Assembly (NCBI GenBank): GCA_022452035.1
Contig: JAKURV010000024.1
Location: forward strand, 1-32,719
Length of the DNA stretch: 32,719 bases
Direction: 5' to 3'
Source of the DNA: Acidimicrobiales bacterium
GTDB taxonomy: Bacteria; Actinomycetota; Acidimicrobiia; Acidimicrobiales; MedAcidi-G1
In this document: positions 1-32,719 of the stretch, in pieces
Numbering within the stretch: the first letter of the stretch is position 1
Layout: each line of letters starts with the position of its first letter
Notes under the pieces: generated by a model
Databases searched by the model: none
What the model was told of the DNA's origin: nothing
What the model saw: only the letters and a program-made list of their open reading frames with translations
Position numbers and translations under genes: made by a program

Positions 1-1023
1 CATGTGGCCGAGCTGGCTACCGGCTGGATGACTGAGAACGCAGACGTTGTTGCCGGCTGGATTGCCGAAGCAGCAGCCACTACCAGTTGGGCAGAGACCT
101 ACGCCCTCGCCGAGCCGACGCACATCCGACAGACCTGCGCTCCGGCCATCGCTGCCCTCCCCATGTGGGTTGCGCGAGACACCGGGATGTTCGGTGAACT
201 GAACCTCACGACCGAATGCGTTCAGATCGGTAGTGGCCCGGAAACTGCGGCGGCCATGGCTGCAGGTGAGGTCGAGATTGCGACCAACATCTACAACAAC
301 ATGATCCCGCTGGTCGCTGGCGGATTTGATGTTGTCGGCTGGTATCAGCAGTTGGAGGTCAACCTCTTCGACGTCATCGTTGATGTCGACTTCCCAGTTC
401 CGGAGGGTGCCGATTGGAAGGAAGTCATGGCGGCCCTCGACGGGACTAGCGTCGGCGTGGTGGCCCGCGGAGCCGCCGCTGAGGACCTGGCCCGCGAGCT
501 CATGCGGCTTGCTGGTCTCGATCCTGAGAACCAGACCTACGTCGCCGTCGGACTTGACCCGCTCTCAGGACTGGTCAGCGATACGACGCAGTGGACGGTC
601 ACCTTCGATCCGTTCATGGTCATCGCAGGGCTGCAGGGCCTCGGCTACCAGCCGTTTGCCCTGATGGAGAACGAGGGACCGTCGAGTCTCCACTGGCCTG
701 GCCTGAGCCAGACGTCCTTCCGGGGCTATGTCGAGGAGAACCCGGATGTCATCTGTGCCTTCTCGGCTGGTTTGAACCGGGCTGCGGCGATGATCGCCGA
801 CCCGGCCAACCTGGAGGCGGTCGTAGACATCGCGCTTGACAACCTGCCGATGGACAACCGGGGCTTGGTGACGGCAATCGTCTCGAAGTACACGGACAAG
901 TTCAGCCTGACTGGAAAGGCCGACCGGGACATCATCTCCACCATTGGTGAGTTGTCGGTAGAGGTGGGCAAGGCAGAGAGTGTCCTGACAGCAGACGACC
1001 TCATTCTCGAGCCCAGCTGCTGA
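1..1023 (+). CDS. ABC transporter substrate-binding protein, NMT1/SsuA-like (5' partial)
   Basis: Periplasmic-binding-type protein that would capture the substrate for the ATPase and permease encoded next. The conserved N-lobe begins only around residue 40 (APAIAALPMWVARDTGMF), followed by a GSGPETAAAMAAGEVEIAT segment typical of the NMT1/THI5, TauA and SsuA families. The C-terminal part carries the helical ENPDVICAF region usual in this family. The frame is open to the left edge: the GTG at 4 could be internal, and no signal peptide or lipobox is visible, although an exported protein needs one. I therefore treat it as truncated at its 5' end by the window. The first 35 residues are helical and look like no signal sequence, so an upstream extra domain is possible. 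The ligand cannot be read from sequence; sulfonates, pyrimidine-like and aromatic compounds are known for the family. Confidence 0.82.
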   Translation, partial: HVAELATGWMTENADVVAGWIAEAAATTSWAETYALAEPTHIRQTCAPAIAALPMWVARDTGMFGELNLTTECVQIGSGPETAAAMAAGEVEIATNIYNNMIPLVAGGFDVVGWYQQLEVNLFDVIVDVDFPVPEGADWKEVMAALDGTSVGVVARGAAAEDLARELMRLAGLDPENQTYVAVGLDPLSGLVSDTTQWTVTFDPFMVIAGLQGLGYQPFALMENEGPSSLHWPGLSQTSFRGYVEENPDVICAFSAGLNRAAAMIADPANLEAVVDIALDNLPMDNRGLVTAIVSKYTDKFSLTGKADRDIISTIGELSVEVGKAESVLTADDLILEPSC

Positions 1024-1052
1024 TCGGATAGGCACTACATACCTGAACACCT

Positions 1053-1080
1053 GGGGGCCCGGCGTTAATGCCGGGCCCCC
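1053..1080 (+). terminator. Strong GC hairpin between binding-protein and ATPase genes
   Basis: Perfect 11-bp inverted repeat: arm 1053-1063 (GGGGGCCCGGC), six-base loop GTTAAT, arm 1070-1080. No T-run follows, so it is not a canonical intrinsic terminator. Its position right after a binding-protein gene and before the ATPase and permease fits a partial terminator or 3' mRNA-stabilising structure that keeps the binding protein in excess. That role is inferred from other ABC operons. Confidence 0.75.
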
Positions 1081-1124
1081 TAGGTGCCAGTATCCAGGCT
1101 TCTTGATTCGAATCTGAGCTGCAC

Positions 1125-1901
1125 ATGCCAACTCCCGCGGTCGGGTTAGAAGACGTTTCGCTTGTTTTCGGGGCTGAAGATGACACCTCGGTTCTTGCCT
1201 TGGACACGGTGAGCCTTGAGATTGGAGCAGGGGAGTTCGTCGCAATCGTCGGGCCTAGCGGCTGCGGGAAGACGACAATCCTTAACCTCCTCTCGGGTCT
1301 GATCCCGCCCACTGCGGGCACTGTGAAGCGAAACGGGCAGGAGGTCGACGGACCAAGCCGAGACATCGGATACATGCTGGCCCGCGCAGCCTTAAGCCCA
1401 TGGCGTAGTGCGCGGCGCAACGTCGAACTCGGCCTTGAGATCCATGGGGTGAATCGTCAGGAACGTCGGCGCCGCGCTGAGGAACTTCTCTCCCTGCTCC
1501 ACCTCGACGGCTTTGCCAACGCCTTCCCGAGCCAACTCTCCCAGGGAATGCGACAGCGGGTGGCGATTGCGCGGACACTTGCTATCGAACCCGCCCTGTG
1601 GTTATTAGATGAGCCCTTCGGGGCACTCGATGCCCAAACAAGAATGGCCGTCCAGTCGGAGTTCGTCGGCCTGTGGGAACAGTCGGAAGGATCGACAGTG
1701 ATCCTCGTTACCCATGACCTAGAGGAAGCTGTCCTGCTTGCCGACAGGGTCATCGTGATGACCGCACGCCCGGGTCGGATTAAGAGTGACACAGCGGTCG
1801 ATCTACCAAGGCCCCGAGTCATTGACGAACTTCGATTTGACGACCAGTTCAGAGAACTCGAGCACCAAATCTGGCAGGAATTGCGCGATGAGATCATCTG
1901 A
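1125..1901 (+). CDS. ABC transporter ATP-binding protein, SsuB/TauB family
   Basis: Cytoplasmic ATPase powering the importer, 258 residues, normal length. Walker A is GPSGCGKT (43-50), the signature is LSQGMRQR (138-145), Walker B is LWLLDEPFG (158-166), the D-loop is GALDA, and the switch histidine is in VTHD (195-198). The Q-loop is odd: where most relatives have FQ before the LLPW motif, this one reads MLARAALSPW (84-93), so the usual glutamine is missing. As I recall, some COG1116 members have a similar ARDALLPW form, so this may be a subfamily trait rather than damage. The ATG at 1125 has no clear Shine-Dalgarno. The 3' end overlaps the permease start by 14 bases, which implies translational coupling. 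Confidence 0.93.
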   Translation: MPTPAVGLEDVSLVFGAEDDTSVLALDTVSLEIGAGEFVAIVGPSGCGKTTILNLLSGLIPPTAGTVKRNGQEVDGPSRDIGYMLARAALSPWRSARRNVELGLEIHGVNRQERRRRAEELLSLLHLDGFANAFPSQLSQGMRQRVAIARTLAIEPALWLLDEPFGALDAQTRMAVQSEFVGLWEQSEGSTVILVTHDLEEAVLLADRVIVMTARPGRIKSDTAVDLPRPRVIDELRFDDQFRELEHQIWQELRDEII

Positions 1902-2820
1902 CGAAGAGAGAGAAACTCAGGCCCACAGTGCCGGACGACTACCCATCCGGTTCGACGTCAATAGCCTGGACCTGAAGCGCTCTCCCGCCAGGAAGGTGCT
2001 GGACCGGGTTGACCTTCCAGTCCAGGCTGTGCGCCTGATCCTCCTCGCCCTGATCCTCTGGGTGTGGCAGAGCGAGAGGATCTTCGACGGTGTGTCGCTC
2101 CTCGGATTCGAGATCTTCCCAGAGATCCCCGCTCTCTTTCGAGGTACACCCAGCGGGGTGTGGGACTACATCTCCAAGACCTGGGATGACAGCGTGTTCT
2201 GGGGAGACGTCAAGGTCACCTCTCTTGAGGCACTGCTCGGGTTCGTCTACGGGTCGAGTGCAGGCCTGGTCGTCGGGCTACTGCTTGGAAGGTTCCGACG
2301 ACTAGCTCGCATCTTTGCTCCATTCCTCATCATCACCAACGCCGCACCGAAGGTCGCGTTCGCTCCGATCCTCATCCTCTGGTACGGCGTGGACATCGGA
2401 TCCAAGATTGCTCTAGCCACGATCATCGTCTTCTTCATCGTGCAGATTCCCGTTCAGGCCGCTGTCGGTGGGATCGATCCCGATCTGGATACCGTGGCCT
2501 CCTCGTTGGGCGCCAGCCAACTGCAGAAATTCCGTTTAGTTGTCCTACCAGGGATTCTCGGACCCCTCTTTGGAGCACTTCGTCTCGGGTCCATCTATGC
2601 GATTCTCGCTGCAGTGTTCGGCGAGTTCATCGCTTCGAAGCGAGGACTTGGCCAGCGACTGATCACGGCAAGCAACCAGTTCAACTTTGGGGCTGCGTTC
2701 GCCCTGATCCTCATCCTCGCCTTCTTGGCCCTCCTCTTCAACTTCGTCATGGGAGTCCTTGAACGTCGCTTGTTGAGATGGCAAGACGACGGTGGAAAAG
2801 GAAGCGTCATCTCCCTTTAG
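1888..2820 (+). CDS. ABC transporter permease, SsuC/TauC-like
   Basis: Inner-membrane subunit of the importer, 310 residues. The start at ATG 1888 sits inside the end of the ATPase gene (stop 1899-1901); the frame is open further upstream, but that stretch belongs to the ATPase. A charged N-terminal tail (1-45) precedes a first membrane segment (about 47-61). A binding-protein-dependent permease core follows, with hydrophobic segments near 113-134, 143-165, 171-192, 235-250 and 275-300. The cytoplasmic EAA-type loop is seen as SSLGASQLQKFRLVVLPG (205-222), which should dock on the ATPase. It completes a standard binding protein-ATPase-permease operon; the complex would work as a permease dimer with two ATPases. 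Confidence 0.92.
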   Translation: MRSSDEERETQAHSAGRLPIRFDVNSLDLKRSPARKVLDRVDLPVQAVRLILLALILWVWQSERIFDGVSLLGFEIFPEIPALFRGTPSGVWDYISKTWDDSVFWGDVKVTSLEALLGFVYGSSAGLVVGLLLGRFRRLARIFAPFLIITNAAPKVAFAPILILWYGVDIGSKIALATIIVFFIVQIPVQAAVGGIDPDLDTVASSLGASQLQKFRLVVLPGILGPLFGALRLGSIYAILAAVFGEFIASKRGLGQRLITASNQFNFGAAFALILILAFLALLFNFVMGVLERRLLRWQDDGGKGSVISL

Positions 2821-2830
2821 ACAGACGAGA

Positions 2831-2860
2831 GGCTCGGACCCGATCGGGTCTTAACGAGCC
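2831..2860. terminator. Nested palindrome between convergent genes, likely bidirectional terminator
   Basis: Outer arms GGCTCG (2831-2836) and CGAGCC (2855-2860) enclose a perfect 14-bp palindrome GACCCGATCGGGTC (2837-2850) plus TTAA. It lies between the permease stop (2820, +) and the SDR stop (2899, -), where both transcripts must end. There is no T-tract; function is inferred from position and fold. Confidence 0.6.
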
Positions 2861-2898
2861 CAGACCGGATGGCACGATGAGCCCGGTCGAGAACCGCC

Positions 2899-3726
2899 TC
2901 AGTTTCGATTTCCCGCTTCGGAGTGGAGGCCTGGTTCGGCCACATGAAATTTCGCGACGGTTCCAGCGTTTACCTGACCGCCGTCGATGACCAGCGTGTG
3001 TCCTGTGATGTAGCGGGCTTCGTCGCTTGCGAGGTACACAGCCGCGCCCGCGATGTCGCCGACTTCTCCAGCAATCCCTAGTGGCGATTTCGACTGGATT
3101 ACTGCCGCTGCTTGTTCCAGATTGCTGTGGTCGCCAGTCATAACATCAGCGGTCATAGCGCTGACTGTGTTCCCGGGGGCGATGGCATTGACTCGGATCC
3201 CATGGGCCGCCATCTCGGATGCGACGGTTTGGGTAAGGCCGATCACGCCGCGCTTCGCAGTCGAATAGGCGTGGGGACCAAGGCCGCCGGTGATACCCGC
3301 AATGCTCGACGTGTTGATGATGCTGCCAGACCCCTTGGGAATCATTACGCGAGCAGCGTGTTTCGAACCAAGGAACGCTCCCGTCAGCAGGACGGAGATG
3401 GTTCTCTCCCAGTCCTCGACCGAGGTGTCAGCGATGGACCCGACTGCACCAAGGATGCCAGCATTATTGAACATCACGTCCAGTTGGCCCCACCGAGCGA
3501 CAGCCATGCCAACCGCTGCTGCCACATCGTCTTCCGACGTCACATCGGTCAATGCGAACGCCGCCGAGTCGCCGAGTTCAGCGGCAAGGGATTCGCCGAT
3601 TTCCTGTTGGATGTCCGCGAGAACGACTGACGCACCCTCGTCCACGAACCGGCGCGCTGTTCCGGCGCCGATGCCGCTCGCAGCGCCGGTTATGACGGCA
3701 ACCATGCCGTCCAGGCGACCCGACAT
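2899..3726 (-). CDS. Short-chain dehydrogenase/reductase (classical SDR)
   Basis: NAD(P)-dependent oxidoreductase of 275 residues. The Rossmann motif is TGAASGIG (13-20), NNAG is at 87-90, the catalytic serine is S141 in NTSSIAG, and the YxxxK pair is Y154/K158. An acidic residue after beta-2 (ADIQ, D38) favours NAD over NADP. The C-terminal DGG motif is followed by about 25 extra residues. An excellent ribosome site, AAGGAGA (3731-3737 on the minus strand), precedes the ATG. It lies 59 bases behind the epoxide-hydrolase-like gene on the same strand, so the two are probably cotranscribed. Oxidation of the diol product of that enzyme would be a natural job, but the substrate is inferred only from this pairing. 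Confidence 0.92.
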   Translation of the reverse strand: MSGRLDGMVAVITGAASGIGAGTARRFVDEGASVVLADIQQEIGESLAAELGDSAAFALTDVTSEDDVAAAVGMAVARWGQLDVMFNNAGILGAVGSIADTSVEDWERTISVLLTGAFLGSKHAARVMIPKGSGSIINTSSIAGITGGLGPHAYSTAKRGVIGLTQTVASEMAAHGIRVNAIAPGNTVSAMTADVMTGDHSNLEQAAAVIQSKSPLGIAGEVGDIAGAAVYLASDEARYITGHTLVIDGGQVNAGTVAKFHVAEPGLHSEAGNRN

Positions 3727-3785
3727 CTGATCTCCTTGCTACTCGTCGTTCTTTCGCTGTTGCAGCCCGTGTCCGGGCACCGGCC

Positions 3786-4163
3786 TCAGGATCCTGGGAG
3801 TTGGTTCTGGAAGGTGGCAAGGTCGAAGTAGTCGCGCCAGAGGCTGATCTCCCCGTCCGTTACCTCAAACATTCCAGCGACCTCGAGCTCAACCCACCCG
3901 TGAGCCATCTCGAACCGATCAAGTCGTTCATTGAATACCAAGTTTCCTTCTGCTGCGCTTCGCAACACCGGCCATTCAACCGTTAAGCAGGAGCCAAGCA
4001 GTGGTTCGAGGATGTCAAGGACAGCCACTTTCCCGTGGACCTTGCCAATCGGGACGTTGTCGTATTCGCACTGGCTCGAAAGGTGGGCGACAGCGGCTGC
4101 AGCGTCGCGTCGCTCGATCGAGGCGATAAAAGAAGACACGACCTCGGTCGGAGTATTCGTCAC
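3786..4163 (-). CDS. Limonene-1,2-epoxide hydrolase-like protein (NTF2 fold)
   Basis: Small cytoplasmic alpha+beta-barrel protein, 125 residues. It resembles limonene-1,2-epoxide hydrolase beyond the general fold. The family's catalytic set can all be placed: Tyr and Asn in EYDNVP (Y34, N36), Arg and Asp in NERLDRF (R80, D82) and the second Asp in WRDYFDL (D111). In the known enzyme these residues activate water to open an epoxide to a diol. The start is GTG at 4163, preceded by AAAGGAG (4171-4177) at seven bases; an ATG a few bases upstream is out of frame. The actual epoxide is unknown, and related family members can act as other hydrolases or isomerases. Confidence 0.82.
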   Translation of the reverse strand: MTNTPTEVVSSFIASIERRDAAAAVAHLSSQCEYDNVPIGKVHGKVAVLDILEPLLGSCLTVEWPVLRSAAEGNLVFNERLDRFEMAHGWVELEVAGMFEVTDGEISLWRDYFDLATFQNQLPGS

Positions 4164-4179
4164 TGCATGACTCCTTTAC

Positions 4180-4243
4180 GGTTCCGGAACCGGACTACAC
4201 GGACCTTATTGTCGAAGTTCCGCAGGAACTAACCGAATGGTTA
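4180..4243. promoter_or_regulatory. Divergent control region with three palindromes
   Basis: This lies between the leftward epoxide-hydrolase gene and the rightward nitroreductase gene. It contains GGTTCCGGAACC (4180-4191, perfect 12 bp), AGTTCC-GCA-GGAACT (4216-4230) and TAACC-GAAT-GGTTA (4230-4243). The last is the best copy of the ACCGRWYRRTTA motif that recurs at 6133 and 7464. Dyad symmetry of this size suits a TetR-type repressor; the GTTCC palindromes may bind a second regulator. Confidence 0.55.
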
Positions 4244-4303
4244 TTTCTTTTCATCTTTGCGAGATAGGTTGCCCCATTGTTGGTGGAACCAAAGGAGCGG
4301 TCC

Positions 4304-4978
4304 ATGGATGTTCTGGAGGCCATCTACACAACTCGTGCAATGAGGCGCCTCTCAGCCGATCCCCTGCCCGAAGGCGTGGTACCGGAACTCTTTGACGCAG
4401 CGATACGCGGACCGTCTTCGGGCAATCAAATGAGACTCAGATTTCTCTGTGTCACCGACTTGAAACTTCGACAGACCATCCAGAGGATCTACCGAGAGTG
4501 TCTCGATGAGTTGAACCAGACCCGCTACGCCGACACCCAGTCGATGCTGGCTTCAGGAGACCAAGAAGATCCGGCCTATCAGCAGGTGTTCGCGATCGAC
4601 CAGTCCGCCCAATGGCTGGCCGACAACCTTGATCAGCCGCCAATGTTGATCTTCGTGTTCGGCCATGCGGGGGGTGAGACAACGACGCTTCCCTGTCTAT
4701 GGAACCTTTGCCTGGCCGCTCGGGCAGAGGGTCTAGGAACGGCAATCACGACATTGCTCAAGGTCCAGCGGGCGAGAGTGGAGGAGTTGCTGGGGCTTCC
4801 ACCCGACGGCCCCTGGCAGATGCACGCCATGGTTCCAATCGGCTACCCACTCGGACGGTGGGGTGTAGCCCGACGGAGGCCGGCCAATGAAGTGGTGTAC
4901 TCCGAGCAGTGGGGTGCACCGGTTACTTGGACGGTCGATGAGCCCTGCTTCTCCGGCGACGAGAACAGAGTCGGCTGA
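4304..4978 (+). CDS. Nitroreductase family FMN oxidoreductase
   Basis: FMN-dependent NAD(P)H oxidoreductase of 224 residues. The N-terminal TTRAMRRLSADPLP segment (9-22) carries the FMN-phosphate-binding arginines, GPSSGNQ (about 36-42) is the second FMN loop, and a GLGTAITT segment lies near residue 148. I chose ATG 4304 because AAAGGAG (4291-4297) stands six bases upstream; the frame also contains a TTG at 4277. Family members reduce nitro groups, quinones, flavins or ene bonds, and some dehydrogenate or dehalogenate. The electron acceptor cannot be told here. It is followed 20 bases later by an NTF2-fold protein, and both point away from the palindrome-rich control region, so regulation by the local TetR is plausible. 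Confidence 0.85.
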   Translation: MDVLEAIYTTRAMRRLSADPLPEGVVPELFDAAIRGPSSGNQMRLRFLCVTDLKLRQTIQRIYRECLDELNQTRYADTQSMLASGDQEDPAYQQVFAIDQSAQWLADNLDQPPMLIFVFGHAGGETTTLPCLWNLCLAARAEGLGTAITTLLKVQRARVEELLGLPPDGPWQMHAMVPIGYPLGRWGVARRRPANEVVYSEQWGAPVTWTVDEPCFSGDENRVG

Positions 4979-4998
4979 ACCACATCTAGAGTCGACAC

Positions 4999-5445
4999 AT
5001 GGCCGAAATCCCAGAGGTTCAGCGGCTTATCGATGTCCAGGAGATCATCGGCCTGACCATCGCGTACTGCTGGGCATTGGACAGCAGGAAATGGCATGAA
5101 CTCGAGTCAATCTTCGATCCCGACGCGGAAGCGGTCCTGGGTCGGACCAGGGTTAGTGGCCTAGAAGCTATTAGCGAGCATTGTCGGAGGTCCCTTGAGG
5201 TACTAGACGTGAGCCAGCATCTGGTCGGCAACCATCAAGTTTCCTTGGAGTCGGACCTTGCAACGTGTCGGTGTCAGGTGATCGCCCAACACCGGCGTGA
5301 CGGAGCCCCCGGGGGGTCGTCTTGGCTTATAGGCGGGACTTATGAGGATCAACTGCGAAGGACAAAGGCGGGTTGGCGAATATCGCGTCGTGTCCTGAGC
5401 ATCGCCTGGGCTGAGGGGAACCGCGACGTCCTGGGTTCTACCTAA
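4999..5445 (+). CDS. SnoaL-like / NTF2-fold protein
   Basis: 148 residues. The N-terminal VQEIIGLTIAYCWALDSRKWHEL pattern (about 13-35) is typical of SnoaL_4-type proteins: a helix, then aspartate and a tryptophan-containing segment. A conserved-looking SQHLVGNHQV segment and a C-terminal WRISRRVLSIAW strand pair follow. Such proteins form a conical barrel with a hydrophobic pocket; some are small subunits of ring hydroxylases, dehydratases or isomerases. No catalytic residues can be assigned with confidence. It is probably in one operon with the nitroreductase (20-base gap, weak ribosome site). Its stop overlaps the stop of the convergent tetR gene by three bases. It is distinct from the epoxide-hydrolase-like NTF2 protein in this window. 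Confidence 0.75.
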   Translation: MAEIPEVQRLIDVQEIIGLTIAYCWALDSRKWHELESIFDPDAEAVLGRTRVSGLEAISEHCRRSLEVLDVSQHLVGNHQVSLESDLATCRCQVIAQHRRDGAPGGSSWLIGGTYEDQLRRTKAGWRISRRVLSIAWAEGNRDVLGST

Positions 5446-6068
5446 CCAAGAGGCTGTTGAGCATCGAAAGCGATCCCATCTCTGAGGACTGCTTTGATCC
5501 CGTCAATCGCCAATCGCTGACCCTCAAGGTCTTCGATAAACGCGTCGGTGAGTCCCACCGTGAGCGTCTTCATGAGACCATCGATCAGCGGACCTGACTT
5601 CTCGCCTATCTCCCCAGAAGCGATGCCGGCCGCCACCAACTCCGCGACGAACCGGTCGCGTATCGGCCATCCCCTTGCTTGTAGACCATCGCGCAACTCC
5701 GGAACGCGCTGGGAGTCGATTCTGTACGAGGCGAGAAACTTGGCGAGAGTTGGATCATCGCGATTTAGCGCATGTGCTGTCTCAAGCATCATTTCCAACT
5801 TGCCGACCATTGTCTCTTGACCTTCGAGAGCGATAGCAAAGCGCCGGTACACGTACTGATGAGCCTCTTCCTCGACAGTGCAGAAGATGTCGAGTTTCGA
5901 TGAGAAATAGTGGTAGATCGCGCCTGTGGTGATACCCGCTTCATTGGCAACCATCCGGTTAGTGGTGCCCTCATAACCGTGATCGCCAAAGCATCTTCGG
6001 GCCACGTCAATCAGACGACCACGAGTTTCTGCCGAGTCGGTATCCGGTGGCCTACCGAGCTTTGTCAT
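5442..6068 (-). CDS. TetR/AcrR family transcriptional regulator
   Basis: 208-residue one-component repressor. The N-terminal helix-turn-helix runs from about 15 to 60, with GYEGTTNRMVANEAG followed by TGAIYHYFSSKLDIF, the hallmark of the family. A helical ligand-binding domain follows, including an MLETAHALNRDDPTLAKFL segment. The frame is open further upstream to 6290 inside the neighbouring gene, so I use ATG 6068 next to the conserved domain; GTG 6080 is possible and no clear ribosome site is seen. It is divergent from the acyl-CoA dehydrogenase gene over an 88-base gap holding one motif copy. Such regulators in catabolic clusters usually bind acyl-CoA or pathway intermediates, so it is the likely controller of the island. 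Confidence 0.9.
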   Translation of the reverse strand: MTKLGRPPDTDSAETRGRLIDVARRCFGDHGYEGTTNRMVANEAGITTGAIYHYFSSKLDIFCTVEEEAHQYVYRRFAIALEGQETMVGKLEMMLETAHALNRDDPTLAKFLASYRIDSQRVPELRDGLQARGWPIRDRFVAELVAAGIASGEIGEKSGPLIDGLMKTLTVGLTDAFIEDLEGQRLAIDGIKAVLRDGIAFDAQQPLG

Positions 6069-6130
6069 CTTGGGGGTCACGATTTTCAGCGTAATGGCCT
6101 GTATCACTAGGCCCTGAGCCCGCGCCGAAT

Positions 6131-6144
6131 ATACCGATCGATTA
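6131..6144. promoter_or_regulatory. Putative TetR operator between tetR and acyl-CoA dehydrogenase gene
   Basis: ATACCGATCGATTA. It fits ACCGRWYRRTTA, shared with 4232-4243 and 7464-7475. It sits 11 bases before the GTG of the acyl-CoA dehydrogenase gene and about 62 bases before the tetR start, a position suited to autoregulation plus control of the rightward operon. Confidence 0.45.
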
Positions 6145-6155
6145 GATTTCTTGTC

Positions 6156-7418
6156 GTGGAGGTCTCCCTCGAAGAATTCACTGCTGAGGCTGAGGCGTGG
6201 TTCGAGGAGAACGCTGAGAGGAGACCTCGGGGTCCAGCAGATGAGGAACCCTCCGGGGGAACCGGGGCGTTCAGCGTGGCGGTGTTCCACGCTCTTTCAG
6301 AAACTGAAGAACGGTTACTCCTCGAGGATCTGAAGTCATGGCAGCAGCGAAAGGCGCTAGTCGGCTACCACGCCATCTCATGGCCGATATCACAAGGAGG
6401 CTTAGGCCTCAGTCGAGAGCACGCCCAAGCATTCTCTTCTCTGGAACGACGCTTTGAAGTACCGGCGCGACACGAGTCATTCAGCGTCACAACTGGACTG
6501 GTAGCCCCCACGGTAAACCTGCTTGGTACAGCGTGGCAGCGTGACGAGTTCGTCTCCCGTTTCCTCTCAGCCCAAGAATTGTGTTGTCAGTTATTTTCAG
6601 AACCTGGGGCGGGGAGCGATCTGGCAGGACTCGGATGCAGGGCGGAAAATGATGGCGATGAGTGGATCGTCAACGGTCAGAAGGTCTGGAGTTCTGGAGC
6701 GCAGTTCTGCGAGTGGGGCGAACTGATTGCCCGGTCCGATCCCACTGCCCCAAAACATCGCGGAATGACAGCATTCCTGGTCCCAATGGACTCTCCGGGC
6801 ATTGAGATTCGACCGATTCGACAGATGAGCGGAGGGTCCTCGTTCAACGAGGTCTTTTTCGACAACGTCAGAATTCCCGACTCGTTACGTCTCGGAGCTA
6901 CCGGCGATGGGTGGAACGTTGCATTGACGACACTCGGATTCGAACGAGACAAGTCAGATACCGGTGAAGCCGGCGGAGCTGCGCGAACGGGCGGATCATG
7001 GGATCAACTCCTTGCCACGGCGAGAACCACAGGATCCACTAACGATCCGGTGATCCGGCAACACCTCATGCGTGTCTACAGCCACGTGCAAGTCGAGGGC
7101 TACCTCAACCGGAGGGCAGCTGACCTGCGAAGTGGCGGAACACCCGGCCCAGAGGGATCGCTCGGGAAGTTGATGTGGACCGAGGGAATGAATCTGATCT
7201 CAGAGGTGGCTTGTTGCGTGTTGGGCCCGAAGTTGATTGCCGATACTGGCGAGTGGGGTACGTATGCCTGGACCGAACACGTCCTTGGAGCCCCTGGATA
7301 CCGGATCGCCGGTGGATCAGATGAGGTACAGCGAAACATCCTGGGAGAACGAGTCCTCAAACTGCCAGGAGAGCCCCGGGTCGACAAAGGCCTGGCCTGG
7401 AAGGACATTCCCCGTTGA
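6156..7418 (+). CDS. Acyl-CoA dehydrogenase family protein
   Basis: FAD flavoenzyme of 420 residues that would introduce a double bond into an acyl-CoA. Visible landmarks are QLFSEPGAGSDLA (145-157, substrate/FAD signature), NGQKVWSSGAQ (173-183), a RPIRQMSGGSSFNEVFF segment (about 219-235) and GGSDEVQRNILGERVLKLP near the C-terminus. The medium-chain type YEGT glutamate is replaced: the segment reads YRIAGGSDEVQ, with glycine at 386. The glutamate of LGFERDK (E263) is a candidate base, as in isovaleryl-type enzymes, but this is inference. The start is GTG 6156, with weak upstream signals. Actinobacterial relatives of this kind often act on branched, steroid or terpenoid side chains. It heads a rightward operon ending with a thiamine-dependent dehydrogenase complex. 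Confidence 0.9.
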   Translation: MEVSLEEFTAEAEAWFEENAERRPRGPADEEPSGGTGAFSVAVFHALSETEERLLLEDLKSWQQRKALVGYHAISWPISQGGLGLSREHAQAFSSLERRFEVPARHESFSVTTGLVAPTVNLLGTAWQRDEFVSRFLSAQELCCQLFSEPGAGSDLAGLGCRAENDGDEWIVNGQKVWSSGAQFCEWGELIARSDPTAPKHRGMTAFLVPMDSPGIEIRPIRQMSGGSSFNEVFFDNVRIPDSLRLGATGDGWNVALTTLGFERDKSDTGEAGGAARTGGSWDQLLATARTTGSTNDPVIRQHLMRVYSHVQVEGYLNRRAADLRSGGTPGPEGSLGKLMWTEGMNLISEVACCVLGPKLIADTGEWGTYAWTEHVLGAPGYRIAGGSDEVQRNILGERVLKLPGEPRVDKGLAWKDIPR

Positions 7419-7461
7419 TCAGTGGCGGCTAGAGCTCCCCATCTAGACCACCTGATAGAAC

Positions 7462-7475
7462 TAACCGGACAATTA
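7462..7475. promoter_or_regulatory. Putative TetR operator before second SDR gene
   Basis: TAACCGGACAATTA, 18 bases upstream of ATG 7494. The context GAACTAACCG is identical to that at 4226-4235, so the match is longer than the core motif. It suggests an internal promoter in the 75-base gap behind the acyl-CoA dehydrogenase gene. Confidence 0.45.
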
Positions 7476-7493
7476 CTTTGACGGAGGTATCCC

Positions 7494-8249
7494 ATGGATC
7501 TTGGGCTGGTCGGGAAGAGGGCGCTCATCACAGGGGCGACCAGAGGAATTGGTCGCGCAATTGCAGAATCGCTCCTCGCCGAAGGCGCAGCAGTAGCCAT
7601 CTGCGCCCGCAACGAGGACGAGGTCCAAGACGCCGTCGCTGAGTTAAGTAAGGCCGGGAGCGCGTTCGGAGTCGCTCTAGACGCGTCGGACGTCGCCGCG
7701 GTGGAAACCTGGGTCGCAACGTCTGCGGATGCCCTGGGAGGAATAGACATTTACGTCCACAACACTTCGGCAAAACCTCAAAAAGAACTTGCCGACTGGG
7801 TCAAGAACTACGAGGTCGACCTGCGGGCCCTTGTCGCCGGGGTCACAGCGTCACGGTCCGCTCTTGCCGACGGAGGCGGGTCGCTCATCAGCATTGGCAC
7901 CACTGCAGTAGCTGAACATTTTGCGAACGGCTCCGGTAGTTACAGCGCGTTCAAGGCTGCTGTGACCAACTGGACGCTCGGACAAGCCCAGGTACTAGGT
8001 GCAGAGGGCATCCGGTGCAACGTGGTTTCCCCGGGGCCAGTCTGGGTTGAGGGTGGGGATTGGGACGCCATCAGTTCCGCAAAACCCGAGTTCTTCGAAG
8101 CCACGCAGCAAGCCCATCCCCAAGGCGAGTTGGGCACGGTTTCCGATGTGGCATCCGTAGTCGCTTTTCTTGCCGGTGATGTTTCTCGCCACATCAACGG
8201 AGCCAACATCACTGTTGACGGCGGGTTCCTCAAGCGGGTCGACTACTAG
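7494..8249 (+). CDS. Short-chain dehydrogenase/reductase with divergent active-site motifs
   Basis: 251 residues. The Rossmann motif is TGATRGIG (13-20) and the YxxxK pair is Y150/K154. Two usual motifs are altered: NNAG is replaced by HNTS (89-92), and the position 13 residues before the catalytic tyrosine is threonine (T137 in IGTTAV) rather than serine. C-terminal DGGFLKRVDY is standard. ARN after beta-2 (38-40) suggests NADP. GGAGG (7483-7487) precedes ATG 7494 by six bases. The changes may slow or retune catalysis, but tyrosine and lysine are retained, so activity is likely. Placed between the acyl-CoA dehydrogenase and ThuA-like genes, it could oxidise the hydroxyacyl or sugar-like intermediate; the substrate is unknown. 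It differs clearly from the other SDR at 2899-3726. Confidence 0.9.
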   Translation: MDLGLVGKRALITGATRGIGRAIAESLLAEGAAVAICARNEDEVQDAVAELSKAGSAFGVALDASDVAAVETWVATSADALGGIDIYVHNTSAKPQKELADWVKNYEVDLRALVAGVTASRSALADGGGSLISIGTTAVAEHFANGSGSYSAFKAAVTNWTLGQAQVLGAEGIRCNVVSPGPVWVEGGDWDAISSAKPEFFEATQQAHPQGELGTVSDVASVVAFLAGDVSRHINGANITVDGGFLKRVDY

Positions 8250-8278
8250 ACGCCGCAGCCAGACCAGAGGTTGCCCTT

Positions 8279-9055
8279 GTGACGAAAACCCTGACGGATC
8301 CAGTGCGCCGCTGTAGAGCGCATCTAGTCGCAGGAGGCCGATTTCACGACATCGACTTCGCCCGACGTGAACTGCTTGCCCTTCTAGCCGAGCATGACCA
8401 TGTTCGGACCACGGTCTCCTCTGACTGGGAAGACTCGGAAGAACTCCTATCGAGCGAATTCATCATTAGCTACACCTGCGACGTGAGGCCCTCGAAGAAG
8501 GCTCAACACGAGATTCGGTCCTGGCTTTCTCAAGGGGGTCGGCTTTTGGCCTTACACGGCACAAATGCCGCACTTGAGTTCGGGGGACCACGAGGGGTCG
8601 AAGCCCCGCGTTGCTTCCCAGATTGGGCTGAGACTCTCGGAAGCCAATTCGTCGCCCATCCTCCCATAGCTCCGTATCTCGTCGAGATGTCTCCAGGCAG
8701 TCACTGGTTGACAGCCGGCATCGACCCATTTGAGGTCGACGATGAGTTGTATTTGATGGAATATCCCGATCGGGACTCTCTCGAGGAACTGATCTACACG
8801 CGCTGGCGGGGGGAGGCTCCCTCGTTCGCGGAATCGGACTGGCAGGACGGTCCCGAAGACCACCTCATCCAGTACCTACGCCCGATTGACGAAGGAGCAG
8901 TTCTCTACAACACCCTCGGACATTGTCGCGGCCACTGGGACATGCAGCCGATCAGTGACTGGTACCCCAAAGTCGAGAGATGTTCCTGGGACTTGCCGCA
9001 ATACTACGAGTTGCTCCGCCGAGCGATCAGGTGGGCGATGGAGTGCGCGAAATGA
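8279..9055 (+). CDS. ThuA-like domain protein (class I glutamine-amidotransferase-like fold), copy 1
   Basis: 258 residues; start GTG 8279 with AGAGG about 10 bases upstream. The order of segments is that of the ThuA (trehalose utilisation) family: VAGGRFHDIDF at the N-terminus, a GGRLLALHGTNAAL segment (about 91-104), SHWLTAGIDPFEVDDELYLM (about 142-161) and GAVLYNTLGHCRGHW near 206-220. The histidine-rich LGHCRGHW region corresponds to the family's conserved GH element. ThuA proteins occur with sugar oxidation pathways, where keto-sugars are handled, but their chemistry is poorly settled. The stop overlaps the E1alpha start as ATGA, so it is translated together with the dehydrogenase complex. 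A second ThuA-like gene lies in the convergent operon. Confidence 0.82.
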   Translation: MTKTLTDPVRRCRAHLVAGGRFHDIDFARRELLALLAEHDHVRTTVSSDWEDSEELLSSEFIISYTCDVRPSKKAQHEIRSWLSQGGRLLALHGTNAALEFGGPRGVEAPRCFPDWAETLGSQFVAHPPIAPYLVEMSPGSHWLTAGIDPFEVDDELYLMEYPDRDSLEELIYTRWRGEAPSFAESDWQDGPEDHLIQYLRPIDEGAVLYNTLGHCRGHWDMQPISDWYPKVERCSWDLPQYYELLRRAIRWAMECAK

Positions 9056-10065
9056 CTGGCCCGTTTGAAGAACCAATCGCAGAACCCTCTGCTGAAGTCC
9101 TCAGGGATCTCCATCGAAGAATGGTTCGCATCCGACTCTTTGAGGAGGCAGCTGGTCGACTTTTCGAACAGGCGCGAATACCTGGCTTCATCCACCTCTA
9201 CGTGGGACAGGAGGCGGTCGCCGCCGGAGTCTGCTCCGCGTTGCGTGACGGCGACCAGATCAGTTCAACCCACCGGGGCCATGGCCACCTTGTTGCCAGA
9301 GGCGGCGACCTCAACCAGATGATGGCCGAACTCATGGGTAAATCAACTGGCTACTGCAACGGCAAAGGGGGGTCCATGCACATCTGCGACCTGGACCTAA
9401 ACATGCTCGGGGCAAATGGGATCGTGGGCGGTGGCGTCCCGATCGCGGTTGGAGCCGGGTTCGCGAACCGATACCGCGGAGCGGGTGACGTCTCGGTCGT
9501 CTTCTTCGGAGACGGCTCTACCAACATCGGTGCCTTCCACGAGGCCGCCAACATGGCGGCCGCCCTGAAGCTGCCGGTGGTCTTCATCTGCGAGAACAAC
9601 GAATACGCCGAATACACCAGGAGGGACCGGACAATGGCGATCGATGAGGTCGCCGAACGAGCTGCCGCCTACGGCATGCCGAGCATCGTCGTTGACGGAA
9701 TGGACGCGGTGTCCGTACGGCACGCAGCCCTCGGTGCCTTGCAGTGGGCCAGAGAGGGGAACGGACCATCATTCGTTGAGTGCAAGACCTACCGCTACTA
9801 CAACCACCACGGAGTCCAGACCCTCGGAATGAAGTATCGGCCGGACGAGGAAGTGGAGGAGTGGAAGGCGCTGGATGCCATAGAGCGGCTTGAAGCGAGA
9901 ATCGTTCAGGAGCAGGCCATGACCAAAGGCGACATCGAGGCGGTTCGGGTGTCTCTCGAGGAGGAGGTCCAGGAAGCGGTGACCTTTGGTGAGTCCAGCC
10001 CAGATCCTGATCCGACCGAACTCCTCGACCACGTCTACTCAGAGCCACGATCGGCCGGTCAATGA
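9052..10065 (+). CDS. Thiamine-dependent 2-oxoacid/acetoin dehydrogenase E1 alpha subunit
   Basis: 337 residues. The E1 alpha/beta pair decarboxylates or cleaves a 2-oxo compound and passes the acyl group to lipoyl-E2. The thiamine-pyrophosphate motif runs from GDGSTNIGAF (153-162) to ENN (181-183). HLYVGQEAV (48-56), STHRGHGHL (72-80) and NGKGGSMH (103-110) are family landmarks of the PdhA/AcoA type. ATG 9052 overlaps the ThuA stop, so the in-frame extension upstream is not used. The phosphate-loop segment is odd: TYRYYNHHGVQTLGMKYR (246-263) replaces the common YRxxGHSxxDP form, so the GHS is NHH. This may mark a substrate-specific subfamily. Length and context are closer to acetoin dehydrogenase than to housekeeping pyruvate dehydrogenase. 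Confidence 0.92.
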   Translation: MTGPFEEPIAEPSAEVLRDLHRRMVRIRLFEEAAGRLFEQARIPGFIHLYVGQEAVAAGVCSALRDGDQISSTHRGHGHLVARGGDLNQMMAELMGKSTGYCNGKGGSMHICDLDLNMLGANGIVGGGVPIAVGAGFANRYRGAGDVSVVFFGDGSTNIGAFHEAANMAAALKLPVVFICENNEYAEYTRRDRTMAIDEVAERAAAYGMPSIVVDGMDAVSVRHAALGALQWAREGNGPSFVECKTYRYYNHHGVQTLGMKYRPDEEVEEWKALDAIERLEARIVQEQAMTKGDIEAVRVSLEEEVQEAVTFGESSPDPDPTELLDHVYSEPRSAGQ

Positions 10066-11075
10066 AGGAGTCGAGCGACGCCGGTCGCCAACTGACCTAC
10101 CTCGCGGCGTTCAACGAGGGAATGCACCAACTGATGGCCGAGGACCACGACATCTTCGTCGCTGGTGAAGATGTCGGGGTCCAGGGCGGCGTATTCGGCA
10201 GCTTCGCCGGCCTGCTTGAAGAGTTCGGAGAGAGCCGAATGGTCGACACCCCGATCAGCGAGCAAGCGATCGTGGGGCTCGGCATCGGGGCAGCCGTTTG
10301 CGGTCTGCGGCCCATAGTCGACCTCATGTTCATGGACTTCGTGCTGGTTTCGATGGATCAGATCGCCAATCAAGCGGCAAAACTTAAGTACATGTTTGGA
10401 GGCAAGGCCTCCCTTCCGTTGACGATCACCACGAACGCAGGAGCAGGTCTCTCAGCGGGAGCCCAACACAGCCAAAGCCTCGAGGCCGTGCTGTGCCACA
10501 TACCTGGGCTCAAGGTCGTCGCGCCGTCCAACCCACGCGACCTGAAGGGACTACTGATCGCGTGCGTCCGTGAGGACAACCCGACCGTGCTCATCAAGCA
10601 CAAGAAGATGTTCGGAGTCTCCGGACCTGTTCCCCAAGAGTTGTATGAGGTCCCAATCGGGGTTGCGGCCACCCTGCGGGAGGGGTCCGACCTGACTGTC
10701 GTGTCCTACAGCAGGATGGTGACCGAGGCTCTGGAGGCTGCCGAATGCTTGGCGACCGAGGGCATCGAGTGTGAGGTGATTGACCTCAGAACAGTCCAAC
10801 CGCTGGATATCGAAACCGTGATCGCGTCGGTCCGCCGCACCAATCGGCTGGTAGTCGTCCACGAGGCCGTTCGCTTTGGTGGGCTAGGTGGCGAGATTGC
10901 TGCGCAGGTCCAGGAGCACGCGTTCGATTACCTCGATGCGCCAGTCGGACGCGTCGCAGCACCTTTTGCTCCAGTTCCCTTTAGCCCAGCCCTCGAATCT
11001 CAGTATGTTCCCGATGCGGCCCGAATCGCCGAGGGAATCCGCGGTTGCCTCGGCCTACGGCCATTCATCGGGTAG
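10062..11075 (+). CDS. Thiamine-dependent 2-oxoacid/acetoin dehydrogenase E1 beta subunit
   Basis: 337 residues, overlapping E1alpha by ATGA. It shows the beta-subunit landmarks GEDVG (35-39), DTPISEQAIVGLGIGAA (62-78) with the thiamine-activating glutamate E67, TNAGAGLSAGAQHSQSLEA (about 124-142) with active-site histidine H136, and the C-terminal transketolase-type half ending in VVHEAVRFGGLGGEIAA. It forms the alpha2beta2 E1 with the preceding product. All expected residues appear intact, so the complex should be active if E3 is supplied from elsewhere. Only six bases separate its stop from the E2 start, as in acoABC and bkd operons. Confidence 0.93.
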   Translation: MKESSDAGRQLTYLAAFNEGMHQLMAEDHDIFVAGEDVGVQGGVFGSFAGLLEEFGESRMVDTPISEQAIVGLGIGAAVCGLRPIVDLMFMDFVLVSMDQIANQAAKLKYMFGGKASLPLTITTNAGAGLSAGAQHSQSLEAVLCHIPGLKVVAPSNPRDLKGLLIACVREDNPTVLIKHKKMFGVSGPVPQELYEVPIGVAATLREGSDLTVVSYSRMVTEALEAAECLATEGIECEVIDLRTVQPLDIETVIASVRRTNRLVVVHEAVRFGGLGGEIAAQVQEHAFDYLDAPVGRVAAPFAPVPFSPALESQYVPDAARIAEGIRGCLGLRPFIG

Positions 11076-11081
11076 GACGCC

Positions 11082-12482
11082 ATGGCCACCGAGTTCCTGA
11101 TGCCCAAGCTTGGCTTGACCATGGAGGCCGGCACGATCATCGACTGGCTCGTCCCGGACGGTGCCGAGGTTTCGGAGAACACGCCGGTGCTCTTGATCGA
11201 AACCGACAAGGTGGAGACCGAGGTCGAAGCGGGTAGCGCAGGAATTCTTCGGCGGTCCGGGGAGGTGGGCGAGACCTACTCCTGTGGAACGCGACTGGGA
11301 TGGATCCTCGAAGTCGGAGAGAGCCTCACAGCACCAACCGGTGAGGAAGAGCGCCGTGTCGATCGGACCGGCGAGCAGTCCGGGACCCAGTCCCGACAAG
11401 GTGAAGACACAGTTGAGCTTCGCGAAAGTGAAGGCGACGCTTCCCAACGGCTGATGACGTCGCCCAATGCCCGGCGCGTCGCCGCGAATCTGGGGATAGA
11501 CCTGGCCGAGATCACAGGCTCTGGCCCCGGCGGCCGGATTGTCTCTAGCGACGTCGAGTCGGCTGCGCTCTCAGGGGCTTCGATGTTGGGGGGTGCGCCT
11601 GATCGCCACGCATCGATCGAGGGGCGACCCACCTCGGCCAGCTTCGCCGCCCGGCAACTCGCGGACCAGTTGGGCGTCCAACTATCGGCTATCTCGAGTG
11701 CTTCCGTTGGACAGCGAATCACTCGGGAGGACGTGCTTCATCACACCCGGGGCCTTTTGGCGGGGCCAGACGGTCAGAAGACTCCTGCTCCGGCCCTCCT
11801 GCAGACCCCAACGTCCGTCATACCAATGACCGGGATGCGACGCGTCATAGCTGAGCGCATGCATTCGTCGTTGCGTGAGATGGCACAACTCACGCTGATG
11901 ATGGACGTCCACATCGACGGACTCGTGACACATCGGGAGCAGTTCTCCGACACGGGTCTGACACCCAGTTACACGGATTACGTGATCGCCGCCACTTCAC
12001 GGGCCCTTGTGAAACACCCGATTGTGAATAGCCAGCTGACCGACGAAGAACTTGCCCTGCTCCCGGAGATCAACGTCGGCCTTGCAGTGGCGTTGGAGGA
12101 GGGGGTGGTGGTTCCCGTAGTACGGGGCGCCGACCGCTTGTCGATCACTGACCTGGCGACGGAGACTTCGCGACTGTCCTCAGCCGCTCGAGGCGGAAAA
12201 CTTCGACTATCGGATGTAGAAGGTGGAACATTCTCCGTCACCGCCCTCGGGATGTATGGAGTCGACGGCTTTACGCCGGTCATCAACCCTCCGAATACGG
12301 CGGTTCTGGGCATAGGAAGGATTCGAGAGCAGGCCACTTGGAACGAAGAAGGGCGAATCGAAAGGGCTCGGGTTCTGACACTGAGTCTGACCTGGGACCA
12401 TCGGGCCTTTGACGGAGTTCCGGCCGCCGAGTTCGTTGCAACCATTCGCGACCGTCTCGAGAGCGCTCAGTTCGACGGTTGA
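11082..12482 (+). CDS. Dihydrolipoamide acyltransferase E2 with two peripheral-subunit-binding domains
   Basis: 466 residues. Domains in order are a lipoyl domain (1-80, lipoylated K43 in ETDKVETEVEA), a charged linker, a peripheral-subunit-binding domain (about 125-160, TSPNARRVAANLGID...GRIVSSDV), a second one (about 183-220, TSASFAARQLADQLGVQ...QRITREDV), and the catalytic acyltransferase core (246-466) with H440 and D444 in DHRAFDG. It carries the acyl group from E1 to CoA and forms the core of the complex. Two binding domains in a row are unusual; most E2 proteins have one. The last 16 bases overlap the end of the convergent ThuA gene. No E3 gene follows. Confidence 0.93.
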   Translation: MATEFLMPKLGLTMEAGTIIDWLVPDGAEVSENTPVLLIETDKVETEVEAGSAGILRRSGEVGETYSCGTRLGWILEVGESLTAPTGEEERRVDRTGEQSGTQSRQGEDTVELRESEGDASQRLMTSPNARRVAANLGIDLAEITGSGPGGRIVSSDVESAALSGASMLGGAPDRHASIEGRPTSASFAARQLADQLGVQLSAISSASVGQRITREDVLHHTRGLLAGPDGQKTPAPALLQTPTSVIPMTGMRRVIAERMHSSLREMAQLTLMMDVHIDGLVTHREQFSDTGLTPSYTDYVIAATSRALVKHPIVNSQLTDEELALLPEINVGLAVALEEGVVVPVVRGADRLSITDLATETSRLSSAARGGKLRLSDVEGGTFSVTALGMYGVDGFTPVINPPNTAVLGIGRIREQATWNEEGRIERARVLTLSLTWDHRAFDGVPAAEFVATIRDRLESAQFDG

Positions 12483-13294
12483 ACCGGTGGGTGCTCAGAG
12501 GCCCAGTCGTGGGCCCCGCTCGAGGACACCCAGGAGATGGCGTTTCCAACGGACTTGCGATAGTTAGCGTCTCCGTAGACATCCGGTCCGTCACCGAACT
12601 GCAGATAGACAACGGGCGAGTTGCCAGCCCGCTTGGCCCAGGCCACCAGGTTGCTGCCATCGGGATGAGACCAACCTTTCTTGCTGTCTCTCTGTCCCCG
12701 GATGGCGAGATTCGCGGAATAGAAGTTGTCGGCGGTGAAGGTGTGGTGGCTCTGCATCAGAGGTGTGACGTCACCTTCAAAGACTGTGAACAGGTAGACC
12801 TCGTCCCGGATCTCGAAAGTGGGCTCTAGGCCAGCGCAGACAGGATGGTCGATCTCGACCACCTCGACCGTGTGCCGTACCCCATGCCGGTAGCCAGAGT
12901 CCGGCAGCGATAGGCCATGTTCGCCTTTCGATTGGTAGTTGAAATAGCCGCCGACGATCTGGGCGTACCTGGGCCAGGCTGGCCATCCGGCGATGGCATG
13001 GTGGAGGAAGACCATTCCCTGTCCACGCTCCAGCAGGGCGATGAAGTTTTTGACGTAGTCATTCGGAGGCTGATGGAGCCTGGCTGGAGGTTCATGCCCT
13101 GTGAACTCGATTCCGGGCATGTCGTAGAGGACGAATACATCGATCTCGGACGCGGCGTCAACCGAGAAGAGCGCTTGCGCGGCAGGGTGTTCGATCTGGA
13201 ACCAATCGACCTCGAGGGACTCGAAGACCGCCCGGAATCCCTCTTCGTCGAATCGGTGGCCACCGGTGATGACGGCTACTCGCGGACGCTTCAC
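12467..13294 (-). CDS. ThuA-like domain protein, copy 2
   Basis: 275 residues. The N-terminal RVAVITGGHRFDEEGF, the GQGMVFLHHAIAGWPAWPRYAQIVGG region (about 92-117) and HTVEVVEIDHPVCAGL, then IRDEVYLF, match the ThuA family layout; SHHTFTADNFYSAN and a late PVVYLQFGDGPDVYGDANYRK segment complete it. Compared with copy 1 it has an extra LHQPPNDYVKNFIALL stretch and only moderate similarity, so the two are probably functionally distinct paralogues rather than a recent duplication. It is the last gene of the leftward operon, 10 bases after the Rieske oxygenase gene, and overlaps the E2 gene tail to tail. Substrate unknown; a sugar- or polyol-like intermediate is an inference from the family. Confidence 0.85.
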   Translation of the reverse strand: MKRPRVAVITGGHRFDEEGFRAVFESLEVDWFQIEHPAAQALFSVDAASEIDVFVLYDMPGIEFTGHEPPARLHQPPNDYVKNFIALLERGQGMVFLHHAIAGWPAWPRYAQIVGGYFNYQSKGEHGLSLPDSGYRHGVRHTVEVVEIDHPVCAGLEPTFEIRDEVYLFTVFEGDVTPLMQSHHTFTADNFYSANLAIRGQRDSKKGWSHPDGSNLVAWAKRAGNSPVVYLQFGDGPDVYGDANYRKSVGNAISWVSSSGAHDWASEHPPVQPSN

Positions 13295-13304
13295 CTCCTC
13301 CCAC

Positions 13305-14525
13305 TCATTCCGGAAAGGTTGTCTCCATAGTTGAGAGAAGGTCCCGGTAACCGTTCATGTCGCTGGCTTCCACAAGCGCGTCCACCCACTGATGGAACCT
13401 TTGCCCACCTACCTCATTTCGGCCAAAGAGCACCGACCTTGCGGGGTTGCCGCGCAGGGACTGTTGGATTCCCTCGCATGTCCGGTAGTCCTCGTCACGG
13501 ACCACGCCGAGGAGAAACTTCATTTGCTCCTGGATCAGAGACAGTCGGTGATCGTCGACCGGTTCCTTGGTCAAGAACGACTGGGTGGTTACAGATTCGA
13601 ATGGCCCACTACCTGGAAATAGTTGGGAAACCATGTACAGGGGTCCGTCGCAATCGAAACAGGCGATGGAGACATGGGGGAAGATCGTCCAAAGGCCACC
13701 CAGCAACTGATCCGTTTCCCATTCCTCTTCCGGCACACCGTCAAGTTGCAAGAACCGATGGTCCAGCGGACTCACCCGCTGATGTGGTCCCCAGGCGTCA
13801 TAAATCCCCCGGTTGCACCAGTCGGATCCGAACGTCTCCCGGTGGAGGTAGGGGATGTGGTACAGGTCCAGATAGCCGTCGTAGACGATCTTCCACCCTG
13901 GCCCCGGAATGGACTGTTGGCCAACCAGATGCGCATCGGCCAGTCCGAGGTTTTCGAGCATGTCGTCATACCCGCAGAGGAACTCATCAAAGTGCGGATC
14001 GACACCCGGCACGACGCTGCCGAACACAAGCCCAGCACGCTCGATGCAAGGGATCTCGATGAGTCCGTCGCAGTCAGCTACGAGATCGCCGAACAGCGAC
14101 CGATCGGTAATCCCAACCAACTTTCCCTCAGCGGAGTAGGTCCACGCGTGGTAAGGGCAGGTGAACCTCTTCTTCGTTCCGTGCCCGTCATCGACCAGCC
14201 GCGACCCTCGATGCCTACAGGAGTTGATAAAGGAGCGGACTATCCCGTCGGCACCTCGCGTGATGAGGATTGGTGTCCCTGCGACGGTCAGCGCCCGGTA
14301 GGTGTTTAGATCGCCGAGTTCGGGTCCAATGCCCAGTACGAGCGGCACACGGCGGAAGATCCTTTCAATCTCCAACTCCCATCGCGCCGGATCGGTGTAC
14401 TTATGAGCAGGAACCTCGTAGACCTGATCGCCGAGAGGCATCGTCCCCAATCGCGCGTGGTTGAGCGTTCGTCGAGCCTGATCTACGAGAAGCTCTCGGC
14501 TCCCAGCCGAGGTGGGGCTACCCAT
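13305..14525 (-). CDS. Rieske non-heme iron oxygenase, alpha subunit (A)
   Basis: 406 residues. The Rieske [2Fe-2S] ligands are CxH (C103, H105 in CRHRGSRL) and CxxH (C123, H126 in CPYHAWTY). The mononuclear iron site is in WKIVYDGYLDLYHIPYLHRE, giving D220 as bridging acid and H223 and H228 as ligands; the third carboxylate lies further on. Such enzymes insert oxygen into aromatic rings, alicyclic C-H bonds or N-methyl groups, using electrons from a reductase. No ferredoxin or reductase lies in this window. GAGGTG about 10 bases before the ATG is a fair ribosome site. It follows a 68-residue gene by 20 bases and precedes a ThuA gene by 10, so all are cotranscribed. Substrate class not identifiable. 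Confidence 0.93.
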   Translation of the reverse strand: MGSPTSAGSRELLVDQARRTLNHARLGTMPLGDQVYEVPAHKYTDPARWELEIERIFRRVPLVLGIGPELGDLNTYRALTVAGTPILITRGADGIVRSFINSCRHRGSRLVDDGHGTKKRFTCPYHAWTYSAEGKLVGITDRSLFGDLVADCDGLIEIPCIERAGLVFGSVVPGVDPHFDEFLCGYDDMLENLGLADAHLVGQQSIPGPGWKIVYDGYLDLYHIPYLHRETFGSDWCNRGIYDAWGPHQRVSPLDHRFLQLDGVPEEEWETDQLLGGLWTIFPHVSIACFDCDGPLYMVSQLFPGSGPFESVTTQSFLTKEPVDDHRLSLIQEQMKFLLGVVRDEDYRTCEGIQQSLRGNPARSVLFGRNEVGGQRFHQWVDALVEASDMNGYRDLLSTMETTFPE

Positions 14526-14545
14526 TCTTGGCTACACCTCAGGGT

Positions 14546-14752
14546 TCAATCGGCGTCGTGCATTCGGTGGTTAGGCGCTATTGGGCCAGCGATCCAATTG
14601 CACATCTGAGGGTCGCATTCTCGGAGTTCTCCGGAGACCCACCGCCCCTCACCAGTGAATACCCCCGAGCGGGCGCCGTCGGTCACGAGAACGTTTCCAT
14701 GGCCGTCCTGCTCATAAAGGGCATGGCTGAAGGGGTGCCTGATGCCGAGCAT
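14546..14752 (-). CDS. Small conserved-looking protein (68 aa) between two Rieske genes
   Basis: ATG 14752 overlaps the stop of the upstream Rieske gene as TGATG, a coupling typical of real genes, and the stop leaves 20 bases before the next Rieske gene. The protein reads like a compact domain: HPFSHALYEQDGHGNVLV, then GVFTGEGRWVSGELRECDP and W near the end, with regularly spaced glycine, phenylalanine and tryptophan. I recall similar short proteins beside Rieske oxygenases in other bacteria but cannot confirm a family name. It has no metal-binding cysteine cluster, so it is not a ferredoxin; its two cysteines (positions 46 and 51) are isolated. A role as partner or stabiliser of the oxygenase is inference from its location only. 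Confidence 0.72.
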   Translation of the reverse strand: MLGIRHPFSHALYEQDGHGNVLVTDGARSGVFTGEGRWVSGELRECDPQMCNWIAGPIAPNHRMHDAD

Positions 14753-16098
14753 CAGTTACCAACCCAATCAGTAAGCCGTTGGTGCAGCCACCGAATCTTG
14801 GATTCCTGGTAGTTCGAGAGCGTGATCCCGGGCTTCCTCGCCGTTTCCAGACCCCTCTGCACCTTCGCCATATTGAAGAGGTCCTGGTCGAAGACCTTTC
14901 CCAACATGCCAAGCTCCGTGGCGTTGGTGAAGGGCTCGTCTTCCTCCAGCCAGTGGATGGGCGCCGGCTCGGGCTTCTCGTCGCCGTGAGGCGCAAGGAA
15001 AATGCACTCCATGATCGAACTGCGATGGTCGTCGCCGTTGGGGCGGAACCGATAGAGGATTCGGTTGAACGCCCCCCACGGATGGAGGTTGGGGAAAACC
15101 GTGTAGTCGATGCTGTCCATCATCTCGGCGTCCGACATCTGGTTCACCCGATCGCCGGCGGCCGGCCGCCAACGATCTCGACTCGCTTCGGCTGCCATCT
15201 CGCGAGCGGTTCTCCCGCTAGGCATTGCGGTTGGCAGTTCCTGGTCGACCCGGACGTCCATCAGCGTCCGCATAATCTGCTCCTCGGAAGGTTCCCACTT
15301 CAGATGGGGACTGGGTGTCCCTCCAGGAGTAATCACTCGAGCAAAGTTCTCCCATATGTCGACCTGGCTGTTGCAGTCTCCTAGGTAGGGGAGAATCTGG
15401 GGATGCGTCCCAACGACATGGAAGGCTTCGCTGAATGCCTCCTGGGTGATCTTCCAGTTCGCGCGGATGACCTTTGCGACATGGGCCTGCTTGTAACGGT
15501 GTCCGAAGTCCCAGCACTCGAAATGCTGGACGATCTCACCGAGGAAGTCGTGCAGGGGTTCAGCATCAGGATCCGGGTTGATGAACACCATTCCGGCCCA
15601 GATCCCGACGGCGCACTGCGGGAGCACAAAAGACTCAGGTTCAACATGGGGGAAGTCCCAATCCGCGGGCACCTTCTTTAGATCCCCGTTCAGTTCCCAG
15701 GTAAAGCCGTGGAAGGGGCACCGGATTTCACTGCACCGTCCGTCGTATTCCTTAAGCAGGCGACCGCGGTGGAGACATGCATTTGGATATGCCCGGATCT
15801 CATCGGGCGCTACCCGGACTACCAGGTAGGAGGCTCTGACGATCTCGTAGATGTAGTAGTCGCCCACCTCTGGGATCTCGTCTTCACGACAGGCGTATTG
15901 CCAGACACGACTCCAGAGCCTCGACACTTCGCGTTGGTGCCACTCCGCAGAGATGTAGCGATCGATTGGGATATCAGCGTCGCCCAGGTATTGGGGGGAC
16001 TCAAGACGCAAAACGGCAGGGACCTCATGCGTGTCGCTGTCCAGAAGTCCCTGATAAGAGATGCCAGGGGACCGAGGAGTCTCGCTAGGTCCATCCAT
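14752..16098 (-). CDS. Rieske non-heme iron oxygenase, alpha subunit (B)
   Basis: 448 residues. Rieske ligands are C108 and H110 in CLHRGRLL and C127 and H130 in CPFHGFTWEL. The catalytic iron site is NWKITQEAFSEAFHVVGTHP, with H227 and H232 as ligands and E224 at the bridging position, where many relatives have aspartate. A late DQDLFNMAKVQRGLE segment probably supplies the third ligand. It is longer than oxygenase A, with an insertion rich in acidic and arginine residues around 265-310, and the two share little sequence outside the motifs, so they likely act on different steps. The ATG at 16098 has no clear ribosome site, but a GGTTA/TAACC inverted repeat lies just upstream. Confidence 0.93.
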   Translation of the reverse strand: MDGPSETPRSPGISYQGLLDSDTHEVPAVLRLESPQYLGDADIPIDRYISAEWHQREVSRLWSRVWQYACREDEIPEVGDYYIYEIVRASYLVVRVAPDEIRAYPNACLHRGRLLKEYDGRCSEIRCPFHGFTWELNGDLKKVPADWDFPHVEPESFVLPQCAVGIWAGMVFINPDPDAEPLHDFLGEIVQHFECWDFGHRYKQAHVAKVIRANWKITQEAFSEAFHVVGTHPQILPYLGDCNSQVDIWENFARVITPGGTPSPHLKWEPSEEQIMRTLMDVRVDQELPTAMPSGRTAREMAAEASRDRWRPAAGDRVNQMSDAEMMDSIDYTVFPNLHPWGAFNRILYRFRPNGDDHRSSIMECIFLAPHGDEKPEPAPIHWLEEDEPFTNATELGMLGKVFDQDLFNMAKVQRGLETARKPGITLSNYQESKIRWLHQRLTDWVGN

Positions 16099-16100
16099 GG

Positions 16101-16127
16101 GGTTAAAAGTAACCGGCGAGTCAATTA
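16101..16127. promoter_or_regulatory. Inverted repeat with spaced operator halves before Rieske gene B
   Basis: GGTTA-AAAG-TAACC (16101-16114) is followed by GGCGAGTCAATTA. The halves TAACCGG and CAATTA match those of the site at 7462-7475 but are four bases further apart. It could be a variant operator or an unrelated regulator site in the 72-base gap between the ABM and Rieske genes. Confidence 0.35.
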
Positions 16128-16170
16128 GTGTCTAGTGGTGCGTTCTGGGAGAAGTCGGGATCCTCTCGGC

Positions 16171-16530
16171 TCAGTCCGATTGACCGGCCGTGAAGAAGTC
16201 AGCTCGGGGTAGGTGGTTGTCGTCGTAGACGGGCTCCGCGAGATCAATCCTGTACTTAAGAGTTTCGGATCCGACAAGTCCGGATGACCGCAGGAGATCT
16301 CGCATGGCAAGGTAGTTCGGGTGTTTGAAGTGCGCAGAGAGGCAATCCTCATCAGTCCAGAGTTCGTAGACTTGAATCCGCGTCGCGACGCAAGGATCTG
16401 GAGCGAAGGAGTAGGCGCGGCACCCCTCTTCCCCTTCTCTCGTGGCCAACTGGAGGACACTGCTCTGAGCCGTTGCCTCGTCCCGGGCGTCCGAGTTCTG
16501 GAACTCAAGGGTGCCAGCAATGATGATCAT
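16171..16530 (-). CDS. Antibiotic biosynthesis monooxygenase (ABM) / YgiN-like domain protein
   Basis: 119 residues with one ferredoxin-like ABM domain: MIIIAGTLEFQNSDARDEA at the start, REGEEGCRAYSFAPDP (about 31-46), TRIQVYELWTDEDCLSAHFKHP (about 50-71), then the final LKYRIDLAEPVYDD strand. These are the usual family landmarks. Members are cofactor-free dimers that oxidise quinol-like substrates, isomerise lactones or simply bind small ligands. An additional C-terminal tail of about 15 residues is present. AGAGG six bases before ATG supports the start. It heads the leftward oxygenase operon and is divergent from the zinc alcohol dehydrogenase gene. Its place upstream of two ring-type oxygenases fits handling of a hydroxylated or quinone-like product, but this is inferred. 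Confidence 0.85.
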   Translation of the reverse strand: MIIIAGTLEFQNSDARDEATAQSSVLQLATREGEEGCRAYSFAPDPCVATRIQVYELWTDEDCLSAHFKHPNYLAMRDLLRSSGLVGSETLKYRIDLAEPVYDDNHLPRADFFTAGQSD

Positions 16531-16603
16531 AGAAATCCTCTCGGGCTAGGGGAGGGGTCCGATCCGTCCCCGTCTGGGAGCGAGAACGTAGTGCCTGGAA
16601 ATC

Positions 16604-16626
16604 AACGGACCCGTTCTGAATCGGGT
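16604..16626. promoter_or_regulatory. Overlapping inverted repeats in divergent ABM / alcohol dehydrogenase control region
   Basis: AACGG-AC-CCGTT (16604-16615) overlaps ACCCG-N8-CGGGT (16609-16626), 30 bases before the alcohol dehydrogenase start. The 125-base divergent gap needs promoters in both directions. These dyads do not fit ACCGRWYRRTTA, so a second regulator may bind here. Confidence 0.35.
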
Positions 16627-16655
16627 TGGTTCGGACGACAGATCGGAAAACTGTG

Positions 16656-17684
16656 ATGCAGGCAGGATTGATCACAGGGCTAAACCAACTCGAATTTCGC
16701 GAGTTCCCTTACCCGACCCCCCGGCCAGGCGGGGTCGTCGTCGAGATCAAGTACTGCGGTATCTGCGGGACAGACGTCCATGCATACCAGTCAGGTCGGC
16801 CCTACCCCCCTGCGGTTTGTGGACATGAATGGGTAGGTGTTGTATCAGCCGTCTCGCAAGACACTGGCCGGCTTAGTGAGGGAGATCGAGTTATTGTCGC
16901 TGTCCCTTCGGCTTGCGGCACTTGCGATCATTGTGGGCATGGTCGTCAAGACCAGTGTCGGTTGGTACGGGCGGTTGCTACTGGTCGCGACACCCAAGCC
17001 CCCGACCACGGTGGGTTTGCGCCTGCGATCGCAGTTTCGGCAAACCGGGTTATGCCTGCCGAAGCGGCGCTTACCGACGTGGAGGCTGCGCAGGTTGAAC
17101 CGACGACAATTTCGGTTCACGCTGTTCGACGAAGCGGCGTGGGGCCTGGAGACAAAATTGTTGTTCAGGGCGCTGGTCCTATTGGCTTGTCTGTGCTCCA
17201 GGTAGCACGGGCATACGGAGTGGACGAGGTGCTGGTTGTTGAGCCCGATGAAGATCGACGAACACTGGCCCTAGAGTTGGGAGCGGACTTGGCGATCATC
17301 CCGGAGGCAGCAGCCGAGATTGTGCTTGAGCGCACTGGGAGTACTGGCGCCGACGCTGTTATCGAATGTGCCGGCTTTCCTGAGACCGTCGAGACCGCGG
17401 TCGGGTTCTGCCGATCTGGGGGAACCGTGTGTCTGGTTGGCATAGCCGACGGCCCAGTTTCGGTTACTCCGCGAGAATGGATTGCCCGCGAGGTGACAGT
17501 GGTCTCAGCCCTGGCCTACCTCCACGAAGAGTTCCAAATAGCGATGGAGTTAATTGCAGACGGCCACGTTCAAGTTCAGCAGGTTCACTCTTCGACCGTT
17601 GGTCTCGCCGACCTTCCTGCTGTGATCGAGAGACTGGCCGGAGGCAGTGGCGAGACCAAAATCTTGGTCGACCCGACTCTGTGA
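16656..17684 (+). CDS. Zinc-dependent medium-chain alcohol dehydrogenase (threonine/butanediol dehydrogenase type)
   Basis: 342 residues. Catalytic zinc ligands are C37 (in CGICGTD, followed by D40) and H57/E58 in GHEW. Structural zinc ligands are C87, C90, C93 and C101. The nucleotide-binding motif GAGPIGLSVLQVARA and VVEPDEDRR, with an acidic end of the second strand, indicate NAD. The protein most resembles sorbitol, threonine and 2,3-butanediol dehydrogenases, which oxidise secondary alcohols to ketones. That would provide an acyloin-type substrate for the acetoin-dehydrogenase-like complex in the same island; this link is inference. ATG 16656 or the adjacent GTG 16653 may be used; only a weak GGAAAA lies upstream. 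It is the last gene of the lower-GC part. Confidence 0.92.
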   Translation: MQAGLITGLNQLEFREFPYPTPRPGGVVVEIKYCGICGTDVHAYQSGRPYPPAVCGHEWVGVVSAVSQDTGRLSEGDRVIVAVPSACGTCDHCGHGRQDQCRLVRAVATGRDTQAPDHGGFAPAIAVSANRVMPAEAALTDVEAAQVEPTTISVHAVRRSGVGPGDKIVVQGAGPIGLSVLQVARAYGVDEVLVVEPDEDRRTLALELGADLAIIPEAAAEIVLERTGSTGADAVIECAGFPETVETAVGFCRSGGTVCLVGIADGPVSVTPREWIAREVTVVSALAYLHEEFQIAMELIADGHVQVQQVHSSTVGLADLPAVIERLAGGSGETKILVDPTL

Positions 17685-17871
17685 TTCTGAGCTATCACCA
17701 CGGGGACCTTCAGCTGGGCTGGGTGTGCTTGTAGTCCGAGCTATCGACCGCGGGCTGTTTTGCTATGGCCGACGGGCATGGGCTCAGTACTGAACGGCAC
17801 CATCGACGACAGCTACAACGGCCTGCTGGGCTGGTTCTGGGTGGCGTGCTCGGTGACCTCCATCGCCCCTG
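17685..17871. other. Intergenic junction between low-GC island and high-GC core
   Basis: No convincing gene, tRNA, transposase or hairpin terminator is seen. Composition changes here from the balanced base use of the island to the strong GC bias of the following genes. GAGCTATC occurs twice (17689-17696 and 17738-17745), too short to call an attachment-site duplication. One reading frame around 17,779-17,868 shows a short hydrophobic stretch (GLLGWFWVACSV) that ends out of frame with the next small ORF; it may be a gene relic. Confidence 0.4.
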
Positions 17872-18000
17872 ATGGCCCTAACCCGGGCGGCCCTCCGAGA
17901 ACGCCAGTACACGGCCGTCATGGCGGCCACCGGCCTTCTCTACCTGGCCATCCTCACCGCCTTCGGCATGGACCTGGTGGCCCGAGCGACGCTGGCCTGA
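17872..18000 (+). CDS. Possible 42-aa single-pass membrane protein or gene remnant
   Basis: ATG 17872 to TGA 18000. The product starts MALTRAALRERQYTAVMAATG and continues with the hydrophobic segment LLYLAILTAFGMDLV, which could span a membrane, and a short basic N-terminus. It has the codon bias of the downstream core genes and lies 70 bases before the adenosyltransferase gene. No ribosome site is evident. It may be a genuine small protein, or the 3' end of a membrane protein whose front (17,779 onward, another frame) has been shifted. I do not recognise a family. Confidence 0.35.
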   Translation: MALTRAALRERQYTAVMAATGLLYLAILTAFGMDLVARATLA

Positions 18001-18036
18001 GGACCGGCCGGTCCGAGGCGGTTGGCGGGCCACGGG

Positions 18037-18058
18037 TAGGATCCGCCGCCGAAGGAGG
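18037..18058 (+). promoter_or_regulatory. -10 promoter element and ribosome site for adenosyltransferase gene
   Basis: TAGGAT (18037-18042) fits the actinobacterial TANNNT -10 consensus. AAGGAGG (18052-18058) follows and precedes ATG 18071 by 12 bases. Transcription would start near 18050 with a leader of about 20 bases. Confidence 0.4.
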
Positions 18059-18070
18059 CTCGGAACGGCG

Positions 18071-18604
18071 ATGAAGGTGTACACCCGTAAGGGGGACGAC
18101 GGGACGACTGGGCTGCTGCACGGCGGCCGAGTGGCCAAGGACTCGCCACAGCCCACGGCCTACGGTGACGTGGACGAGGCCCAGGCGGTAATCGGCCTGG
18201 CCCGGGCGGTGGCCGATGGCGAACTGGCCGGAATCCTGATCGACATCGAGCGCGACCTCTGGGTGGTCATGGCCGAACTGGCCTGCAACCCGGACCGCCT
18301 GGACGAGGCTGGCTCTCGTCCCGGCCCGGAGATGGTGGACCGCCTCGAGAGCCTCATCGACGACGTCTCAGCCCGGTTCGACCCACCGACCGAGTTCGTG
18401 GTGCCGGGTGAGGACGAGGTCTCGGCCCGTCTCGATGTGGCCCGGGCGGTATGCCGCCGGGCCGAGCGTTCGGTGTTGTCAGCTGCCGCCCCCGGATCCT
18501 CGGTGGTGCCATACCTCAACCGTCTGTCCGATCTGCTTTGGACCCTGGCCCGCTGGAGCGAGGGCACCTCGGTTACCGCCCGCTCGCTGGGCGATCCTGA
18601 CTGA
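18071..18604 (+). CDS. Cob(I)yrinic acid a,c-diamide adenosyltransferase, PduO type
   Basis: 177 residues. It transfers the adenosyl group of ATP to the cobalt of cob(I)alamin, giving coenzyme B12 for mutases and related enzymes. The ATP-binding N-terminal motif is TRKGDDGTTGLL (5-16); GDVDEAQA (32-39), the arginine-rich RAVCRRAERSV helix and YLNRLSDLLWTLARW near the end are all PduO/MMAB landmarks. The length is normal. The start is supported by AAGGAGG upstream. It is the first clear core gene right of the compositional change, 20 bases ahead of the aminopeptidase gene on the same strand. No cobalamin riboswitch is visible upstream. Confidence 0.95.
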   Translation: MKVYTRKGDDGTTGLLHGGRVAKDSPQPTAYGDVDEAQAVIGLARAVADGELAGILIDIERDLWVVMAELACNPDRLDEAGSRPGPEMVDRLESLIDDVSARFDPPTEFVVPGEDEVSARLDVARAVCRRAERSVLSAAAPGSSVVPYLNRLSDLLWTLARWSEGTSVTARSLGDPD

Positions 18605-18624
18605 CCGTCCCAACGAGGAGCCCC

Positions 18625-20085
18625 ATGGCCATCCAGTTCTCCACCGCCCGCCGTGCGCCAGCCCGGGCCGAGGTAGTCGCCCATGGGCTGACCGCCGAGG
18701 CTTTCTCGGGCGACCAGCCGTTGCCGTCCGGCTTAGACCGCGACGCCCTGGTGAGCCTCGGCTTCACGGGCCAGGCCGGACAAGTCCAGGTGGTGCCCGG
18801 CGACGGCCGCCTGGTGGCCGCTGTCGGGTTGGGTCCAGTCGACGGGATCGACGCCGTCGGGGTGCGTCGGGCTGCCGCAGCTCTGGCCCGCTCCGTGCGG
18901 AGCCGCCGCTCGCTGGCCGTCGACCTGGCCTCGGCGGCCCGGTCCGACGACCTGTCGGAGGCCGACGCCGCCCACGCCGTCGTGGAGGGGTCAGCCCTGG
19001 CCGTCTACCGGTTCGGCTACAAGTCCACTAAGGACGACGACCACCTGGCGCGAGTGACGCTGGTGGGGAGCACGGCTGCCGGGGTGCGGTCGGCCGTTGA
19101 GCGGGCGACCGCCGTGGTGGACGGCGTGACCCTGGCCCGCGACCTGGTCAACGAGCCGGGCGGGAGCCTGACGCCGCCCAAATTCGCTAACCAGGTCCGG
19201 CGCATGGCTCGCGACCGGGGCCTGACCGTCAAGGTCCTGGACGAGGCGGCCATCCGGCGGGCCCGCCTGGGTGGCCTGCTTGGCGTGAACCGGGGCTCCA
19301 CCCAGCCGCCCCGGTTCGTGGAACTCACCTACACCCCGAAGGGGCGTCCGAGGGGGACGCTGGCTCTGGTCGGCAAAGGGTTGACCTTCGACGCCGGCGG
19401 CCTGTCCATCAAGACCGGGCAAGGGATGATGGACATGAAGATGGACATGGGCGGCGCGGCGGCCGTAGTGGGCGCCATGTCGGTCCTGCCTGCCGTGGCC
19501 CCCCGTTGCCGGGTCCGGGCCTACCTGCCCATGACCGACAACATGTTGGGCGGTGACGCCACCCGGCCGGGCGACGTGTTGACCCTCCGCAACGGCAAGA
19601 CCATCGAGGTGCTGAACACTGACGCCGAGGGGCGCCTGGTGCTGGCCGACGCCCTGTCGCTGGCGTCGGAGGCCAAGCCGGATGCCATTGTGGACCTGGC
19701 CACCCTGACCGGAGCTTGCATGGTGGCTCTAGGCCCACGGATCGCCGGACTTATGGGGCGCGATGACGGCTTCCTGACCCGGGTCGAGGAGGCGTCGACC
19801 CGGACTGGGGAGCGGGTGTGGCGCCTACCGCTGCCCATCGACTACCGGTCGATGGTCGACTCGTCGGTCGCCGACATGAAAAACATCGGAGGGTCATACG
19901 GCGGAGCGCTCACTGCCGGGTTGATTCTGGGCGAATTCGTGGCTGACGGGATCCCGTGGGCCCATCTGGACATCGCCGGCCCGGCGTTCGCCGACGGTGA
20001 CGACGGCGAGGTGGTCACGGGAGGAACGGGCTTCGGGGTCCGGCTCCTGGTCGACCTGGCCTGCACCTTCACTCCCGCCACCTGA
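18625..20085 (+). CDS. pepA: Leucyl aminopeptidase, M17 family
   Basis: 486 residues. Cytosolic metallopeptidase releasing N-terminal residues from peptides; active as a hexamer with two metal ions. The N-terminal macro-like domain covers about 1-165. The catalytic domain shows metal and active-site residues in KGLTFDAGG (K251, D256), SIKTGQGM (K263), D274 in MKMDMGGAA, and the family signature NTDAEGRL (331-338) with D333, E335 and R337. All are present, so it should be active. GAGGAG nine bases before ATG 18625 supports the start. It is likely cotranscribed with the adenosyltransferase gene, although the functions are unrelated. Confidence 0.95.
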   Translation: MAIQFSTARRAPARAEVVAHGLTAEAFSGDQPLPSGLDRDALVSLGFTGQAGQVQVVPGDGRLVAAVGLGPVDGIDAVGVRRAAAALARSVRSRRSLAVDLASAARSDDLSEADAAHAVVEGSALAVYRFGYKSTKDDDHLARVTLVGSTAAGVRSAVERATAVVDGVTLARDLVNEPGGSLTPPKFANQVRRMARDRGLTVKVLDEAAIRRARLGGLLGVNRGSTQPPRFVELTYTPKGRPRGTLALVGKGLTFDAGGLSIKTGQGMMDMKMDMGGAAAVVGAMSVLPAVAPRCRVRAYLPMTDNMLGGDATRPGDVLTLRNGKTIEVLNTDAEGRLVLADALSLASEAKPDAIVDLATLTGACMVALGPRIAGLMGRDDGFLTRVEEASTRTGERVWRLPLPIDYRSMVDSSVADMKNIGGSYGGALTAGLILGEFVADGIPWAHLDIAGPAFADGDDGEVVTGGTGFGVRLLVDLACTFTPAT

Positions 20086-20189
20086 CCGGCCCCGACCGGA
20101 CTCTGATAGGGACTTCTAGCACCTTTCAATTCCCTCAGTTTCGCCCCACCACGGTGGCGGAGGCTGGGCCGTCCTGCGAGGCTCGCCGG

Positions 20190-20993
20190 ATGGACGCTGA
20201 TCTCGTCGATGCCGTCGACCGGGCCGCTTCGCTGGTGGCCACGGCGACCTCGGTCACCGTGCTGACCGGTGCCGGCATCTCCACTGACAGCGGCATCCCC
20301 GACTTCCGGGGACCGAACGGGGTGTGGACCCTCAACCCGGAGGCCGAGAAAGCCTCCGACATTCGGGTCTTCGTCACCGACCCGGAGGTCCGCCGGGCCC
20401 GGTGGGACGTCCTGGCCCACGGCGGGATGTGGGACGGAGTGGAGCCCAACGACGGCCACCAAGCCCTGGTCCCTCTGGAGGCCGACGGGCGCCTCCACAC
20501 CCTGGTCACCCAGAACGTAGACGGCCTCCACGCTCTGGCGGGCAGCAACCCAGCCCGCATCGTGGAAATCCACGGCACGGTCCGCGAGGCCATGTGCCTG
20601 GGGTGTGACTGGCGGGCCCCTATCGACGTCGTGCTGGACCGTGTGCGGTCCGGCGACGCCGACCCTCATTGCGACCGGTGCGGCGACCTCCTCAAGTCGG
20701 CCACCGTGAGCTTCGGTCAGGCCCTCTTCCCCGGTGACATGGAGCGGGCCGAGGAGGCCGCACGGGCCTGTGACCTACTGCTGGCTGTCGGATCCACTCT
20801 CGGCGTCTACCCAGTGGCCGCCATGGTCCCCGTGGCCGTGCGCCACGGCGCCGCGCTCGTGGTGATCAACGGCTCGCCCACCGAGATGGACCACCTGGCC
20901 GACGTGGTGGTCCGCGGTTCGATCAGTGAGGTACTGCCCCGGATCGTTGGCGGTCGGACCGGCGATTCAGGATCCGTGGTGGTCGAATCCTGA
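20190..20993 (+). CDS. NAD-dependent protein deacylase (sirtuin)
   Basis: 267 residues. It removes acyl groups from lysines using NAD. GAGIST (27-32) and GIPDFRG (35-41) form the NAD pocket, TQNVDGLH (107-114) is the conserved core, and H128 in EIHGT is the catalytic base. A zinc ribbon is given by C136, C139, C161 and C164. VGSTLGVYPVA (200-210) is the C-terminal Rossmann motif. ATG 20190 fits the domain start; a GTG at 20154 would add 12 residues without conservation. A gap of 104 bases after the aminopeptidase gene suggests its own promoter. It may deacetylate acetyl-CoA synthetase-like enzymes, as bacterial sirtuins do, but no partner gene is adjacent. Confidence 0.94.
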   Translation: MDADLVDAVDRAASLVATATSVTVLTGAGISTDSGIPDFRGPNGVWTLNPEAEKASDIRVFVTDPEVRRARWDVLAHGGMWDGVEPNDGHQALVPLEADGRLHTLVTQNVDGLHALAGSNPARIVEIHGTVREAMCLGCDWRAPIDVVLDRVRSGDADPHCDRCGDLLKSATVSFGQALFPGDMERAEEAARACDLLLAVGSTLGVYPVAAMVPVAVRHGAALVVINGSPTEMDHLADVVVRGSISEVLPRIVGGRTGDSGSVVVES

Positions 20994-21002
20994 CCTACTC
21001 GG

Positions 21003-21008
21003 TAGGAT
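21003..21008 (+). promoter_or_regulatory. Putative -10 element for leaderless transcript
   Basis: TAGGAT ends seven bases before ATG 21016, so transcription would begin at or next to the start codon. The same hexamer occurs at 18037, and TACCCT stands at the same seven-base distance before rmlA. Confidence 0.5.
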
Positions 21009-21015
21009 TTCCGGC

Positions 21016-22191
21016 ATGGCGACCTTCCGAGACCTCCTAGCCGACGCACGCTCCCACATCCGGGAGACCGACCCGGCCGGTGCCGAGGCCCTGCTAGCCG
21101 ACGGCCACCTCCTCCTCGACGTCCGCGAGCCCGACGAGTACGAGCAGGGGGCCATTCCCGACTCGCTGCACATCCCCCGGGGCAACCTGGAGTCCAACGT
21201 CGAGAACCGGGTGACCGACCGTGACCAGCCCATCGTCGTGATGTGCGCCGGCGGGGTGCGGTCGGCGTTCGCCGCCGACACCCTCCAGCAGCTCGGCTAC
21301 ACCGACGTGGTCTCCATGGACGGAGGCTTCAACCGGTGGAAGGACGAGGGACGCGACTGGCGCACCCCGCGCACCCTGAGCCCAGAGCAGCGCAACCGGT
21401 ACCAGCGCCACCTGCTCCTGCCCGAAGTAGGCGAGGAGGGCCAACTGAAACTGCTGGACGCCTCCGTCCTCATGCTGGGGGCCGGCGGCCTCGGCTCACC
21501 GGCCGCCATGTACCTGGCGGCCGCCGGCGTCGGCCGTATCGGCATCATCGACATGGACGTGGTCGACGAGTCCAACCTGCAGCGCCAGATCCTCCACAAC
21601 CGTGACCGGGTGGGGGAGCGCAAGGTCGACTCGGCCAAGAAGACCCTCACTGCCCTGAACCCGGACGTGGACGTCGTCACCTACGACGTGCGCCTGGGCG
21701 CCGACAACATCATGGACATCCTGCCCGAGTACGACGTGGTGGTGGACGGGGCCGACAACTTCCCCAGCCGCTACCTGCTCAACGACGCCTCGGTGAAGCT
21801 GGGCGTTCCCGTCGTCCACGGCTCGATTTTCCGATTCGAGGGCCAGGTCACCGTGTTCGACCCGCGTAACGGCGTCACCTACCGCGACATGTTGCCCGAG
21901 CCGCCGCCGGCCGAGTTCGCTCCCAGTTGCGCGGAGGCCGGCGTGCTTGGCGTGCTGCCCGGCATCGTGGGTTCCATCCAGGCCCTGGAGGCCATCAAGC
22001 TCATCCTGGGCCTGGGCGATGGCCTGTCGGGGCGCCTGGTGGCCTTCGACGCCATGGACATGTCGTTCCGGGAGTACCGCCTGCAGCGGGACCCCGAACT
22101 CGAGGTGACCTGGGAGAACCGGGACCGCATCGAGGTCACCGAGCTGGACGGCCTCTGCATGCCGAGGGTCACCGCCCCGCCCGAGGGCTGA
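21016..22191 (+). CDS. Rhodanese-ThiF sulfurtransferase/adenylyltransferase (MoeB/MoeZ-like, rhodanese first)
   Basis: 391 residues. A rhodanese domain (about 15-112) carries the active-site loop CAGGVR with C77. The E1-like ThiF domain (about 121-391) shows GAGGLGS (155-161) for ATP, IIDMDVVDESNLQRQ (177-191) and PSCAEAGVLGVLPGIVGS (303-320) with C305. Such enzymes adenylate the C-terminus of a ubiquitin-like sulfur carrier and then sulfurate it, for molybdopterin, thiamine or cysteine synthesis. MoeZ has the domains in reverse order (ThiF, then rhodanese), so the arrangement is notable. The paired zinc CxxC motifs of MoeB are absent. ATG 21016 is chosen because a -10 element stands seven bases upstream; the open frame to 20926 lies in the sirtuin gene. 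No sulfur-carrier gene is nearby. Confidence 0.92.
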   Translation: MATFRDLLADARSHIRETDPAGAEALLADGHLLLDVREPDEYEQGAIPDSLHIPRGNLESNVENRVTDRDQPIVVMCAGGVRSAFAADTLQQLGYTDVVSMDGGFNRWKDEGRDWRTPRTLSPEQRNRYQRHLLLPEVGEEGQLKLLDASVLMLGAGGLGSPAAMYLAAAGVGRIGIIDMDVVDESNLQRQILHNRDRVGERKVDSAKKTLTALNPDVDVVTYDVRLGADNIMDILPEYDVVVDGADNFPSRYLLNDASVKLGVPVVHGSIFRFEGQVTVFDPRNGVTYRDMLPEPPPAEFAPSCAEAGVLGVLPGIVGSIQALEAIKLILGLGDGLSGRLVAFDAMDMSFREYRLQRDPELEVTWENRDRIEVTELDGLCMPRVTAPPEG

Positions 22192-22217
22192 CCGACCCCG
22201 GACGCGTCGGGGTTCGG
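22192..22217 (+). terminator. Hairpin after rhodanese-ThiF gene
   Basis: Arms CCGACCCCG (22192-22200) and CGGGGTTCGG (22208-22217) with loop GACGCGT and one bulged base. It starts directly after the stop codon. No T-run follows, as is common in high-GC actinobacteria. It separates this gene from the sugar-nucleotide locus. Confidence 0.55.
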
Positions 22218-22242
22218 CTCCGACGCTGCGAGACTCGCCGCA

Positions 22243-23523
22243 ATGGCCACGATCGCGATCATCGGCACGGGCTACGTCGGCCTGACCAGCGGGGCGTGCT
22301 TCGCCCACCTGGGCCACGACGTGGTGTGCGCCGACGTCGATACCGACAAGGTGGCTCGGCTCTCCGCCGGCGAGGTCAGGACCGTCGAGGTCGGACTGGG
22401 CGACCTGGTCGCCGAGGGGCGGACCGCCGGTCACCTCCGGTTCACCGACGACGTGGCAAATGCCGTCGCCGGCCGGGAGGTCGTCGTCCTCTGCGTACCC
22501 ACCCCTCACGCCCCGGACGGCTCGGTTGACCTGTCCGCCGTGGAGGCGGCAGCAACCGCCATCGGCCCGGCGCTGGAACCGGGGGCCGTGGTGGTCAACA
22601 AGTCCACAGTGCCCGTCGGCACCACCCACCTGGTGGCCGGACTACTCGACCGGGACGACGTCACCGTGGCCTCTAACCCGGAGTTCCTGCGTGAGGGCAC
22701 AGCGGTGGCCGACTTCCTGGGACCCGACCGGATCGTGGTCGGTGCCGACGACGACCGGACCCGTGAGGTCGTACGGTCGCTGTACGACGGGGTCGACGCT
22801 CCGGTGGTGCTCACCGACCCTGCGTCGGCCGAAACCATCAAGTACGCCGCCAACGCCTTCCTGGTCACCAAGCTCTCGTTCGCCAACGCCATCGCCGCGG
22901 TCTGCGAGGCGGTGGGGGCCGACATCGACGACGTGGTCCTAGGCCTCGGTTACGACGACCGCATCGGGGCCAACTACCTGCGCCCCGGTCCAGGCTGGGG
23001 TGGCAGTTGCTTCCCCAAGGACTCCCGGGCCCTCATCCACCAGGCCGGACAGGCCGGCTACGACTTCCGGTTCCTGGACAGCGCCATCGAGGTCAACCGC
23101 CAGCAGTTCGACCGCATGGTGGACAAGGTCCGCCGGGCCGTTGGCGGTGACCTTGCCGGACGGACGGTGGCCGTCTGGGGCCTGACCTTCAAGGCGGGGA
23201 CCGACGACCTCCGCGACTCACCGGCCCTAGAAGTCGTCGACCGCTTACTGGCCGCCGGTGCCGCCGTGCAGGCCCACGATCCGACAGTGGCCGTCCACCG
23301 GAGCCCGGTCCCGGCCACCGTGGAACTAGCCACCGACCCGGTCGCCGCCTGTGTTGGCGCCGACGCGCTGGTCGTCCTGACCGAGTGGCCCGAGTACGCC
23401 GCTGTGGACCCGGCCGCCGCGGTGGCCGGCCTAGTGGGCCAGGCCGTGGTGGATACCCGGAACCTGCTCGACCCCGGACCGTGGCGCGCCCTGGGCTGCG
23501 GGTTCGAGGGCGTCGGCCGCTAG
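22243..23523 (+). CDS. ugd: UDP-glucose 6-dehydrogenase
   Basis: 426 residues. It oxidises UDP-glucose twice to UDP-glucuronate with NAD, a precursor for envelope polysaccharides. The NAD motif is GTGYVG (8-13). The catalytic cysteine C256 lies in GPGWGGSCFPKD with K259, and ETIKYAANAFLVTKLSF (197-213) carries the conserved lysine and asparagine. The C-terminal UDP-binding domain has GLTFKAGTDDLRDSPAL. Length is normal. The segment usually reading PxxEPGL is VRTVEVGL (45-52), a mild divergence at the nucleotide end. The related UDP-ManNAc dehydrogenase is an alternative, but the overall pattern favours Ugd. The GAGACT hexamer seven bases before ATG could be a weak leaderless promoter. It opens a cell-surface sugar locus. 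Confidence 0.92.
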   Translation: MATIAIIGTGYVGLTSGACFAHLGHDVVCADVDTDKVARLSAGEVRTVEVGLGDLVAEGRTAGHLRFTDDVANAVAGREVVVLCVPTPHAPDGSVDLSAVEAAATAIGPALEPGAVVVNKSTVPVGTTHLVAGLLDRDDVTVASNPEFLREGTAVADFLGPDRIVVGADDDRTREVVRSLYDGVDAPVVLTDPASAETIKYAANAFLVTKLSFANAIAAVCEAVGADIDDVVLGLGYDDRIGANYLRPGPGWGGSCFPKDSRALIHQAGQAGYDFRFLDSAIEVNRQQFDRMVDKVRRAVGGDLAGRTVAVWGLTFKAGTDDLRDSPALEVVDRLLAAGAAVQAHDPTVAVHRSPVPATVELATDPVAACVGADALVVLTEWPEYAAVDPAAAVAGLVGQAVVDTRNLLDPGPWRALGCGFEGVGR

Positions 23524-23556
23524 TCCCGTGGCGACCACCCGACGGGCCGACCACTG

Positions 23557-24837
23557 ATGCGCGTCCTGGACCGGCTACCCGAGGGCACGGCGGCCGTGGG
23601 TGGCGGCCTCGTCGTCAACGGCCTGACCGCCTACGCCTTCATCACCCTGGCGTCACGCGACCTGGGAGCCGAGGCCTACTCGCCGGTCGCCCTCCTGTGG
23701 GCGCTGAGCTTCCTACTGGGTCCCGGGTTCTTCCAGCCGCTGGAGCAGGAGACGGCTCGGGTCATCGCCGGTCAGTCGGCCGACCGGCTCCGGTCGGTGG
23801 TCCGGCCGGCCGCCATCCTGGGCGGCTCCTTAGCTCTCGGCCTAGCCCTGGTGGCTGCGATCTCGGCACCGTGGATGGTCGACAGCCTGTTCGCCGGCCA
23901 CGGTGTGCTGCTGGTCGGCCTCCTGCTGGTGCTCCTCGGCTTGGGGACCGGCCACCTGGCCCGGGGCGTCCTGGCCGGCCTGGGCCGGTTTGGCGGCTAC
24001 GCCCGCTACTTCATCGGCGACGGTGTTGGGCGCCTAGTCCTAGTTGGCCTGCTCACCCTGTTCGTGGCCGACGAGGTAGCCGTCTACGGGCTAGCTGTGG
24101 GCGGAGCCCCGTTCCTCGGCGTGGCCGCCGCCCTAGCTGGGCAACGGCGGGCGGGTCGACGGCCCAGCGGCCCCGCCCCGGAGGACCCGCCGGCGATCGG
24201 ACGTCGGGCCGAACTGGGAGCCCTGGCCCCCGCCCTAGGGGCCCTGCTGGTCGCCTCAGTGTCCACCGCGGTGGTGCTCAACGTCAGCCCGCTGGCTGTC
24301 GAGTTGCTGGCCGGCCCGGCCGAGGTGGATGCGGCCGGCCGATTCCTCAATGCTCTCCTGGTAGCTCGCGTCCCGCTGTTCTTCTTCCAGGCCGTGCAGG
24401 CCTCGCTGCTGCCCAAGCTCTCAGCGTTGGCCGCCGACCAACAGTTCGACGAGTTCCGTCGGGTACTGGGCCGGCTCCTAGCCCTCGTCGGGGCCCTCGG
24501 CCTGGCGGCTGTGGTGGCCTGTGCGCTGATCGGCCACCGGGTGGTCGAGATCGCCTTCGGTACCGAGTTCGCCGTGGAACGTCGCGACATGGTTCTGCTG
24601 GCCGCCTCCAGCGCCGTCCTGATGGTGGTGCTGTGCCTGGCCCAGGCCCTGATCGCCCACCGGTGCCAGGGTCGCATGGCCCTGGCGTGGCTAGTCGGCC
24701 TGGTCGCCTTTCCTCTGGTGCTGGCCCTCGGCGGCGACCTTTTCCTCCGAGTGGAACTGGCATTGCTGGCCACCGTGGCCACCACCATGGTTGTCATGGT
24801 GGTGCTCCTCGCGCGTCGGTCCCGACTCCTACACTGA
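23557..24837 (+). CDS. Polytopic membrane protein, polysaccharide flippase-like
   Basis: 426 residues, about 12 predicted membrane segments, with the first near 14-34 and the last at the C-terminus followed by a basic ARRSRLLH tail. A hydrophilic linker (about 190-225, GQRRAGRRPSG...) splits it into halves of six segments each, as in Wzx/MATE-type lipid-linked oligosaccharide flippases. The pattern of short loops with positive charges, including RVPLFFFQAVQASLLPKLSALAADQQFDEF (about 270-299), is typical of that superfamily. It would move a lipid-linked glycan to the outer face. The start is ATG 23557, 33 bases after ugd. The family is assigned by topology, residue pattern and gene context rather than any strict motif. 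Confidence 0.78.
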   Translation: MRVLDRLPEGTAAVGGGLVVNGLTAYAFITLASRDLGAEAYSPVALLWALSFLLGPGFFQPLEQETARVIAGQSADRLRSVVRPAAILGGSLALGLALVAAISAPWMVDSLFAGHGVLLVGLLLVLLGLGTGHLARGVLAGLGRFGGYARYFIGDGVGRLVLVGLLTLFVADEVAVYGLAVGGAPFLGVAAALAGQRRAGRRPSGPAPEDPPAIGRRAELGALAPALGALLVASVSTAVVLNVSPLAVELLAGPAEVDAAGRFLNALLVARVPLFFFQAVQASLLPKLSALAADQQFDEFRRVLGRLLALVGALGLAAVVACALIGHRVVEIAFGTEFAVERRDMVLLAASSAVLMVVLCLAQALIAHRCQGRMALAWLVGLVAFPLVLALGGDLFLRVELALLATVATTMVVMVVLLARRSRLLH

Positions 24838-24881
24838 CCGACCGGGCGGAGAAGGGGCGTTCACGCGCGTCCGTCAACCCC

Positions 24882-27296
24882 ATGGACGGAACCACCGTGG
24901 AATCTCAGCTGATCGACCTACCGCCACGAAGGCGTGGCCCGACCGCTCTGCGGGCCCTGCTGGCCGTGGCGGCTCTCGTCGGGGCCCTGCTGATAACCGC
25001 GGTTCCGGCCGCCGGCGACACGGTGATCACCGTGGAGGCCGGTGCCAGCCTGTCGGAGATCGCCCTCGCCCACGGCACCACGGTGGCCGCCCTGATGGCC
25101 GCCAACGGCATCACTGACCCAGACCGGGTCTACATGGGACAGCGTCTAGTCGTTCCGGGCCCCGGATCCACGCCCACCACCCTGCCCACCATGGTCGTGG
25201 TGGTGCAGAGAGGTGACAGCCTGTCGGGCATCGCCGCCGAGTACGGCGTGACCCTCTCGGCCCTCATTGAGGCCAACAACATCTCCGACCCGGACACCGT
25301 GCACGTCGGCCAGGAACTACTGGTCCCCGGGGCGACCCGGCCCATCACCCCGACCGGTCCTGTCGTGGTTACCGTGCAATCGGGGGACAGCCTGTCGGCC
25401 ATCGCCGCCGAGCACGGCGTGTCGGTCTCGGCGCTCATGAACGCCAACGGGATCACCAACCCCGACCTCATCTCCGTCGGCCAGGAGCTGACCATCCCCG
25501 GGTCGATGCCACCGGCCACCACGCTGCCGCCCCTCATTGTCACCGTGCAGTCGGGGGACAGCCTGTCGGCCATCGCCGCCGAACAGGGCGTGTCGGTGTC
25601 AGCGCTCATGGAGGCCAACGGGATCTCCGACCCCAACCTCCTCTCCATCGGCCAGCAGCTGATCATCCCGGGCCGCTTCGCCCCTCCCGTCTACTCCATC
25701 GAATACGGGCCGGTGGTGGTTGATGGTCGGGGCTGGGGCCACGGTCGGGGCATGGGGCAGTACGGAGCTCTCGGCTACGCCATCGACGAGGGGTGGGGGC
25801 GCGATCAGATCCTCGACCACTACTACGGCGGAACCGTTCCGGCTGTGGTACCTGACGTGGAGATCGGCGTCCGGCTCCTGTCCCACGACAGCGAGCGGAC
25901 GACCGCCTACCTGTCCAACGGCGTCATATTGGTCGGTGGGTTGATGGGCTCGTGGACCGTTGTCGATGCCAAGGTTGTCCGCCTGGTCCTGGACGGCGAC
26001 GTCGATCGGTACCGGGTCCAGCAGGGGTCGTCGTGTGGAGGCGGCTTCACCGACACCGGCCTGTTGATCGAGAGCCCGGTGGCCCGAATCGTCCCGGCAT
26101 GGCCGATCGGATCGGCCCCGTCGTCGACCGGTGGGGTGGCCTCCACAGCCGACGGGGTGGCCTACCAGCTGGTTGACACGGCTACGGCCGGCCTGGACCA
26201 GACCCTGCAGCTCTGCGAGGGCGCCACTTCTGCCACCTGGTACCGGGGCGAGATCCGGGCCGCCCGCTACGGGGCCCGCCAGAGGACCGTGAACTGGGTG
26301 GCCGTCGAGCAGTACCTGCGGTCCGTGGTGCCCAGCGAGATGCCGTCCCAGTGGTCCCTGATGGGCGATGGCGCCGGCCAGGCCGCCCTGGAAGCCCAGG
26401 CGGTGGCCGCCCGGTCCTACGCCCTGGCCGAGGTCCGGTACGACTACGCCAAGACGTGCGACACCATCCGCTGTCAGGTCTACTCGGGTAGGCGGAGCCG
26501 CAGCGGAAGCAACGGCTGGGACCACGAGACGTCGGCCACCGACGCCGCGGTGACCGCCACCGCCGGAATGGTCCGCCTCCTAGACGGGGTGGTGTCCCGG
26601 ACCGAGTTCTCCGCCTCGACCGGTGGCCACACCATCTCGGCCGACTTCGTGGGCGTGCCCGACACCGGCGACGACGTTTCCATCAACCCGGTCCACCGAT
26701 GGACCGACCAGATAGACGCCACCCGGGTGGCTGACACCTTCGGCCTGGGCCCCCTTTACGAGATCGAGGTCATCGGACGCGACGGCTATGGCGACGACGG
26801 CGGCCGGGCCGTGGAGGTCGAATTGCGGGCCCGCGACGGCAACCGGTTCGTGGTGTCGGGCGACCGCTTCCGTCGGGAGTTCGGCCTGCGTTCCAACTGG
26901 TTCGGCATCGCCTATGGGCCGCCGGACGCCGGCGCCTCCTTCCCCGAGCCTCAGGTCGACGAGTATCGAGTGACCACCTCCTATGACGCCGACAACCTGG
27001 CGGACATCGAGGAGGCGGCCGACCACCTCCAGATGACCGTGCCCGAGTTCCAACGAGCCGGCGTGTGGGTGGTGGCCTTCCTCCACAGCCTGTCGAGCAG
27101 CGATCCCGACCCGATTAACCCGCCAGAGGCCGTCGGATCGGAGAAGGTGACCACGGCCTACTTCGCTGCCGACGGCGACCAGCAGGCCCTCGAGCAAGTG
27201 GCGGCCGGGTTCTCACTGACCGGTGCCGAGGCCCAGCAGGTGTCCACCGCGGTGCTGGCTTTCCTGGTCGGCCTGGCCAAGGACGCTGGCCGCTGA
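24882..27296 (+). CDS. Secreted LysM-SpoIID/LytB-like cell-wall protein
   Basis: 804 residues. A basic N-terminus (PPRRRG) is followed by a signal or anchor segment (about 22-43). Four LysM peptidoglycan-binding repeats lie at about 47-93, 104-150, 161-207 and 218-264. A SpoIID/LytB-type domain follows: GRGWGHGRGMGQYGALGYA (282-300) comes first, and the YLRSVVPSEMPSQW and LEAQAVAARSYAL segments come later, so the order is the permuted one common in actinobacteria. SpoIID enzymes are lytic transglycosylases acting on peptidoglycan denuded of stem peptides; the glutamate in PSEMP is the expected catalytic residue. Two related 42-residue repeats (697-738 and 756-798) end the protein. The frame is open for 1.5 kb upstream by chance of GC bias; ATG 24882 gives the signal peptide. 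No role in sporulation is implied. Confidence 0.88.
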   Translation: MDGTTVESQLIDLPPRRRGPTALRALLAVAALVGALLITAVPAAGDTVITVEAGASLSEIALAHGTTVAALMAANGITDPDRVYMGQRLVVPGPGSTPTTLPTMVVVVQRGDSLSGIAAEYGVTLSALIEANNISDPDTVHVGQELLVPGATRPITPTGPVVVTVQSGDSLSAIAAEHGVSVSALMNANGITNPDLISVGQELTIPGSMPPATTLPPLIVTVQSGDSLSAIAAEQGVSVSALMEANGISDPNLLSIGQQLIIPGRFAPPVYSIEYGPVVVDGRGWGHGRGMGQYGALGYAIDEGWGRDQILDHYYGGTVPAVVPDVEIGVRLLSHDSERTTAYLSNGVILVGGLMGSWTVVDAKVVRLVLDGDVDRYRVQQGSSCGGGFTDTGLLIESPVARIVPAWPIGSAPSSTGGVASTADGVAYQLVDTATAGLDQTLQLCEGATSATWYRGEIRAARYGARQRTVNWVAVEQYLRSVVPSEMPSQWSLMGDGAGQAALEAQAVAARSYALAEVRYDYAKTCDTIRCQVYSGRRSRSGSNGWDHETSATDAAVTATAGMVRLLDGVVSRTEFSASTGGHTISADFVGVPDTGDDVSINPVHRWTDQIDATRVADTFGLGPLYEIEVIGRDGYGDDGGRAVEVELRARDGNRFVVSGDRFRREFGLRSNWFGIAYGPPDAGASFPEPQVDEYRVTTSYDADNLADIEEAADHLQMTVPEFQRAGVWVVAFLHSLSSSDPDPINPPEAVGSEKVTTAYFAADGDQQALEQVAAGFSLTGAEAQQVSTAVLAFLVGLAKDAGR
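25376..25612 (+). repeat. Near-identical LysM-coding DNA repeat
   Basis: The third and fourth LysM units share almost the same DNA over about 65 bases (25376-25440 versus 25547-25611), period 171 bases (57 codons). The first and second LysM units are more diverged. This points to a recent internal duplication or gene conversion within the cell-wall-binding region. Confidence 0.75.
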
Positions 27297-27304
27297 GCGC
27301 CGCG

Positions 27305-27328
27305 CCGGAGGCCCTCGGGGGCCGCCGG
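27305..27328 (+). terminator. Hairpin between SpoIID-like gene and rmlA
   Basis: CCGG-A-GGCCC, loop TCGG, GGGCC-G-CCGG: nine paired bases with one mismatch, directly after the stop at 27296. Likely terminates the upstream transcript; no T-tract follows. Confidence 0.5.
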
Positions 27329-27329
27329 A

Positions 27330-27335
27330 TACCCT
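27330..27335 (+). promoter_or_regulatory. Putative -10 element for leaderless rmlA transcript
   Basis: TACCCT fits TANNNT and ends seven bases before GTG 27343. This matches the spacing of TAGGAT before 21016. It would start the rmlACBD transcript at the start codon. Confidence 0.45.
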
Positions 27336-27342
27336 CACCGCC

Positions 27343-28380
27343 GTGAAGGGCCTGATCCTGTCTGGGGGAAGTGGGCGGCGCTTGCGCCCGCTGACCCACA
27401 CCAGTGCCAAACAGTTGGTTCCGATCGCCAACGTCCCGATCCTCCACTACGTGGTGGCCGACCTGGTCGGGGTGGGCATCACCGACATCGGGATCGTGGT
27501 GGGCGACACCGGCGACGAGGTGCGGGCCAGCGTGGGCGACGGCAGCCGGTGGGGGGCCACGGTCACCTACATCGACCAGGGGAAGCCGCTGGGCCTGGCC
27601 CACGCCGTGCTGGTGGCCCAGCCGTTCCTGGACGATGAGGCATTCGCTATGTACCTGGGTGACAACATGTTCGAGGATTCCCTAGACGGGGTGGTCGACG
27701 GTTTCGACGGCACGGTCGCCGCCCGCCTGCTGCTGGCCCGAGTGGACGACCCGTCGTCGTTTGGGGTGGCCGACCTGGCCGACGATGGCACCATCATCGG
27801 CCTGGTGGAAAAGCCCGCCGACCCTCCGTCCGACCTGGCCCTGGTTGGCGTGTACCTGTTCGGACCCCGCATCCACGAAGCGGTAAGGGCCATCTCTCCG
27901 TCGGCCCGGGGCGAGCTGGAGATCACCGACGCAATCCAGTGGCTCTTGGACACCGGCGAAACGGTGGAGCATCGGGTGCTGGAAGGCTGGTGGATCGACA
28001 CCGGCAAGAAGGACCCGCTGCTGGAATGCAACCGGCTGGTCCTGGATCGCCTGGAAGGCGACCGGGTGGCCGTCGACGACGGCGCCGAAGTGGTCGACTC
28101 GACCCTCGTTGGCCCGGTGGTGGTGGCCGCCGGGGCCCGCATCCAGAACAGCACGGTCGGCCCCTACGTGGCCGTGGGCGAGGGCTGTGCCATCCGTGGA
28201 GCCACCGTGGAGCACTCGGTGCTCATGGCCGGCGCCCGGGTGTCGGACCTAGACCGCCTGACCGGTTCGGTCCTGGGACGGGAGGCCGAGGTCACCGGCA
28301 CGACGGGGGACCGAGTCGACCTATCTCTGCTGCTCGGCGACCACTCGGTGGTCGACCTGGGGAGGGGGACCGTTGGCTGA
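27343..28380 (+). CDS. rmlA: Glucose-1-phosphate thymidylyltransferase, long form with hexapeptide-repeat tail
   Basis: 345 residues. It joins glucose-1-phosphate and dTTP to dTDP-glucose, the first step to dTDP-rhamnose. The nucleotide-binding motif GGSGRRLRPLT (8-18) and K23 open the domain; YLGDNMFED (about 102-110), EKPADPPSDLALVGVYLF and EGWWIDTGKKDPLLECN are family landmarks. Residues from about 255 form a left-handed beta-helix with hexapeptide-like repeats (VVDSTLVGPVVVAAGARIQNS), which marks the long RmlA subgroup rather than the 290-residue form. GTG 27343 is chosen because the conserved sequence begins at once and a leaderless promoter precedes it; the frame stays open into the upstream gene. 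It overlaps rmlC by eight bases. Confidence 0.93.
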   Translation: MKGLILSGGSGRRLRPLTHTSAKQLVPIANVPILHYVVADLVGVGITDIGIVVGDTGDEVRASVGDGSRWGATVTYIDQGKPLGLAHAVLVAQPFLDDEAFAMYLGDNMFEDSLDGVVDGFDGTVAARLLLARVDDPSSFGVADLADDGTIIGLVEKPADPPSDLALVGVYLFGPRIHEAVRAISPSARGELEITDAIQWLLDTGETVEHRVLEGWWIDTGKKDPLLECNRLVLDRLEGDRVAVDDGAEVVDSTLVGPVVVAAGARIQNSTVGPYVAVGEGCAIRGATVEHSVLMAGARVSDLDRLTGSVLGREAEVTGTTGDRVDLSLLLGDHSVVDLGRGTVG

Positions 28381-28930
28381 AGTGACGCCCTCGGCGGCTA
28401 TCGACGGCGTGCTGGTCGTGGACCCGGTGGTCCACGCCGACGACCGGGGCCTGTTCGTGGAGACGTGGCGCCAGGAGTGGTTAGGCAACGTACCTCCCAT
28501 GGTCCAAGGAAACCGGGCCGACCGAGTGGCCGGCACGGTGGTTGGACTTCACTACCACCTCCACCAGGCCGACTACTGGGTCGTAGCGGCCGGACAGGCC
28601 CGGGTGGTTCTCCACGACCTGCGGACCGGCTCGCCCACCGACGGCGCCACGGTGGTGATGGACTTGGGGGGCGACGGGCCAGAACGGCACCGTGGCGTGT
28701 ACATCCCTCCCGGGGTGGCCCACGGGTTCGCAGCGCTCTCCGACTTGACCATCACCTACCTGGTGGACCGTACCTATGACTCGTCCGACGAGCTGGGCGT
28801 CGCTTGGGACGACCCGGCCGTAGGGGCCGACTGGGGGGTGGCCGGGCCGGTGCTGTCGGAGCGCGACCGGGCCAACCCGGCCCGAGCCGACCTGGCCGAC
28901 GACTTGCGGCCTGTTCACGGGGAGCGGTGA
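28373..28930 (+). CDS. rmlC: dTDP-4-dehydrorhamnose 3,5-epimerase family protein
   Basis: 185 residues, cupin fold. It is expected to epimerise the 4-keto sugar at C3 and C5. DDRGLFVETW (23-32), GLHYH (58-62) with catalytic histidine H60, VYIPPGVAHGF (109-119) and YLVDRTYDSSDELGVAWDDP (129-148) give the family. Differences are visible: the arginine usually before GLHYQ is valine, and the GKLVR lysine segment is replaced by ADYWVV, residues that normally hold the phosphates of the dTDP-sugar or assist catalysis. The enzyme might be a mono-epimerase or a variant, although its place inside an rml operon supports the normal step. TTG 28373 is the start, with GGGGAGGGGG about seven bases upstream inside rmlA. 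Confidence 0.82.
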   Translation: MAEVTPSAAIDGVLVVDPVVHADDRGLFVETWRQEWLGNVPPMVQGNRADRVAGTVVGLHYHLHQADYWVVAAGQARVVLHDLRTGSPTDGATVVMDLGGDGPERHRGVYIPPGVAHGFAALSDLTITYLVDRTYDSSDELGVAWDDPAVGADWGVAGPVLSERDRANPARADLADDLRPVHGER

Positions 28931-28931
28931 G

Positions 28932-29891
28932 GTGCGCCTGCTGGTGACCGGGGGCGCCGGGTTCATCGGCGCCAACTTCGTCCACCGGGCCGTAGGCCGG
29001 GGCGACGAGGTGACGGTCTACGACGCCCTCACCTACGCCGGTAATCTGGCCAACCTCGAAGGCTTGGACGGGCAGCCGGGCTACCGCTTCGTCCATTCCG
29101 ACATATGCGACGCCTCCGCCCTGGCCGAGGCCATGGCCGGACACGACGCCGTGGCCCACTTCGCCGCCGAGAGCCACGTGGACCGCTCGCTCACCGACCC
29201 GGCTCGCTTCGTGGCCACCAACTGCGAGGGCACGTCCACCGTGTGCCGGGTTGCCCTGGAAGCCGGCATCGGCCGGGTGCTGCACGTGTCGACCGACGAG
29301 GTGTACGGGTCGATCGACGAGGGTTCATTCGGTGAGGGCGACCCGCTGGCCCCCAGCTCGCCGTACTCGGCCTCCAAGGCGGCCTCGGACCTGATCGCCC
29401 TGTCGTACCACGAGACGTTCGGCCTGCCGGTGGTGGTAACCCGGTCGTCCAACAACTACGGACGATTCCAGTTCCCGGAGAAGGTCATCCCCCTGTTCGT
29501 GGCCCGGCTGTTACGCGGCGAGCGGGTCCCGCTATACGGCGACGGCGGCAACGTACGCGACTGGTGCCACGTGGACGACAACTGTGCCGCGCTGGAGCGA
29601 GTGCTAGCCGACGGCGAGGTGGGCACCGTCTACAACGTCGGGGCCGGCAACGAGATCACCAACCTGGACCTCACCCACCGGCTGCTGGCCCTGTGCGGGG
29701 CCGACGTGTCAGCCATCGAGAAGGTGGCCGACCGTCCCGGCCACGACCGGCGGTACTCGGTAGACACGGGACGCATCCGATCCCTCGGCTGGGCGCCGAC
29801 CCAAGACCTGGACGAGGGACTGGCAGCCACTGTGGCCTGGTACCGGGACCACCCCGACTGGTGGGAGCCGCTGCTCGGGGAGCGCCAGTGA
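28932..29891 (+). CDS. rmlB: dTDP-glucose 4,6-dehydratase
   Basis: 319 residues, extended SDR. It converts dTDP-glucose to dTDP-4-keto-6-deoxyglucose with bound NAD. The dinucleotide motif is GGAGFIG (7-13). The dehydratase set T121, D122 and E123 in STDEVYG and Y145/K149 in SPYSASK are complete. RSSNNYGRFQFPEK and GDGGNVRDWCHVDD are further family marks. GTG 28932 lies one base after the rmlC stop, with GGGGAGCGG upstream. It is a few residues shorter than most RmlB but nothing essential is missing. It is cotranscribed with rmlA, rmlC and rmlD. Confidence 0.95.
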   Translation: MRLLVTGGAGFIGANFVHRAVGRGDEVTVYDALTYAGNLANLEGLDGQPGYRFVHSDICDASALAEAMAGHDAVAHFAAESHVDRSLTDPARFVATNCEGTSTVCRVALEAGIGRVLHVSTDEVYGSIDEGSFGEGDPLAPSSPYSASKAASDLIALSYHETFGLPVVVTRSSNNYGRFQFPEKVIPLFVARLLRGERVPLYGDGGNVRDWCHVDDNCAALERVLADGEVGTVYNVGAGNEITNLDLTHRLLALCGADVSAIEKVADRPGHDRRYSVDTGRIRSLGWAPTQDLDEGLAATVAWYRDHPDWWEPLLGERQ

Positions 29892-30730
29892 CCGTCCTGG
29901 TGACCGGTGCTGCCGGCCGCCTGGGGCGGGCCGTGGTCGCCGGCTTCGCGGAACGCCGGCAGGTGGTCGCCCTGGACCGGACGGCCCTAGACGTGACCGA
30001 CCGCCACGCCGTTCACGAAGCGGTCAGGGCCCACCGTCCGGAGGTCGTCGTCAACTGTTCGGCGTGGACCGACGTGGACGGCTGCGAGAGTGATCCCGAC
30101 CGGGCCAGACGGACCAACGCCGAGGCGGTAGGCCACCTCAGCGAGGCCGCCGACCGGGTCGGTGCCCACCTGGTGCACGTGTCCACCGACTTCGTGTTCG
30201 ACGGACGGGCCGACACCCCGTATCCCGAGGACCACCCGACCGGTCCGCTCAGCACGTACGGGGCCACCAAGCTGGCCGGAGAGGAGGCGGCCGGGCCGTC
30301 GGTCACCGTGATCCGGACCAGCTGGCTGCAGCCCGCCGACGCCCCCGGCATGGTGGAGCGCGTCCTGGCCGACCTGGCCGGCGACGACCCAGTGCTCCTG
30401 TCGGACCAGCGTCGGGCCTGCCCGACCTTCGTGGCCGACCTAGTCCCCGTGCTGGCCCGCCTGGCCGACGAGCGGGTGGCCGGGGTGGTGCACGCCACCA
30501 ACGCTGGGTCGACCAGCTGGTTCCAGTTCGCCCGCCACGTGGCCACCCTGGCCGGCCAGGACCCAGACCGGATCGCAGCCTGCCCCGACCCCGGCCTGGA
30601 CGGGTCGCTGCCTGCCCACCGGCCCGCCTACTCGGCACTGGACAACAGCGTGCTCCGCTCCCTCGGACATCCGGGACTACGCGACCACCGCGACGCCGTC
30701 GCCGAGGCCGTGGCCAGGGCGGTGGGCTGA
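29888..30730 (+). CDS. rmlD: dTDP-4-dehydrorhamnose reductase
   Basis: 280 residues. It reduces dTDP-4-keto-rhamnose to dTDP-L-rhamnose. GAAGRLG (7-13) binds NADPH, and VHVSTDFVFDG (96-106) and STYGATKLAGE (122-132) with Y124/K128 form the active site. VIRTSWLQ and a DQRRACPTFVADL segment match the family. GTG 29888 overlaps the rmlB stop (GTGA), so the frame upstream to 29564 is not used. With the three preceding genes it completes the pathway. Rhamnose is commonly used in actinobacterial wall linkers and surface glycans. Confidence 0.93.
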   Translation: MTVLVTGAAGRLGRAVVAGFAERRQVVALDRTALDVTDRHAVHEAVRAHRPEVVVNCSAWTDVDGCESDPDRARRTNAEAVGHLSEAADRVGAHLVHVSTDFVFDGRADTPYPEDHPTGPLSTYGATKLAGEEAAGPSVTVIRTSWLQPADAPGMVERVLADLAGDDPVLLSDQRRACPTFVADLVPVLARLADERVAGVVHATNAGSTSWFQFARHVATLAGQDPDRIAACPDPGLDGSLPAHRPAYSALDNSVLRSLGHPGLRDHRDAVAEAVARAVG

Positions 30731-30732
30731 CC

Positions 30733-32719
30733 GTGGACGTCGACGCCGGAGACACCATCGCCCGACGGGCCGATCGGGCCCTCGACCTGGCCGTGGGGGC
30801 TCTGGCCACCTGGACGGTGCTCTTCCACCTGGCCCGCCTGGTCGGGTTGGGCCGCGACGCCACCTTCGTCCTATGGGTGGTCAGCGTCGTGGCACTGGGC
30901 GTGGTCCTGGCCCGGTCAGGCACCGGGTGGGCCGCCCCCGCCGGGCCGGGGTCAGCCGGCCGGCTGTCCCGCCTCCCGGTGGTCCTCGGCCTTGCCGCCG
31001 CCGCCCTGCTGGCCGTGGTCGAGGTCGACGGCCTGTGGTGGCCGCTGACCTGGCTGGGCCTGCTCGGTGTGCTGGCCGCCGCGGTTCTGGCCGTGCACGC
31101 CGCCGGTCCGACGGTCAACACCACGGCCCGGGCCGTCCTCCAACGCACCTCCCGGACAGCGGCTGTCTCGGTGCTGGTCCTAGCTGGGCTGGCCGCCCTG
31201 CTGTCCCTGGTAATGGTCCGCCCCGACCAGGACGACGTGTTCGTGGTCAACCGGTCAGCCTGGGTGGCCGCCCACGACGGGGCGTTCCCGGACCGCGACA
31301 CCATCTTCAGCGACGACGTCCTACCCGTGGAACGCCCACCGGCCCTTGCCACCTCGGTGGAGGCCCTCCTGGGGAGCGCGGCAGCTGCCGGGCGGGTCTC
31401 GGCGGTCCGGCTAACCCACCTGGGGTTCGGTCCGCTGATCGCCGCACTGGCCGTAATGGCCACCTGGCGGCTCGTGCGAGGCCTGGGTGCCCGGTCGCCG
31501 GCCGCCGCCACGTGGGCCGGTACGACATTCCTGGTGATGGACGGCGCAGTCCACGGGTCGTTCGGAAACTTTTTTGCTGGGCGGTCCTGGCAGGGCAAGG
31601 CAGTGTTCCTGTTGCTGGTCGTACCGAGCTTGTGGCACCACGGCGCCTCCTATGGGAGGACCGGCAGCCGACGCCACCTACTGGCCGCTGGGGCCGGGGT
31701 GGTCGCCGGCCTCGGCCTGACCTCGTCGTCGGTGCTGGTGTCCCCACCGGTGGTACTGGTGGCCGCCGGGGCCGCCGCATGGGACCGGGGCGAGCCGCAG
31801 CGCGTCCTGCGGTCGTTGGTCGCCGTCGCCCCGGCGTTGGCCGCCGGCCTGTACGCCCTAGCCGCCAACCCGCAGCATCTTCACGACGTGGTTGCCGTCC
31901 CAGGCTTCCTGGACGTCCGTCGCCTTCTGGATAGTGGGACCGAACCGGTGGCTGTGCTGCGGATGGTGTTCAGCGATGGGCTGCCGGCCCTGGTGGCCCT
32001 GGGGTGCGCCCTGACCGCCTGGGCGGTGGTCGGGCCGCGCGGCTCCCGGATGGTGCTGCTGGCCGGGCCAGTGGTGGTGTTCGGTGTCTTCCTAGCCCCC
32101 GGGGTGCTCGACGTGCTGGACGCGGCCGGTGAGGCCGACGCCGTGGCCTGGCGGACCCTCTGGGTGCTGCCTCTACCCGCCATGGTGGGTTTGGTGCTGA
32201 CCACGGTGCGACCCGGGGTCCGGGCCGCACCGGTCATCGTTCCGGTGGTGGTGCTGGCCGTCCTGCTGGCTGTCGGAACCCCCATCACCAGCGCCGACAA
32301 CCGGGGGACCGAGCTGGCATGGCCCCCGGCTGTGGACCTGCCCCGACCGGAGGTTGACAGCGCCCGCACGCTGATCTACTTGGCTCCCACTGGCGGCACG
32401 GTGGCCGGCCCCGAAGAGGTGGATTTCGCCGTGGCGGTGCTGGGCGTCGAGGTGCGGGCCGTCAACCCGAGGTCGTCGTACCTGCGGGGGCGCCACACCG
32501 GACCCGACTTTCACGCCCTGGACCGCATGACCCTGTCCCACGCCCTGGAACACGGCCGCGCCGAATGGGGGCTGGAGGCCACGGCCCGCTCCATTGACGT
32601 CCTGGCCCCCGACGCCGTGTGCCTCCGGAAGGGCCGGGGCGATGAGGTGGCAGACCTGCTCCTGGACGGGGGTTACGACCGGGCCGGGGTCGACGGCACC
32701 TGCCGGTTCTTCGTGCGCT
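30733..32719 (+). CDS. Large polytopic membrane protein, probable glycosyltransferase-C type (3' partial)
   Basis: The frame starts at GTG 30733, two bases after the rmlD stop, and runs without a stop to the window edge, at least 662 residues. It contains many hydrophobic segments: about 18-36, 43-60, 81-95, 100-122, 143-160, then a further series from about 230. After the fifth segment there is an external-loop-like stretch RPDQDDVFVVNRSAWVAA followed by a DTIFSDDVLPVERPPA element (about 160-205). This resembles the first loop of GT-C enzymes, where paired acids are catalytic, and reminds me of DUF6077 proteins. The C-terminal part visible here is soluble. Location next to rmlD suggests rhamnose or related sugar transfer from a lipid carrier; function is inferred. 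Antisense and alternative-frame ORFs here are GC artefacts. Confidence 0.78.
   Translation, partial: MDVDAGDTIARRADRALDLAVGALATWTVLFHLARLVGLGRDATFVLWVVSVVALGVVLARSGTGWAAPAGPGSAGRLSRLPVVLGLAAAALLAVVEVDGLWWPLTWLGLLGVLAAAVLAVHAAGPTVNTTARAVLQRTSRTAAVSVLVLAGLAALLSLVMVRPDQDDVFVVNRSAWVAAHDGAFPDRDTIFSDDVLPVERPPALATSVEALLGSAAAAGRVSAVRLTHLGFGPLIAALAVMATWRLVRGLGARSPAAATWAGTTFLVMDGAVHGSFGNFFAGRSWQGKAVFLLLVVPSLWHHGASYGRTGSRRHLLAAGAGVVAGLGLTSSSVLVSPPVVLVAAGAAAWDRGEPQRVLRSLVAVAPALAAGLYALAANPQHLHDVVAVPGFLDVRRLLDSGTEPVAVLRMVFSDGLPALVALGCALTAWAVVGPRGSRMVLLAGPVVVFGVFLAPGVLDVLDAAGEADAVAWRTLWVLPLPAMVGLVLTTVRPGVRAAPVIVPVVVLAVLLAVGTPITSADNRGTELAWPPAVDLPRPEVDSARTLIYLAPTGGTVAGPEEVDFAVAVLGVEVRAVNPRSSYLRGRHTGPDFHALDRMTLSHALEHGRAEWGLEATARSIDVLAPDAVCLRKGRGDEVADLLLDGGYDRAGVDGTCRFFVR

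Follow-up and report, generated by a model that had tools for sequence, protein, structure and literature searches.

What does a gene of only 68 codons do between two genes for Rieske oxygenase α subunits? In the window, i.e. the whole 32,719-nucleotide stretch of DNA from an Acidimicrobiales bacterium (probably marine) analyzed here, such a gene lies on the minus strand at 14546-14752, with its coding part, which begins with ATG, at 14549-14752 and its stop codon at 14546-14548. It is preceded by the gene for a 448-amino acid (aa) α subunit (alpha1; 14752-16098, minus strand) and followed by that for a 406-aa α subunit (alpha2; 13305-14525, minus strand), which is 25.5% identical to alpha1. 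The original prediction described a TGATG overlap with the upstream gene and a 20-base gap to the next one, and both are borne out by the bases and coordinates. The letters catca at 14750-14754 become TGATG when the minus strand is read, with the TGA stop of alpha1 and the ATG of the small gene overlapping by one base, and the gap to alpha2 spans 20 bases (14526-14545).

Both large proteins match PF00355 (Rieske domain) and PF00848 (Ring_hydroxyl_A), and for alpha1 both scores (52.2 and 62.3 bits, respectively) are over the Pfam cut-offs. In alpha1, C108, H110, C127, H130, H227, and H232 are invariant (34 sequences) and form CxH...CxxH and H-x4-H motifs; we take the first four residues to be the ligands of the cluster and the last two to be those of the iron. 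The carnitine monooxygenase CntA is the nearest solved fold for alpha1 and the glycine-betaine monooxygenase GbcA its best NCBIfam match. An identity as GbcA was rejected, the score being 90.2 bits versus an equivalog cut-off of 670. We know of no accessory domain of the kind described below in CntA or GbcA α subunits.

The small gene is under purifying selection

The 68-aa protein, originally predicted to be real but unnamed, indeed matches no family of Pfam, NCBIfam, or PHROGs at E ≤ 1, and a sequence comparison with the PDB was likewise empty at E ≤ 10. Its Gly/Phe/Trp-patterned sequence is present as described, and the pattern is conserved in an alignment of 49 sequences, in which F32, G41, D47, and W53 are invariant and H6, P7, and Y13 are, like W53, conserved. 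There are two Cys, only one of which (C51) is near-invariant in these sequences; it is Thr in Rhodococcus and Leu in L063.

The ratio of synonymous to non-synonymous changes had been set beforehand as a check, and dN/dS is well under one against relatives. Using the Nei-Gojobori method, dN is 0.27-0.34 and dS at least 1.35 (one value saturated) in comparisons with five diverged relatives; alpha1 is slightly more constrained, with a dN of 0.19-0.25. A near-identical copy from the same genus (L074), differing by one synonymous and one non-synonymous change, is uninformative on selection. The 68-aa gene is under purifying selection. A chance open reading frame (ORF) is ruled out by the homologues found across genomes, with 219 confirmed relatives, and by a dN far below dS.

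The domain is patchily distributed

When the genome of the window and 60 relatives were searched, homologues at E ≤ 1e-21 were found in five genomes, i.e. its own and four others. Those in the four others are 56-99% identical to the 68-aa protein, and one genome has two copies. Presence is patchy, with one of 16 same-genus relatives carrying the domain, and five same-genus genomes that have no match to the domain have none to alpha1 either. Profile searches found the domain in at least 56 genomes of an order-level sample of 397, in 13 of 296 genomes of a class sample (one of them outside the order of the window), and in five of 396 genomes of a phylum sample, all five from this order.

A scan of a named genome collection matched 231 stretches, of which 219 were confirmed and the best 80 kept. 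These matches are mostly titled Acidimicrobiales or Actinomycetota; a small number are Gammaproteobacteria or metagenome-assembled genomes under other labels. Five records of Rhodococcus plasmids carry the domain, at 43-51% identity. Two of them are annotated and list it as a hypothetical protein right after a gene named 'aromatic ring-hydroxylating dioxygenase subunit alpha'. The domain is absent from six plasmid loci (five proteobacterial and one cyanobacterial, of 12 records), and the one stretch matched among viral contigs was not confirmed.

The small gene accompanies alpha1 rather than alpha2

A search for homologues with the W/G pattern near Rieske genes, proposed with the original prediction, found a Rieske α gene adjoining in 80 of 80 loci (the best 80 of 219). 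In each of these the domain starts where an alpha1-like gene of the same strand ends. The 80 loci were ranked by a stand-alone query and under-represent other arrangements, the frequency of which is not measurable from them; they hold 81 domain matches, L146 having a second one upstream of another α gene. In an order-wide listing that includes the window, in which counts of domain places and alpha1 matches are lower bounds, at least 91 of 94 places are in or beside a Rieske α gene. At least 83 lie within 300 nucleotides of an α match, a lower bound obtained with part of the α matches. Eight further places comprise six forms inserted in an α subunit (two of them cut or broken) and two beside a contig-cut or more distant α gene; incomplete among these eight are L252, a broken α gene, and L249, where the domain is cut by the contig end. 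The remaining three are G111:C5, at a contig end beside a run of N, G062:C39:36236, a real exception in that a Rieske gene is lacking there, and G274 (E 7e-4), which is probably a chance match.

In 88 cases where the small gene is downstream, its nearest start codon lies at −1 relative to the α stop codon in 39 and at −4 in another 20; in 78 it falls between −4 and +3. Such overlap suggests that translation of alpha1 and the small protein may be coupled. The original proposal that the small protein could be a partner of the oxygenases is supported, with a refinement. alpha1 is a conserved neighbor with homologues that contain the domain (see below), whereas matches to alpha2 occur in just 29 of the 87 loci and, with a median identity of 31%, look like those of generic paralogues, because of which we regard alpha1 and not alpha2 as the conserved partner.

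Three unusual loci were seen along the way. In L017 (G018:C2), tandem α genes (182-1546 and 1751-3106) that are 99.6% identical (449/451) flank a single small gene (1549-1758), an arrangement that stems either from recent duplication or from the assembly. In L253 (G062:C39), a 105-aa ORF (5234-5548) fuses the beginning of an enoyl-CoA hydratase with the greater part of the domain (model positions 15-58 of 61). It immediately precedes a molybdopterin oxidoreductase gene, has no Rieske gene adjoining, and could be a genuine recombinant, a relic, or an assembly error. In L249 (G078:C97), a more distant Rieske α gene (784-2151) is immediately preceded by part of the domain, which the contig end cuts, and the domain may accordingly partner a wider set of α subunits.

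The other neighbors vary between loci. Downstream of alpha2, the window has a ThuA-like gene (12467-13294, minus strand; homologues in 30 of 87 loci), and upstream of alpha1 are genes for an antibiotic biosynthesis monooxygenase-like (ABM) protein (16171-16530, minus strand; 12/87) and, on the plus strand, a zinc-type alcohol dehydrogenase (16626-17684; 14/87). Also on the plus strand are genes for 2-oxoacid dehydrogenase E1 α (8980-10065), E1 β (10062-11075), and lipoyl E2 (11082-12482), with homologues in 11, nine, and two of the 87 loci, respectively, in flanks of limited length; E1 genes are also found in both annotated Rhodococcus plasmid clusters. Acyl-CoA dehydrogenase, SDR, ThuA, and 2-oxoacid dehydrogenase E1 neighbors suggest a catabolic cluster that differs from locus to locus. 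The cluster in the window has a second gene of the ThuA family (8279-9055, plus strand), and ThuA genes also adjoin Rieske α genes on Rhodococcus, Croceicoccus, and Novosphingobium plasmids.

Sister α subunits carry the domain internally

In 10 of 182 distinct α homologues, the domain lies inside the same ORF as the α subunit. These ORFs encode 529-619 aa and their domains score 45.6-62.9 bits with a profile built from stand-alone rows only. One was checked in Pfam and is a Rieske α subunit. The insert starts 286-290 residues past the start of the α match and is followed by 172-190 residues; where measured (seven or eight of the ten), identity to alpha1 is 46-50%. Aligning seven of these proteins with alpha1 places the domain at one site of the catalytic half. 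In its stead, alpha1 has a short stretch there (residues 266-299, encoded at 15202-15303 on the minus strand); H227, H232, P264, and R299 are invariant in the alignments. This site is 34-67 residues past H232, the second iron-ligand histidine of alpha1. By sequence comparison, the 68-aa protein is thus homologous to an internal insert of sister α subunits.

Across the 182 homologues, the domain gene is downstream in 88, upstream in 27, inserted in 10, and absent in 57, some of the last being contig-cut; the upstream class includes one miscounted contig-end fragment (L055), the absent class includes a contig-cut insert (L065), and the upstream and downstream rows of L017 share one small gene. 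No second copy was found in the 0.6-1.6 kb flanks of the ten inserted forms and no insert in the α subunits adjoining a separate gene, i.e. no α subunit examined has both.

Related α subunits without the domain form a separate group

A tree of 130 α subunits, built with every second downstream row and without rows below 420 bits or 380 aa, has a side (SH-aLRT 89) with 76 members, comprising 43 with a downstream, 22 with an upstream, and 10 with an inserted domain, and one at a contig end. The other side holds 45 without the domain, four with an upstream domain, and five at contig ends. In a rooted tree of 89 rows (mixture model), in which the downstream, upstream, and domain-less rows were thinned further, 50 α subunits, all domain-bearing, form a clade (SH-aLRT 99), nine more upstream cases fall outside it, and the inserted forms are a single clade (SH-aLRT 96); its root is weak. 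With the domain absent from the 45 more distant α subunits, it is not a general requirement of Rieske oxygenases. A wider profile found nothing above noise beside the domain-less α genes, the strong matches there belonging to a second, domain-bearing α gene.

The two groups also differ in sequence. R113 of alpha1, which is beside the Rieske motif, is found in 96% of 117 domain-bearing α subunits but in none of the 45 without the domain, where it is Thr. Likewise, K434 is found in 92% of the former and none of the latter, which have Arg; L201-L204, with an upstream domain outside the main clade, are in neither group. At the Rieske cluster motif, domain-bearing proteins thus read CLHRGR (up to residue 113) and all 45 domain-less ones CLHRGT. 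Four domain-less α genes (L218, L219, L225, and L240) are followed by a gene of ∼140 aa, and prefixes in L219, L225, and L240 match SnoaL-like families. These proteins could have a role akin to that of a β subunit.

A confident model without a named fold

The stand-alone model of the 68-aa protein is confident (pLDDT 87.6, pTM 0.73) and predicts a four-strand sheet (residues 12-15, 20-25, 28-33, and 38-41) plus a helix (48-55). Searched against the PDB with Foldseek, the model has 119 matches at E ≤ 10, none of which reaches E ≤ 0.001. The weak matches include a Polo box, and the best by VIA-align has a Z score of 3.7 with an rmsd of 4.4 over 61 aligned residues. On these models, no solved structure appears clearly related and we claim no named fold. 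A read-through model of alpha1 plus the small protein has a pLDDT of 80.3 and a pTM of 0.82, and its α part is nearest to CntA (Z 23.1, rmsd 3.3, 311 aligned). Analysis of residue coupling between α subunit and small protein (117 pairs, effective number 60) gave noise.

Proposed role of the small protein

We consider it likely that the 68-aa protein serves the alpha1-type Rieske oxygenase as a non-catalytic subunit, i.e. a detached form of the internal domain of its sister enzymes that is bound in trans. Gene order and homology to the insert point to a probable physical association with alpha1. The small protein would be translated together with alpha1 through stop-start coupling and would dock on it at the position that the insert has in the fused enzymes, beside the loops covering the entrance to the active site. 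Once docked, it would shape the entrance for the substrate and stabilize the oxygenase, this role as lid or stabilizer being the least certain step.

The placement by the entrance, which we put forward tentatively, comes from counting residues; sequence alignment of alpha1 to solved structures ends at about the histidines. According to a report on biphenyl dioxygenases (PMC1847435), the entrance loop of BPDO-OB1 consists of residues 220-240, after His-212; Leu-260 is displaced toward the entrance, and in the RHA1 enzyme residues 271-276 shift in the direction of the active site. By count, this loop, which is the best described, precedes the span of the insert site, and Leu-260, 48 residues past His-212, falls inside it. 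Because of this count, the domain may lie by the entrance, shaping it or holding it.

Other roles would leave the protein outside the mature enzyme or give it a different task. The frequent gene overlap and small size would suit a co-translational, chaperone-like helper in the assembly or folding of alpha1, but one clade has the domain permanently built in, which suggests that it remains part of the enzyme and makes such a helper unlikely. Regulation is a common task of small domains inserted in enzymes, and H6, P7, Y13, and W53 could line a pocket for substrate or product. However, no known ligand-binding fold was recognized and there is no sign of regulation, and we find it quite improbable that the protein is an allosteric regulator of the oxygenase instead of a builder of its entrance.

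As originally noted, no ferredoxin is visible, none having been recognized among the window genes scanned, and the electrons need a source. That the small protein takes the place of the missing ferredoxin in electron transfer is nonetheless very doubtful, with one near-invariant Cys of two, no ferredoxin match in Pfam, NCBIfam, or the PDB, and no Foldseek match at E ≤ 0.001. A ferredoxin proper was rejected, as the single near-invariant Cys in 49 sequences does not make an Fe-S ligand motif and there is no family match. Unrelated small proteins often join gene clusters, yet the domain is inserted in ten α subunits and elsewhere lies close to the α gene, on one side or the other, which makes it hardly credible that this is a co-operonic enzyme or orphan protein without a physical link to the α subunit.

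Comparison with known systems

Ring-hydroxylating dioxygenase β subunits have an NTF2-like fold. The small protein, if a subunit, would resemble them in being a non-catalytic, probably structural partner encoded beside the α subunit. A β subunit as such was rejected (68 aa versus ∼170, no Pfam match at E ≤ 1, and a sheet-plus-helix model); for comparison, residues 5-174 of the BPDO-OB1 β subunit are modelled (PMC1847435). The nearest precedent is the caffeine N7-demethylase NdmCDE of Pseudomonas putida CBB5, another Rieske oxygenase with a domain detached onto another polypeptide and a non-catalytic protein. In that enzyme (PMC4408171), the Rieske domain is split off on NdmD, and the non-catalytic NdmE, which is glutathione-S-transferase-like, is needed for solubility and activity. 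Here, in contrast, alpha1 keeps its Rieske domain, and it is a ∼60-aa domain of the catalytic half that would be detached.

Among the open-access literature matches listed, no paper was recognizable from its title or the start of its abstract as describing such a domain; we do not claim its absence from print. By these matches, it would be an undescribed detachable domain of Rieske oxygenases. More speculatively, a single domain of ∼60 residues could have moved among three genomic states (upstream, downstream, and nested in the catalytic domain) around the same enzyme while serving as an interchangeable entrance lid, and would be a new class of Rieske subunit selecting substrates that are probably bulky, a reading that we regard as possible.

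If one branch of Rieske α subunits needs the 68-aa partner, an α subunit expressed alone could fail, and the partner is annotated only as a hypothetical protein. This would matter for environmental actinobacteria, which have many Rieske α subunits of no known function, the 2.2-Mb genome of the window having eight matches. The three arrangements also amount to a natural experiment on how a nested domain can turn into a separate subunit, or the reverse.
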